The position numbers were made by a program, and so were the translations under genes. 64,000 nucleotides of DNA, taken from Siphonodentalium dalli. Its lineage: Eukaryota; Mollusca; Scaphopoda; Gadilida; Siphonodentaliidae. The DNA is taken from NCBI GenBank assembly GCA_032622095.1, contig CP136068.1:53500443-53564442 (forward strand), in the 5' to 3' direction. The notes under the pieces are model-generated. The model was not told the DNA's origin. It made no database searches and saw only the letters and a list, made by a program, of their open reading frames with translations. Shown here piece by piece: positions 1 to 64,000 of this stretch. The stretch's first letter is position 1. Each line of letters starts with the position of its first letter.

Positions 1-122
1 ACGACCACAGGTCAAGGAGCCCAGAGGGTCTCCATTGAGCAGTGGGGTGTCCACCTTGAAATGTTCAGCTACATAGCCCTGATTCCCCCACCCAACATCG
101 TCCATAGTCTGCTTCCTCCCAA
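1..122 (-). CDS. Possible coding exon cut by the window edge, unknown product
   Basis: On the minus strand an acceptor-like tract TTTGCTTCAG ends at 123. One frame then stays open for 40 codons to the window edge, reading GRKQTMDDVGWGNQGYVAEH and FKVDTPLLNGDPLGSLTCGR. The other two minus frames hit stops. However, the plus frame from base 1 is also open up to a stop at 124-126, so the evidence is only suggestive. I recognise no domain. It could equally be repeat-derived. Confidence 0.2.
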
Positions 123-605
123 CTGAAGCAAACACACTCCCAAGTTCGTAAAATTCCTTTGCACATGTATTTTACAACTGATACATGAAGCTTCCTAACT
201 GTTGCAAATTTCCAACCTGACATGCCCCTCTTTTTTTAATGGTGGACCCATTTCAAACAAATTTTGATCCCAACTCTCCATAGGCCATATACACCAAATG
301 CCATTTCTTGATTGGTCGAGCCTATTTTAACAAATCTGTAACCCAGCCCCAAGTAACACAAGGACCCTCCATGCTAGTTACTACTTATAAGCTAAATAGG
401 CCTGATGGCTCTTGAGGAGGAGCCATTTTAAAAATTACTATGGGGGAAGAATTATGTCCCTGGTCGCACACCTATTTGACCTGGTGACCCCATTTGAACA
501 AATCTGAATCCCAGTCACCCAAGGACTCTGCATACCAAATGTATGCTAAATATGCCAAATGGTTCTTGAGAAGATGTTTTAAGAATGAAAATGTCAGTGA
601 CACTG
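123..605. repeat. Dispersed repeat family B, copy 1
   Basis: From about 240 the text matches copies at 3285-3599 and 42055-44707. Shared phrases include TTTGAACAAATCTGAA, CCCAGTCACCCAAGGA, ACCAAATATAAGCTAAAT and GGTTCTTGAGAAGA. No gene is visible. It ends where the mobile element starting at 606 begins. Confidence 0.6.
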
Positions 606-3274
606 TAGCTCAACTTGGAAAGAGAATAATTTCATGTTTTACAGTCAATGGAGTGATTAGGAATGTGGAAAGATGAAAGGCCTAGTTATGCAAAGAGTAA
701 AATTCAAGATGGCCGCTGGCAGCCATATTTTTTTTTGCCGAATGACCCCAAAAGACTCGTTACCATTTACATGTCACTGTTAACATCTATAACAAATTTC
801 ATGATGATCCGACAAAAGATACAACCTGTAGCCTGTGTCAAAGGATTTAGTCATGTAAAGAGTAAATCCAAGATGGCAGCTGGCGGCCATATTTTTTGGC
901 CGAATGACCCCAAAATGACTCGTTCCCATCTACATGTCATTATTAACTCATTCAGTGCCAGGTTTCGTGGGGAAAACGCTAGCCAGGACCCAGGTTTCCT
1001 GGGGAAAAAGCCATAAATTACACTAGCTATATATTTAGTTTGATTATTCAATATTGGAAAGAATTGAACTGACAGCAAGAATTTATATTATAGGCCCTAC
1101 TCATGAAGTTCTTTGAAAGTCCAATTTCGGTACTATAGGGTCATCACAGGTCCAAAATTTTGTGTTGCCATGGCAACGAGTACTTCAAATTAAGACTGAT
1201 TGTGTGAAATTACAAATCTGTTTTATGTGACCATCTAACTAACCTATTCTGTGCAGTTTTAGGCATTTATTTTGCTGGTGGAATAACATAGCATTATGTT
1301 ATGGCAAGGATCGGAAGTGGGGGGGAGGTGATAAATGAGACCCTTCGAATTTTCTAAATGGGATGACGTTTAAAATAACCGATTTACTAGAGAAGCAGAT
1401 GACAAAACAGAAAACAATTTGAAAATCAATCGCTTCCGTTCGATAGGCCTACAACAATCATTCTATAACTGTGCGGCATATACTTCCAGTTCTTGTGACG
1501 TATCTACATGTACAGCGTCAATGAATCATCATTTTTGGCCATCGGAGTAACCCGGTGACAATTCTATCGAATTCAGCGCATCGAAAAACCCCTCACTACC
1601 AAATTTCAGTTCGATATATTAAAAGATATAAGAGCAAGCTTACTGTTTTCTATAGTAATTTATCATCGTAATTTGGCGAACCCTTAAGGTACATAGTTTG
1701 ATTGACGTAATGCGCACATTGTCCAAATCATCGTTCTTCGATCGTTTGGTGTTAAACCAAGTGTTCGATGGATCAGGGAATGACCGACCTGATAGTAATC
1801 GCCCTTTACGCAATCGAAATTAACAGATCTGTATGGTGTATACGTTGGCCTCTCAGAGAGTTTGAACTCTGCAAGACTTTAGTCACGCCACAAAACACAA
1901 TTTTTCACCACCTATATTCAGACGGCTCTATCTCCTGAATGCCTCAATGTACGGAGCTGCCAGATACGTTGTTTGAACGGAGACATCTTCGGCTAGGCCA
2001 TGGTTTATCAAAACTGTGAGTTTTTCGCCGGCACATGGATGGCACTTTCGGGCGATGGATATATCCGTCGCCGGCACTGAATGAGTTAAAAAGGCATTTC
2101 CACTGAAAATTTCAAATTGATTCATATGCTGTGCAATTAGTGTCAAATTAATCCGGAGTTATGACCGATTGAATTCCCCAAAAATGTATGCCTTAACATC
2201 CATGACAAATTTCATGAAGATCCCACCAAAGCTACGACCTGTAGCCCGTGCCAAAGGATTTAGTCATGCAAAGAGTAAAATCCAAGATGGCTGCTGACGG
2301 ACATGTTTTTTGGCCGAACGACCCCAAAATTACTCGTTCCCGTCTACATATCAATATTAACATCCATGACAAATTTCATGATGATCAGACAAACAGTACG
2401 ACCTATAGCCCGTGCTAATGGATTGAATTTTGAAATCCAAAATGGCTGCTGGTGGCCATGTTTTTTTGCCGTATGACCCCAAAATGACTCTTTCCCATCT
2501 ACATGTCAATATCAGCAGCCATGACAAATCTCATAATGATCCAACCAAAGGTACGACCTGTAGCCCGTGCCAAAGGATTTGGTCATGCAAAGAGTAAAAT
2601 ACAAGATGGCTGCTGGCGGCTATGTTTTTTGGCCGAACGACCCCAAAATGACTCGTTCCCATCTACATGTCAATATTAACATCCATGACAAATTTCATGA
2701 AGATCCCACCAAAGCTACGACCTCTAGCCTGTGCCAAAGGATTTAGTCATGCAAAGAGTAAAATTCAAGATGGCTGCTGGCAGCCATGTTTTTTTGCCGA
2801 ATGACCCCAAAATGACTCATTTTATGAAGATATGACCAAAGATACGACCTGTAGCCCGTGCCAAAGTATTTAGTCATGCAAAGAGTAAAATCCAAGATGG
2901 CGGCCATGTTTTTTGGCCGAACCACCCCAAAATGACTCATTCCCATCTACATGTCAATATTAACATCCATGACAAATTTCATGATCAGACGAACAGTACG
3001 ACCTGTAGCCCATGCTAATGGATTGAATTTTGATATCCAAGATGGCCGCTGGCGGCAATGTTTTTTGGCCGAATGACCCCAAAATGACTCGTTCCCATCT
3101 ACATGTCAATGTCAACAGCCATGACAAATTTCATAATGATCTGACCAAAGGTACGACCTGTAGCCCATGCTAAAGGAAATTGTTGACAAATCATGCGCAC
3201 ACACCAACACACACACGGATGACGGATACCAAGCCATGGCAATAGCTCAAACTTTATAAAGTAAAGTTGAGCTA
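606..3274 (+). mobile_element. Foldback-ended element with 160-bp monomers, copy 1 (internally interrupted)
   Basis: It starts with TAGCTCAACTTGGAAAG and ends in the complementary AAGTAAAGTTGAGCTA, giving terminal inverted repeats of TAGCTCAACTT. Inside are about eight monomers of roughly 160 bp, each with a CCAAGATGGC core, CCGAATGACCCCAAAATGAC, CATCTACATGTCAATATTAA and a CGACCTGTAGCCCGTGC end. The right end carries ACACACGGATGACGG and CATGGCAATAGCTCAAAC. No transposase is encoded, so it is non-autonomous. The 946-2090 segment interrupts it. Short ORFs reading KMAAGGHVFWPNDPK are repeat shadows. Confidence 0.75.
946..2090. mobile_element. Nested insertion with AACTCATTCAGTGCC inverted ends
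   Basis: The monomer array of the surrounding element stops at about 945, and monomers resume at about 2190. The intervening DNA begins TAACTCATTCAGTGCC and the complementary GGCACTGAATGAGTTA lies at 2075-2090. This fits a 1.1-kb insertion with about 16-bp inverted ends and possible TA duplications. No ORF of note is inside. Confidence 0.5.
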
Positions 3275-3284
3275 ATAACTATTG

Positions 3285-3599
3285 AGGGAAAGAATTATAT
3301 CCTGGCTCCGACGATATTTGACCCAGTGTTACAATTCTGAATCAAATCTTAATCCCAGTCATCCATACCAAATATAAGCTGAATAGGCCTGATGGTTCTT
3401 GATAGGAAGACGTTTTAAGAATTACAATGGATGGACAAGTTAGGTCCCTGGCTTCGCCCTTATTTTACCCAGTGACCTCATTTGAACATATCTGTATTCC
3501 TGTCGCCTAAGGACCCTCCATAAAAATTATAAGCTAAATAGCCCCAATGATTCTAGAAATGTTTTAAGAAAGAGTTAGGTCCCTAGCTATACCACTTTT
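3285..3599. repeat. Dispersed repeat family B, copy 2
   Basis: It shares GGGAAAGAATTATATCCTGG, TGACCCAGTG, TTTGAACATATCTG, CCCTCCATA and the AATAGGCCTGATGGTTCTTG phrase with the family at 240-600 and 42055-44707. It is non-coding and lies between two mobile elements. Confidence 0.55.
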
Positions 3600-4075
3600 T
3601 AGCTCAACTTACTTTGTAAGTTTGAGCTATTGCCATGGGTTGGGTCCGTCGTGCGTGCGTGTGTGCATCCGTCAACAATTTCCTTTGGCGCGGGCTACAC
3701 GGAACACAAGCCTTGAAATAGGGTGTCTGTCATTTGCAGAATGAGGTCCACAGAGGGTGAATTTAGTGATGCTACCCCGCATAGCGGGCTAGCATCACCA
3801 CATTCACCCTCTGGGGACCTCATTCTGCTTACACCTCAGCAGAATGAGGTTCCCAGAGGGTGAATTTGGTGATGCTAGCCCGCTATGCGGGGTAGCATCA
3901 CTAAATTCACCCTCTGGGGACCTCATTCTGCAAATGACAGACACCCTATTTCAAGGCTTGGGGCTACAGGTCGTATCTTTGGTCTGATCTTTATGAAATT
4001 TGTCATGAATTTTGACATTGACATGTAGATGGGAACGAGTCATTTTGGGGTCATTCGGCCAAAAAACATGAAATG
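3600..4075 (-). mobile_element. Truncated, inverted copy of the 160-bp monomer element
   Basis: It starts with TAGCTCAACTTACTTTGTAA, which is the complement of the right end of the copies at 606-3274 and 4312-7219. One partial monomer follows at 3960-4075 in reverse orientation. A hairpin MITE is inserted at 3708-3959 within the right-end segment. Confidence 0.65.
3708..3959. mobile_element. Foldback MITE inserted in another element (double-hairpin family, internally deleted)
   Basis: It begins AAGCCTTGAAATAGGG and ends with its complement CCCTATTTCAAGGCTT. The two halves (about 125 bp each) are near-perfect complements, and each half is itself a hairpin around CCCGCATAGCGGGC. It is related to the longer copies at 14948-15391, 43144-43580 and 55348-55803, but lacks their central 200 bp. 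Confidence 0.75.
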
Positions 4076-4311
4076 TTTGCAATATGGAGAAGCTAACGTA
4101 AATGTCTGACATAATACACATGAGTAAAACTTGTACAAACGTGAATACGAGATAACTTGTGGTCAGCACCCAGCAAAAACATTACATTTCCTTTGCCTGT
4201 GCCGATTATGATTTACCTCATGCAGCGTTTTTGGCATGGTTTATACCTTTAAGACCGAAACACACTATTTTCGGGTTTGTAGATAAGAAAATGAAAGTGT
4301 CAATGACACTG

Positions 4312-7219
4312 TAGCTCAACTTGGAAAGAGAATAATTTAATGTGTTACTGTCAATGGAGTGATTAGGAATGTGGAAAGTTGAATGTCTAATACTAGTTTA
4401 TCAACATGAAAAGATATATATATACATGTATATAAAAGTAAAATCTAAGATGGTTGCTGGCGGCTATGTTTTAATGACAAATAACCCCAAAATGACTCGT
4501 TCCCATCTACATGTCAATTTCAACAGCCATGACAAATTTTATGATGATCAGACTAAAGGTACGACCTGTAGCCCGTGCTAAAGGATTTAGTCATACAAAG
4601 AGTAAAATCTAAGATGACTGACAGCGGCCATGTTTTTTGGCCGAATGACCCCAAAATGACTCGTTCCCATCTACAAGTCAATATTAACACCCACGACAAA
4701 TGTCATGATGATCAGATGAACAGTACGACCTGTAGCCCGTGCTAATGGATTGAATTTTGAAATATGTTTTTTTTCCGAATGACCCCAAAATGACTCGTTC
4801 CCATCTACATTCCAATTTCAACATCCATGACAAATTTCATAATAATCGGTCCAAAGGTACGAACTGTAGCCCGTGCTAAAGGATTTAGTCATACAAAGAG
4901 TAAAATCCAAGATGGCTGCTGGCGGCCATGTTTTTTGGCCGAATAGCCCCAAAATGACTCGTTCCCATTTAGATGTCATTGTTAACATCCATGACAAATT
5001 TCATGATGATCTGACCAAAGGTACGACCTGTAGCCCGTGCTAAAGGATTTAGTCATGCAAAGAGTAAAATCTAAGATAGCCGCCAGCGGCCATGTTTTTT
5101 GGCCAAATGACCCCCAATATGACTCGTTCCCATCTACATGTCAGTATTAACATCCATGACAAATTTCATGATGATCAGACTAAAGGTACGACCTGTAGCC
5201 CGTGCAAAAGAATTGAATTTTGAAATCAAAGATGGCCACTGGTGGCCATGTTTTTCGACCGAATGACCCCAAAATGACTCGTTCCCATCTACATGTCATT
5301 GTTAACATCCAAGCCAAATTTCATGATGATCAGACTAAAGGTACGACATGTAGCCCGTGCTAAAAATTTAGTCATACAAAGAGTAAAATCCAAAATGGCT
5401 GCTGGCGGCCATGTTTTTCGGCCGAATGACCCCAAAATGACTCGTTCCCATCTACATGTCATTGTTAACATCCATGACAAATTTCATGATGATCGGATTA
5501 AAGGTACGACCTGTAGCCCGTGCTAAAGGATTTAGTCATACAAAGAGTAAAATCCAAGATGGCTGCTGGCGGCCATGTTTTTGGGACAAACGACCCCAAA
5601 ATTACTCGTTCCCATCTACATGTCAATATTAACATCCATGACAAATTTGATGATGATCAGACTAAAGGTACGACCTGTAGCCCGTGCTATAGAATTTAGT
5701 CATACAAAGAGTAAAATCCAAGATGGCTGCTGGCCGCCATGTTTTTTGGCCGAATGACCCCAAAATTACTCGTTCCCATCTACATGTCAATATTAACATC
5801 CATGACAAATTTCATGATGATCAGACGAACAGTACGACCTGTGGCCCGTGCTAATGGATTGAATTTTGAAATCCAAGATGGCCGCTGGCGGCTATTGTTT
5901 TTTGTCCGAATGACCCCAAAATGACTCGTTCTCATCTACATTCCAATTTCAACAGCCATGACAAATTTTATGATGATTGGACTAAAGGTACGACCTGTAG
6001 CCCGTGCTAAAGGATTTAGTCATACAAAGAGTAAAATCAAAGATGCCTGCTGGCGGCCATGTTTTTTGACCGAACGACCCCAAAATGACTCGTTCCCATC
6101 TACATGTTATTATCAACATTCATGACAAATTTTATGATGATCAGACTAAAGGTACGACCTGTAGCCCGTGCTAAAGGATTTAGTCATACAAAGAGTAAAA
6201 TCCAAGATGGCTGCTGGCGGCCATGTTTTTGGGCCAAATGACCCCAAAATTACTCTTTCCCATCTACATGTCAATATTAACATCCATGACAAATTTGATG
6301 ATGATCAGACTAAAGGTACGACCTGTAGCCCGTGCTAAAGAATTTAGTCATACAAAGAGTAAAATCCAAGATGGCTGCTGGCCGCCATGTTTTTTGGCCG
6401 AATGACCCCAAAATTACTCGTTCCCATCTACATGTCAATATTAATATCCATGACAAATTTCATGATGATCAGACGAACAGTACGACCTGTGGCCCGTGCT
6501 AATGGATTGAATTTTGAAATCCAAGATGTCCACTGGCGGCCATGTTTTTTGTCCGAATGACCCCAAAATGACTCGTTCCCATCTACATTCCAATTTCAAC
6601 AGCCATGACAAATTTTATGATGATCGGACTAAAGGTACGACCTGTAGCCCGTGCTAAAGGATTTAGTCATACAAAGAGTGAAATCAAAGATGCCTGCTGG
6701 CGGCCATGTTTTTTGGCCGAATGACCCCAAAATGACTCGTTCCCATCTACATGTCATTATTAACATTCTTGACAAATTTTATGATGATCAGACTAAAAGT
6801 ACGACCTGTAGCCCGTGCTAAAGAATTTAGTCATACAAAGAGTAAAATCCAAGATGGCTGCTGGCGGCCATGTTTTTGGGCCAAATGACCCCAAAATTAC
6901 TTGTTCCCATCTACATGTCAATATTAACATCCATGACAAATTTCATGACGATCAGACAAACAGTACGCCCTGTAGCATGTGCTAATGGATTGAATTTTGA
7001 AATGCAAGATGGCCACTGGCGGCCATGTTTTTTTACCGAATGACCCCAAAATTAATCATTCTGGTCTAAATGTTGATGTCAACAGCTATGACAAATTTCA
7101 TAATGATCCGACCAAAGGTACGACCTGTAGACTGCATTGTTGACGCCTTACGTACACACGCACACACGGACGACAAAGCCATGGCAATAGCTCAAACTTT
7201 ACAAAGTAAAGTTGAGCTA
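4312..7219 (+). mobile_element. Foldback-ended element with 160-bp monomers, long copy
   Basis: It opens with TAGCTCAACTTGGAAAGAG and closes with AAAGTAAAGTTGAGCTA. Between them are about 17 monomers spaced mostly 154-169 bp apart, judged by the GTACGACCTGTAGCCCGTGC landmark. Two monomer types alternate: one with GGATTTAGTCATACAAAGAG and one with GGATTGAATTTTGAAATCCA. There is no coding capacity. The preceding GAAAGTGTCAATGACAC is shared by the 18874 copy, so the true left end may be slightly further out. Confidence 0.75.
5525..6980 (+). repeat. Four-monomer higher-order repeat inside the long element
   Basis: Distinctive monomer variants recur in the same order. They are TTTTTGGG(A/C)CAAA, then GCTGGCCGCCATG, then the GAATTTTGAAATCC type, then AAAGATGCCTGCTGG. 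Equivalent landmarks are about 645-655 bp apart (5525, 6170, 6818; 5683, 6338; 5851, 6498; 6008, 6659). This shows amplification in blocks of four monomers. Confidence 0.65.
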
Positions 7220-9462
7220 ACAATGAATACTATTGTGCTGTAACATAATCTCAAATTGGCACACAGGAAGATTATACCATGGGGTGCCGGCACTCAACTT
7301 GTTCAAGCCACATGAATAGAACTAATAATATTCACTTTTGAATTTTTTCCGCTATCGAAATAAGTTGATAGATAAACCTGAACTACCTTTCATTGAGCAT
7401 TATATGTCCCAAAAAGACGCATTGAAGTCATAAAGAATACACAATTTGTAACCCAATTTTTGGGCCCCGAACATAAACTGACATTCATAGGAATTTTGGA
7501 AGCGGAAAAATGAATATCCGGAAAAGGTACACAATCCAATTTGATGGTCCCCCATATCCAGTTACAATGACGGAATTTCAATAAATGCCGATTTAGTTAT
7601 CCAAATTAGTGTATTACCAATAAATACTCATAACGATACCAAGCAGGATCTTATATTTGCCAAAAAAAGTCCTATAATAATGTTTCTTCTTGATGGTTTG
7701 TACGACGAGCGAGTGCGCTTTGCAACTTCCATATATGGTGATGCCCATAGTTTTAGTGGAAATCCCCACACGTCATGAGAAATGTAAACATTTCCACATG
7801 TAACCGACATGCTGTTATATAACAGGACTATCTGCATGACTAAAACATGCTTACCAATTCGTAAATAAGAATATGTTATATATCCGTACGTCAACTATCA
7901 AAAGTTATCTTATTTGTTGTTGCTGACGTTACTTTTAATCATGCTATATTCCGAAGTTAATTTACCATAGCATTGATCGTTATTGCAAAGTCACAGCGAA
8001 TTGTGACGGCGTCTGCACATGTCCATATATTTCTGGAAGAAGATAATTCAAATATTTGCCAGGCCGCCAAATAGTCGATGTGGTGAAAGACAACAGATTT
8101 AAAAAAAATGATATCTGATAACTTTGAGCTTTGATGGGTGGGTTCCTCGACTCAAATCAAATATTTTTTATCCCGAAGCCGATGAAATAGTATTTTAGGG
8201 ACGTTTAATTGGATTATGCATCTCTAACATGAAACTATTTAAAAACTTTACGCTCTGCTTTCTCTTCATTTTAATAAAAAATTATGTAGTACATGTACCA
8301 TAAAGCGGTTCAGAGTGACGACAGCTCTAGATTTTGTTCCCATTGTCTACTGTTGCAATTTTTACGCGACCGCTGACTAATAACATTAAACTGGCACAAA
8401 CGAAACGATCTCAAATTCATCAAAAAGCAGAAGAAACAAAACACATATTTTCAGCACTGTATCAACCTATTTGTTCGGAAATTTCCACGTAGGTATGTTT
8501 TGAGATATGCCTCTTATATAATTATATATTTACATACATCTAATATCGCTTCCCCCATAGCATTCCGTTAGACACATCCCCTGAGTCAATGTGTTCATAA
8601 ACCTATGAACGTAATGTGACGTCACTTTCAATGTCGTTCATAGGTTTATGAACACATTGATCCCGGAAATCAATACCCTACCCCTAAAGCTCATCTCCTG
8701 TTTACACAACCCACATTTCGGCATTTGTTGAGAAGTACGTGTGGAGATATCTCACATCACAGCTATGTTATAACATAAAGACGACACTCTGTTTATAACC
8801 CCACACATTTCGAAACATCGCAAACAATGGTGTTTGCTCATATGCATAATTATCGTTTTTAATTTGCAATTGAAATACGTTGTGCATATATAGTGTTGCG
8901 ACCGACGTAAATTCGTTTTATGGTGTAAGGTTCGTATATTGGGTCTTCTCACATGAGCACCGTGGACCACATAGTTGCACGATAGCATTATGCTGCAGCT
9001 AATACTGAAATACCGCAGACAAATGCACAATCGAGCGACCATACAATATGTTTCGTGTTTATAACCGCGCTACTCAGTCGAGTTTGATCATTTCCTGGCT
9101 GCTACAAATATTCCCCCGACCTAACAAATATATCATTATGGTAGAACGGCATGTTGTCAATTTCCTATCCACAACCGAAACTTAATTGTTAGTTTCAGAT
9201 ATTATCATACTTGAAATCAACACATCTACATTCATTACAAGCTAAACAAGACATTTCGTCATATGTGTATACTTTACTGTGAAATTGTGTTTTCCGCTCT
9301 CCGTCAATGGATTCTCACAATGTTTGGTTTTCTAAATAGCGAGGATTCGAACTGTCCGAACTGAACTCCATGCGTTCAATTAAGTTGAATAAATAGTGGG
9401 AAAGACAGACATTTCCTAGTTCATAATGAATTTCAGTATATAAATATAAATAATAAATGGCA
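7220..9462. other. Intergenic stretch, no gene seen
   Basis: AT-rich unique-looking DNA with ORFs under 100 codons, none with recognisable motifs or splice context. The only structured item is the palindrome at 8586-8660. Confidence 0.5.
8586..8660. repeat. 75-bp foldback palindrome
   Basis: TCAATGTGTTCATAAACCTA at the left is exactly complementary to TAGGTTTATGAACACATTGA at the right. The loop contains TGACGTCA, a CRE-like palindrome. Confidence 0.7.
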
Positions 9463-9587
9463 GGTTCAACATGGTCATGGGTTTTGACCGTGATAATAAT
9501 TCAGCAAACTCTGCATGAAACCCTTCGGGGTTCATGCAGTATGCTGAATTATTCTCGCGGTCAAAATCCCATGACCACATTGAAACC
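9463..9587. mobile_element. Small foldback MITE
   Basis: The left arm GGTTCAACATGGTCATGGG through AATAATTCAGCA pairs with TGCTGAATTATT through CCCATGACCACATTGAAACC. The loop contains a second small hairpin, GCATGAAACCC/GGGTTCATGC. A related single arm occurs near 41330-41390 (GAATAATTCTTGCAG to ACATTGAAACC). Confidence 0.65.
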
Positions 9588-9848
9588 GCCGTTCATTTCT
9601 TATGTATACATAATTTTGGGGTTCGAACAACCCATGTTCATTTAATATAACAGGGTAATAATATTCAACTTCCAAAAAATATCAACATATGAATATCATT
9701 TGGGTCAATCATTATGAATGAAACTGAACCGTATTAATTCATTGTGAATTTCCAAAGAGAAAAGAGTTGCCATGTGATGCAAAACAATTTCCTTATCCTC
9801 AATCATCAATTGGCTGAATATAATGTGAAATGTGTGCTAACTGCACAC

Positions 9849-10037
9849 AATCAGTCATGCATTGTCAAGTTCAATAATCAGTCATGCATTGTCAAGTTCA
9901 ATAATCAGTCATGCATTGTCAAGTTCAATAATCAGCCAAGCATTGTCAAGTTCAATAATCAGTCATGCATTGTCAAGTTCAATAATCAGTCATGCATTGT
10001 CAAGTTCAATAATCAGTCATGCATTGTCAAGTTCAAT
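9849..10037. repeat. 27-bp tandem repeat, 7 copies
   Basis: The unit is AATCAGTCATGCATTGTCAA plus GTTCAAT. One copy has a CAAGC variant and the rest are identical. The 107-codon ORF over it exists because 27 is divisible by three. Confidence 0.9.
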
Positions 10038-10380
10038 AATCCCAACTCGTCTTTTTTATTTTTATGAAACAAATTTATGACCTGAGATAAATTTTATGAT
10101 GACAAATAGCTAAATGTAGTCTTAACTGCTAACCATGAGTTTGCTGAACCTCTCTGGTATCTTGGATAACTGGTGGCCAACGACGGATAAAAACAAAAAC
10201 AATTCAGTCTGATAAATCATAAATGTAGTTTAATCGATACTCATATATAAATAAATAGAACAAAGCTTGAATTGATCGAAACAATCAAAGGTAATATGAA
10301 GAGGCATTAGTAACAACAATGAGCACTTTATACAGTCGACTCACAAACTCACCATGAGTACTCACTAAATAAGACACATT

Positions 10381-10498
10381 CCCATGAGTAGACCCACAAC
10401 ATAACACATTCCATGAGTAGACCCACAACATAACACATTCCATGAGTAGACCCACAACATAACACATTCCCACGAGTAGACCCACAACATAACACATT
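10381..10498. repeat. 29/30-bp tandem repeat, 4 copies
   Basis: The unit is CCATGAGTAGACCCACAACA plus TAACACATT. A diverged half-unit precedes it at about 10350-10380. Confidence 0.85.
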
Positions 10499-10920
10499 CC
10501 TCTTGGTATGAGTTGAGCCACAAAACAGATATTGCTACTCAGCAAGTCGACTTGAGAAGTAAAAAAAAAAACTTCAAGAAACGTGGCAAGTTTAAACATC
10601 AGATATAACTGTAGGTAAAGAGTGAGGCCCGAGTATACGAGGCAATCCTTTATTCAGCTAAAAGGATCATAATCACAAGGCTCCGATCACAATCGTAGTC
10701 AATCACTTTCATAGTCATTTTTTCAAATCTCGACCCATAATAGGTTAGGATTCCATCATTACTGTCTGGTGTAGATGAAGTGGTCATGCAATCATACCCG
10801 ATATGGATGAAAGTTGGAGTTATTTTAAAATATGCTTATCAAATTAAAACAGGTAATTTCAATAAAAATTCTCAATCTGACCTGTCTAAAAATAGGTATC
10901 AATCATTTACTTATTCATTG

Positions 10921-11530
10921 CTGGCAATACTACCACCGGATGTGCTGGCAATAATACCACTGAATGTGCTGGCAATAATACCACCCAATGTGCTGGTAAT
11001 AATACCACCGGATGTGCTGGCAATAATACCACTGAATGTGCTGGCAATAATACCACCCAATGTGCTGGCAAAGTTACCAATACCACCAGATGTGCTGCCA
11101 ATACCACCCGATGTACTGGTAAAAATACCACCCAATGTGCTGGTAATAATACCACCCAATGTGCTGGCAATAATACCACCCAATGTGCTGGTAATAATAC
11201 CACCGGATGTGCTGGCAATAATACCACTGAATGTGCTGGCAATAATACCACCCAATGTGCTGGCAAAGTTACCAATACCACCAGATGTGCTGCCAATACC
11301 ACCCGATGTACTGGTAATAATACCACCCAATGTGCTGGTAATAATACCACCCAATGTGCTGGCAATAATAGCACCCGATGTGCTGGCAATGTTACCAATA
11401 ATACCACCCGATGTGCTGGCAAAGTTACCAATAATACCACCCGATGTGCTGGCAAAGTTACCAATAATACCACCCGATGTGCTGGCAATGTTACCAATAA
11501 TACCACCCGATGTGCTGGCAAAGTTACTGC
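10921..11530. repeat. 24-bp minisatellite, about 25 copies, partly in blocks
   Basis: The core unit is CCACCCGATGTGCTGGCAAT plus AATA. A mixed block containing GAATGTGCTGG and AAAGTTACCAATACC recurs about 200 bp apart (near 10999 and 11198). The 3' part switches to a 33-bp unit with GGCAAAGTTACCAATAATA. The unit length keeps several frames open on both strands. Confidence 0.9.
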
Positions 11531-11557
11531 AGGTATCATTCTTATTTCAAGGACTGT

Positions 11558-11692
11558 TTCTCCTCTCTGTAGAGCTGTGAATTCTGATCATATTTGACCC
11601 AAGGTTTAACTAGATCTAATTATAGTTCGCCTCTCTGTAGAACTGTAAATTCCGATCATATCTGATCCTAGGTTTAGCTAGATCAAATTATA
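11558..11692. repeat. About 70-bp direct duplication
   Basis: Two diverged copies share CCTCTCTGTAGA, CTGTAAATTC, GATCATAT, AGGTTTA(A/G)CTAGAT and AATTATA. Confidence 0.7.
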
Positions 11693-12083
11693 AGACTTGC
11701 AGCACTTGAGATTTTTCAAAATTTTTAGCCATTTTTGTTAAATTATGAAAGGAACTGAAGTCATGAAGTCATGTCACTGGGGTTAAAACATTGACATTTA
11801 ATATGTGCGGAGAGATGAGTCGCTGAGAGGAATAAAAGATGGATACTGGCCGTTTTGAAAGACATAATGGTAAGATAGCTGCATATGCTCCAGCCGATTT
11901 GACACCAAGATCGTCTACATTTCATAAAGTAAGAAATTACTTCCAATTAACGTCCCTGATAATAACCAGGCATCAAAGGGTGGAGGATAAGTATCATAAA
12001 ACTCAAAATATTCTTTTAATATTTATCATTTTGACAATGAAAAAATATATATAACATATATTTATATTAGGTGATCTTTCAAA

Positions 12084-12254
12084 CATTAACCCTTTGATGA
12101 CCAGAGCTGCGCTGGTGCAGTATTAAAGATCCTGTGCCAGTGCATTCTCTTATATATGCGAAACTCCCTATGGGAGACACGCATATATAAGAGATTGCAC
12201 TGGCTACCAAGATGGTAAAATTTCAGGAAGCTCTAGTCATGTAATGGTTAATAT
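12084..12254. mobile_element. Foldback MITE with TATATATGCGA hairpin
   Basis: The outer arms are CATTAACCCTTTGATGACCAGAGCT and AGCTCTAGTCATGTAATGGTTAATATG (imperfect). The inner hairpin is CAGTGCATTCTCTTATATAT against ATATATAAGAGATTGCACTG. It is related to the hairpins at 58669-58737 and 62358-62426. Confidence 0.6.
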
Positions 12255-12803
12255 GGCTGAGATTTAACAATCCCCCCTCCCTGCATGATGTCTCTTTCAA
12301 ATATAGAAAACACACAAATGGTAGTTTTATGGTGTCAAATCATATGGAAATTCTATAATTGATATGCTGTAAGATACTGCAATAACTCACAACTTTCCAA
12401 ATGAATTTATATTTGCCAAATTGATACATGTTGAAGTGTTTTTCATGAAATAAAACTGACTTACTTTGGGTTTCACTGTAATACTGATGATTATCTCCCA
12501 CCGGAATATCCTATGGTTTCTATTCATAATATCACTGACAAAAGTACAGATAACCTGGGCTTGAAACTGTCACTGTGCCTGGGTGATGGTTAGATTATTG
12601 TGTGACCTGTTAAATCTTAGAAAGGCAATCTTAGTTCTGCATGTCACTGTTTGGAATGTAGAATACTATCTACTTACGTCAGATGGAGAAATCTCATGGC
12701 ATGAGTTTGATATTTTCAGATCAATTTATTGCAATTTTTGTTGCCCACCAGCATCTTTAAAATTCTGAATGAGAAGGAATTCTTTGGGCGAGATTATTAT
12801 ATG

Positions 12804-12910
12804 CTCAGTCCCCAGTTTATAGCTGAATTTACAAAACAAGTCCAGTAAAGTAGGTCCAGACCTAATTTATTGGACGAGTTTTGTAAATTCCGCTATAAAC
12901 TGGGGACGAG
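12804..12910. mobile_element. 107-bp foldback element
   Basis: CTCAGTCCCCAGTTTATAGC at the left is complementary to GCTATAAACTGGGGACGAG at the right. The pairing continues through AATTTACAAAAC/GTTTTGTAAATT. Confidence 0.7.
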
Positions 12911-13556
12911 TTGTAGATTTGATTTATTACATGATCCAAAACCTCGGCAAAGCATTCTTAAATCAACAAATGGGATGTGAAACTAACATCGGCTTCTATA
13001 AGGCATGCGATGATGTTTCATGTAACTATGCGTAGTTTGCCCGTGTCAAGAAATAGTCCCAGATAAATAAAGACTCTTTGACGTAATTAATGGCATATAT
13101 TTAATGACATAACTTTTCAAACTCTCCATTCATTATAGTTTGTTGGAAACATATTGGATGCCATACTATTTTGAGACATAGCGTACAGAATGTAAACAGA
13201 TGACAAACCAGAAGTCAAAGGTCACCTAGCACTATTTCCTGTTATTAAACGAATGTTTAATATCACAATTTATAGAATGGGTTTATTGAATGGAATAAGG
13301 GTAGGATCATGTAATAATTCAAAATATAGTTATACTGTATTGATCAGAAAATTATTGATATCAAATCACCTGATCTGTCCGCTCATTAAAGATGTATTAA
13401 TATCCCACACAATAAATTATCTGAATATTGATATCCAACACAATAATTCTACCTGTCTCCTGTGATAAGAAGAATTTTGAGAACATTTTGAACCGCACTC
13501 ATTTATTCTTGTCACAAACAAGTGTATCAAGTGAGAGTTGTTATATCTATATACTG

Positions 13557-13772
13557 TACAGTAATGCCCTAAGTAATCGACCTCTTAACCACAGCAGAAT
13601 TATGGGTAACTTTTCAGGATTTAGTCAGAAATATGGCTTGTTGCCATTCATCGGAAAGCTCTCCCCGTGAGCTTTCCGATGAATGGCAACAAGCCATATT
13701 TCCGACTAAATCCTGAAAAGTTACCCATAATTCTGCTGTGGTTAAGAGGTCGATTACTTAGGGCATTACGTA
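13557..13772. mobile_element. Tc1/mariner-like foldback MITE, copy 1
   Basis: The termini are TACAGTAATGCCCTAA and TTAGGGCATTACGTA, flanked by TA. Arms of about 100 bp are almost perfectly complementary (through AACCACAGCAGAATTAT and CTTGTTGCCATTCATCGG). The TA flanks and CAGT-type ends fit the Tc1/mariner group. No transposase is present. Confidence 0.75.
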
Positions 13773-13979
13773 AGTTTGTCCTTTATAAATGAAGATTCAC
13801 AGCCTTGCATTCTGAAGTGTTTTTGATTTGTACAGGATAGATAAGAATATTTAGGAACTTGCGATAATTAGAGTTTGAAAGAATGAAATTCGGAACCCCT
13901 TTGGTTCAATGTGAATTCACCATTTGAAAGAAATTTGATTTTATGAAAGATAAATAATATAAATATGAATTTTGTTAAT

Positions 13980-14184
13980 TACAGTAATGCCCTAATTAAT
14001 CGACTGCTTAACCACAGCAGAATTATAGGTAACTTTTCAGGATTTAGACGGAAATATGGCTTGTTGCCATTCATCGGAAAGCTCTCCCCATGAATGGCAA
14101 CAAGCCATATTTCCAACTAAATCCTGAAAAGTTACCCATAGTTATGCTGTGGTTAAGCAGTCGATTAATTAGGGCATTACTGTA
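13980..14184. mobile_element. Tc1/mariner-like foldback MITE, copy 2
   Basis: Same family as 13557-13772, with exact TACAGTAATGCCC and GGGCATTACTGTA ends. The apex is shorter: one side of the AAAGCTCTCCCC loop is lost. It lies only about 200 bp from copy 1. Confidence 0.75.
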
Positions 14185-14230
14185 GGTGTAGGATTTGTTT
14201 AGTAGTGATTAAATAATGGGCAAGAATGAA

Positions 14231-14543
14231 ACCATTCCCAGATATGGCAAGATGAAGTATGTGCAGTTATCAGTTACCATTCCCAGATATGGCAAGATGA
14301 AGTCTGTGCAGTTATCAGTTACCATTCCCAGATATGGCAAGATGAAGTCTGTGCAGTTATCAGTTACCATTCCCAGATATGGCAAGATGAAGTCTGTGCA
14401 GTTATCAGTTACCATTCCCAGATATGGCAAGATGAAGTCTGTGCAGTTATCAGTTACCATTCCCAGATATGGCAAGATGAAGTCTGTGCAGTTATCAGTT
14501 ACCATTCCCAGATATGGCAAGATGAAGTCTGTGCAGTTATCAG
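14231..14543. repeat. 45-bp tandem repeat, 7 copies, almost identical
   Basis: The unit is ACCATTCCCAGATATGGCAA through GATGAAGTCTGTGCAGTTAT to CAGTT. The first copy has TATG for TCTG; the rest are near-identical. It creates a 129-codon plus ORF and a 103-codon minus ORF, both artefacts. Confidence 0.92.
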
Positions 14544-14947
14544 CTTTTGTAGAACTTAAAGTGATATATATTCATTATCCATTAAAAATGACAAATAAAT
14601 TCTAGGAGGAAGGTAAGCTCAGCTCGACTGAAATACGGTCAACACAAAATAATGTATAGGTTCTCATCCCGCCCAGATTTTTGAAGCGCTCCTTGAATTA
14701 CTCCAATAAGCATAGAATAAATCATGTTGTGTATATAAAAACAAATCTGACATAAAACTGCTAATCAATTCATTCACATTCCCTCTCCAGGACAGTAGTT
14801 CATTCACAGCTATATTGTTAACAAACCTGGTATATATATTCATAAACAAATTGTTTCTGCTATATTATGCAATGAATCAGCCAGCACCCATGTTATATAC
14901 GATTGCTTTGAGTGCATGATTCAAATACAGGAAATTTACCATCAAGC

Positions 14948-15391
14948 AAGCCTGAAAATAGTGTCTCTCATTTGCAGAGAGGTTCCCCAGAGGGTGAATT
15001 TAATGATGCTATCCCGAACGGTGGGCTATCATCACCAAATTCACCCTCTGGGGACATCATTCTGCTTAGGCCTCATCTTCTGGGAAGTATCTATAGTCTC
15101 AAATTAACATTGTTTGTTTTTAGTTACTTTTTCCCTGCTCTTCAGTTTCTATAATTCCTAATTTGCAGATAATAAAATGCATAATCGAGGTGACTAATGA
15201 GTGAACATCACCAACTTCAACTGGCTAACTTCAATTTGATCCTGGGTGTCCCATAGCAGTTGAGGCCAAAGCAGAATGAGGTCCCCAGAGTGTAAATTTG
15301 GTGATGCTACCCCGCTGTGCAGGATAGTGTCACTAAATTCACCCTCCTGGGAACTCATTCTGCAAATGACAGACACACTAATTGCAGGCTT
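14948..15391. mobile_element. Double-hairpin MITE, copy 1
   Basis: AAGCCTG at the left and CAGGCTT at the right bound two hairpins (GAATGAGG...CCTCATTCTG type). They are separated by a central region with AGGCCTCATCTTCTGGGAAG. The same layout occurs at 43144-43580 and 55348-55803. Confidence 0.75.
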
Positions 15392-16784
15392 GCCATCAAG
15401 TTACAGCCTGTGATCTCATTAACACGTGTTCCATCATCAAACCAGCTTACATTGACTTTTAGATTGTGATCTTTGCATGTAAAATATTGTCATAAAATAA
15501 AAAAAAATTAAAAATATGCCTGCCCACCCCACTTTGCAAACAATTTGGATGACAATCTACCCATTATTTTATATTGGCCTAACCTCACATCTTAGAAATT
15601 AAGTTTTCATGATCTGCTGCTCAATGATCAGCATTCATTTGGATATTAAAGATAGAGTATCTGCTCCCAGCAAAAATTACAATGACAATGTACAATTAAT
15701 AGTCTTTCCTAAATACATGAGACTCAAATATAGAAGTTTGAGTTATTTTTAACAATTCAATCTTTGACTGTGTTAGTATTGTTTTTTTTTTGCACAATAT
15801 GAAGACATTTGGGATTTCCAGTTCCATTTATTTACAAAAAGTCTCTCGATTTTGGTGAATAAAATAAGCTTGAATGAAAAAATAGCTTTTGGAAGTGTGA
15901 TACTTTTTTAAATAGCAAAGGTAGATTTGTTGTGATTTCCACTAGTGAGCACCAGACGAGGCAGTCACAGGTTTGAACTCTGACAGAGAAATAATTTGGC
16001 ACGGTATATCAAACTTAACCTGAGTCAATGGAGACATCTTAATTTTTTTCAATCAGATTGAGGTAATGAAGCACTCATACTAAACCAGAGTCAACAATCA
16101 AATATTAACTTCAGCTAGTTTTGAAGACTTATTGGCTCAAATAAATAACCAACATTTTGTCTTTGTATTATTATCTATCCCTTAGCTAACACTCTTTCTG
16201 AGTGAGCAAAAGCCGTCACATGATAACCCGGGAAAAAGTCATATTGGACTCCCGAAAGTCATATTGGACTCGAATGAAGTCCAATATGACTTTTTAAAAA
16301 TTATCAGGACTCTGTGATGTCACGAAGTAACTCTATTGGCAAATGAATCAGTGAAATTGTGATGCGCACGCAATACTCTGGTGGATTTAGCAGACATTTC
16401 ACTTTTGCATTAAGTTTTTTTTTCAATTCCGTGTTTACTGTTCCAAATCATGCTTTCTGAGGATCAAATACAGGCTTTTATAGAGAATCAAGTGCTGACA
16501 AATACCAAAAATAAACACAAAAGTGTTATTCCCAAACATACAGATGGATAATAACAATGTAATTTTACAATGTTGTGTACATTATGTGTTTTTCTTATAC
16601 TCGTACAAGATAAACACATACTGTACACAACATTGTATAATAACTTTATAGCCGATAGAATGTATAGGTGGAGATTACATGCCATGTTCATCTTGTGGTA
16701 TAAGATAAAAGGCATTGCTATTGTCAGTGCGGATTCTATATTAAACATTGTTGTAACTGTTATCTGGGAAGATATACTCTATCT
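15392..16784. other. Intergenic stretch
   Basis: No coding exon seen. It contains short inverted repeats at 16233-16295 (AAAAAGTCATATTGGACT with its complement) and 16567-16636 (ACAATGTTGTGTAC with GTACACAACATTGT). Confidence 0.5.
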
Positions 16785-17129
16785 TTAAAGGGGTACTCTA
16801 CGCTAAATCCGGCCATTTATGGGACCATCTCCTTTTATACTCAACAGAATATATGCAACAAATGAATAAATTTGAGCCATGGATGATGGATTAGTGCAAA
16901 ATACACTTGTGCGCTCTATGAATGATGAAACTGAATTTATGGCTGGAGTCATACATTCATTTTCATTATAATTACCATGTTGTTTGCATCATTCATAGAG
17001 CGCACAAGTGTATTTCGCACTAATCCATCATCCATGGCTCAAATTTATCAATTTGTTTCATATATTCTGTTGAGTATAAAAGGAGACGGTCCCATAACTG
17101 GCCTGATTTAGTGTACAGTACCCCTTTAA
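16785..17129. mobile_element. TTAA-flanked foldback MITE (piggyBac-like)
   Basis: The left end TTAA-AGGGGTACTCTACGC and the right end GTACAGTACCCCT-TTAA are inverted and flanked by TTAA. Arms of about 140 bp pair through ATCCATCATCCATGGCTCAA and TAGAGCGCACAAGTGTATTT. TTAA duplication is the piggyBac hallmark. No transposase is present. Confidence 0.65.
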
Positions 17130-18440
17130 AGGTGGGTTTTTAGTTTGCAGGTGTGCCACACCTACTTAACTAGTCCACCATCATATTAAATGAATAATTG
17201 AACAAATCAACAATGAGGCCAGGATATCCTGCTCTGACTGAATGAGTGAGCCCATGTATTGATTGTACAGTCTGTGTAGTGATCTGCTCAATTCATTAGA
17301 ATTAACTGAAGTTTAAAGGGACCCAGGACCTTTGAAGTGGGTTCATGCGAATTAACATAAAATTAAGTCTGTAAAACAAATATCATTACTAGTAAGTACA
17401 TGTAAAAATATATAGACTTTGTTCTTATTTTCATAGTTAATAACTCTAATAACGAGATTTTGCATATCGAACCCATTGTTATGTAAACATTACTGTTACA
17501 GTCGCATTACCGATTAAAGTCAAATAAGATACAGTTTAATCAAAACTCGATGGTAAACATTGGAAAAGGTGAAAGCATTGAAAAATATTCTGAAAATAAT
17601 ATTTAGTCTAAAATATTTTCATTTGTTGCCAACTCACTAACAGTTTTGTTTACATAACAATGGTTTCATCACACAAAATATTTAATTATTCAAGAACTAC
17701 CAATAGCATAAGAACAAATTTTATCTATTTCTCCACGTTCTTCTTGATGGTGATGTTTTTACAGACTTATCATTTGAACACATTTCTGCTTTGGGATCCT
17801 TTAACCCTAGGTGATGTATTTTTATCTTTCTCTGGCCATACCGTCAACTCACATTATTGAAAGTCGACAAACAAAATTGTATGTTAAAGGGGTAGCACTA
17901 GTTAGATTGTCATAAATAATTCAAAACTTTAGCATACACTGTTGCAAAGATTATTCAAATGGAATTCCAAATGGCAAATTAACCCAGTTGGAAAATGACA
18001 TATGGACAAATGAATAAAAGCCAATGTGCTTATATTATGTAGCAAATCAAACTAAAATTGTACAGGAATCTCTTACTCAAGATGCAGTTAATCTGATAGC
18101 ATTAGTATCTATGTGTGGATGGATTACAAGTTTGTTTGGATGTGCCCTTCTGATGAAGCAACCCTTCTACAGATTTACTGTTTGGCGAGCGGTTTATTGT
18201 TCTATGAGACAAACCACAGTAGAGAGACGAGAATTATTAATAATTACTTCCTATCGATATCAAAAGTCGTTCAAGCAGCGATTGTCAAAATATAAGACTC
18301 AATGTTGTAGAAACTGATGGCATTCGTCAACTTTTAAAATAATTTGGCAGAAAAAAAAAAAATTCATTTGGCAAAAGTAAATTTTGGGCCATCCTGGTTA
18401 AGGCATTTGGAAAGTTACAACACAACTAGAAACTTGAACA
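17130..18440. other. Intergenic stretch, no gene seen
   Basis: AT-rich; ORFs up to 97 codons with no recognisable motif. Confidence 0.45.
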
Positions 18441-18560
18441 CCATCACCTCTAGCCGCCTCCCTGAGTACTGGTACATGGACCATCACCTCTAGCCGCCTC
18501 CCTGAGTACTGGTACATGGACCATCACCTCTAGCCGCCTCCCTGAGTACTGGTACATGGA
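18441..18560. repeat. Three perfect 40-bp tandem copies
   Basis: The unit CCATCACCTCTAGCCGCCTC plus CCTGAGTACTGGTACATGGA is repeated exactly three times without a mismatch, so the expansion is recent. Confidence 0.95.
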
Positions 18561-18873
18561 CAATGAAATCTGCAGTCAGAGAGGACATCTGCCACATGCA
18601 ACACTTACATAGAATCTTATATAAAAAAAATAAGCTCACAGAGCTTTAATAACAGTAACAAATATCCTCAAACACTTATCCCAACGTCGTTCACGAAGAG
18701 TTTCCTTGGGTTCATTCATAGCCTCAAACAATTTTCCCAGTCGTTCAGGGAGAGTTTCCTCTGGTACATGAAATTTTAACTGAATGAAAAGATTCACTAA
18801 CTATTCAAGTGCATCCAGACAGAAGCATTCAGTTCAGAAGCAAATGTATGCAATGAAAGTGTCAATGACACTG

Positions 18874-20049
18874 TAGCTCAACTTAGGTAGGGAATAATTT
18901 AATGGTTGACAACAGTATATAGGAAAGGAAAGGTGCTAATTGCAATGTCTGACCTGTGCCAAAGGATTTAGTCATGCAAAGAGTAAAATCCAAGATGGCT
19001 GCTGGCGGCCATGTTTTTTGGCCAATTGACCCCAAAGGACTCGTTCCCATCTACATGTCATTGTTAACATCCATGACAAATTTCATAAACATCAGACAAA
19101 ATGTACGACCTGTAGCCCGCGCCAAAGGATTTAGTCATGCAAAGAGTAAAATCCAAGATGGCTGCTGACGGCCATGTTTTTTGGCCGAACGACCCCAAAA
19201 TCACACGTTCCCCTCTACATGTCAATATTAACACGTTCGCTGCCACTACGAGTTAACTTGTAGTAAACGGTTCCATGGGGACTGCTACTACGAGTTAACT
19301 CGTAGTAATGTTCATACCACATAAATAATAACACAATCTGCAAGCAATGTTGGTGTATGTGCCAATACATGCCCAATGATCGATTTTATATGTATAATTA
19401 CGATGGCTTGAGATACGATTCCCACAGCGTGAACAGGGGGTGGGGTCCAGATAGCAATCTTGGTAGGATACTCCAATTCACCAGGACCTCTTCTGTACGT
19501 CCCTGAACCATGAGACACATGTGCAACTAGACCATTCCCAGACACATTGTGTATATATAAAGGAATTGTCGATCAAATCCGGATCAAATGAAAGATAAAA
19601 CGTGTTATAAAGCTCCTAAAGATAACTAGTAGTCGGCACCTGGGATGAAACTCACCAGTGGTCATCGCTGGTGCCAGCTACGAGTTATCTTGTAGGTAAA
19701 TACATATTATGTTGTTGACGTCTTATTCGACGTAGTCTGTACCAATTATCATATATATATAAATTCATTTACTATGTCTTACATACGATATGCTTGTACA
19801 TGTATAGCACTCTTTGTCCTCTAAGACACTGACAAAGTAATTGTAGTTACCTACGAGATAACTTGTAGCTGGCACCAGGGATGAAACGTGAATAAATTCC
19901 GTCACAGGTGCCGACTACGAGTTATCTCGTAGTAGTCTTATAACATGTTTCAGCATCATATGACCCGATATTGGAAATTGTTGACGGACACACGGACGAC
20001 GGACGCCAAACCATGGCAATAGCTCAAACTTACAAAGTAAGTTGAGCTA
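18874..20049 (+). mobile_element. 160-bp monomer element, short copy with extra insert
   Basis: It starts TAGCTCAACTTAGGTAGGG and ends AAAGTAAGTTGAGCTA. It holds two to three monomers (18956-19230), then a long insert rich in CTACGAGTTATCTCGTAG palindromes, then the standard right end with GACGGACGCCAAACCATGG. Confidence 0.7.
19600..19957. repeat. Inverted repeat with CTACGAGTTATCTCGTAG palindromes
   Basis: The arm 19600-19702 (GTCGGCACCTGGGATGAAAC to CGAGTTATCTTGTAGGTAA) is complementary to 19851-19957 (TTACCTACGAGATAACTTGT to ACAGGTGCCGAC). The loop is about 150 bp. Similar ACGAGTTAACTCGTAG palindromes occur at 19247-19312. Confidence 0.6.
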
Positions 20050-20864
20050 ATAACGAATAATACTCAGTTCGGTAATATCAAATACACCAATAAGTTGTTC
20101 TTCGACCTGAAATTCAGCAGTATAGATATGTACCATCAAGTAGCATTGTTATCATATTGGTTATCAATGAAAATTTGTTTTACTACTGTAAAACCTTAAC
20201 ATTTAAATAAACCTTGTGACTTACACTAAATTCTGTTCACCGATTGGTCAATTTCAAATTGGGTCATACTCAATATAAAACACACTAAAAAACGCCCAAC
20301 CAAAACACAGAAATGGAATGATAATGCCAAGTAGAAATAAGTTAATACTGATTACTGAGCTAATTGATGGTGCTGCATGGAATAGTCTCCGAACAATTGA
20401 CAGATTTCAGAGAAAGAAATAACAAATATTTCAGCTGTATTATGGGAATAAACTACCAAAAAGTTGTATAAACATAAGAAATAAATGCAGTATCACTGCG
20501 TATTATTGGGGAATATGGCATTGTGTCCATTTCAGCACAATTATTGTGAACCCTTCCGCACAATGTTCTATATGACCTATAAAACACAGCGACACTATAT
20601 TCATTTCTTAAATGAGTCAAATTCATATTACATTCTGATGCAAATATTTAAATTGAATGATGTACCAGAGGAAATTCATGCGACAATGTCATGTGACCTA
20701 ATCAATCAATACCTGGATACCTCATTATGCCATATCTCTGTCCACTTTATCACGGTTAAACACATAAGTGTGTTTGACTCCTACCTAGAACATTGCCACC
20801 AGCCCTATGAACCATGTAACCATATCACATATGCTATACCATAATTCTTGGCATTTCTGAATTT
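20050..20864. other. Region downstream of the Cbl stop, probably including its 3' UTR
   Basis: Directly 3' of the Cbl stop on the minus strand. I found no AATAAA, so the transcript end is unknown. A 119-codon plus ORF at 20485-20844 has no recognisable feature. Confidence 0.4.
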
Positions 20865-21087
20865 TCAATGAGGTTTGACAAAAGTTTTTAGAATATCTTC
20901 AGCAAATTTTGGGTTGTTAGTGGCGAGTCTTAAGGCATCGACTACCCGCAGTCGATCATAACCTTTTGACACTAATAGTTCGACAGCCTCCTCATCAATG
21001 CTCCCATAATCAACATTCTCCTTATCGTTAGGAACATCCCGCCGCTCTCGACGAACTGGGAGTGGAATATCATTTGGATCAGTTTTC
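20865..21087 (-). CDS. CBL: Cbl exon K: C-terminal UBA domain and stop
   Basis: The acceptor GCATCTTACAG precedes 21087 and the TGA stop occupies 20867-20865. It is 223 bp, entering with two bases from the previous exon. It encodes [20 protein letters not shown] then [40 protein letters not shown] and [12 protein letters not shown]. The second half is a three-helix UBA fold with the MGF/Y-type loop as KGYDR. It aligns with the UBA at the C-terminus of vertebrate CBL and CBLB ([36 protein letters not shown]). It may mediate dimerisation or ubiquitin binding. Not every invertebrate isoform has it, so this gene encodes the long form. No AATAAA was found on the minus strand down to 20050. Confidence 0.95.
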
Positions 21088-24000
21088 CTGTAAGATGCAA
21101 AAAAGTCTTTTTGATAATATGGTGTACATTTTATGGGTCTCAGATATTAAAGACATATTGTGGACTTACTTCAGCAAAAAAACCGGTAAGTTAGTATCCA
21201 AACACTATTTCCACTGTAAATATTTACTACTTTATTCAGGACACATTATTGGGTAATAAACGGCAATGATTCGAGCAACAATAGTCACTTTGTGTAATTA
21301 ATTTATACCAATGAGCTGTGTTCAGCCTATTTGGATATAAAATTTATGAAAATAAATAATTTTGGTGTAATTATTTGCTATTCGATTCTGAACACCTCAG
21401 CGGAGTGTTTAACATCACATTGAATATTTCCTGAGAATCAGGGATTTTGCCTCAATCGAATCACAACATCAAATCACAATTCCAAATTTGACATCCATTC
21501 GAATCTGATGGTGTCCATTAACACTCAATAAATGCAGGTGGAGAAGTGATCGGAAGCTACACATGATATGTAGCAATATAACTGTCTTCAGTTTTGTTGG
21601 AGATAGTGATTGGTCTGTGATTGACATGGCAATTTGAGAACATCCAATGTGAAACTTCTAAAAACAAGTAAATCAAGCAATTCCACATGTTTTTTGACAG
21701 TGAATAATAATTTATCATGTGCTATATAGATGCAAAGTGAGACGACACCAGATCATGTTGATTTGAAAATATCCAATTAGCTGATCGATTTGGCATCAGT
21801 CTACGATCATGTGGCCAATATCAGCATCAAAACAACTCTTGAGTATTCGCAAATCCCTATTGAACATGTTCTTAATATAAATGCTGCAATGTTTTACTCC
21901 TAAATATACTGCATTGTATACTATCACTTTGAGTGCACTAGGATACACCGGTTTCTGAAATGGTATTTGGGTACCAAGGATTGCCAAAACTTGGCCAGGT
22001 TAGTAAAATCTTGTCAGGTCATCATGTGTCAGGTCAACATGGCTGTGCCCATGGCGTTATTGAGCAGAAACCTAGTACTTCCTTTCCCAGTAGCACTTCA
22101 AATATATGTTATGATAACACTGAACTGTCATTTTGACATTAGGTTTCATCCCAATGATCCTACACCCAAATAAGGGATTTAGAGTGAGACATAACAGGGT
22201 AAATTTAAGTTCCAGAACAAGGCTCCTACACGATTTAGATAAATTATTGGTGGGGTTGTAAATTATAATTTCTAGAAGGAGGCTACAACATGATACAGGA
22301 CAAATTTCAGTGGTTTGGTGGGAATATTGTGGGTTTCAATGACAGCAGCCCCATATCATGTAGCTTTTGACCAATAATACAATATCATGCACACTAGTCA
22401 ATAGATTTAAGAACTAACTCTTGTTTCGATTAAGGTTATGCAGTTATAACCAAAAAGTTTGAAGATAAATTCTATAACCCATGTAGCAGTTATAGAAAAT
22501 TTATCTTAAAACGTTTCGGTTATAACTCATAACCTTAATCGAAACAAGAGTTATTTCTTATAATTTAATCAGTCATTTCACAAGAGAACGACCAAAAGTA
22601 GAAGTTAGAAGTATAATGAGCATTCAACATTGAGAATAAAGAGACACGTGAAGTTAAAGAGACACCTGTCACTCAAAACTTGTGCTTATTGTTGATTATA
22701 TCGCACAGCAATTCAGCATTTTTTATTGGCAACTGATCACACATTGCGAGGCAAAGGACAGCTGCGTAGCACATGTTCCCATTATATTCGACCGAGGTGG
22801 CACAAACCTTGTTAGATTTAATTTCCATGTTTCATTTCTTTGCAAATGTTCCATCTTGTTGATTTGTCTGGTTACTTGTGCACTTAATATTAGCATCTAG
22901 TACGGCTATTGTCAATACAATTATACAAGAAGGAATTATGATGCAGTACCGAAATTTCATGCTAAATGGTAGGAAGCATCGAACAGTTTCCATGCATATA
23001 TTTTTTAGGCATTTTTTTATCGAGAAGTAACCTAAATGGCAAAGTGTGTGACAGCCAATTGTTTTACAGTTTTCCGTGGATTGACAGCTTATGATTAAAT
23101 TATTAACTTACTTGCTCTCACTGGCGGGTGGCCTGTTCCTCGGTAAAGGTGGCGGATGATCATACTCGGCAGGTATTCTGTGGCTGGACGACTGTTTGAT
23201 GCTTGCTGCAGTCAACAAAAGTCTCATTCATGAATGATCTCCCCAATTTTTTAAACTCTAAGTCATACAAAATTCGTAAATAAAGTAACAGCAGGTGCAA
23301 GATACCATCTCTAAGTAATGATTTTTCATTGGAAATCAGATGTTTTCTCTTAACTTTGAAAACTAAAACATTGCAATTGGTTGTACTATGAATATATTAC
23401 TAAAACAAGAACATTAATAGTTTAAATTTTACAATCAGATATGCTTGTTCAAAAAGTTGAAATTTACTAAATTCTATCATATCCATAGGCATAATTCTGT
23501 TTGGACAGTGATATTCAAGATTTTCAATACAATGTTAAATTTGGCTTGAATATACTATACATTAAAACATTTTTATTTATTACAAAACTTGAACAAAATC
23601 TGCATCAGTTACATAAACCTATCGAGAATCACACACATGATGTTCTTTTCGTTCAAAATACTTAGACGCCGACTTTGATGACCTATACGGTAAAGTGTAC
23701 TATCTGGTGCTGGCCAGTTCGGTTCGAGATTGAATTAGATATTAACATTGGACACCTGATTCAATATCAGATTTTGAATCTGCGGAAAATTGCCGACTCA
23801 AACGGTCCTAATTAGTATCATTAGTTCATCTACGAGCCTATCATAATTGAGACAGAGGTCAGTCTTACCTCCTGAGCACTGGGTTTTGACGTAGCCATCA
23901 CTACTGTTGCTACGCACTGGATGGACACCGGGAGTCGGATTGTCATAGAACGTCTCGGGTGCACTCTCATATTTGTCATATCGAAGCTCTGAATACGAAA

Positions 24001-27000
24001 CTGAACCTGAATGTATGACAAATTGGATCAATTCACTGAAGCAAATAAAATCAGCATTATGATGAACTTAGCAAGTCTACAGCTCAAGGGTTACATTAAA
24101 CAGACATGGCTAATTTGAACCTAAAAATTATGTACATATAATATAGTAGCACGGAAAATATTTAAGAAATAACTCTTGTTTCGATTAAGGTTATGCAGTT
24201 ATAACCGAAAAGTTTGAAGATAAATTCTATAATGCTCGTAGCAGTTACAGAAAATTTATCTTCAAACTTTTTGGTTGGAACTCATAACCTTAATCGAAAC
24301 AAGAGTTATTTCTTATAATTTAATCCGTCATTTCACAAGAGAACCACCAAAAGTATAAGTTAGAAGTATAACGTGCATACAACATTGAGACTTTTTCCAA
24401 CGAAAATGACATGTGATGTTGAAAGAGACACCTGTCACTCAAAACTTGTGCTTATCATCGCGTTGGCTATTCAGCGATTTTGATTGGCTTGTCGCAACTG
24501 ATCACGTATCAGCAGGCACCGAGCAGCTGTTGATGCACATGCGATTGATTCGACTGTGGTGGCACACTAAGATTTAATTTCCATGTTTCATTTATTTTGA
24601 TTTTGTCTGGTTACTTGTGCACTGAATATTACGGTACAGTTATTGTCAATAAAGTCATATCCGAAAGGAACAAGAGGTGTGCACTCGAGTGCTAGCATAC
24701 CCCCACCGTGGCAAATTCAACCCGCATTATCCGTAAACCCAACAAAAAAGATTTTTACTTTTAAGAAAAATTTGGACTAATAATATCGATATGGTGTCAC
24801 AAGAAGCTTGTACAGAAAAAATTATTCAAATTGGTTCATATTTGTTAAAGTTATTAAGTCGGACAGAATTTTCTAAGTCAAAATAAGTCGAAAATGAAGT
24901 GTAATATTACGAAAAACAGTCTATCCCTAGCCGCATCATGTAGAGAGGGTATTGTGAGAAGCATGTATACCAAATACCAAAAATTATTGAAATCGGTTCA
25001 TATTTGTTAAAGTTATTAAGTCGGACAGAATTTTCTAAGTCAAAATAAGTCGAAAATGAGGCGTAACTTAAAAAAAAAGCATCATGCGGAGAGGCAGTCA
25101 TAAGAAGATTGCATACAAAAAATTATTGAAATCGGTTCATAGTTGTTCGAGTTATGAGGTCGGACGGACGGACAAACGGAGGGAGAAAGCGTGACGGACA
25201 GACGGACGCAGTCAATCCAGTATACCCCCCATTTTCTTCGAAAGTGTGGGTATAATTATGATGCAGCACCGAAATTTCATGTTAAATGGTAGGAAGCATC
25301 CAACAGTTTCCACGTACATTTTTTAGGCACGCGGTATATGCGTGTTCACCCGGCGTTGCTGTCATTTCTGTAGTAATCAAGAAATTTAGGTTATCGAGAA
25401 ATAACCCAACTGGCAAAGTGTGTGGCAGCCAATTGTTTCACAGTATTCCGTGGATTGATAGCTTATTATTAAATTATTGGCCGATGAATACACAAAATAC
25501 TGGTATATAAACTGTATATACAGGGCTTCAGTCAGGTAAAAAACGTTGGTGGCCAGACCTCTGTGGAAGAGAGTACGGGAGGAGGGGTACCCCCTCTCAT
25601 AGGTTGGGGTCCTTGTAATAATTTAAATTTCAACCTATCTGGGGCCTCCTGGAGCCCTGCTCTCAAATGTTTGATGCTTTGTTGAAAGTAATAGTTCATA
25701 CCTAATGAATCTGTATTTGTTGCAGAAATAATGACGGTAAGTTAGTTAATATTTGTCAACAACTAGGACTGATTATCACAAATCAAGTATTGACTTTATT
25801 GAAGTTTTGAATTGATGATCAACTTGCCAATGGACTTGATTGAAATAGTAATTTTCATTTTACTCTTGATTCTGTTCTGGCACTAGGATGAGTCAGCCAG
25901 AGGTTAAATGCTTGTAGCTAGCTGTTGTATCCCCCACTGCCACACACATCATGGATGTGTGAGCCAGAGGTGAAATGCTTGTAGCTAACTGTTGTATCCC
26001 CCACTCCCATGCACATCTTTTTGTACACATAAACTGGTTTTGCTTAGATTACCTAGAAAAACTATCATTGGTGACAATCATTGTTTTTCTTTTTAGTAGC
26101 GACATTACAGTTCAGATTTTCTTCTTTTTGAAAATTACCCCCCATCTGATTTTTGTTTACCTTAACATCTAATGGTCAGGCATAAACAAAACCTGTTTCT
26201 GCTGACGGACTGAAACAAAAATAGACAAACAATACGGAATATACCAACAATTAAAGTTCTTTATTGTTTCCTGCTGAAGAATGCCAACTTTCCTTAATTC
26301 TGTGATTTAAGTCTTTCTGCGGCGTATGTAAGTCCGTAAAAATATTTCAGGGATTTATCGACCCATTTTAATCCCCCAGAACTTGGTTTGAAATGTTACA
26401 CAAGTGAGCATTACTAGGTATTATTTGGCGTTTCAAACCGCCATGTGGCTTTAAAAGAAAGGAAGAGTTATTTCAATAGCTTCTTGATTAAGAGAACTTG
26501 GGTTACATTGTTAAAGTGAGAAACTATAAACGTCTCTACTATCGCCTGTTTCAGTCCTCGGAATTTATGACAGCATTCGGCATTGGTGCCACAAACGCCG
26601 CTATAAAATCATCTCATTAGAGGATAAACATTGTATGCTACTAAGAAGAGTTAACTATTGGCTATTTATTTTACCTGAATCCTTGTCCTGTGGCGGAGAT
26701 GACGGTGACGTCTTACTCGATTTTATTCTCGCTGGTGGAATGGGCTGTTTTGTTTCTGATTCTAATGACTGTGGTGGCGTGGGTGGTAACAACCGCCTGC
26801 TATAAACAGATTATCAATTAGTTTCTTTATACAAGATTCTATTACAATGTATGAATTTATGATATATATCTTAGTTAACATCCGATAAGCTGAGTGGCAC
26901 GGGTCTCATTTATTCTGATCAAATCGTGAGCAGGCCTGACTCAACAAATGTTCCTCCCCAGTTATGACAACGAATTTGTGGGTCAGTAAAAAAACCCTTC

Positions 27001-30000
27001 TGGAAGGAAATCTGTATCTGTGATCAATACCAGTGCGAACTCGGCACAGCAAGGTCCAAATAGTCACCTTAGAAACAATAATCTTAAATATTTATTGTTG
27101 ATGAGTAAAATATTATTCTATTTTGCCAGATATGATTTAATTAATTGTACATGAAAATGCACACTTTAGAAGAATTGCAATGGAAGTTTGTGAATGTCCG
27201 AGTCGCAGGCAAAACCACAGCATGTGTATATAATAAATAAGCTTGACTTGATCGAGTTTGGCATTACATTCAACAATTATTAAACCACTGACATGTAAGA
27301 CAAAAGTTTTTTGCTATTACTACGAAAAATAAGTTCTAAAATATACAAAGGAAACGTTTATTCTTCACTTGTAGAGATTCTCTAATAATATTAACATATG
27401 TAGGTAGAAAAACCCCCTGTGAAATCAAGATTCCCTTCATTCATTTGTAATATATAAGGATGTTCAGATAATAAGTTCAACAGCCTAGATTCTCCTTCAC
27501 TAATTATAATCTTAAACAAGTCTACATGAATTATTTAACATTGTTACAACCCATCATATTTCTGTTTATGATGGGCACAAATAAAAAAAAATAAAATTTG
27601 ATTGTGATTTAAAACTTTCAATGCCCATGTTCAAATAGAGTGTGATAAAATTGTAAATTCATTCCAAGTTACCTTGGTAACTTTGGTGATGTCTGTGGTG
27701 AGTTGGATGGTGATGGCGCAGGTGATATTCGTCGAGGAGGAACAGGAGGTGGGATATCCCTCCTTCCCATGTGGGGTGAGCTAAATGGGGATCTGTCCCG
27801 CACCTGCAATATAATAAATACATCACCATATCTGTATGATGAGATACACAAGAAGCTGTATTCATCTTGATTAAAATACAATCAAATAATTTAATTGAAA
27901 CTATGTGTAATGCACTTAAAATCAGCATCCATGTCACAAACTGAGATTTCTTTTTTTCGTAAAATTTCAGTGCATAAATCTCTAGATAAATTCCATGTTG
28001 TTACTCCAAGCAGTTCCTATTAAAGGCATGTGTAGTCGAAAACAAAGCACTTTTAAAGACATATTATGGACTTGTTCGGATGCATGAAACTGATAAGTTA
28101 GTACTCAGGTGTTATGCCAACCTGGGGTATATAGCATTCCACTAATATCACAGAAAATTTCAAAGAAATCGACCATACCACTCCATAGAAAATATCATCT
28201 GAACTACGCTCAATTGTAAATATTTACATCTGGATTTGGGATGTAAGTATCGGCAATAAACACACATAAATGATTTCGCCACCAAGAGTCATTGCATTTG
28301 ATTAATATATCAGAATGACGGTGTGTTTTATCAAATTTGATTCATATTCATAACAATAACTACTTTTAGCAAGATTATTCTCCATTTCTATTTGATCACC
28401 TTACTGGAGTGTTTCAAATCACTTTAAGGCATGTGCAGTCGAAAACATTTTATGAAATAAATCGCCCCACATTGTGTGTTCACATCCTCCTTCATGACAT
28501 TTAAAGATGCATTATCGAAATTAACACTCCTAAATTACTATTTCTTTGGCTTTGGGGGTAAAAAAATATTTGATTCGAGTCAAGGAACCCACCCATCAAA
28601 GCTCAGGGTGATCAGATATCGATTTTTGAAGTTTGTTTCTCAAAATGTGCAATTATGTGACCCAGAAACGCGTCATCAAATGAATGGTCTCGGACAAAAT
28701 TGCGGATGAAGATGGATAACTCTAAAAACAAATGGTAATACAGCCAAATTTTTTGAATACTAAAGTTATAACACAGCCATATTTAGTTTAACAAAATGTT
28801 CATAATAACACATTTTGGGAAATTTGATAACATAGTTGACCATGGTTAGCATTATTTTGTTGCAATTAATCGATTCTATAAACTAAAGCGAATTTTGATG
28901 AAATGTTGTTGTTGTATCTGATGATATTGGGACCCTCTGATAAGATTGAGTACCTTTAATAGCAAATAACATAAAATATTCAAAATTATGCCAATGTTGA
29001 ACTAAATTTTCAACCATCTAAAGATGAGCACTTCTCAACCAATCAGAATACCTGTTTTAGGGACAACTATTAAACTTTTTCGTATTTTGTATGTTTTGCA
29101 ATTTCACATCATTATGATTGACAACAAATGTCTGTATGTTACTAGCTTAATAATATTTCATACCTTATGATTTACAGCTAATGTCTGTATGTTACTAGCC
29201 GACGGAAGCCACTGCTGATCCTACAAAGAACAAAGAAGAACACTGGTTGTTATGCTCTACATTTTAGTCGTCAAAAATATGAATAATGGTTATTCACTGA
29301 AGGTAAAATGAAATGGTATTTTTTATGTCATATTCACCATACATCACTCTGGAAATTAGGAAAGATGTTAAATGGGTCATGTCACACAGTCGATATTTGG
29401 GAACCGTTATATAAATAAGTATCCATCAAATTCCCCAACTACTGGCTATTGTTGAAGTTGAAGGCATGTTGCACTCAAATGTCAGTACTATTTAGTCTAT
29501 GTTTGATGATGATTGTCTTGCGTACACATAAGAAAGTCCAAATCCTTCAACACTAAATGTTTCCAAAGTTTTGATGTGCTAACTGAAGCACACATTGCAT
29601 GATTTTGTGGAAACATGGAACTGATATTTTAAAGATTTTTTTTTTAACAAGTTACTTTTAAATGACACAATTAAAAAAAACAAAGAAAATAGAAGTAACA
29701 AACAAAACTGGGGTTATTGTGGGCTACATTTTGGGTAAAAACAAGAAATACTGATTATTCACTCTGGTTAACATGAAATAGAATGTTATTTAAATTTATC
29801 ATCATTGATCACTCTGGGGATAAGGATAGTTAAATTTTAAATTGGTTATAGGTCACTAATGATGCAGGAGAAGCATCAGAGCTATTACAAAGGGCCCACC
29901 AAAGACACTCCATTTTCCAGGATTGCCAATTGTGGAAAAACAATTTTTAATTGATCCGAATGCTCTTCAGATCTCAAAGTTTACTTGTAATATGAATCTC

Positions 30001-33000
30001 ACCTCTAAGGAATCATCATCTCCATCCCTGTGTTCTGTCCTGCTGATAACTTTACCGCAACCAGGTGTAAACGGGTCGACAATCACTTGCTCTGTGCCTT
30101 TAATCTCACACCGGCAGAAAGGGCAGCCCTGGCCATCAGAGTCCTATGAAAAAACATTACTTCTCATATATCATAATAGATATTAGAATTAATCTTATAC
30201 CAATAGAAATGGCAGCCATGGCCATCAGTCCTACGAAAAAACCATGTCTTCTCATGCATCATAATACATATCAGAATTAATCTTATACTGATAGAAATGG
30301 CACCACCGGCCACAAGAGTCCTATGAAAAAACCATGTCTTCTCATATATCATAAGACATATCAGAATTAATCTTATATGGATAGAAATGGAAGACCTGGC
30401 CAACAGAGTACTGTAAAAAGCCATGACTTCTCATACATCGTAATACATATCAGAATTAATCGTATACCGATAGAAATGGTAGCCATGGCCATCAGTCCTA
30501 TGAAAAAAACCATGACTTCTCATACATCATGATACATATCCGAATTAATCTTATACGGATGGAAATGGAAGGCCTGGCCATCAGAGTCCTGTAAAAAAAA
30601 AACATGACTTCTCATACATCATAATACATATCAGAATCCATCTTATGAAAAAACCATGACTTCTCATACATAATAATACATATCAGAATTAATCTTATGA
30701 AAAAACCATGACTTCTCATACATCAGAATACATATCAGAATTAATCTTATATGGATGGAAATGGAAGGCCTGGCCATCAAGAGTCCTGTAAAAAACTATG
30801 ACTTCTCATACATCGTAATGCATATCAGAATTAAAGTGTAACTGACACGAATTAATAAATCTAAACAATATACAATGTAAATGATGCATCTTTCATCCCT
30901 CAATGACAATACAATCATGACCAGTCATGACTGCGGCCAAATCGACTAACCCGAGACCGATAACTGTAAGGCACTATGTTTTTGTTTTGATTTTGCACGA
31001 AACATGTGGCCTTATTGTGTGACATCATAGGCAGAGAACCGGCGTGTTATTTACATTAGTTTATGACGCAATTCTCTAAATATAATGGTATTCAGGCCTT
31101 CAAATTTTCGCAATCTTTCTAATTTGTGATGTGTTTTAAGTTATTCACTGTCAGACAATGAACAAATTTGTTTATGTCGTGCGTAGACTAAGGAATTTGG
31201 AAATTCACGCAAATTTGTCACCATGGAAAATCTCGCGCTCTTTAAATTCGTTGAATAGTCAGCTGCCGATTAGTTTTATTAATATTTTAATAGATGACAG
31301 ATATGCATAGAATAAATCAAATTCTGGTGGTCTGATTGACACTTTCACTTTGAGAAATCTTCCTTGCTGAATAATAGCTATATCTCTTCTCGTCACATCT
31401 TCACAAATAATGTCATGATTCTGGGTGAAAAATAAAAACAATAACGATTCACCGGCTGGGAATGGCGAATCTTGAATGAAAATTGCTTCTCTTACAAGAG
31501 TGGGGAATCCGATTGCTCGGAATCGTAGTACTGCTATAATTTTACACATAACCTGCATGGTTACCGATAATAAATACACCAAACATTTATTTATACGGAC
31601 AATAGGCCTACATGAACACTTTGAAGAAAACCGATATTTCTCATCAACTATCACAATTTTTGTTAATCTAATATAGTTAAAAAGCCATCAGAAAAGCAGG
31701 GAATATGACTACTAATTTGTTATATGACCTCAAATATGGCAATTCATCATGTGAGTTCTGTTTCACCGGCAAATTTGGCTAAGTCCATACACTGGGACAC
31801 ATTTTGTTTGAGAATATTCTTGTCTTCTTAATCATAGAGGAATAAAGTTAACATTTTTTTGTGCATAATCTAGTGAAAAAAAATATACTATTTTCATAAG
31901 AAATTTCAACACATACTTTAATAAGGAAATATTTCTCTTGAAGTTGATTATAAACTATATTTATTCATTTTGTCCTTTGAAATTTAGAAAATCTTTGTAG
32001 ATAACATCTATTAACCTGAGGACCATTGTGGAAATAAGTCTGCCCATTCATGGGTCAGACTTTTAAATGTTATCCTCGATGCGATGGATGAGTCTTATTA
32101 CATCTGAAAGACCACTTCTTTAAATATCAATATATTTTATTAAACAAAATCTAATTAATGAAACTAAAATTAACCATTAATATTAATGTCTGACACTGTT
32201 TAAATAGATATTTTCTTTTCTGTTTTGATAACTGCTGTATACAATCTAAACTGTAACATCTTATGGTCCATTCAAACTGTAGGACCTTTTGTAATATGTT
32301 TTTACATCGCACCAAAGAAATCTATCTATCTATCTACCTATACAACAATGAAAAAGCCTTAAGTTTTCTCTACTTTTTAAACTACTTGACAATCAAATAT
32401 GGAAATGAGACAGGCAATCTTCTTATGTCACTCTAGAATGTTTATAAATAACTCGCCAGATAACCACGCCCAAAATAGTATATACTTCAGTGTCAGTGAC
32501 AGCCGATGTGCATTCGGAACAAACGCAAAACAATATAGATCCTGTGTCAGAAATGAACTACATCTATGTCGATCGGTCTTATTTTTCCCCAATGCGCAAA
32601 AATATAACTACAAAAAATCACGAGTGTTCATAAGATAAAATATGTTCCACTGTTAAAAAGACAAACGTGAAACCATTTTGTTGGTTATCGGTACCTTTGG
32701 CGGAGTGATACAAATTACAAGGCCAATACACATGGGTGCGTTGTTGAGTGAAGTTTATTGCAACACGAGTTGCAAAAATATCATGTATTCATTGTATTGC
32801 ATCGCCAGTTTTGCAGAAATAGAACTTCGTGAATCGACTGTACATCTAAGTCAATATCGGGAGGTATTTTCAGATACAACTTCATAGAGGAAAAGTGTTT
32901 TAAGTGTATGTTTTGGAAGGATTATTTTCATTTCGACACGTCGTGTTGGCTATTGTATCGCCAGTGTTTCGTGTGACCTCATAATATTTTATATACAGAA

Positions 33001-36000
33001 TTGTTTGTTTCATGCTCGGTTTATCTGGATATATTTACATACTAAGTGTGATCATCACTAAATCCAGCATTCCGATTGGTCTGCGCCCATGTGGCTAGTT
33101 GCAATTATTTCTCGGTGAACGCGCAACAGCTCATAACTGCAGCCTCATAATTACATTGACACGTCATCAGTTTCGGAAAGAAGAACGCGTAATGTTTTGG
33201 GCGCATTTGGACTCACGCAACATTGACTTAATACATCATCGGGTTTCAAAATAAAGAGAAATTGTTCCTGTTAACTTTTGCCAAGGGTGCTATGGGATAT
33301 TTTGGGCTTGTTTTGTCACGACACACTTTTCGCTTTAAATACATTTACAAAAGTGGCTTTTTCGCTAATTGTATATAAATATAAGGATTAACTGTCATGT
33401 GGACTGTTTTTATGGAGATGTAACCGTGAGGTAAGTGGTCATAACTTGTATGTAAAACCTTTGGGTTTTACACAAGTTATGACCACTTACCTCACGGTTA
33501 CATCTCCATAAAACAGTCCACATGACAGTTAATCCTTATATAGATTTTGTGGCAAAGAATTACAATACATTATGAAACTTCATGGAATTTTCGGATGGTG
33601 ATAGAGTTGATGGTGATACTACAAGTTGATAAATATGTAGTTAAAAATAAACATAAATATTTACTGCGTAAACGTCGTCAACTTGAACCAGTTAATATGC
33701 TGGTGATGTGAGTACAACACTTTTCGATTTTGTATTCAAATTTGCACATAACTTATCTTAAGTCAGTTGTCTACGATGAACAGTGTCCCCACCCATAACG
33801 TATATACAATATTATAGTTAGACTAATTTGGTAGAGTTATACAGAAATTATAAAAAAATGAAACAATTTTAATAATAATAGGGCTGGATTAGATACATGT
33901 ATATATACCAGTCACATTATTAACCCAACATATCCAGGCAGCAAAGGCTAAATATCTTGCTTGGTATATATATATATATGAATAAGTGGATGTGGGCACA
34001 CATTTAGCCCATGTTTGACCACGTACCCCCTCATTTATTTTGTGTATGTAAATTGTTTCTTTTTTTTGCACATTCGCTCACAATATTATGGAATCACGTT
34101 TTATTTGTAATTGTCATTATTTTGTACTTTAATTCAAATAATCAGTGTTCAGCCCACATGCCTACTGTTTCAGTCAGATTATTAACGCGATTAAAACACC
34201 AATGTATATTGCTATGAGTAGTACGAGTACGAGTTATCAACCCGGGGAGGTGGGGGTCACCAGTCGATCAGAAAACCCCTTCGAACTATAGTTCTCGAAA
34301 TAACCAGCTAATTTAGCTAAATGTTTATGGCATAATGGACTTGGCAGCTAGTTTAAAATATTTTCGTTCTGTGAACAGAAACCTTCTCCACTGTCGGACA
34401 AGAAGATTCTTCTCTTGCCCACAATTTTAGGCAACGCATGTCGCTAGCATATCACAGATAACAATAAAAACAACAAATTTGCAAAATGAAAACTATGAAA
34501 CAAGCTGTGGGCCAAGCACTCGGCCAATGTGTTTACATCCGCTTTCTCTGCCTATGATCTCGTGTGTAATGTGACCGCCACCATGAGACTTTCTAAAGTA
34601 TTTCGAAAATGAAAAAAACAAATGTATTTCTCACTAATTAGGCAGTTTCGTGTCGGATTTTTGACTGATTATGATAGAATAGGTAATAGTGGTTTAAATA
34701 AACGTATTTTTTATCTTTATCTTTAATCTTATGAAAAAACCATGACTTCTCATACATCATAATACATATCAGAATTAATCCTGTCCCAATAAAATGGCAG
34801 CCATGGCCATCAGTCCTATGAAAAAACCATGACTTCTCATGCATCATAATACATATCAGAATTAATCTTATACCGATAGAAATTGCACCCCGGCCATCAG
34901 TCCTATGAAAAAACCATGACTTCTCATGCATCATAATACATATCAGAATTAATCTTATACCGATAGAAATTTCACCCCGGCCATCAGTCCTATGAAAAAA
35001 CCATGACTTCTCGTACATCATAATACATATCAGAATTAATCTTAAACCGATAGAAATGACAGGCCTGGCCATCAAAGTCCTGTGAATAACTATTGACATC
35101 TTTAAAAGAACTACAACATAAAAAGTTAACAAACACATCACAAAGATTATCTTCTGAGGAACAAACCTTTATGAGAGAAAACAGAAAACAAAAGTAAGAT
35201 AAACACAGGTATAGGTAGTAAGATAAACACAGGTATAGGTAGTAAGATAAACACAGGTATAGGTAATAAGATAAACACAGGTATAGGTAGTAAGATAAAC
35301 ACAGGTATAGGTAGTAAGATAAACTAATGTGACGACACTTCATCTGGGCTTTTACCCTTAGATAGGAAGTTTGGTCGAAATCCGTCCGACAGTTTTCCCG
35401 GCCATAGCTAACAAACAAACAGAAGTCCCAAAATATATACATACTAGCAGGTGGACCCGACTTCGTCCGGGCTGTTTCCCCTCTGCTTTTCGGCGAATTG
35501 CGCGATTTGACCTTGAATTGTCCAATTTGAAGGTCAAGGTCAGGTGGGGTCACGATTTAACCCGTCCAAAACACTGCCCAGACAAAAGTACCCGACAAAA
35601 GTACCCGTCGAAATCCATCCGGTTTTATCCGATTTGACCTCGAATTGATCATTTTGAAGGTCAAGGTCAGGTCGGGGTCAGGATTTGACCCGTCCAAAAT
35701 ACTCAGTGGACAAAAGTAACCCTACGTATCAAAATTTCGTCAAAATCCCATAAAAATTCGCAATTTGACCTTGAATTGACCGATTTCAAGGTCAAGGTCA
35801 CGTCCCACGGGCAAAAGAATAGGCTTACGACACTCCCCATACGAAAGTATCCTTAGACACTAATTTTCATCGAAATCCCGTGATACTCGGGCGTTCGACT
35901 TTGAAATGACCCGATTTCAAGGTCAAGGTCACGTTGCATGGGCAAATTAATAGGCCCATGCCACTCCCCGGCCGAAAGTACCCCCACATACCAAGTTTCA

Positions 36001-39000
36001 TCGAAATCGGTTTGGCCGTTTTCGAGTCCATCGCGAACAGACAGACAGACACACACACATCCTTGTTTGTATTACATACGTTGTGAGGACTCCCGTTATT
36101 TCGTAAATATATCCAAACTCGGAGGGTACCTTTAACGAAATAACGGCCATCTTTGTAATGCATGCGTAGTCATTTCCGCCTAGTGCGGACGAACAAATTT
36201 CAAAAATTTCAAAAAATACAAATTTCCGTCGCCTTTAGGGAATTTTTTTTTAACATTGTGAGGACATTGTTTTACTATATGAATGTCTTCACAGCGTTGG
36301 GTTTACACATGCACACACACACACACACACAGATTTCCCAAAATATATAATAGATATATGGAATTCACTAACAGCCGAGTGTACCTCCAGATAAGCAGAA
36401 AATCCAGATTACAATATTTTATCATTATAAACTCATCACTAATAATTAATTAGTAAATAACTGAATTAATGTTTAGACAAATTTCACATTGTCAGCCAGG
36501 AATACTGGTTGTAATAGAGGCTTGCATCGACAAAGTACCAAGAGTCATGTTTAGGCCGAGTTTCCTTTCATTTTAGCAGTCAGAGACAGCGGTAGTTATA
36601 CAGATTATGATAGAGGCTTACAAAGATAAATAGCCAAGCCATCATCTCCTTGCACACTCTACCAATGGATGTTTAACCTGTTTGTGTACTCATATAAAAG
36701 CATGAATATAATAAAGGTATAAACTTCGAAAGAACACTAACTCAAAATATAAAATCCGATTAGAAATATTTCCTTCGTTTTCCATGGTCTCTTGCATCAG
36801 AATTTCTTGTACAGTGAAACCTCTCCAAACCAGGCCCTCTATAAAACAAATTCTTATCCACACCGAACGAAATGTCCGGTACCGAATTAATCCAAGTGCA
36901 TTGACTATAAAAATTAACTCTGACTCAGTAATCCGAAATATCTCCATTCTGAATATGAATGAAATTTTGAGTCCCGTTGTTCGTCCCATTTTCAATTTTG
37001 TCCACTGGAGTCTGAACATGTTTTATCAGTGTTGCCATACCTTTGTCTAATGTACTAGCCTAATAAATCCACCTAAACACCCGGTCCACCCATAGCGGTC
37101 CAGTACTGTACCGATTCACAAACTTTAATACAGAGAAATGTGCCTAGCTTAAGTACTGGCCCTGCTGGGGTTGACCGGTACGGAACTTCAAAGCTCCAAT
37201 CGCCAGCCAATACACAGTGTCGCAAATGTCTGGTCAGATCACATTAGCAGCTCGTGAGATACATTCTTTGGTGTCGGCGACATCAAATGACGGTGAGGAC
37301 TGCTTCTGTCTTATAATGACTTGAGTGTTGGCTGATGACAGATGGTTCCAAATAAATCATTTGTAATTCTGTAACTCTACATGACGGTCGTTTGTTTAAA
37401 ATACAGCATAACCAGTTGTTAAAGTTGAAAATAATATGTGACGGAGATTCAATGTATGTCGTGAATCATGATATACTAGCCTATAGTTGGCAATATATAA
37501 CTCCAAGTTACTACATCCAATACAGATACGGCCAATCTATCTAGAATATGTCAGTTGGCAATGTTAAGAACAAAATGTTATGAGTACTGAAAGACTTGGA
37601 GCATTTGCACTCAAACCAATCATAGCATGTGGGGTACAGTGGAGACGTGAACTATACAGACTCTAGAGTGAGTCACATTCACAAGTTTTAAGCACATTTA
37701 TTCATTCTCTAACTTCTACAGAATGATGGAGATAAGAAAATACACTACACATTTCCACAATGTGCATACAGTGTATTATATATGGTTTAATACAAGCTTG
37801 CCCGGCAGTAACTTGACACTTTCTGTAACACAACACATATACCAAAGTAAGATTTAAAACATTTCCCTCCATTTAAGGTATTTTATAATGATTGGAAATT
37901 TGAATTTGGACCAGTCCAAGCTAGAATACCAGACCACTGCGAGCTGGACTGGTCCAAACCAGACTGCCTCTTCTCTGGACCAGACCAACACTGGCTTTCC
38001 GGTCCGCATCCTTAAATAACAGGTGCCGGCTTAGATAACGCGACATTTGTTTCGCACCTTTAGTGAATAATTGGGTGTTCAGTTAGAATACATCATTGGC
38101 AGTTTGCTTTTACATCAGTTGATACACCATACTATGGTTGGCGGAGTCTCATAAGAACTTTTAACATAAACACTAGTTCTCTATAAAGTATAAATCCCCA
38201 GTGGAACATTTGTCACTAAAACATTTTCATCCAGAATGATTATTATTATCTAGTTTATTGAAGTTGCATCGTTTCATGCTTCTGATGGCAAGATTTTCAA
38301 CAAATCAAACAGAAAGGTCAGTCAGAAGAGTGTTTGGTTTGGAGAGGTTTTACTGCACTGAATTTATAAAACATATATGAACGAACTAGACAAGTGAAGT
38401 AACTGTGTATATAAGTAAAAAGAGTATGAAAGCAGAAAAATGGCATTGTTCTTCATCTGTCAATGTTCGTAGTGACTGATATCCCAGGCTGTTGGAGACG
38501 AGTTATAAGGAAACCCATGCTGAGCCCTGATGAAACCCATGCTAAGAATAATAATCATCTTACATGTACCTGCCACTGAGTGAGGCATGGGGTGCACAGC
38601 AGGTGGCCGCATGGCTCGATTCGTATATCCTTATCGTTCTCAGCACATATTTTACATAGCTGAAACGTTGAGCCCATCTCACAGTACAGTTCGTACTGTT
38701 CCTGTGTCACTGAAATGTGGTCTTCCTGTGTATCAGCAGCCAGGTAACTCAGGTCGGGATTTATACTCCGGCCATCAGGGTACAAGAAGCTGTAAAATAG
38801 AGAATCAATGTTTCCTTGTTCTGATGAAATTCAAAATGAGGAGCATGAATTGTAGATTTTTATTAAAAAATTTGATTCGAGGGTAGTGATGTGCGGTTTT
38901 GAAATTTCATTTCGGTTTTGGTTTTGGTATGGCTTTTGTAGAAAAACCAGGTTCTGGTGTTGATTGTGTTTTGACTCAATACACCAATTACTATATGCAT

Positions 39001-42000
39001 AGAGCAGATGGTATAATAGTTGACATAATATGTGAAGCATTTCCAGTGAATTCCAAATTCAATGGCAATATGTGTCATTATTTATCATATGCCACCCAAA
39101 TGTTCCAAATTGAAACTGCTACTAGTAATGGTGGCATATAGCAGCTGACAAAAGTACGTGATAACCACACGTCTTGTAAAAGCAACATTCAGCAACCAGC
39201 GGTATCAGTTAATTGAAACCAGAAGAATAGATTTTATAGAATATATCAGTTGAGATTTGGTTTTGAAATAAGAAATTTACTCGTAAGAAAACAATGTAAC
39301 CTTAAAACCACACATCAATAATCGAGGGTCCTTGTGTCATCCAGTAAGAATGGTATCTCACCAAAGCTACTTTTATAATGATCAAAATTAGTTTATTACT
39401 ATTAATAAATACTCACAATGCAAAGAATGGCCTCATTGTCACCATTTATGTTGATTCCCAATTAGAATAGAAATTTACCCAACATATCTTGCCACAAATG
39501 GAAACATACATTTATCTACACATTAAAATTGTTTTAAAAGATAGATTTCTAATAAAAAATACTGTATTAATGTTAAAATAATAACCACATTTCTGTCTCG
39601 GTTCATAGAATGTAAATAGAGAAAACAAGTATTTCCTAGTGACAGAAACAGCTGTTGCCTGTTCTCTCTGTATCAAAAATTAATGGTTTATACCCCCAAA
39701 TTTATACCGAAAGTTCAGGAAAGAGATACACCGTCTTTAACCCTTTCTATACTAAATGGATTCCCCAATTCAGTTATAAAAGTATACATTGGAATGGTAT
39801 ATTATTTATTTGGAGGGGAGTTATGGAAAAATGAGCAGACACCAGTATAAAGAATAATCAAGTGCAGAAGGAATCATTTTCTTTGATTGGAAATGTTCAG
39901 ATAAATAAGTTCAACAATCATCCAGTGGTAGATGATACCAGGGTTTCAGCTAGATGTTGGGGGACTGAGACCCCAAAAGCCGCCAGTGGAAAATCTCAGT
40001 CTATCAACGAACTGTGAATATGATCCAGTATCAGTAAATCAGTCCAAGTTACTTATAATAATAATAATAATAATAATAATGGTGCTTATATAGCGCTTAT
40101 CTCCAGTACAATGAGCGGATCCATTGAGTAATGCCGAGTCTTATGCCTGCTGCCATTATACAGGCGCTTCACTAGAGCAGCTTGCGCTTACCCAACATCC
40201 AGGTCCTTATTTCTCGTCTAGTTACAACGAAGCAAGCAAAGTACAAGTGGCCTTGTCTAAGTGTCACAACATGGCGCGACATTTGAAACAGCATGCAGCT
40301 CCAATGCACACGCACCCCTTATTCCGACCAAGCCACTGTTGCGAAGACGATAGTCCACTGGTGGGCACGAACTCATACCGGTGCGTTAACACCATTACAA
40401 GTCTGACACTCTAACTGGGCTGCCAATCTCCACTCCACTTATTATCTGAACATTTCCTAAGAGAACTACTTGTCAGTGAGCAGTTAGTTAAAGGAACAGC
40501 CAAGCTTGAATGTAAGAAATTTGTAAGTGGAACAAGACAACATCTTGCTGATATAGATGTTCAGTACTGCCGCGATTGTTGCCTTATATGGTAATACTCA
40601 CAAGCCTTCCCTTTGGCCATCCAACAAAGCTTGGCAGAGGGACTTATTCTGCGGTATTGTCTGCAGAATTTGCCCTTCTTGGGTGACGTACCCAATCGCC
40701 CACTGTCCAAGTTTTGTGCAGCTTAACCTAAATACATAGCTGTAAGGAGAACAGTTGAGCACAATTATAACAGTATTCAGTGGTTTGTCTCACTGTGATT
40801 GATTGAATGTTTAACATTGTTTAAGCTATTAACAGGTTATATCAACGAATATCATATTCATCAGAAATTAATTCAGATTGTAGGAAGCTTGGATCTAGCA
40901 GTCATTTAAATTCATGCATCCAGTAAGTTGATGTGTTCATACTCGAAAAATCACAATGATGTACTTAGAAATAATAGTGATTTGAATAATCAGAAATGAA
41001 ACCTTTCTATACTAAATGGATTCTCCCAATTATAAAAGTATATTCTGGAATGGCCTGTTATTCATCTGGAGGGATGTTCAGGAAATATAAGCAGATGGCA
41101 GATAATATAAAGTGCAGAAATATTCATATTCATTGGTGGGAAATGTTCAGATAATAAGATAAACAAATGACTTATTATGTCGTTTGTTGAACTTATTTTC
41201 TGAACAGTTCCTACATTATAACTACTCGTCAGTGAGTGTTTAGTATAGAAAGGGTTAACAATGTATTCCAAAATAATTGTAATTCTAAATCTTCCATTCA
41301 GCTGATCTCAGCAGCTTTGGTTTTATGCTGTGGGTGAATAATTCTTGCAGTTAAAATCCTATCACAACATTGAAACCTCTGTCCATATCTTAAATCAGCA
41401 ATTCAAACTAGAGGTGAGACTGTCCCAATGGGACTAAGGATACCCCCCCATGTTTTTAAAATACTAAGATGTTTCACATGTCAGTAAACATTTAGTTAAA
41501 ATAATAAAATAACAGTTCCCATTGCAGGTGCACAAACCTAACCGTAATCTTAAACCTATTGACCGAAAAATGTAGGAATAAAAGCTCGGACAAAATTATG
41601 CATTTTGCAAAAATGTTCTAAGTCGAAAAAGGGGAATAACTCCACAAAAAAAGTCGGACAGACATCATAATCGCAGGTGCACAGGTTATCATGGTACTAA
41701 ATATCAGTGCCAAGATTAAAAAACATTGACCTAAAAATGTAGAAATAAAAGCTCGGACAAAATTAGGCATGTTGCAAAAAAATGTCTAACTCAAAAAAGG
41801 GAAATAACTCCACCAAAAAATGTCGGACAGACATCATAATCGCAGGTGCACAGGTTCCCATGGTACTAAATGTCTGTGCCAAGTTAAAAAAAATTGACCT
41901 AGAAATGTAGGAACAAGACAGTCAATGACTGTGGGGTCACTCACCAGACTGCAAAGACTGATAAGACTGGGACTCTGGAGACCACAACAGTCAGAACTTT

Positions 42001-45000
42001 TCATAATCACTTTAAAAGAAGTAGATATCTAAAGAGATAAATCTAAAAAAAAAAATTTGGAGTTATGTCCCTGGCCCCGCCCACATTTGACCCAGTGACC
42101 TGATTTGAACAAATCTGAACCCCAGTCATCCAAGGATCCTTCATACCAAATATGAACCCATATAGCCTGATGGTATTTGAGAAGAAGTCACTTTAAGAAT
42201 ACTATGGAGGGAAAGAGTTATGGCCCTGGCTTCGCAACTATTTCAAGTGAACTCATTTGAACAAATCTGAATGTGAGTCACTAGGGAACATCCACACCAA
42301 ATATGAAACCATTCGGTCTTATTGTTCTGAAGAAGATGTTTAAAAGAATTACTATGGTGGGAAAGAGTTATGGCCCTGGCTTCGCAACTATTTGACCCAG
42401 TGACGGCATTTGAACAAACCTGAATGAGAATCACCTAGGGAACATCCACACCAAATATGAACCCATTTGGTCTTATGGTTCCAGAGGAGAAGATGTTCAA
42501 ATAAATGTTGTCGGACGGATGGACGGACAGACGATGGACGGACGAGGAGTGATGACTATAGCTCCGCCGGAGCACAGGTAGGGTGGCTGGTTGATAATTA
42601 AATCTCTTATCTCCGCCCCTATTTGATCAAACGTGAATCCCTATCTATGAGATCCATTCATTTGGTAATTTCAGACATTAGATTTTAAGAGTTGAACTGA
42701 ACTGATTTTCCTAAAATGACCCCAAATCTGAAAAAATCTAAACCCCAGTCACAGAAGGACCCTCCATACCAAACATAAGCTAATTAGTCCAGATGGTTCT
42801 TGAGAAGAAATTGTTTTAAGAATTACTATGGAAGGAAAGAGTTATGGCCCTGACTTCTCACCTATTTGACCTGATGAACTCATTTGAACAAATCTGAATG
42901 TGAGTCACCTGGGGGACATCCACACCTAAATATATAAACCCATTTGGTCTTTAATATGTATCTGGAGAAGAAAACAATTGATGGACGGATAGAGACATAA
43001 TGACAGATGGATGGATGGGAGAACAGTCTGACATAGAGACTGACAAATTCAATCCAATATACCCCCCAAGTTTTCTTTGCAAAATCAGGGTATAATGAGT
43101 TCAACTGGATACTGGTGGTTAAGAACATAATATTCGAACAGACAAGCCTGAACATAGTGTCTGACATTTGCAGAATGAGGTCACCAAAGGGTGAATTTAA
43201 TGACACAATCCTGCAATGCGGGCTAGCATCACCAAACTCACCCTCTGGGGACCTCATTCTGTGTAGGCCTCAACTGCTATGGGAGACATAGCATTAGATT
43301 GAAGTTCTCCAGTTAAAGTTGGTGATGTGCACTCATTGGGCACCTCAATTATGCATTTTATATTCACAATATTAGGGGATATAGAAACTAAACAGAAGGG
43401 AAAAAGTAAGTAAAAATGTCAATTTAAGTGCCTATATACTTCCCAGAAGATGAGGCCTAAGCAGAATGAGGACCATGGCTAGTGTATTTGGTGATGCTAG
43501 ACTGCTGTGCAGGGTAGCATAACTAAATTCACCCTCTGGGGACCTCATTCTGCAAATGCCAGACACACTAAATTCAGGTTAGAGAACAATACTTTATTTT
43601 AATAACACACACTGGCATGAGTGCTAGCTAAGCATTAGTTCACACCTGTCAGCCTGATAAACATCTCAATTGATGACTGTGTGTGTATTTATATTAACTC
43701 TCTCTCTCTCTCTGTCTGTAGCTAACACAATTGACTTAATCTGCTGGTGGGAGAGATCCTGTGAGTTAGGAGATGAGATAGGGTGGAATGCTGTTGGGTG
43801 GGGGCAGGGTGGGGTTCTGGGTCATGTGGGAGGAGGGTGATAAAAAAAAAAATTATATGTTAAATTGATCAAGGAGTTCCGGAATTTTTAATTTTTTTTT
43901 TTGGAATTATGGCCCTGGCTCCACCCCTATTTGACTCAGTGAACCCATTTGAACAAATCTGAACCCCAGTCATTCAATGACCCCCCATACCAAATATAAA
44001 CTAAATTGGCATAATGGTTCTAGACAAGAAGTCGTTATAAGAATTACCAAGGAGGAATATAGTTATGGCCCTGGTTTCGCAACTATTTGACACAGTGACC
44101 TCATTTGAACAAATCTGAATGACAGTCACCTAGGGAACATCCACACCAAATATGATCAAAATGCAAAAATGTAATTTTTTTGTTTTTCGAGTTATGTCCC
44201 TGGCTCTGTCCCTATTTGACCCAGTGAACCAATTTGAACAAATCTGATTCCCAGTCACCCAAGGTCCCTCAGTACCAAATATAAGCTAAATCAACCCAAT
44301 ATTTTTTTAGAAGAAGTCATTGTAAGAATTACTATGAGTTATGGCCCTGGTTTCTCAACTAATTGACCGGGTGACCTCATTTGAACAAATCTGAACACCA
44401 GTCACCCAAGGACCCTCCATACCAAATATTAGCTAAATCGGCACAATGGTTATGGACAAGAAGTTGTTGTAAGAATTACTATGGAGGAATAGAGTTATGG
44501 CCCTGGTTTCGCAACTATTTGACCCAGTGACCTCATTTGAACAAATCTGAATGAGAGTCACCTAGGGAACATCCACACCAAATATGAACCAATTCGGTAT
44601 GATGGTTTCAGAGGAGAAGATGTTTTTAAAAAAGTTGACGGATGGACGGACGATGGACGAGGAGTGATGACTATAGCTCCACCGGAGACTTCGTCTCAGG
44701 TGAGCTAATAAAAGCTCGGACAAAATTATACATGTTGCAAAAATTTTCTTAGTCAAAAAAGGGGGAATAACTCCAACAAAAAAAAGTCCGACAGACGTCA
44801 TAATGGTTCCCATGGTGGTTGATGCCTGTGCTAATTTCACGGAAATTGATCAAAAAACAGCTGAGAAAAACTCCGGACAAATTTGTGTCCACGGATGGAC
44901 GGACGGACGACTGACGGACGGACAAGCTGACTCCAGTATACCCCCCCTAACGGGGGGTATAATACAACAGTTTAGGGTCCTGCGAATTGGAAATTTTGAT

Positions 45001-48000
45001 CGAATCGAATCGATGAAATCGAATCGAATATCGAATCGAATCACACCTGTGTGTTGTATTCTCATTTAGGCATGTTTTGTCCACAAATAGACGAATTTTT
45101 AAATGTGCTATGAACTTCCATGAAGTTCCATCGGCGATCAGCCGTCGTTCGCGATACTATTAACTTCAATTGATAATTGCAAAAAATCGAGATAAAACTC
45201 CAGAGAAAAGCTTCAACATTCAGATAATCTGCAGTATAGGTCTAGCGCTTTCGTTAATGTTTAACTTCATCAGGACCGAGTTTGGCTTGTGATTTTTTGA
45301 GGATTTTGCTTGCCTTTTATACTGTTTGTTATGGGTCTCCAATTGAATTGGTCAGTGTAGAAGGGTCAAGGGGTTGTGAGAAGGATGCTCGGAAGTGCGG
45401 GTAACAAATGCAGGTAAGTGGTTCGTATTGGTGTTTAGCCTGTGTGGTGGGGGAGCATTTTAAATACGGGTAATTGGTGCGTGTAATCAACGTGGTGGTG
45501 GTGATTATGCATTTCCGAAATTGCGGGTAACAAGTGCGGGTATCAAGGGTTTATGGTGGGAAAGCACAAAGTCACTGAAGTGGAGGTAACATCGTTTGTG
45601 TGGGTATTATGGACGGTTTGGTGTGTGCGTGGTCTGTTTGAGTAGGTGTATACCTGTTTAGGTATGAGGGCAACAGTGGTTTAGATCCGTAAAATGAGCC
45701 ATTTGTTGGCGCTGGTAAGTTTTTGACGTGCGGGTAACAACGAGTTTCTGTTGTTCGAGAGGATCCAAGCAGAACGCCTTTATCACCCAAACATCATAAG
45801 GTATAGTATCCTTTTTGATTGGTCTCCTCCCACCCACATCGCCCAACTAAGCACTTCGCCAACCATGACCTTCCGGTCTGTTTCCGTACCATTCAATTTC
45901 GTACCATTAAACCTTGAACAACAGAAACGTCCAAAACTTACCAGCGCCAACAAATGGCTCATTTTACGGATCTAAACCACTGTTACCTGCATACCTAAAC
46001 AGGTGTACACCTACTCAAACAGACCACATGCACACCAAACCGTCCAAATACCCGCACAAACGATGTTACCCACACTCCCACTTCCGTGACTTAGTGCTTT
46101 CCCACCACAAACCCAAGATACCCGCACTTGTTACCCGCAATTTCAGAAATGCTTAATTACCACCACCACGTTGATTACCCGCACCAATTATCTGCATTTA
46201 AAATGCTCACACAGGCTAAACACCAATACGAACCACTTACCCGCATTTGTTACCCGCACTTTCGAGCATCCTTCTCACAACCCCCTGACCCTTCTACACT
46301 GACCAATCAAATTGGAGACCCACAACAAACAGTATAAAAGGCAAGCAAAATCCTCAAAAAATCACACGCCAAACTCGGTCCATTATGACGTTAAACATTA
46401 ACGAAAGCGCTAGACCTATACTGCAGGTTATCTGAGTGTTGAAGCTTTTCTCTGGAGTTTTATCTCGATTTTTTGCCTTGCTCGCCAACTTTAACACTCA
46501 GATATGGCCTCGAGTTTTTCACTCTCCGATGTCACTAGTGACACAGCTTAACCACAGTGGATTTTCACTCTACGAACCCTCCAACGACTGGGGTTGAACA
46601 AGAAGGACTTTTAGTCGATTCTTTTATTATTTTCAATTGATAATTGTCGAGGGAGAAAAAACAGATCAAAACGTCCATGCGGCCGTCACGACGATTAATA
46701 TATAACCACTAAACGGATTATCGGAACTACAATCATGCGAAATTTGTACAGTTTGCACGTACATGCAAAATTCAAAATCGGCATTCGGAAACACCCGTTG
46801 TTATAAACTTGAAGATGCAACAACAGTCGAAGGGTAGCCTATTTATGTAGTGCTGGATGCTTCTTGGACAGATGATACCATAGATGGGTCGCTGTCCCAG
46901 ATGCTTGCGATTTATATGTAAGTTCATGCACTGAACTATAATAAACATGAATAACGGCGACGTATTGTCAAGTATCAAGGAACGCTCTGAAATTAAAAGT
47001 CAACTTCAAAAGAAAACACCGCCCACATGCACTTCTCGATGCCGGGAACACGTGTTGTTTACATTCTCAGCGATATTACATAAAGCGGAATCTGAGACGG
47101 ATAGTTGGCGAATATAACACTAGCGGTTGCTGAGTCTCATAGCTATTATAATTTAAGCGCGTCGTCAATCTCCGAGCTTTTGGCTACCATGTTCGAAGCT
47201 AGAATTCAGACATATTTAGTCGTCCTATAGTGGCTAATTTCTGGCTGTACTTATATTTAATAGCATACAAACATTCGCGATATACAATAAGAATATTCCC
47301 TGTCACTGAATCACGGCGATATTGGATCCACCAGGTCTGGTTCCGTAGTTTTACTTAACTTTCCATATATGGAAATCATGAATAATTCAAAAGATCTATA
47401 TATGAAAATGCCACTCCAATACTTTGACCAGTAGCACTAAAACCACGGAACCAGGGCTGGATGAATCTATGAAACCACGGAACCGGACCTGGTGGATCCA
47501 ATATGGCCACGAGTTAGTGACAGGGCGTATTATAAGGTGAATATTTTCATATTTTTCAGGAATTAAATGGTACATAAGCATTTCAGCGCTGAGGCAACTT
47601 AAACAAAGCAGATGTGGACCATTTCAGCGCTGAGGCAACTTAAACATTATCTTTTTCATGATTTTGTTATGATCTTGAATCCAATATAGGACGAGAAATA
47701 TATAGTTCATCCAGATAAAGATTTTTTTTTAACTAGAAAGTGTATATGATACATTACGATTCGTATATTATACATTACGATTTGTATATGATACATTACA
47801 AATAGTTACATCACAATTTTGTTACAATACGATTTGTTTGTGATACATTACGATTTGTTACATTACAATTTGTTTATGATACATACGATTTGTTTATGAT
47901 ACATTATGATTTGTTAATGATACATACGATTTGTTTATGATACATTATGATTTGTTTATGATACTAACGATTTGTTTATGATACATAACGATTTGTATAT

Positions 48001-51000
48001 GATACATCACGATTTGTTTCATTATGATTTGTTTACGATACGTTGCAATTTCTTACATCATGATTTGTTACATTACGATTAGTTTATGATACATTACGAT
48101 TTTTTTATGATACATTACAATTTGTATATGATACATCACAATTAATGTGTTATACATTACAATTTGTTTATGATACATTACAATTTGATTATGATAAGTT
48201 TATGATACATTACAATTTGATTATGATAAGTTTATGATACATTACAATTTGATTATGATAAGTTTATTATATTTTACAATTTGTTTATTATACATTACCA
48301 TTTGTTTATTATACATTACCATTTGTTTATTATACATTACCATTTGTTTATTATACATTACCATTTGTTTATTATACATTACCATTTGTTTATTATACAT
48401 TACCATTTGTTTATTATACATTACCATTTGTTTATTATACATACAATTTGATAAGGGACAAATTTCATAATCCTTGCAGTTGCACAAAACATAAATCCAT
48501 TTCTTGATTAATAATTGTCAATTTTTTGTAATTTCAGAAATGTAGAGCTTTACAATACACACCTGCCTGGTTTACTGACATATTTTTGGAGTCGAACTTT
48601 GACCTCATCATATGTGAGGAAAGCAACATAGCCTGGGTGTGTAACAGCAACAACATTCCAGTTCCGGAGTAAGGTTAGCCAAGGCTGGAACAATCTGAAA
48701 CATCATTAAAATGATAGATATGTCATTGCAGCAAAAAAGCAAATATTTTTTTCATCCTGTTGATTACCATGACAGACCAGTTGTTTCAAGGTTTTAAAAT
48801 GATCAGACAATAGTAAACCAAAACGCAGCGCTTTGGAAACTCAAGGCTTTAATCACTTATTGTTAAATTTGCCAAGCTGCACTACACCAAGTCCACTGCT
48901 TCATAGGAGAAATGTGAAGATTTCAGAAATATAAACAGGATGAAGAAAGTCATATTATGCAGATATATACATGTGTGAATTTATGGGCTGTCAGGTGGGC
49001 AAATTGTCCAATGGCCAAATCCATTTTAGCAAACTTTTTGAACACTTCTCAAAATACCTCACTACAACCTTTTATATAGTTATTAACAGCTGCTCGTCAG
49101 TGTATGTTTCGCTAACAATTTATACCTAGTCCCTGTGCTCAATTATCAAAAGAGTGATGATTAGGTCTGATTAATACCAAGTCACCCGTGCTCAGTTATC
49201 AAAACAGTGATCATTAGGTCTGATTAATACCAAGTCACCCGTGCTCAGTTATCAAAACAGTGACGATTAGGTCTGATTTATCCCAAGTCACCCGTGCTCA
49301 GTTATCAAAACAGTTACGATTAGGTCTGATTTATACCTAGTCACCCGTGCTCAGTTATCAAAACAGTTATGATTAGGTCTGATTAATACCAAGTCACCCG
49401 TGCTCAGTTATCAAAACAGTGATGATTAGGTCTGATTTATACCAAGTCACCCCGTGCTTAGTTATCAAAAGAGTGATGATTAGGTCTGATTAATACCAAG
49501 TCACCCGTGCTCAGTTATCAAAACAGTGATGATTAGGTCTGATTTATACCAAGTCACCCGTGCTCAGTTATCAAAACAGTGACGATTAGGTCTGATTTAT
49601 ACCAAGTCACCCCGTGCTCAGTTATCAAAAGAGTGATGATTAGGTCTGATTAATACCAAGTCACCCGGGCTCAGTTATCAAAACAGTGATGATTAGGTCT
49701 GATTTATACCAAGTCACCCGTGCTCAGTTATCAAAACAGTGACGATTAGGTCTGATTTATACCAAGTCACCCGTGCTCAGTTATCAAAACAGTGATGATT
49801 AGGTCTGATTTATACCAAGTCACCCGTGCTCAGTTATCAAAACAGTGACGATTAGGTCTGATTAATACCAAGTCACCCGTGCTCAGTTATCAAAACAGTG
49901 ATGATTAGGTCTGATTAATACCAAGTCACCCGTGCTCAGTTATCAAAACAGTGACGATTAGGTCTGACTTATAACAAGTCACCCGTGCTCAGTTATCAAA
50001 ACAGTGATGATTAGGTCTGATTAATACCAAGTCACCCGTGCTCAGTTATCAAAACAGTGATGATTAGGTCTGATTAATACCAAGTCACCCGTGCTCAGTT
50101 ATCAAAACAGTTATGATTAGGTCTGATTTATACCTAGTCACCCGTGCTCAGTTATCAAAACAGTGATGATTAGGTCTGATTAATACCAAGTCACCCGTGC
50201 TCAGTTATCATAACAGTGATGATTAGGTCTGATTAATACCTAGTCACCCGTGCTCAGTTATCAAAACAGTGATCATTAGGTCTGATTAATACCAAGTCAG
50301 CCGTGCTCAGTTATCAAAACAGTGATCAATAGGTCTGATTAATACCAAGTCAGCCGTGCTCAGTTATCAAAAGAGTGATGATTAGGTCTGATTTATACCT
50401 AGTCACCCGTGCTCAGTTATCAAAACAGTGATGATTAGGTCTGATTTATACCAAGTCACCCGTGCTCAGTTATCAAAACAGTGATCATTAGGTCTGATTA
50501 ATACCAAGTCAGCCGTGCTCAGTTATCAAAACAGTGATCAATAGGTCTGATTAATACCAAGTCACCCGTGCTCAGTTATCAAAAGAGTGATGATTAGGTC
50601 TGATTTATAAACAGTGATGATTAGGTCTGATTTAGAAACAGTGATGATTAGGTCTGATTTTGGTTTCTATTCTTAACTGACAATATGTTACTGCTTTATG
50701 GATTCAGGATAACATCAGCATAAAATCATTGCATTCTATCTTGGCATTAATATAAATTATTTTATTTTTGGGTCTGCCATTTATTCTCTTGCTTTGTTTT
50801 ATTGTTTTTCATATTTTAGTTTTGATTTCCTCAATGGTCCTATAATGACCTATATTTATTTTTTTTAATTTGGCCCAAGTTTCTGAAAAATGGCCACAAA
50901 AATTCAGAAATGGCAAAAAAAATGGCCAAAATAATTTTCTGGGCGGTGCGAACCATGTATATGGGTTAGCATTTGAATATCATAATAAAATTCACGAAAA

Positions 51001-51237
51001 TTCACTTGCACAATAAATTCCTTTGTCAATTCCACAACTATTTCATAATATTACAAATGTTTCTAAAACTATGATGTATGCCATACTCACCTAGTAAATA
51101 CATCAAACTCGAACACGGAGATGTAATCGTTGCATGTTAAATCTATCGTCGACTTGAGCGCCATTGCCTCCAATGGTGAACTGATCTGATGCGCATCGTT
51201 TAACGTTCCTCGGAAAACTTTCCACGAGACGATGGTC
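20865..51237 (-). CDS. CBL: Cbl-family RING E3 ubiquitin ligase, 3' eleven exons (5' end missing)
   Basis: Joined exons, high to low: 51237-51091, 48694-48563, 40739-40602, 38789-38570, 30143-30003, 29220-29164, 27803-27673, 26799-26675, 24006-23869, 23205-23112, 21087-20865. Every intron is GT-AG and the phase closes throughout, giving 515 residues and a stop. Domain order is EF-hand-like, SH2-like, linker helix with two tyrosines, RING C3HC4, proline-rich region with PPVPPR, YDNP and YDHP motifs, and a UBA domain. Cbl proteins bind phosphotyrosine on activated receptor and non-receptor kinases, recruit an E2 through the RING and ubiquitinate the kinase, acting at the plasma membrane and endosomes. 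Invertebrates usually have one Cbl gene (SLI-1 in worm, Cbl in fly), so this is probably the sole orthologue of vertebrate CBL and CBLB. The four-helix bundle that opens the phosphotyrosine-binding module (about 150 residues in the family) was not found. Exon boundaries are read from sequence and conservation, not from transcripts. Confidence 0.95.
21088..22405. other. Cbl intron 10, proximal part, with a dispersed repeat
   Basis: Sequence 21110-21440 resembles 28040-28430 in another Cbl intron. Shared phrases are ATTAAAGACATATT(A/G)TGGACTT, ACTGTAAATATTTAC and GGAGTGTTTAACATCAC. No exon is seen. Confidence 0.45.
22406..23107. repeat. Hairpin-bearing intronic block, copy A
   Basis: It begins with a hairpin (22407-22560) of roughly 70-bp arms: AACTCTTGTTTCGATTAAGG with CCTTAATCGAAACAAGAGTT. 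It continues through TAATCAGTCATTTCACAAGAG, AGACACCTGTCACTCAAAAC and CCGTGGATTGACAGCTTATG, and ends four bases from the exon J donor. It is a direct repeat of 24161-25478. Confidence 0.75.
23112..23205 (-). CDS. CBL: Cbl exon J: YDHPPPLP segment
   Basis: The acceptor GTTGACTGCAG precedes 23205 and the donor GTAAGTTA starts at 23111. It is 94 bp, enters phase 1 and leaves two bases (AA). It encodes [20 protein letters not shown] followed by [10 protein letters not shown]. The YDHP and [10 protein letters not shown] motifs are typical of signalling-adaptor tails. The hairpin-bearing repeat block 22406-23107 begins only a few bases inside the downstream intron. Confidence 0.88.
23869..24006 (-). 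CDS. CBL: Cbl exon I: tyrosine-bearing tail segment
   Basis: The acceptor TACATTCAG precedes 24006 and the donor GAG-GTAAGA starts at 23868. It is 138 bp, phase 1 at both ends, so skipping it alone would stay in frame. It encodes [20 protein letters not shown] then [20 protein letters not shown]. Several tyrosines sit in acidic or YxxP contexts (YSEL, YDKYES, FYDNP, GYVK) and could be kinase targets or SH2 docking sites. That role is inferred from the Cbl tail, not shown here. The exon lies between two copies of a hairpin-bearing intronic block. Confidence 0.88.
24161..25478. repeat. Hairpin-bearing intronic block, copy B
   Basis: It has the same order as 22406-23107: hairpin 24161-24314, TCATTTCACAAGAGAACCAC, ACACCTGTCACTCAAAACTT, ATGATGCAGCACCGAAATTT, CCGTGGATTGATAGCTTATT. 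It is longer because of the insertion at 24671-25255 and a short extra segment near 25330-25385. Confidence 0.75.
24671..25255. mobile_element. Dispersed repeat family D inserted in block B
   Basis: Absent from block A at the equivalent point. It has CAAGAGGTGTGCACTCG at one end and GGACGGACGGAC plus a hairpin-like TATACCCCC...GTGTGGGTATAA at the other. Related copies with TATACCCC ends lie at 41400-41915 and 44708-44965. It contains two tandem copies of a segment with TTATTAAGTCGGACAGAATT. Confidence 0.65.
25479..26674. other. Cbl intron 8, distal part
   Basis: It contains a 68-bp direct duplication at about 25893-26015 (GAGCCAGAGGTGAAATGCTT and GTTGTATCCCCCACT). No exon seen. Confidence 0.45.
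26675..26799 (-). CDS. CBL: Cbl exon H: proline-rich region, NAGNAG acceptor
   Basis: The acceptor sequence reads TATAGCAGG, so splicing may occur after TAG (exon starts 26799) or after CAG (exon starts 26796). Both keep the frame: the first gives Ser-Arg-Arg, the second Arg-Arg. The donor CAG-GTAAAA begins at 26674. With the longer form it is 125 bp and encodes [20 protein letters not shown] followed by [29 protein letters not shown] resembles the RRPLPPTPP-type segments in Cbl tails. PIPPARIK fits the P-x-x-x-P-R style of CIN85/CD2AP ligands only loosely. Confidence 0.92.
26800..27672. other. Cbl intron 7
   Basis: 870 bp, AT-rich, without recognisable repeats or exons. Confidence 0.5.
27673..27803 (-). 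CDS. CBL: Cbl exon G: proline-rich region with SH3-binding motif
   Basis: The acceptor TATATTGCAG ends at 27804 and the donor GTAACTTG starts at 27672. It is 131 bp, starts in phase 0 and leaves two bases (AG). It encodes [20 protein letters not shown] then [20 protein letters not shown] and KLP. The PPPVPPRR core is a class II SH3 ligand. In Cbl proteins such sites recruit Grb2-type and CIN85-type adaptors. Ser-Pro pairs are numerous. Confidence 0.92.
27804..29163. other. Cbl intron 6 with dispersed repeat and exon fragment
   Basis: 28040-28430 resembles 21110-21440. At 29128-29147 a 20-bp stretch identical to part of exon F occurs, within a larger diverged copy of the exon F 3' end that lacks a donor. 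Confidence 0.5.
29164..29220 (-). CDS. CBL: Cbl exon F: 19-codon linker exon
   Basis: This 57-bp exon is phase 0 at both ends, with acceptor TTCTTTGTAG and donor AAG-GTATGA. It encodes [20 protein letters not shown] do not recognise a domain. Its assignment rests on splice sites, the open frame in register with both neighbours, and its position between the RING and proline-rich exons. Because it is 19 codons and symmetric, it could be skipped without a frameshift. About 20 bases of it are repeated in the adjacent intron at 29128-29147. Confidence 0.8.
29221..30002. other. Cbl intron 5
   Basis: About 780 bp. A short diverged internal duplication is suggested by GAACACTGGTTGTTATG...TACATTTTAG and CAAAACTGGGGTTATTGTGGGCTACATTTTG. 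No exon seen. Confidence 0.4.
30003..30143 (-). CDS. CBL: Cbl exon E: second half of the RING
   Basis: The acceptor is TTTTTTCATAG before 30143 and the donor GTGAGATT starts at 30002. It is 141 bp, phase 0 at both ends, 47 residues. [18 protein letters not shown] supplies the last two zinc-binding cysteines (GCPFC). Together with the previous exon it completes the C3HC4 RING that contacts the E2. [10 protein letters not shown] matches the conserved EPIVVDPFDP after the RING. The tail ends in an acidic DGDDDSLE segment. The first about 45 bases of this exon plus the preceding intron are the founder unit of the satellite arrays at 30151-30835 and 34726-35092. Confidence 0.97.
30151..30835 (-). 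repeat. Satellite array 1 derived from the RING exon acceptor and exon start
   Basis: About eight units of roughly 85-92 bp (two shortened to about 55 bp) lie immediately next to exon E. On the minus strand a unit reads TAATTCTGATATGTATTATG, GAGAAGTCATGG, TTTTTTCATAG, then GAC(TC)TGATGGCCATGGCTGC and CATTTCTATTGGTATAAGAT. The real exon E junction has the same order: TAATTCTAATATCTATTATG, GAGAAGTAATG, TTTTTTCATAG, then GACTCTGATGGCCAGGGCTG and CCCTTTCTGCCGGTGTGAG. The array is therefore made of duplicated intron-exon junctions. Confidence 0.85.
33380..33540. mobile_element. Near-perfect foldback element in Cbl intron 4
   Basis: TATAAGGATTAACTGTCATG at the left is matched by CATGACAGTTAATCCTTATA at the right. 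The arms of about 75 bp run through GGACTGTTTTTATGGAGATG, CCGTGAGGTAAGTGG and CATAACTTGT with almost no mismatch. Confidence 0.8.
34726..35092 (-). repeat. Satellite array 2 derived from the RING exon junction
   Basis: Five units of the same family as 30151-30835, in the same intron about 4.6 kb further upstream. Each has CTATGAAAAAACCATGACTT, CATACATCATAATACATATC and AGAATTAATCTTAT on the plus strand. The outermost units are diverged or truncated. Confidence 0.85.
35195..35325. repeat. 24-bp tandem repeat, about 5.5 copies
   Basis: Unit TAAGATAAACACAGGTATAG plus GTAG; one copy reads GTAA. Confidence 0.9.
35445..36060. repeat. Dispersed repeat with four AGGTCAAGGTCA units
   Basis: Four diverged sub-units of about 130 bp each contain GACCTTGAATTG, a C(A/G)ATTT(G/C)AAGGTCAAGGTCA core, and GACAAAAGTA(C/A)CC or CGAAAGTA. 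It ends with AGTTTCATCGAAATCGGT, a GACAGACAGACA run and (CA)n. This is a common style of invertebrate interspersed repeat. Confidence 0.65.
38570..38789 (-). CDS. CBL: Cbl exon D: linker helix and first half of the RING
   Basis: The acceptor is TATTTTACAG before 38789 and the donor GTACATGT starts at 38569. The 220 bp begin with one base completing Phe, then encode 73 residues. [12 protein letters not shown] ends the SH2 region. [17 protein letters not shown] is the linker helix with both regulatory tyrosines (Tyr368 and Tyr371 in human numbering). CKIC, EPCGH and LLCTPC give RING ligands C1-C2, C3-H4 and C5-C6. The linker tyrosine phosphorylation releases autoinhibition in the family. The exon ends phase 0 after TQWQ, inside the RING. 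An in-frame TTG, not ATG, opens the longest ORF here, so it is not a start site. Confidence 0.97.
39738..40497. mobile_element. TTAACCCTTTCTATAC MITE, interrupted
   Basis: The left part 39738-39922 matches the intact copy at 40999-41259 (AACCCTTTCTATACTAAATG, ATTATAAAAGTATA, GAAATGTTCAGATAA). The remaining right part (ATTATCTGAACATTTCCTAA, ACTTGTCAGTGAGCAGTTAG) resumes at about 40441. The roughly 0.5 kb between them includes the SINE-like sequence. Confidence 0.6.
40063..40430 (+). mobile_element. SINE-like dispersed repeat, copy 1
   Basis: It follows an (ATA)n run and contains TGGTGCTTATATAGCGCTTA, then CCAAGCCACTGTTG and CACGAACTCATA. A diverged copy in the same orientation is at 51905-52140 (CAAGCCACTGTTGTAGGAAA, GGCAACGAACTCAT). 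TATATAGCGCTTA after ATA runs is common in animal short repeats. I could not confirm pol III boxes. Confidence 0.5.
40602..40739 (-). CDS. CBL: Cbl exon C: SH2-like core
   Basis: The acceptor is CTCCTTACAG before 40739 and the donor GTGAGTAT starts at 40601. It is 138 bp with phase 2 at both ends. It encodes [20 protein letters not shown] then [20 protein letters not shown] and GQREG. The Arg of FRLSCT is the phosphotyrosine-binding arginine of the SH2 fold. The Gly in WAIGYV is the residue whose substitution abolishes substrate binding in vertebrate CBL and worm SLI-1. Both are intact. The last two bases (TT) join the C of the next exon to give Phe, so REGF-FLYPDGR matches vertebrate REGF-YLFPDGR. 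A SINE-like repeat and an interrupted MITE lie immediately downstream in the intron. Confidence 0.95.
40999..41259. mobile_element. TTAACCCTTTCTATAC MITE, intact copy
   Basis: The left end AACCTTTCTATACTAAATGG and the right end TTTAGTATAGAAAGGGTTAAC are inverted repeats around a 260-bp element. It matches the interrupted copy at 39738-40497. Confidence 0.7.
41400..41950. repeat. Dispersed repeat family D
   Basis: Tandem sub-units of about 150-170 bp contain AAAGCTCGGACAAAATTATG, AAAAGGG(A/G)AATAACTCCA, GTCGGACAGACATCATAATC and GCAGGTGCACAGGTT. It begins with a TATCCCCCCATG-like end. Family copies lie at 24671-25255 and 44708-44965. Confidence 0.6.
42055..43095. repeat. Dispersed repeat family B, two copies
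   Basis: Sub-units repeat GGAAAGAGTTATGGCCCTGG, CATTTGAACAAATCTGAATG and ACATCCACACCAAATATGAA. The first copy ends in GGACGGACAGACGATGGACG and ATAGCTCCGCCGGAGC; the second ends near 43095 in a TATACCCC hairpin. Confidence 0.65.
43144..43580. mobile_element. Double-hairpin MITE, copy 2
   Basis: AAGCCTGAACATAGTGTCTG on the left and the complement of that end on the right. Two GAATGAGG...CCTCATTCTG hairpins flank AGTTGGTGATGTGCACTCAT and TATACTTCCCAGAAGATGAG. The centre is inverted relative to 14948-15391. Confidence 0.75.
43895..44707. repeat. Dispersed repeat family B, tandem copy
   Basis: Three to four sub-units of about 170-200 bp have TATGGCCCTGGTTTCGCAAC, TTTGAACAAATCTGAA and CCAAATATAAGCTAAAT. 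It ends in GACGGACGATGGACGAGGAG and CTATAGCTCCACCGGAG. Confidence 0.65.
44708..44965. repeat. Dispersed repeat family D, copy 3
   Basis: It contains AAAGCTCGGACAAAATTATA and a GGACGGACGGACGACTGACG run. Its end is a hairpin, GTATACCCCCCCT with ACGGGGGGTATAA. A CGAATCGAAT tract follows at 44998-45050. Confidence 0.6.
45239..45277 (-). ncRNA. Hammerhead-ribozyme-like motif, left arm
   Basis: Read on the minus strand, in order: GGTC (stem I, 5' strand), the catalytic core CTGATGA, one extra A, GTTAA-ACA-TTAAC (stem II hairpin), GAAA, GCGC, TA (cleavage dinucleotide) and GACC (stem I, 3' strand, pairing with GGTC). Stem III is very short (A-U and G-C), or forms as the palindrome AGCGCT in a dimer. 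All core nucleotides of the type I hammerhead are present. The unpaired A before stem II is atypical. Confidence 0.6.
46301..46341 (+). promoter_or_regulatory. CCAAT and TATA motifs in the right arm, facing outward
   Basis: GACCAATCAAATTGG (46301-46315) is followed 17 bp later by TATAAAAGG (46333-46341), about 80 bp before the presumed ribozyme cleavage position. The mirror set lies on the minus strand in the left arm: CCAAT region at 45339-45353 and TATA at 45313-45321. The motifs are plain; promoter activity is inferred. Confidence 0.4.
46377..46416 (+). ncRNA. Degenerate hammerhead-like motif, right arm
   Basis: Inverted partner of the left motif. Stem I GGTC/GACC, the stem II hairpin, GAAA, GCGC and TA are all kept, but the core reads CATTATGA instead of CTGATGA. 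It is probably inactive. Confidence 0.5.
46647..47739. other. Part of Cbl intron 2, no exon seen
   Basis: Mostly unique-looking. An imperfect pair TGGATCCACCAGGTCTGGTT / AACCGGACCTGGTGGATCCA (near 47327 and 47481) bounds a foldback of about 170 bp. A direct repeat CATTTCAGCGCTGAGGCAAC occurs at about 47578 and 47620. Confidence 0.45.
47740..48450. repeat. About 21-bp AT-rich minisatellite
   Basis: Diverged units such as ATTTGTTTATGATACATTAC are followed by a homogeneous sub-array (48280-48440) of TTTGTTTATTATACATTACC plus A. It ends about 110 bp from the exon B donor. Confidence 0.85.
48563..48694 (-). CDS. CBL: Cbl exon B: EF-hand/SH2 junction
   Basis: The acceptor is TTTCAG before 48694, and the donor GTGTGTAT starts at 48562. 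It is a phase 2 to phase 2 exon of 132 bp. It encodes [20 protein letters not shown] followed by [20 protein letters not shown] and KPG. This matches the end of the EF-hand region and the start of the divergent SH2 fold ([19 protein letters not shown] in vertebrates). The split Arg codon with the upstream exon and the split Ser codon with the next exon both restore conserved residues (FTR-LFQ and KPG-SY). The intron upstream of it carries a 1.5-kb minisatellite. Confidence 0.95.
49132..50660. repeat. 53-bp minisatellite, about 28 copies, in Cbl intron 1
   Basis: The unit has GTGCTCAGTTATCAAAACAG, TGATGATTAGGTCTGATTAA and TACCAAGTCACCC. Variants (TTAATACC/TTTATACC, GTGATG/GTGACG/GTGATC, ACAGTG/AGAGTG) are interleaved in runs. 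It fills most of the 2.4-kb intron between exons A and B. Confidence 0.92.
51091..51237 (-). CDS. CBL: Cbl exon A: EF-hand-like part of the TKB domain
   Basis: The acceptor TTTTACAG precedes 51237 and the donor GTGAGT begins at 51090. The exon starts at the third base of a codon (probably Lys or Arg, as in the family) and ends after two bases of an Arg codon. It encodes 48 full residues beginning [10 protein letters not shown]. The stretch [20 protein letters not shown] is nearly identical to vertebrate CBL. This includes the Asp, Thr, Asn, Tyr and Glu positions of the calcium-binding EF loop ([14 protein letters not shown]). The EF-hand packs between the four-helix bundle and the SH2 fold in the tyrosine-kinase-binding domain. 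This is the most 5' Cbl exon I could find. The next exon upstream, expected to end in an FRITKADAAEFWR-like segment, was not seen up to 64000. Confidence 0.95.
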
Positions 51238-51275
51238 CTGTAAAAGAAAGAAAAACACAAAAATAAACTCATCGA

Positions 51276-51513
51276 ACTATTGTATAAGACATATTATAAT
51301 GGCTAATTTATAAAACACCACTCAATGACAACATGACTATTGTATAAGACATATTATAATGGCTAATTTATAAAACACCACTCAATGACAACATGACTAT
51401 TGTATAAGACATATTATAATGGCTAATTTATAAAACACCACTCAATGACAACATGACTATTGTATAAGACATATTATAATGGCTAATTTATAAAACACCG
51501 CTCAATGACAACA
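51276..51513. repeat. 60-bp tandem repeat, 4 copies
   Basis: The unit CTATTGTATAAGACATATTA to CAATGACAACATGA is repeated exactly every 60 bp, with one substitution in the last copy. It starts 39 bp upstream of the exon A acceptor. Confidence 0.95.
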
Positions 51514-52906
51514 TTACATCATTTACTGGGCTGTGTCAAAGTGCATCACAATCAAAGAGTCTCTTTGTTTTACAGTACAAATATTATTGTACTATTCAAT
51601 GCATTGGCAACATTAATTATAATCCATCAAGCCCTCATCTCTCATCAAATCATTTTTATATTAAATTTGACAACATAAATAGCAATAATATTAGTTTTAA
51701 ATAGCGACTAATCCACCAATGTGCTCTAAGACATTCGATACATATTACTACCCACCCCCACAACACCAACCTGGCAATAGGGTACTATGAAACCAATTTT
51801 TTGTAGGTCAATTCTCTGAGGAAGATGCATCAAGCTGCAACACAAACATGTATGCATGCGCATTATGATAAATAATGCTTACTAAATTCAATGACACCCA
51901 GCCAAGATCTCTTTTAACTCATGAGTGGTGCGAAGCAGTCAGTGTGAACGGCCTTGCAATGTGGCACAAGATTTGAACAGTGTAAGAACCCGACAGTCAT
52001 GCATCGCTTAATTCGATCAAGCCACTGTTGTAGGAAACTCAATACTCCACCAGTAGGCAACGAACTCATCTTGCTGTGTTGACAGCAAATACAAAACTGG
52101 ACATGATAACAACTGGACCATGACCTCCCCCACCAGTATTGACTCCTTATCCAAGGATCAAACATCAATTTCAAGACAGCTAAAGACAGCTCATTTACAG
52201 TCAAAGTTAGAAACTCTGTAGACTGTAGGAGTGGTACAGATATAACTCCCTCCCCTACCCCAGTCTCATTACAACTAGGCTATTCCATCATTGAATTGTT
52301 ATTTCACTCTTCAGTGAGTCACATAAAAAAAACAGATGAATGAGGCATCAACATGGTTCACACTATCCACAACTAAATTGGCCAATGGCCAAATTTTTTT
52401 TTATATGCCACAGAAAATGTCAATTGGTCAAACTTTTGGCCAAATAATTTCAAGCCTATAGTTATCAATCACTTTTCACAATATCACCAGATCTCATTAA
52501 AACCTGAACATTCGTTAATAATTCACCAGCTTATGTTTGTGTAACAATATACCAGAAGTCACATACGCTAACATCAAAACAATGATGATTAGCCATTATT
52601 ACCCGCATTCTTTCTTAACAATGATGATTATCCGTTATTACGGCATCCGTTCTTAATCAAATCACAATCCTTTGCCGATTTATCATTTTGACACCAAATT
52701 TATGAGTTATTTTGTTTTTGTGCATGGGGTTTATTCACTAGCAGTTATTATTGTTTTTGTGCATGAGGTTTATTCACTAGCAATTGTTTTTTTATTCCAT
52801 TGTTTAACATCATTGTTCTCAATGTTGTAGAATCTTTTTTTTAATTGGAAAAAGTTTCAGAAAAATGGACAAAGAAATTCAGAAATGGACAAAAAAAAAT
52901 TCTGCT
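51514..52906. other. Upstream Cbl intron or 5' flank, with a SINE-like copy
   Basis: 51905-52140 is the second SINE-like copy (see 40063-40430). I looked for four-helix-bundle exons of Cbl and saw none. Confidence 0.45.
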
Positions 52907-54222
52907 CAGCATAAACACTGAGCATCATAAACAACCCTGGGCACCATAAACCCTGGGCATCATAAACCCTGGGCAGCATAAACCCTGGGCGTCATAAACC
53001 CTGGGCAGCATAAACCCTGGGCATCATAAACCCTGGGCATCATAAACCCTAGGCAGCATAAACCCTAGGCAGCATAAACCCTGGGCATCATAAACAACCC
53101 TGGGCAGCATAAACCCTGGGTATCATAAACCCTGGGCAGCAAAAACCCTGGGCAGCATAAACCCTGGGCAGCATAAACCCTGGGCATCATAAACAACCAT
53201 GGGCAGGATAAACCCTGGGCATCATAAACCCTAGGCATTATAAACCCTAGGCAGCATAAACCCTTGCCATCATAAACCCTGTGCATCATAAACAACCCTG
53301 GGAATCATACACCCTGGGAAGCATAAACCCTGGGCAGCATAAACAACCCTAGTCAGCATAAACCCTGGGCAGCATAAACCCTGGGCATCATAAACCCTTG
53401 GCAGCATAAACATTGGGCATCATAAACCCTGGGCATCATAAACCCTGGGCATCATAAACCCTGGGCATCATCAACCCTTGGCAGCATAAACCCTTGGCAG
53501 CATAAACCCTGGGCGTCATAAACCCTGGTAAGCATAAACCCTTGGCAGCATAAACATTGGGCATCATAAACCCTGGGCATCATCAACCCTTGGCAGCATA
53601 AACCCTTGGCAGCATAAACCCTGGGCATCATAAACCCTGGGCAGCATAAACCCTGGGCATCATAAACCCTGGGCATCATAAACCCTGGGCAGCATAAACA
53701 ACCCTGGGCATCATCAACCCTTGGCAGCATAAACCCTTGGCAGCATAAACCCTGGGCATCATAAACCCTGGGCAGCATAAACCCTTGGCAGCATAAACCA
53801 TGGGCATCATAAACCCTGGGCATCATAAACCCTGGGCATCATAAATCCTGGGAAGCATAAACCCTGGGCAGCATAAAACCTGGGCATCATAAACAACCCT
53901 GGGCATCATAAACAATCCTGGGCAGCATAAACAATCCTGGGCAGCATAAACAATCCTGGGCATCATAAACTGTGGGCATTATAAACCCTTGGCAGCATAA
54001 ACCTTGGGCAGCATAAACATTGGGCATCATAAACCGTGGGCATCATAAACCGTGGGCATCATAAATCCTGGGCAGCATATACCCTGGGCAGCATAAACCC
54101 TGGGCATCATAAACCTGGGCATCATAAACCCTGGGCAGCAGAAACAACCATGGGCAGCATAAACCCTGGGCATCACAAACCCTGGGCATCATAAACCCTG
54201 GGCATCATAAACACTGGGCATC
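52907..54222. repeat. 16-bp minisatellite, about 80 copies
   Basis: The unit is CCTGGGCATCATAAAC or CCTGGGCAGCATAAAC, with ACAACCCTGGG spacers. CAT/CAG alternation and GG/TT variants make local patterns. The ORFs reading MPRVYDAQGLCC are artefacts. Confidence 0.92.
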
Positions 54223-55347
54223 AATATGCTTGCAAAACAACATAGCTATTCTACAAATATTACTATTACCTAAATTAAATTATCATTGGCATAACAAATC
54301 TCATAAATTAAGTAGACTATGTCACTTTAAATATGAAACGAGACGAAACAGGAAATAGGGACTCATTCATGACCCACTTAATTAACTCAGTAATGAGGAT
54401 CTATGCAATTAATATGGGAAGCATGCCGCATAGCAGTAGTGGCTAACCCCAGCATCACCATAACCATGGTACTTAGCAGAAAGTAATGAGTTTCTCATAG
54501 TTACATACAGGATCAAGCTTACAGCAAATACTCACACAATTAACATGCAGCATTGGAGATCCATGGAAGTATGAATGTCCTTATGGAGGGATGGGTATAT
54601 GAAAACTACATATTATTTCTCAATAAACAATGATCAAGGCCTTCAGAAATCAATTATCCCCTTCTAATTCAACTGAGAAAATTTATTACATTTTCAAGAA
54701 GGTCACAACTTACAATCTACATGTATACCTATAACTATGTCTGATTCAGTCCAAAAATGTTACCATTTGCAGCTCTTCGGCTACAAAACACTACTACATT
54801 TTAAAATATAAAAAAAAAAGACCTTGGTGAAAAGAAGGTTCTCGACTCAACTTGTGATTCCAACTTAAGCTGAATATTTTGTTATAAACAGAAATAAATA
54901 ACTAGGTTTCATTTGATTCGAATGATTAGTAATGAGATTGTTAATTCTATCCAGAAGTAGACTTGCATTTCTCCAAAGATGGACCACACACACAATTCTG
55001 TTGAAAATATTGCTCAAATCATCGCCCGGATAATACGAATACTGTGAAAAAAAGCTGTGACTAAATTTGAACTTGATCTGTGAGTATTCTCAAATGTAAA
55101 CTACATGTAATTAGCAAACATGATATCCAATTCTTAGTAATATTGTTGAATTTATAATTCGGACAACACATACTGATATGATGATTTTTTGTTTGTTATA
55201 TCCATCCCACAAACTTGATCCATTTCTTTTTTCTAGAAGCCGTGATATGACTTTCTTGTGTTTCAAATTTTGTTGACACCACTTGAATGTTGCAGTCCAC
55301 ATACCGGTAGTCTAGAACATTCCTTTTCCCCCCCAAGGCGATCTTCC
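54223..55347. other. Non-coding stretch, nothing recognised
   Basis: AT-rich unique-looking sequence without repeats or exons that I can identify. Confidence 0.45.
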
Positions 55348-55803
55348 AAACCTGAATTTAGTGTGTTTGATATTTGCAGAATGAGGCCCCCATGCAGATG
55401 GTGAATTTAGTGACGCTATCCCAAACAGTGGGCTAGCATCACCAAATTTACCCTCTGGGAACCTCATTCTGCTTAGGCCTCATCTTCTGGGAAGTATCTT
55501 TAGTCTCAAATGAACATTATTTTTAGTTACTCTTCCCCTTCTGTTGAGTTTCTATATCCCCTAATTTTGCAGAAGATAAAATGCAAATTAAATCAAGGTG
55601 ACTAATGGGTGAACATCCCAAACATTTAATAACTGGGGAACTTCAATCTGATCCTAGGTCTCCCATACCAGTTGAGGCCTAAACAGAATGAGGTCCCCAG
55701 AGGGTGAATTTGGTGATGCTAGCTCACTCTACAGGATAGCGTCACTAAATTCACCTTCTGGGGACCTCATTCTGCAAATGTTAAGACACACTAAATTCAG
55801 GCT
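55348..55803. mobile_element. Double-hairpin MITE, copy 3
   Basis: AAACCTGAATTTAGTGTGTT to ACACACTAAATTCAGGCTT, with two hairpins and the AGGCCTCATCTTCTGGGAAG centre as in 14948-15391. Confidence 0.75.
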
Positions 55804-56280
55804 TGGTATCTTCCTCCCTGTGGTATCAACATCCCTTCTCCCAGAGGGGGTTGGGGTGGGGGAAGATACTGTTACACTAGTATACCACTACTGCCATAAA
55901 CTCATAACTCAGTGAATACTGGCTCATACATGTACCTGTGTAGGTGCTCACCACCATTTGATTTCCTTATCATATATGCGACATCTGCAATGAGTTCAAT
56001 AGAATAGGGGATGGCAGTAAGACAGCCTTCTTGTTTATGCTGTCCCCATAACTCATTATTGTCAAATTATATGTTTTCATTGTTATGTACATGTATCGAG
56101 TTATATAATACTAAATATTCATAGTCATAGAAGATTTGAGATTTTGTCAACACTAAGTAGTTCCTGCTTGTATTCAACATGTGGTATACAACAAATGTCT
56201 TCAATGGCTGTGATTTTGGAAAATACATGTGTCTCACACTAACAGGTGTGGAATAATAAAAGGTCGTCGACAATGTGTCC

Positions 56281-57030
56281 CCCGAAAAGGTGGCTTTTTA
56301 GTTAGGATAGATTTTTATTAACTCTGTCATCGGACCATGACCAAATAGTAAAGTTATCATCCGGAAATCAAATAAGCAGCAAATTTTTAGTCGACAAGGA
56401 CCATAACTCCAGCAAAAATGGGCCGACCAAACCCAAATTTTAACTTGACCTGTAACTTCATGTGATTAATCCACATACCAAATTAAAAAACAATCAGATT
56501 ACAAAAACTCAAGTTATCATCTGGAAACCAAAAAAAATAGGCAAATTCTAAGGACAATAACTCTGGCATAAATGAGTGGGCCGAACCCATGTTCAAACTT
56601 GACCTGTATTTGGAACTGATAACCTGATATAACAAATATGGTTCAGATCCGATCATCCAGAACCTCAAAACGACAAAATTTTAAGTTGAAAAGGGAGCCA
56701 TAACTCTGGCAAAAATGGGCGAACCAAACCCATATTCGAATGTGACCTGTATTTTGAGCTCATAAACTCATACCAAATTTGGTTTCGATCTGATAACCCA
56801 GAATAAAGTTATCATCCCGAACCTTTACGAACAAACAGACAGATTCTAAGATGAAAAGGGAGCATAACTCCGGCAAAAATGGGCGGACTGAACCCATTTT
56901 CAAACTTGACCTGTGTTTTGATAAACTCACATTCGATCTGATAACCCAAAATAAAGTTCTCACCTGGAAACATTCTGCACGGACGGCTAGATGCACGCAC
57001 GCACGAACACCGGCTATTTTAATAGTCCCC
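56281..57030. repeat. Dispersed repeat family C, tandem sub-units
   Basis: Four sub-units of about 120-160 bp share CATAACTC(C/T)GGCAAAAATG, CGAACCCAT(A/G)TTC, TTGACCTGTATTT and ACCAAATTTGGTT. Shorter copies occur at 59345-59595, 60155-60450 and 61505-61670. Confidence 0.6.
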
Positions 57031-57674
57031 CCAAATAAATTTTGGTGACAAAAAGGTGTCTGTCATACACATGTAAGTATATATATAGAGGTGTAAGTAT
57101 ATATAAATAGAGGTGCATGTATTTACTAACTGTTGACTGTAGTTATGTTTTTGTGAGACCTCTCTAATGTCCACAGTCAGTGCACTTTTAATTATTCCTG
57201 GACAGATGTCAGATGTTTGCAGACCAGATGACATTTGCATAAAGAGTTGGGTTTGTTGCCACAAGTCTGCACACTCAATGATCTCTGATCACCCTCAATG
57301 CTCACTTAACAGGAGAAAGTCAGTCCTTACAAACTCTGGCGGAGTTAAAGACCAAGCACGATTATAATTTTCTGATTGGCTTAGGTAAAAATGTGAAATC
57401 GGTGACTCAATGACATTTCTAAACTGGTGCCGTAATCTTTAAGTGTTGATACCACCACCACTGTGCACTTGGTATGTAAGAACTTGGTACAAGGAACTAT
57501 AGATGCAGAGATTCATCAGCCCCTAAGGAAAGTTTCAGTAAGGGTTAAAAAAGTAAGTTTCCAGTACACCAACCTGTAAATTCTGGTCACTAGAGGTCCT
57601 GCATTGTACATCGCTCTGACACATAACTCTGTACTGACACATACCCCCTTCACCCTGACACATAGCCTTGTACT

Positions 57675-58460
57675 GCAAGTGTACCCCCCCCCCCCCCCTC
57701 ACCCTGACACCTCTCCATGCTTACACTACCGGTACTGTAAGATAGATAATGGGATAACTGAAGGAAGATAGACCCCGCAGCGATTCTCAGCCCCATACAC
57801 CTTCAGTTGCACACCTCTGACAGCACTCCATAGTAAACACAGATTAACTGAAGGGAGATATACCCCCACCCCCTCCGTGATTCACAGCCCCATACACCTT
57901 CATTTCCACCCCTCTGACAGAGCTCCATAGTAAACATTGAATGGAATCCCAGGTTGAATGAGATGATGTAACGCCATCAGATAGATAATGGGATAACAGA
58001 TAATGAAGGAATATATACCCCCCCCCACTACATCCGCGATTCTGAGCCCCATATGCCTTCATTTCTACACCTCTGACACTCCATAGTAAACATTGAATGG
58101 AATCCCAGGTTGAATGAGATGACGTAACACCAGCAGATACATGTAGATAATGGGATAACAGTTACTGAAGGAAGATATACCCCCACCCCCCTCTGCGATT
58201 CACAGCCCCATACGCCTTCATTTCCACACCTCTGACACTCCATAGTAAACATTGAATGGAATCCCAGGTTGAATGAGATGAGGTAACACCAGCAGATAGA
58301 TAATGAGATAACAGTTACTGAAGGAAGATATACCCCCTCCACGATGCCTTCATTTCCACACCCCTGACAGAGCTCCATAGTAAACACAGATTGAATGGAA
58401 TCCTGGGTTGAATGAGATGATGTAACACCAGCGGATAGATAATGAGATAACTGAAGGAAG
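57675..58460. repeat. Poly-C tract and a long-period tandem repeat
   Basis: A run of about 15 C near 57685 is followed by four to five units of about 100-180 bp with GGATAACTGAAGGAAGATA, TACCCCCACCCCC, ACAGCCCCATACACCTTCAT, TCTGACAG and GAATGGAATCCCAGGTTGAA. Confidence 0.75.
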
Positions 58461-58637
58461 ATAGAGAATGAAAACATGATCTGCTCATTATTTACTGACA
58501 CATAAATGCGTGGGTGAATGAGCAGCATGATCCAGCACAATAGTGTGGATATTAATATGTGCACAATGAAGCCGCTCATATGAGGAAGTTTGTCTTTTCA
58601 CATATAGTATACAAGCTTGCTTGCATTCGAGGAGAGG

Positions 58638-58745
58638 CTTAACCCTTTACCCAACAGAACAGCCCTGTGCCAATGCATTCTCTTATATATGCGACTCGAC
58701 CATAGGTCGCCTCGCATATATAAGAGAATGCATTGGCTTAACACA
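58638..58745. mobile_element. Hairpin MITE with CCAATGCATTCTCTTATATA
   Basis: It opens with GGCTTAACCCTTTACCC. The core hairpin at 58669-58737 pairs GCCAATGCATTCTCTTATAT with ATATAAGAGAATGCATTGGC. The same hairpin lies at 62358-62426, with the TTAACCCTTTACCCAACA end inverted at about 62560-62579. Confidence 0.65.
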
Positions 58746-59344
58746 TATTAACGAGAGGCCGATCACGATCGGCAGATGTTTAACCCATACCTTGGCGATA
58801 CCGATTAGCTATAACTGATAATTGGTCAAAGATATGATCACAGTGATACACATATCAGTACCTAACTTAAAATCAAAAGCTCAAATTATTTGTCTTAAGA
58901 AGAGGTTAAGGTAATTGGGGTGGGGAGGAGTCGTTTTAAATCTCATAACTCTGTCCCTATTCAACCAATGACCTCTCATTGTGAGATCCAATTGTTTAGC
59001 CATTAATCAATTTGACAGATAGGACAAACAATTATCCAGCCAGCAGGTTCATCTTTACCTTCATACAACCACCCCCTAGAGCTATGTAACATATGTCACC
59101 ACTCAATTAATAACAGATTTCACTTGGAATGACATCTATTAAAGGTATTCGCATGTGCTCTGGATATTGGATGTTCACATGGCAATTTATTGATATCATT
59201 ATATTACATGCAACTATTTATTTTTTTTAACTCAATAATTTTTTTTATTATTATAAAAGTTTTTAAATATTTTTTATGTTAAATCGAGCGAGGAAATTCA
59301 ATCTAAACAAATATGAAAAATCAAAATTTTAAATTTAAAAAAAA

Positions 59345-59595
59345 GAAAGAAGGGTCATAACTGCTTTAAGATAAATCGGATCGAACTCATATTCACTCGA
59401 ACTGTATTTTGGGATGAGAAACCTATACACAAAATTTGGTTCCGATCAAATAGAAAATGTTAGAGATATCACATTATGCCTAAAGTGTCTAAGAACTGAC
59501 AGACAGACAGATAGAGACGGACGGACAGACGAGTGGTCAATCTGGACATTGACACTATGTGTACCATACTATGGTATAGGTACACATAAACAGTT
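59345..59595. repeat. Dispersed repeat family C with terminal hairpin
   Basis: It has GGGTCATAACTG, GACTGACAGACAGACAGATA-type runs and ends in TATGTGTACCATACTATGGT followed by ATAGGTACACATA, a terminal palindrome also found at 62206-62240. Confidence 0.6.
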
Positions 59596-60154
59596 TTATC
59601 TCATGCAGAGTACAGGAAAAATACATCAAACTGGTGTGCCCCTTTAATATTTCAATTCACATTTGTAAACAATTGAAATCAATGTCGAAAAAGCTTTTGA
59701 TTAATATATAGATAAAACAAACTAGACCTACAGTTCTAAGAGTGTTATGAACAATTATTTTGTTCCCATAGACTGATACAGAGCTCTCGTTTTTTAAAGT
59801 TTGAAAACCAAAGTTGTCTTCCCATGCAACCAACAAAATTCCAATGGTAATGCTTTTAAACAATGAAACCAGATTATGCCTTTAAGGTGAAATTTAAATA
59901 ACCATGAATATAAAATATAAACATTCCACCTATGATATGGCCAGAGATACTTATAGAGTATAAAGTATATCTGATATAGCCAACACAACTCCTAGCAGTT
60001 AATTAACTCAATACCAGTACAAGAGAGAGAGAGAACTTCATGGCATTGTAACTGGATAGTATCTCTTGTCTCCATAGCATTGTGAAACTGATTTATTAGA
60101 TATTATCTAGACAGTGCCACCTGTGTATCTTTGATATATTTTAGCGATGAATAA

Positions 60155-61670
60155 AATAATCAAAGGGCCATAACTCCAGTAAATAGTACCGGATCAAACC
60201 CATATTCGAACTCGATCTGTATTTTGAGTTGAGAAACTCACATACAAAATTTGGTTCCTATCAGTTGAAAACTTGTTGAATTATCGAAGCATTCATGAAT
60301 TCTATGTCAAAGGGCCATAACTCCATTAAAAAATATCGAATCAAACCCATATTCGAACTCGATATGTATTTTGAGTTGAGCAACTCACATACCAAATTTG
60401 GTTATGGTCAGATAATTTCTTTTTGAGTTATGGCAGCATGCATAAATTCTAAGTTGAAACATAGCAGCTCTATTACAATTACCAACAGGACATTCATTGC
60501 CATTTTATATTGGTCTATATATTTATAAAATAGAAACTCATAAAAATTATGCAATCTTCATCATAAAATTTTTTTTGGAACATGAACATATTTGGGCATA
60601 CCTCCCGCAAAAATCTCACGGATTGACATTTTCAAAACTTAACAGGTCTGGTATAGACCTTGATATTAAATATGATTGATAATGGTTGGATATAAAATAT
60701 TTTAACACAGAATTATCAGATAACTAAAGGAGAGATATGAGAAGGGTCAAATTGAAAATATTAGAGTCATAACATTGGATTGCGTACAGTATACATGTAC
60801 CTATGGTTAATTTTATTCTAAGCTGATCATTGGAAAGATACAATGTCTGTAACAGCAGAAATATTCAAGAATACCAGAACCATTATTATTATCCTGCAGC
60901 CCAAATGCAATAGAGGGAATTTCAAACCAAGATATTTCCTCAAATGATGAATATTCAATTGGTGGCTTATAGAAATTCTTAGTGAACCTGGCCCAAGGCG
61001 AAAGAGATAATTTAAAATCTTCCTATCAGATATCATGTGTCTATGGAATAGGTTAATTTTAATCATGAAATACATGCAAGTGAAAAGTGGATCACAATCA
61101 ACCTGGACATAGAATAGGAGAATGAACATATAATGTGTGGAGAGGGTTAATCATTTCCAATGACATCATATGATGGAACTAATGTGTGGATTAATTTTTT
61201 TCTCAAGATAAGACAACAGTGTCTCTGTAAACAACAATTCTCTAAACAGCCATGCTCCAGAACATCCTTCAGATGGACAATGGACTATTTGTATTAATGC
61301 CACGAACATGTTTCAACAGGTTGGGTTAAATTACTATTGCACACAAACTGGAGTAAATTATCATCAATCACTGTCAGCCTCTGGGAGCAGCAGTGGTTTG
61401 GCAAAGAGTATCCAGTGTCATTTTCTGATTCCAATAATGCAGAAGATTACTGTGTAAAGTTGTTTGTCTTAAATTCTCACAGGGCATATACAATAGGTAG
61501 TAAATTACTTGAATTATAAAGGGCCATAACTCTGTTAAAATATACCGGATCAAACTCAAATTCGAACCTGATCTGTATTTCGGGGTGAGGACCACATGTA
61601 CCAATTTTGGTGTAGATCAGATGAAAAATGTTTTGAGTCATAGCAGCTTGCATGAGTACTAAGTAAACAT
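60155..61670. repeat. Scattered family C sub-units
   Basis: Sub-units at 60155-60450 and 61505-61670 share GGGCCATAACTC, GGATCAAACCCATATTCGAA, CTCGATCTGTATTTTGAG and CAAATTTGGTT. Between them (60480-61500) nothing is recognised. Confidence 0.55.
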
Positions 61671-61679
61671 AAGAGTGAA

Positions 61680-62240
61680 AAGGGTTAACAAAACGATACC
61701 AAAATCGATACAGATAAAGAACGTGCTAACAAAGACCTAGGTAAGAAATATGAGGCAGATCATAAGCAAATTGTTTGACTTAGATGCATCAGATAGAATT
61801 TGTGAGTGGGGTTAATTATTTTCTAAATCGATCAACTGATCGATACCAAAAACTATACAGGTGAGGGGTGTGTCATCATAAACCTACATTTTAAATATGA
61901 ACACAATCGGACAAAAAACACTTGGGTTATTGCATCGGATAGCACATGCCCATGTGTGGATGCAAAGTGTTAATAATTTCTAAACCGATCAACCGATCGA
62001 TACCAAAAACTATACAGGTGAGGGGTGTGTCATTGTAAACATGCACATAAAATTTGAACATGATCCGATAAAAGATACTCCAGTAATCGAATCGGATAGC
62101 AAATGTCTACGGACAGACGGACGGACGGACAGACGGACAGACGGACAGACGGACAGACGGACAGACGGACGGACGAACGACGGATGGTTGATCCGGACGT
62201 CAGCATTATGTGTACCATACATGGTATGGGTACACATAAA
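61680..62240. repeat. Repeat with two 180-bp sub-units, GACGGACA run and terminal palindrome
   Basis: CGATCAACTGATCGATACCA and AAACTATACAGGTGAGGGGT occur twice. A (GGACAGAC)n run spans 62107-62175. It ends in TATGTGTACCATACATGGTA then TGGGTACACATA. Confidence 0.7.
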
Positions 62241-62349
62241 AATGATAAAATTGTCAAAGATTGTAGAAAAATATTATAAAAATCGTTAAAAAAGTAAGAA
62301 AAAATTATAAGATTGTTAAAGAATGTAAGAAAAAATGGTAAAAAAAGAT

Positions 62350-62580
62350 TTTTTTAGGCCAATGCATTCTTTTATATATGCGAGGCGACCTATGGTCGAC
62401 TCGCATATATAAGAGAATGCATTGGCACAGGGCATAACTGTAACCATCACAATGTGGTCAATGAGCCGGTTCCAATGATATCCATATTTGTATGGTTTTA
62501 TTGAGACAGACCCAAGATAATTTAGGCTGTTGCAGCTTTATTTGGCCGTTTTTGGCCGGTTTGTTGGGTAAAGGGTTAAG
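62350..62580. mobile_element. Hairpin MITE, inverted copy
   Basis: The hairpin at 62358-62426 (GCCAATGCATTC...GAATGCATTGGC) matches 58669-58737. GGGTAAAGGGTTAAG at about 62566-62580 is the complement of the other copy's start. Confidence 0.6.
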
Positions 62581-62809
62581 TGTGTTAAATAATGGAAAGT
62601 TGGTAAAAAGGTCAGACTCATGACTTTCCACTGGTTTATAATTTTCTATATTATTCAGCGGCTGTTGGGTAATTTACAATACAATAATGAGCTTGTAGGA
62701 GGTGGAGGGGTGTTAAACTGGGGATACATTATGGAACAATTTTCAGAGTCAAGTGCAAATGATGGAATTTCTGAAAGCGAGTGAGTATTATGGACACAAA
62801 TGTCATCAA

Positions 62810-64000
62810 AGTTCCATAGCTGAGAGCTAAGATAGGATAGCTGAGAGCTACGATAGTATAGCTGAGAGCTACGATAGGATAGCTGAGAGCTACGATACGA
62901 TAGCTGAGAGCTACGATACGATATCCGAGATCTACGATAGGATAGCTGAGAGCTATGATAGAATAGCTGAGAGCTATGATAGGATAGATGAGAGCTATGA
63001 TAGGATGGATGAGAGCTATGATAGGATAGTTGAGAGCTACGATAGGATAGCTGAGAGCTACGATAGGATAGCTGAGAGCTACGATAGGATAGCTGAGAGC
63101 TACGATAGGATAACTGAGAGCTATGATAGGATAGCTGAGAGCTACGATAGGATAGCTGAGAGCTATGATAGGATAGCTGAGAGCTATGATAGGATAGCTG
63201 AGAGCTATGATAGGATAGCTGAGAGCTACGATAGGATAGTTGAGAGCTACGATAGGATAGCTGAGAGCTACGATAGGATAGCTGAGAGCTATGATAGGAT
63301 AGCTGAGAGCTATGATAGGATAGCTGAGAGCTACGATAGGATAGATGAGAGCTACATGTATAATAGGATGGATGAGAGCTATGATAGGATAGTTGAGAGC
63401 TACGATAGGATAGCTGAGAGCTACGATAGGATAGATGAGAGCTACGATAGGATAGCTGAGAGCTATGATAGGATAGATGAGAGCTACATGTATAATAGGA
63501 TAGCTGAGAGCTATGATAAGATAGTTGAGAGCTACGATAGGATAGCTGAGAGCTACGATAGGATAGCTGAGAGCTACAATAGGATAGCTGAGAGCTATGA
63601 TAGGATAGCTGAGAGCTACGATAGGATAGCTGAGAGCTACGATAGGATAGCTGAGAGCTACGATAGGATAGCTGAGAGCTACGATAGGATAGCTGAGAGC
63701 TACGATAGGATAGCTGAGAGCTACAGTAGGATAGCTGAGAGCTACGATAGGATAGCTGAGAGCTACAGTAGGATAGCTGAGAGCTACGATAGGATAGCTG
63801 AGAGCTACAGTAGGATAGCTGAGAGCTACGATAGGATAGCTGAGAGCTATGATAGGATAACTGAGAGCTATGATAGGATAACTGAGAGCTAGGATACGAT
63901 TGCTGAGAGCTGATAGCATAGCTGAGAGCTACGATAGGATAACTGAGAGCTACGATAGGATAGCCGCGAGCTATGATAGTATAGCTGAGAGCTATGATAG
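62810..64000. repeat. 21-bp minisatellite, at least 55 copies, running off the window
   Basis: Unit AGCTGAGAGCTACGATAGGA plus T, with CTATGATAGG, GATGAGAGC and CTACAGTAGG variants and two ACATGTATAATAGG interruptions. Period 21 leaves long ORFs on both strands (396 and 295 codons, heptad ESYDRIA or ALSYPIV). These are not genes. Confidence 0.93.

What the first reader, a model, noticed from the sequence alone, without database searches (positions are those of the whole stretch)
45239..45277. Hammerhead-like ribozyme in an inverted retroelement arm
The minus strand carries CTGATGA, a stem II hairpin, GAAA, a minimal stem III and a TA cleavage site, enclosed by GGTC/GACC stem I. Known: type I hammerheads with tiny stem III occur in Penelope-like elements and retrozymes of animals. 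The extra A before stem II and the degenerate partner at 46377-46416 suggest one functional and one decayed copy.
Basis: partly seen in the sequence, partly recalled or inferred. Interest (0 to 1): 0.78.

Follow-up and report, generated by a model that had tools for sequence, protein, structure and literature searches.

The report
Hammerhead ribozyme in Penelope-like element
The motif is a minimal hammerhead ribozyme inside a short, gene-less, palindromic jumping element built like a Penelope retrotransposon and repeated many times in this genome; the kind is known, this family looks like a new variant of it.

Summary
Minus strand 45277-45239 reads GGTC-CTGATGA-A-GTTAAACATTAAC-GAAA-GCGCTA^GACC, and 46377-46416 is a broken copy in the opposite arm of one palindromic insertion, 45180-46631, flanked by a perfect 15-bp target duplication. 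It belongs to a repeat family: 256 genomic places carry the 25-mer just past the ribozyme, the reversed control none. The unit is about 1.49 kb, has no open frame above 106 aa in the two copies listed, and shows the anatomy published for Penelope-like elements: TATA box before the ribozyme, inverted second arm, truncated 5' ends, target duplications, and two alternative 3' ends (65 and 219 nt past the cleavage site), like the 'tail' left by two reverse-transcription start sites. The genome holds many GIY-YIG open frames in regular arrays, plausible helpers. Stem III is a 6-nt palindrome, so activity should need two copies; the majority 39-mer is predicted to form a double hammerhead, the window's own type prefers another dimer fold. 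The 'extra A' is family-wide, not decay. Rfam does not detect the motif, covariation cannot be judged, cleavage is untested. Known kind, new variant.

The parts
45165..45179 (.). Left target-site duplication TTCAATTGATAATTG (last G could also belong to the element end)
   Evidence: Read; found again by script (score 16 against a best of 12 in 10 shuffles)
45180..46631 (-). Whole insertion, 1452 bp; element sense is the minus strand (5' end at 46631, 3' end at 45180)
   Evidence: Boundaries from family alignments and the target duplication
45180..45758 (-). 3' arm (pseudo-LTR) with the intact ribozyme; ends at the family's A-end (...CGATTTTTTGC)
45313..45321 (-). TATA box TATAAAAGG, starting 44 nt 5' of the ribozyme; an initiator-like TCACA follows it by about 20 nt
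   Evidence: Sequence; TATAAAAGG or TATATAAGG in 31 of 34 aligned copies
45239..45277 (-). Hammerhead motif; predicted cleavage between 45243 and 45242 (TA^GACC)
45266..45266 (-). Extra A between the conserved A9 and stem II, a family-wide extra base
   Evidence: A in 31 and C in 2 of 33 aligned copies
45253..45265 (-). Stem II hairpin GTTAA-ACA-TTAAC (5 pairs here; 4 pairs in the majority type GTTAAACAATAAC)
45244..45249 (-). AGCGCT: two pairs and a 2-nt loop as a monomer, a 6-bp self-complementary duplex between two copies (stem III)
   Evidence: RNAcofold
45757..45759 (.). Junction of the two inverted arms, about 2 nt of microhomology (AG)
   Evidence: Alignment to a direct copy, read by eye
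45758..46477 (+). Inverted arm (second pseudo-LTR), ribozyme-sense on the plus strand
46333..46341 (+). TATA box of the inverted arm
46377..46416 (+). Broken hammerhead copy: CTGATGA replaced by CATTATGA, one base longer; other parts kept
46478..46631 (+). Tail B, 154 nt, present on this arm only; its end is the family's B-end (...CGATTCTTTTATTATT)
   Evidence: 139 genomic places of a 23-mer from it (up to 2 mismatches), 0 in the reversed control
46632..46646 (.). Right target-site duplication TTCAATTGATAATTG

Best explanation
45180-46631 is an insertion of a non-autonomous, Penelope-type retroelement. Shown by sequence: a multi-copy family with a unit of about 1.49 kb, target-site duplications, truncated 5' ends, a TATA box starting 44 nt before a minimal type I hammerhead, two alternative 3' ends downstream of the ribozyme (A at 65 nt, B at 219 nt past the cleavage site), and inverted copies whose arms point outward. 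Inferred: transcription starts just before the ribozyme; a Penelope-like GIY-YIG/RT protein supplied in trans nicks both strands of AT-rich target DNA and starts reverse transcription at A and at B, and the two cDNAs meet head to head, giving the palindrome. Inferred: the ribozyme works mainly when two copies meet (tandem or separate transcripts) through the AGCGCT duplex and trims tandem or read-through transcripts to unit length. The window's copy at 45239-45277 is sequence-intact; its partner is dead.
For: Copies: 41 matches, the window's own two arms included; 256 places of the 25-mer next to the ribozyme against 0 in the control. Target duplications: in 13 of 21 loci the flank next to the end recurs at the other boundary (boundary judged by eye) with a score above all 10 shuffles; two more (L033, L047) were read by eye; none secured in 6 (L032, L036, L039, L041, L045, L050). 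Two ends. 9 of 21 loci carry an inverted piece; in 8 of the 9 the two ends are one A-end and one B-end (in L037 and L044 the inverted piece is short, about 20-30 nt). Of 14 close pairs among the 100 listed exact places (of 256), 11 are inverted, all 11 outward-pointing. Unit length: direct spacings of 1483-1486 (the L027/L047 locus) and 1510 (C1:136816120). No long frame: at most 94 aa in L047 and 106 aa in L050. Helpers: 150 GIY-YIG matches, all 150 candidates that were scored, many in regular arrays of 4.4-4.9 kb with open frames up to 819 aa. Folding: the homodimer of the majority 39-mer has the double hammerhead as its minimum, -15.7 against 2 x -4.6 kcal/mol. Same layout in print: inverted pLTR, TSD, TATA, and a 'tail' on one of the inverted pLTRs (PMC3846280, passages); tail = stretch between two RT start sites, both DNA strands cut and extended, HHR near the start sites (PMC11167929, parts 1-2 of 4).
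Against: Rfam finds nothing (one sub-threshold place elsewhere). No covariation: 1 pair with a double change, equalled by 193 of 500 shuffles. The ribozyme is no better conserved than its surroundings (4.2% against 4.6% divergence), and 14 of 34 copies are broken. For the window's own stem II type the predicted homodimer (-18.1) prefers another pairing (UGAUG with CAUUA) that hides the core, so this copy may fold worse than the majority type. Every copy that spans the ribozyme came from RNA not cleaved there; among the 5' ends only that of L043 lies near the cleavage site, 9 nt past it. L032 has a 44-nt inverted piece that stops at neither A nor B. None of the entered family places (100 and 70, all on C1-C5) lies within 190 kb of the 85 entered GIY-YIG places, so a coding parent was not found.
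Confidence: 0.78

Rival explanations
1. The element is real and Penelope-type, but the ribozyme is a passenger without function: a fixed relic, mobilised because the protein recognises the region around the start sites, not because the RNA cuts itself.
For: No excess conservation over the surroundings; 14 of 34 copies broken, 5 of them by G12A at a CpG (two of the five share one flank and may be one insertion duplicated); every inserted copy that spans it was copied from uncut RNA; in the Anolis element, mutants without cleavage still inserted in vitro (PMC11167929).
Against: A review states that all available Penelope-like sequences display hammerhead motifs, usually minimal ones (PMC6155905, passage), which argues for selection; 20 of 34 copies keep the full core and stem I pairs; the AGCGCT palindrome suits dimer action.
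Confidence: 0.3
2. The palindrome is a DNA transposon or MITE with long terminal inverted repeats, and the hammerhead likeness is chance.
For: Long inverted arms with a target duplication; about 0.025 hammerhead-like hits are expected per window by chance.
Against: 12 of the 21 loci show no inverted piece, and many of them are direct and 5'-truncated; duplications vary in length (about 12 to over 20 bp); the ends differ (A against B); inversion junctions differ between copies.
Confidence: 0.04
3. It is an animal non-LTR retrozyme (small circular-RNA element) rather than a Penelope derivative.
For: Non-coding, type I hammerhead, target duplications, direct pairs at about 1.5 kb.
Against: Described animal retrozymes are expressed as RNAs of about 170-400 nt from short tandem repeats, mostly with canonical hammerheads (PMC7229834, parts 1-2 of 6 and passages); here the unit is 1.49 kb, only 3 of 14 close pairs are direct, and the tail and inverted arms follow the Penelope pattern.
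Confidence: 0.12

Closest known systems
Penelope-like elements with pseudo-LTRs, e.g. Pen2a_Av of Adineta vaga (PMC3846280, passages)
   Same: Two pLTRs plus an adjacent inverted pLTR, TATA and initiator-like motif in the pLTR, short target duplication, optional tail on one of the inverted pLTRs, partial tandems, great structural variety
   Different: Pen2a_Av has an 842-aa ORF (with one in-frame stop); here there is no such frame. Tail 31 bp there, 154 nt here. The authors favoured self-priming on an antisense template for the inverted arms; here two start sites explain the ends better.
Poseidon of Anolis carolinensis, PAc (PMC11167929, parts 1-2 of 4 read)
   Same: Hammerhead near two internal RT start sites; genomic ends at both; both DNA strands cut and extended in vitro; AT-rich targets
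   Different: PAc has an ORF starting at the ribozyme's stem II; here the AUG in the ribozyme core opens only 16 codons in 8 of 9 copies that could be tested
Minimal type I hammerheads with reduced stem III in Penelope-like elements (Cervera and de la Pena 2014; Lunse et al. 2017: both recalled, not seen; minimal hammerheads in these elements are mentioned in PMC7229834 and PMC6155905)
   Same: CUGAUGA/GAAA core, very small stem III, expected dimer action
   Different: An extra base between A9 and stem II here, fixed in the family (a similar extra A is recalled for the CChMVd viroid plus-strand ribozyme; the passages shown do not mention it)
Animal non-LTR retrozymes (PMC7229834, parts 1-2 of 6 and passages)
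   Same: Non-coding elements with type I hammerheads, suggested to borrow Penelope machinery
   Different: RNAs of about 170-400 nt from tandem units against a 1.49-kb unit in mostly single, truncated or inverted copies here

Membership tests
Type I hammerhead ribozyme | Core C3 U4 G5 A6 N7 G8 A9 / G12 A13 A14 / A15.1-U16.1 / H17 (criteria of PMC3088659, passage) | tested here: met
   Window copy 45239-45277 and 20 of 34 family copies including it
Type I hammerhead ribozyme | No mispair next to the core (pairs 10.1-11.1, 1.1-2.1, 15.1-16.1) and no core change | tested here: inconclusive
   All three pairs can form (G-C, G-C, A-U), but one extra base stands between A9 and 10.1 in all 33 aligned copies
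Type I hammerhead ribozyme | Stem III closed by a loop, or palindromic for dimer action | tested here: met
   Monomer: two pairs with a 2-nt loop, unlikely to be stable. Dimer: 6-bp AGCGCT duplex; predicted double hammerhead for the majority type; the window type keeps the 6-bp duplex but its core pairs otherwise
Type I hammerhead ribozyme | Match to curated models (Rfam) | tested here: not met
   No match; own genome one place elsewhere at 24.1 bits, below the cut-off of 34
Type I hammerhead ribozyme | Covarying stems across relatives | tested here: inconclusive
   26 distinct rows of 33, nearly identical; covariation not above shuffles
Type I hammerhead ribozyme | Self-cleavage | not testable with these tools
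   Needs an RNA assay
Penelope-like element (autonomous) | ORF with RT and GIY-YIG endonuclease | tested here: not met
   Longest stop-to-stop frames 94 aa (L047) and 106 aa (L050) in two long copies; these frames were not searched for domains
Penelope-type cis anatomy (non-autonomous derivative) | Pseudo-LTR with promoter motif, direct or inverted arrangement | tested here: met
Penelope-type cis anatomy (non-autonomous derivative) | Optional tail on one arm, i.e. two alternative RT starts | tested here: met
   A- and B-ends; one of each in 8 of 9 loci with an inverted piece (L032 is the exception)
Penelope-type cis anatomy (non-autonomous derivative) | Mobilised by a Penelope-like protein | not testable with these tools
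   GIY-YIG arrays exist in the genome but no shared ends were shown
Animal non-LTR retrozyme | Tandem units of about 150-450 bp with canonical type I hammerhead | tested here: not met
   Unit about 1.49 kb; 3 direct pairs of 14 close pairs

The most novel reading that the evidence does not exclude
Each palindromic insertion is the fossil of one reaction in which a dimeric Penelope-type enzyme primes both target strands on uncut RNA, one cDNA from start site A and the other from start site B, so that an inverted copy carries exactly one tail; the ribozyme next to the sites acts only as a dimer and sorts tandem transcripts before or after that reaction. A gene-less 1.5-kb satellite of Penelope elements would then carry every signal needed in cis. 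(Odds lowered from 0.35 to 0.3 on recheck, because L032 has an inverted piece ending at neither site.)
Probability: 0.3. Interest if true: 0.55.

Novelty: new variant of a known kind. Interest (0 to 1): 0.38.

Why it matters
How Penelope-like elements insert, and what their ribozyme is for, is still open; the 2024 in-vitro study calls the later steps yet to be validated. A small, gene-less family with many recent copies, readable target duplications and two sharp end types is a compact natural record of that reaction, and small enough to test as a donor RNA. In the listings of five searches of the held library I saw no paper on a non-autonomous Penelope family of this layout; most subscription journals are not held and most listed papers were not opened.

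Tried and rejected
Rfam scans at gathering and relaxed thresholds: nothing useful. Covariation within the family: copies too alike. An extended stem I (CAAACUC with GAGUGUUG) was considered by eye; both sides are almost invariant, so it is neither supported nor excluded. Looking for the autonomous parent: GIY-YIG search, then one 501-base look at the guessed start of an 818-aa frame; it held another reading frame and no ribozyme. Canonical hammerhead pattern in the genome: 73 places against 16 in the control, a good part of them in two tandem-repeat clusters. Viral contigs: 0 matches for two ribozyme patterns. The 'mixed ends' rule was also checked on pattern lists: of 11 inverted exact pairs a tail stands next to one arm in 6, next to neither in 5 (one of these, the C3:115921591 pair, has a tail by sequence in L048), next to both in 0; with a base rate of 24 tails per 100 places this list alone is not significant. 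Of 13 place-and-opposite-tail combinations printed there, one place (C3:154060805) has a tail of its own too. Only the 70 tail places on C1-C5 of the 100 listed, and 85 of the 150 GIY-YIG places, were entered. Census bias: loci were picked by similarity to 45200-45500, so A-type copies are favoured; L011 and L016 share one flank, and L023 and L049 another, so the 34 copies are not all independent insertions.

Full report
What was checked. A descriptor search finds this one site in the window on both strands; 200 dinucleotide shuffles gave 5 hits in all. Rfam 15 does not recognise it, even at E up to 10, and does not recognise a majority-type family copy either. In the own genome the Rfam type I model gave nothing at E 0.001 and one sub-threshold place elsewhere at E 1.69; no control genome passed the cut-off.

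The element. The two motifs lie in the arms of one palindromic insertion: long inverted-repeat blocks between 45179 and 46476, 522 of 556 aligned positions identical. TTCAATTGATAATTG stands at 45165-45179 and again at 46632-46646, so the insertion is 45180-46631. In ribozyme sense the 3' end of the element is at 45180.

The family. A 301-base query gave 41 matches, the window's own two arms included, at 90-100% identity. The 25-mer just 3' of the ribozyme occurs at 256 places with up to two mismatches, the reversed control at none. Twenty loci of 10 kb and eight shorter ones, plus the window, were aligned; two pairs among them share flanks (L011/L016, L023/L049). Repeat coverage falls off gradually on the 5' side of the ribozyme, the mark of 5'-truncated reverse transcripts, and there are two sharp 3' ends: the A-end at pLTR position 720, 65 nt past the predicted cleavage site, and the B-end at position 874, 219 nt past it. 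In 13 of 21 loci a script finds the flank again at the other boundary, scoring above all 10 shuffles (boundaries judged by eye; L034's lies in a simple repeat). L033 and L047 were added by eye; in L047 the script's own best match is a different, longer duplication of the flank. For L032, L036, L039, L041, L045 and L050 none was secured.

Structure of copies. The L027/L047 locus holds a longer copy with two ribozyme regions 1486 bp apart, the upstream one having lost the 5' side of stem I. L043 holds a full unit split by a nested stretch whose ends look like inverted repeats (by eye). Nine of the 21 loci carry an inverted piece. In eight (window, L033, L035, L037, L040, L044, L046, L048) the two ends are one A-end and one B-end; the inverted piece is only about 20-30 nt in L037 and L044. 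In L032 a 44-nt inverted piece ends at neither site. In the listed 100 exact places of the 25-mer, 14 neighbours lie within 3 kb: 11 inverted and all 11 outward-pointing, 3 direct. Two long copies have no open frame above 94 aa (L047) or 106 aa (L050), so the family looks non-autonomous.

The promoter side. TATAAAAGG starts 44 nt before the motif; a TCACA follows it by about 20 nt. A TATA box separated by 20 bp from an initiator-like TCACT is reported for a Penelope pLTR in Adineta vaga (PMC3846280, passages). If transcription starts there, the ribozyme lies within about the first 60 nt of the RNA. This is inference.

The ribozyme. Of 34 copies examined, 20 keep the full core and four standard stem I pairs, 14 do not. 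Five of the 14 carry G12A in a CpG, which may be repeated CpG decay. Divergence in the 39 nt is 4.2%, outside 4.6%: no sign that single copies are under selection. A formal pair count on 26 distinct rows shows no covariation beyond shuffles. A base between A9 and stem II is present in all 33 aligned copies (A in 31, C in 2). Stem III cannot be a proper hairpin (AG-CG-CU) but is a 6-nt palindrome. For the majority type the predicted best homodimer is the double hammerhead with intermolecular stem III and stem I (-15.7 against 2 x -4.6 kcal/mol); for the window's type another dimer wins (-18.1 against 2 x -5.0), which keeps the stem III duplex but pairs UGAUG of the core with CAUUA. Dimer action with an elongated stem III is described for newt and viroid hammerheads, and palindromic stem III sequences for others (PMC6155905 and PMC3088659, passages).

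How it most likely works. Published work on an Anolis Penelope-like element shows reverse transcription starting at two sites inside the RNA, near a hammerhead, with both DNA strands cut and extended; the stretch between the sites is the optional 'tail' seen in genomic copies (PMC11167929, parts 1-2 of 4). That study saw no difference in start site between the two strands. The A- and B-ends here fit the scheme, and inverted copies with one A- and one B-end would be the two cDNAs of one insertion joined head to head. The window junction shows about 2 nt of microhomology (by eye). The genome has many GIY-YIG open frames in regular arrays of 4.4-4.9 kb, so helpers are available; I could not show that any shares these ends, and none of the 85 entered GIY-YIG places lies within 190 kb of the entered family places on C1-C5. 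Inserted copies that span the ribozyme were made from RNA uncut at that point, and 5' ends do not gather at the cleavage site, so the data do not show that cleavage is part of insertion; in the Anolis study ribozyme mutants still inserted in vitro, and its ribozyme cut only with protein added.

Verdict.

Noticed in passing
G000 C1:22818006 and 22818054 (-), C2:105319783 (+), C2:196119714 (-), C4:216224075 (+), variant C1:127318855 (+): A second hammerhead-like family, CTGATGA-GTTGC-ATTTA-GCAAC-GAAAC with a perfect 5-bp stem II and no extra A; two copies only 48 bp apart.
   Followed up: no
G000, e.g. C5:66869267-66882835, C1:118763839-118777947, C7:152663365-152673420: Regular arrays of GIY-YIG open frames (period about 4.4-4.9 kb, frames up to 819 aa), probably autonomous Penelope-like elements in tandem.
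   Followed up: partly
L051 1-429 (C5:66871400-66871828): Upstream of one such GIY-YIG match a reading frame contains NMGINDRDSW...FPNAKILFQEINF, which recalls SGNH-type hydrolases (recalled likeness, not searched).
   Followed up: no
window 46377-46416 and family copies: The AUG inside the ribozyme core opens a 16-codon frame in 8 of 9 copies that could be tested and 78 codons in L047; another frame runs 63 codons through the tail in 5 of 9 copies. It may be a relic of a Penelope ORF start.
   Followed up: partly
L043 about 5690-8430: A nested stretch with inverted ends GGGGTCATCTCAAAACT...AGTTTTGAGATGACCCC splits the full unit, with a long G run inside.
   Followed up: no
window 47292-47351 and 47472-47531: Another inverted repeat, 60 nt arms, 85% complementary, 120 nt apart.
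   Followed up: no
window 44706-44960: Stretch with GACGGACGGACG repeats and a CCCCCCCTAACGGGGGG hairpin that looks like a dispersed repeat; a 77% match to 44706-44804 stands just after the A-end in L017.
   Followed up: no
window 63005-63889: Open frame of 295 aa that matches 34 Pfam families at once, probably a simple repeat.
   Followed up: no
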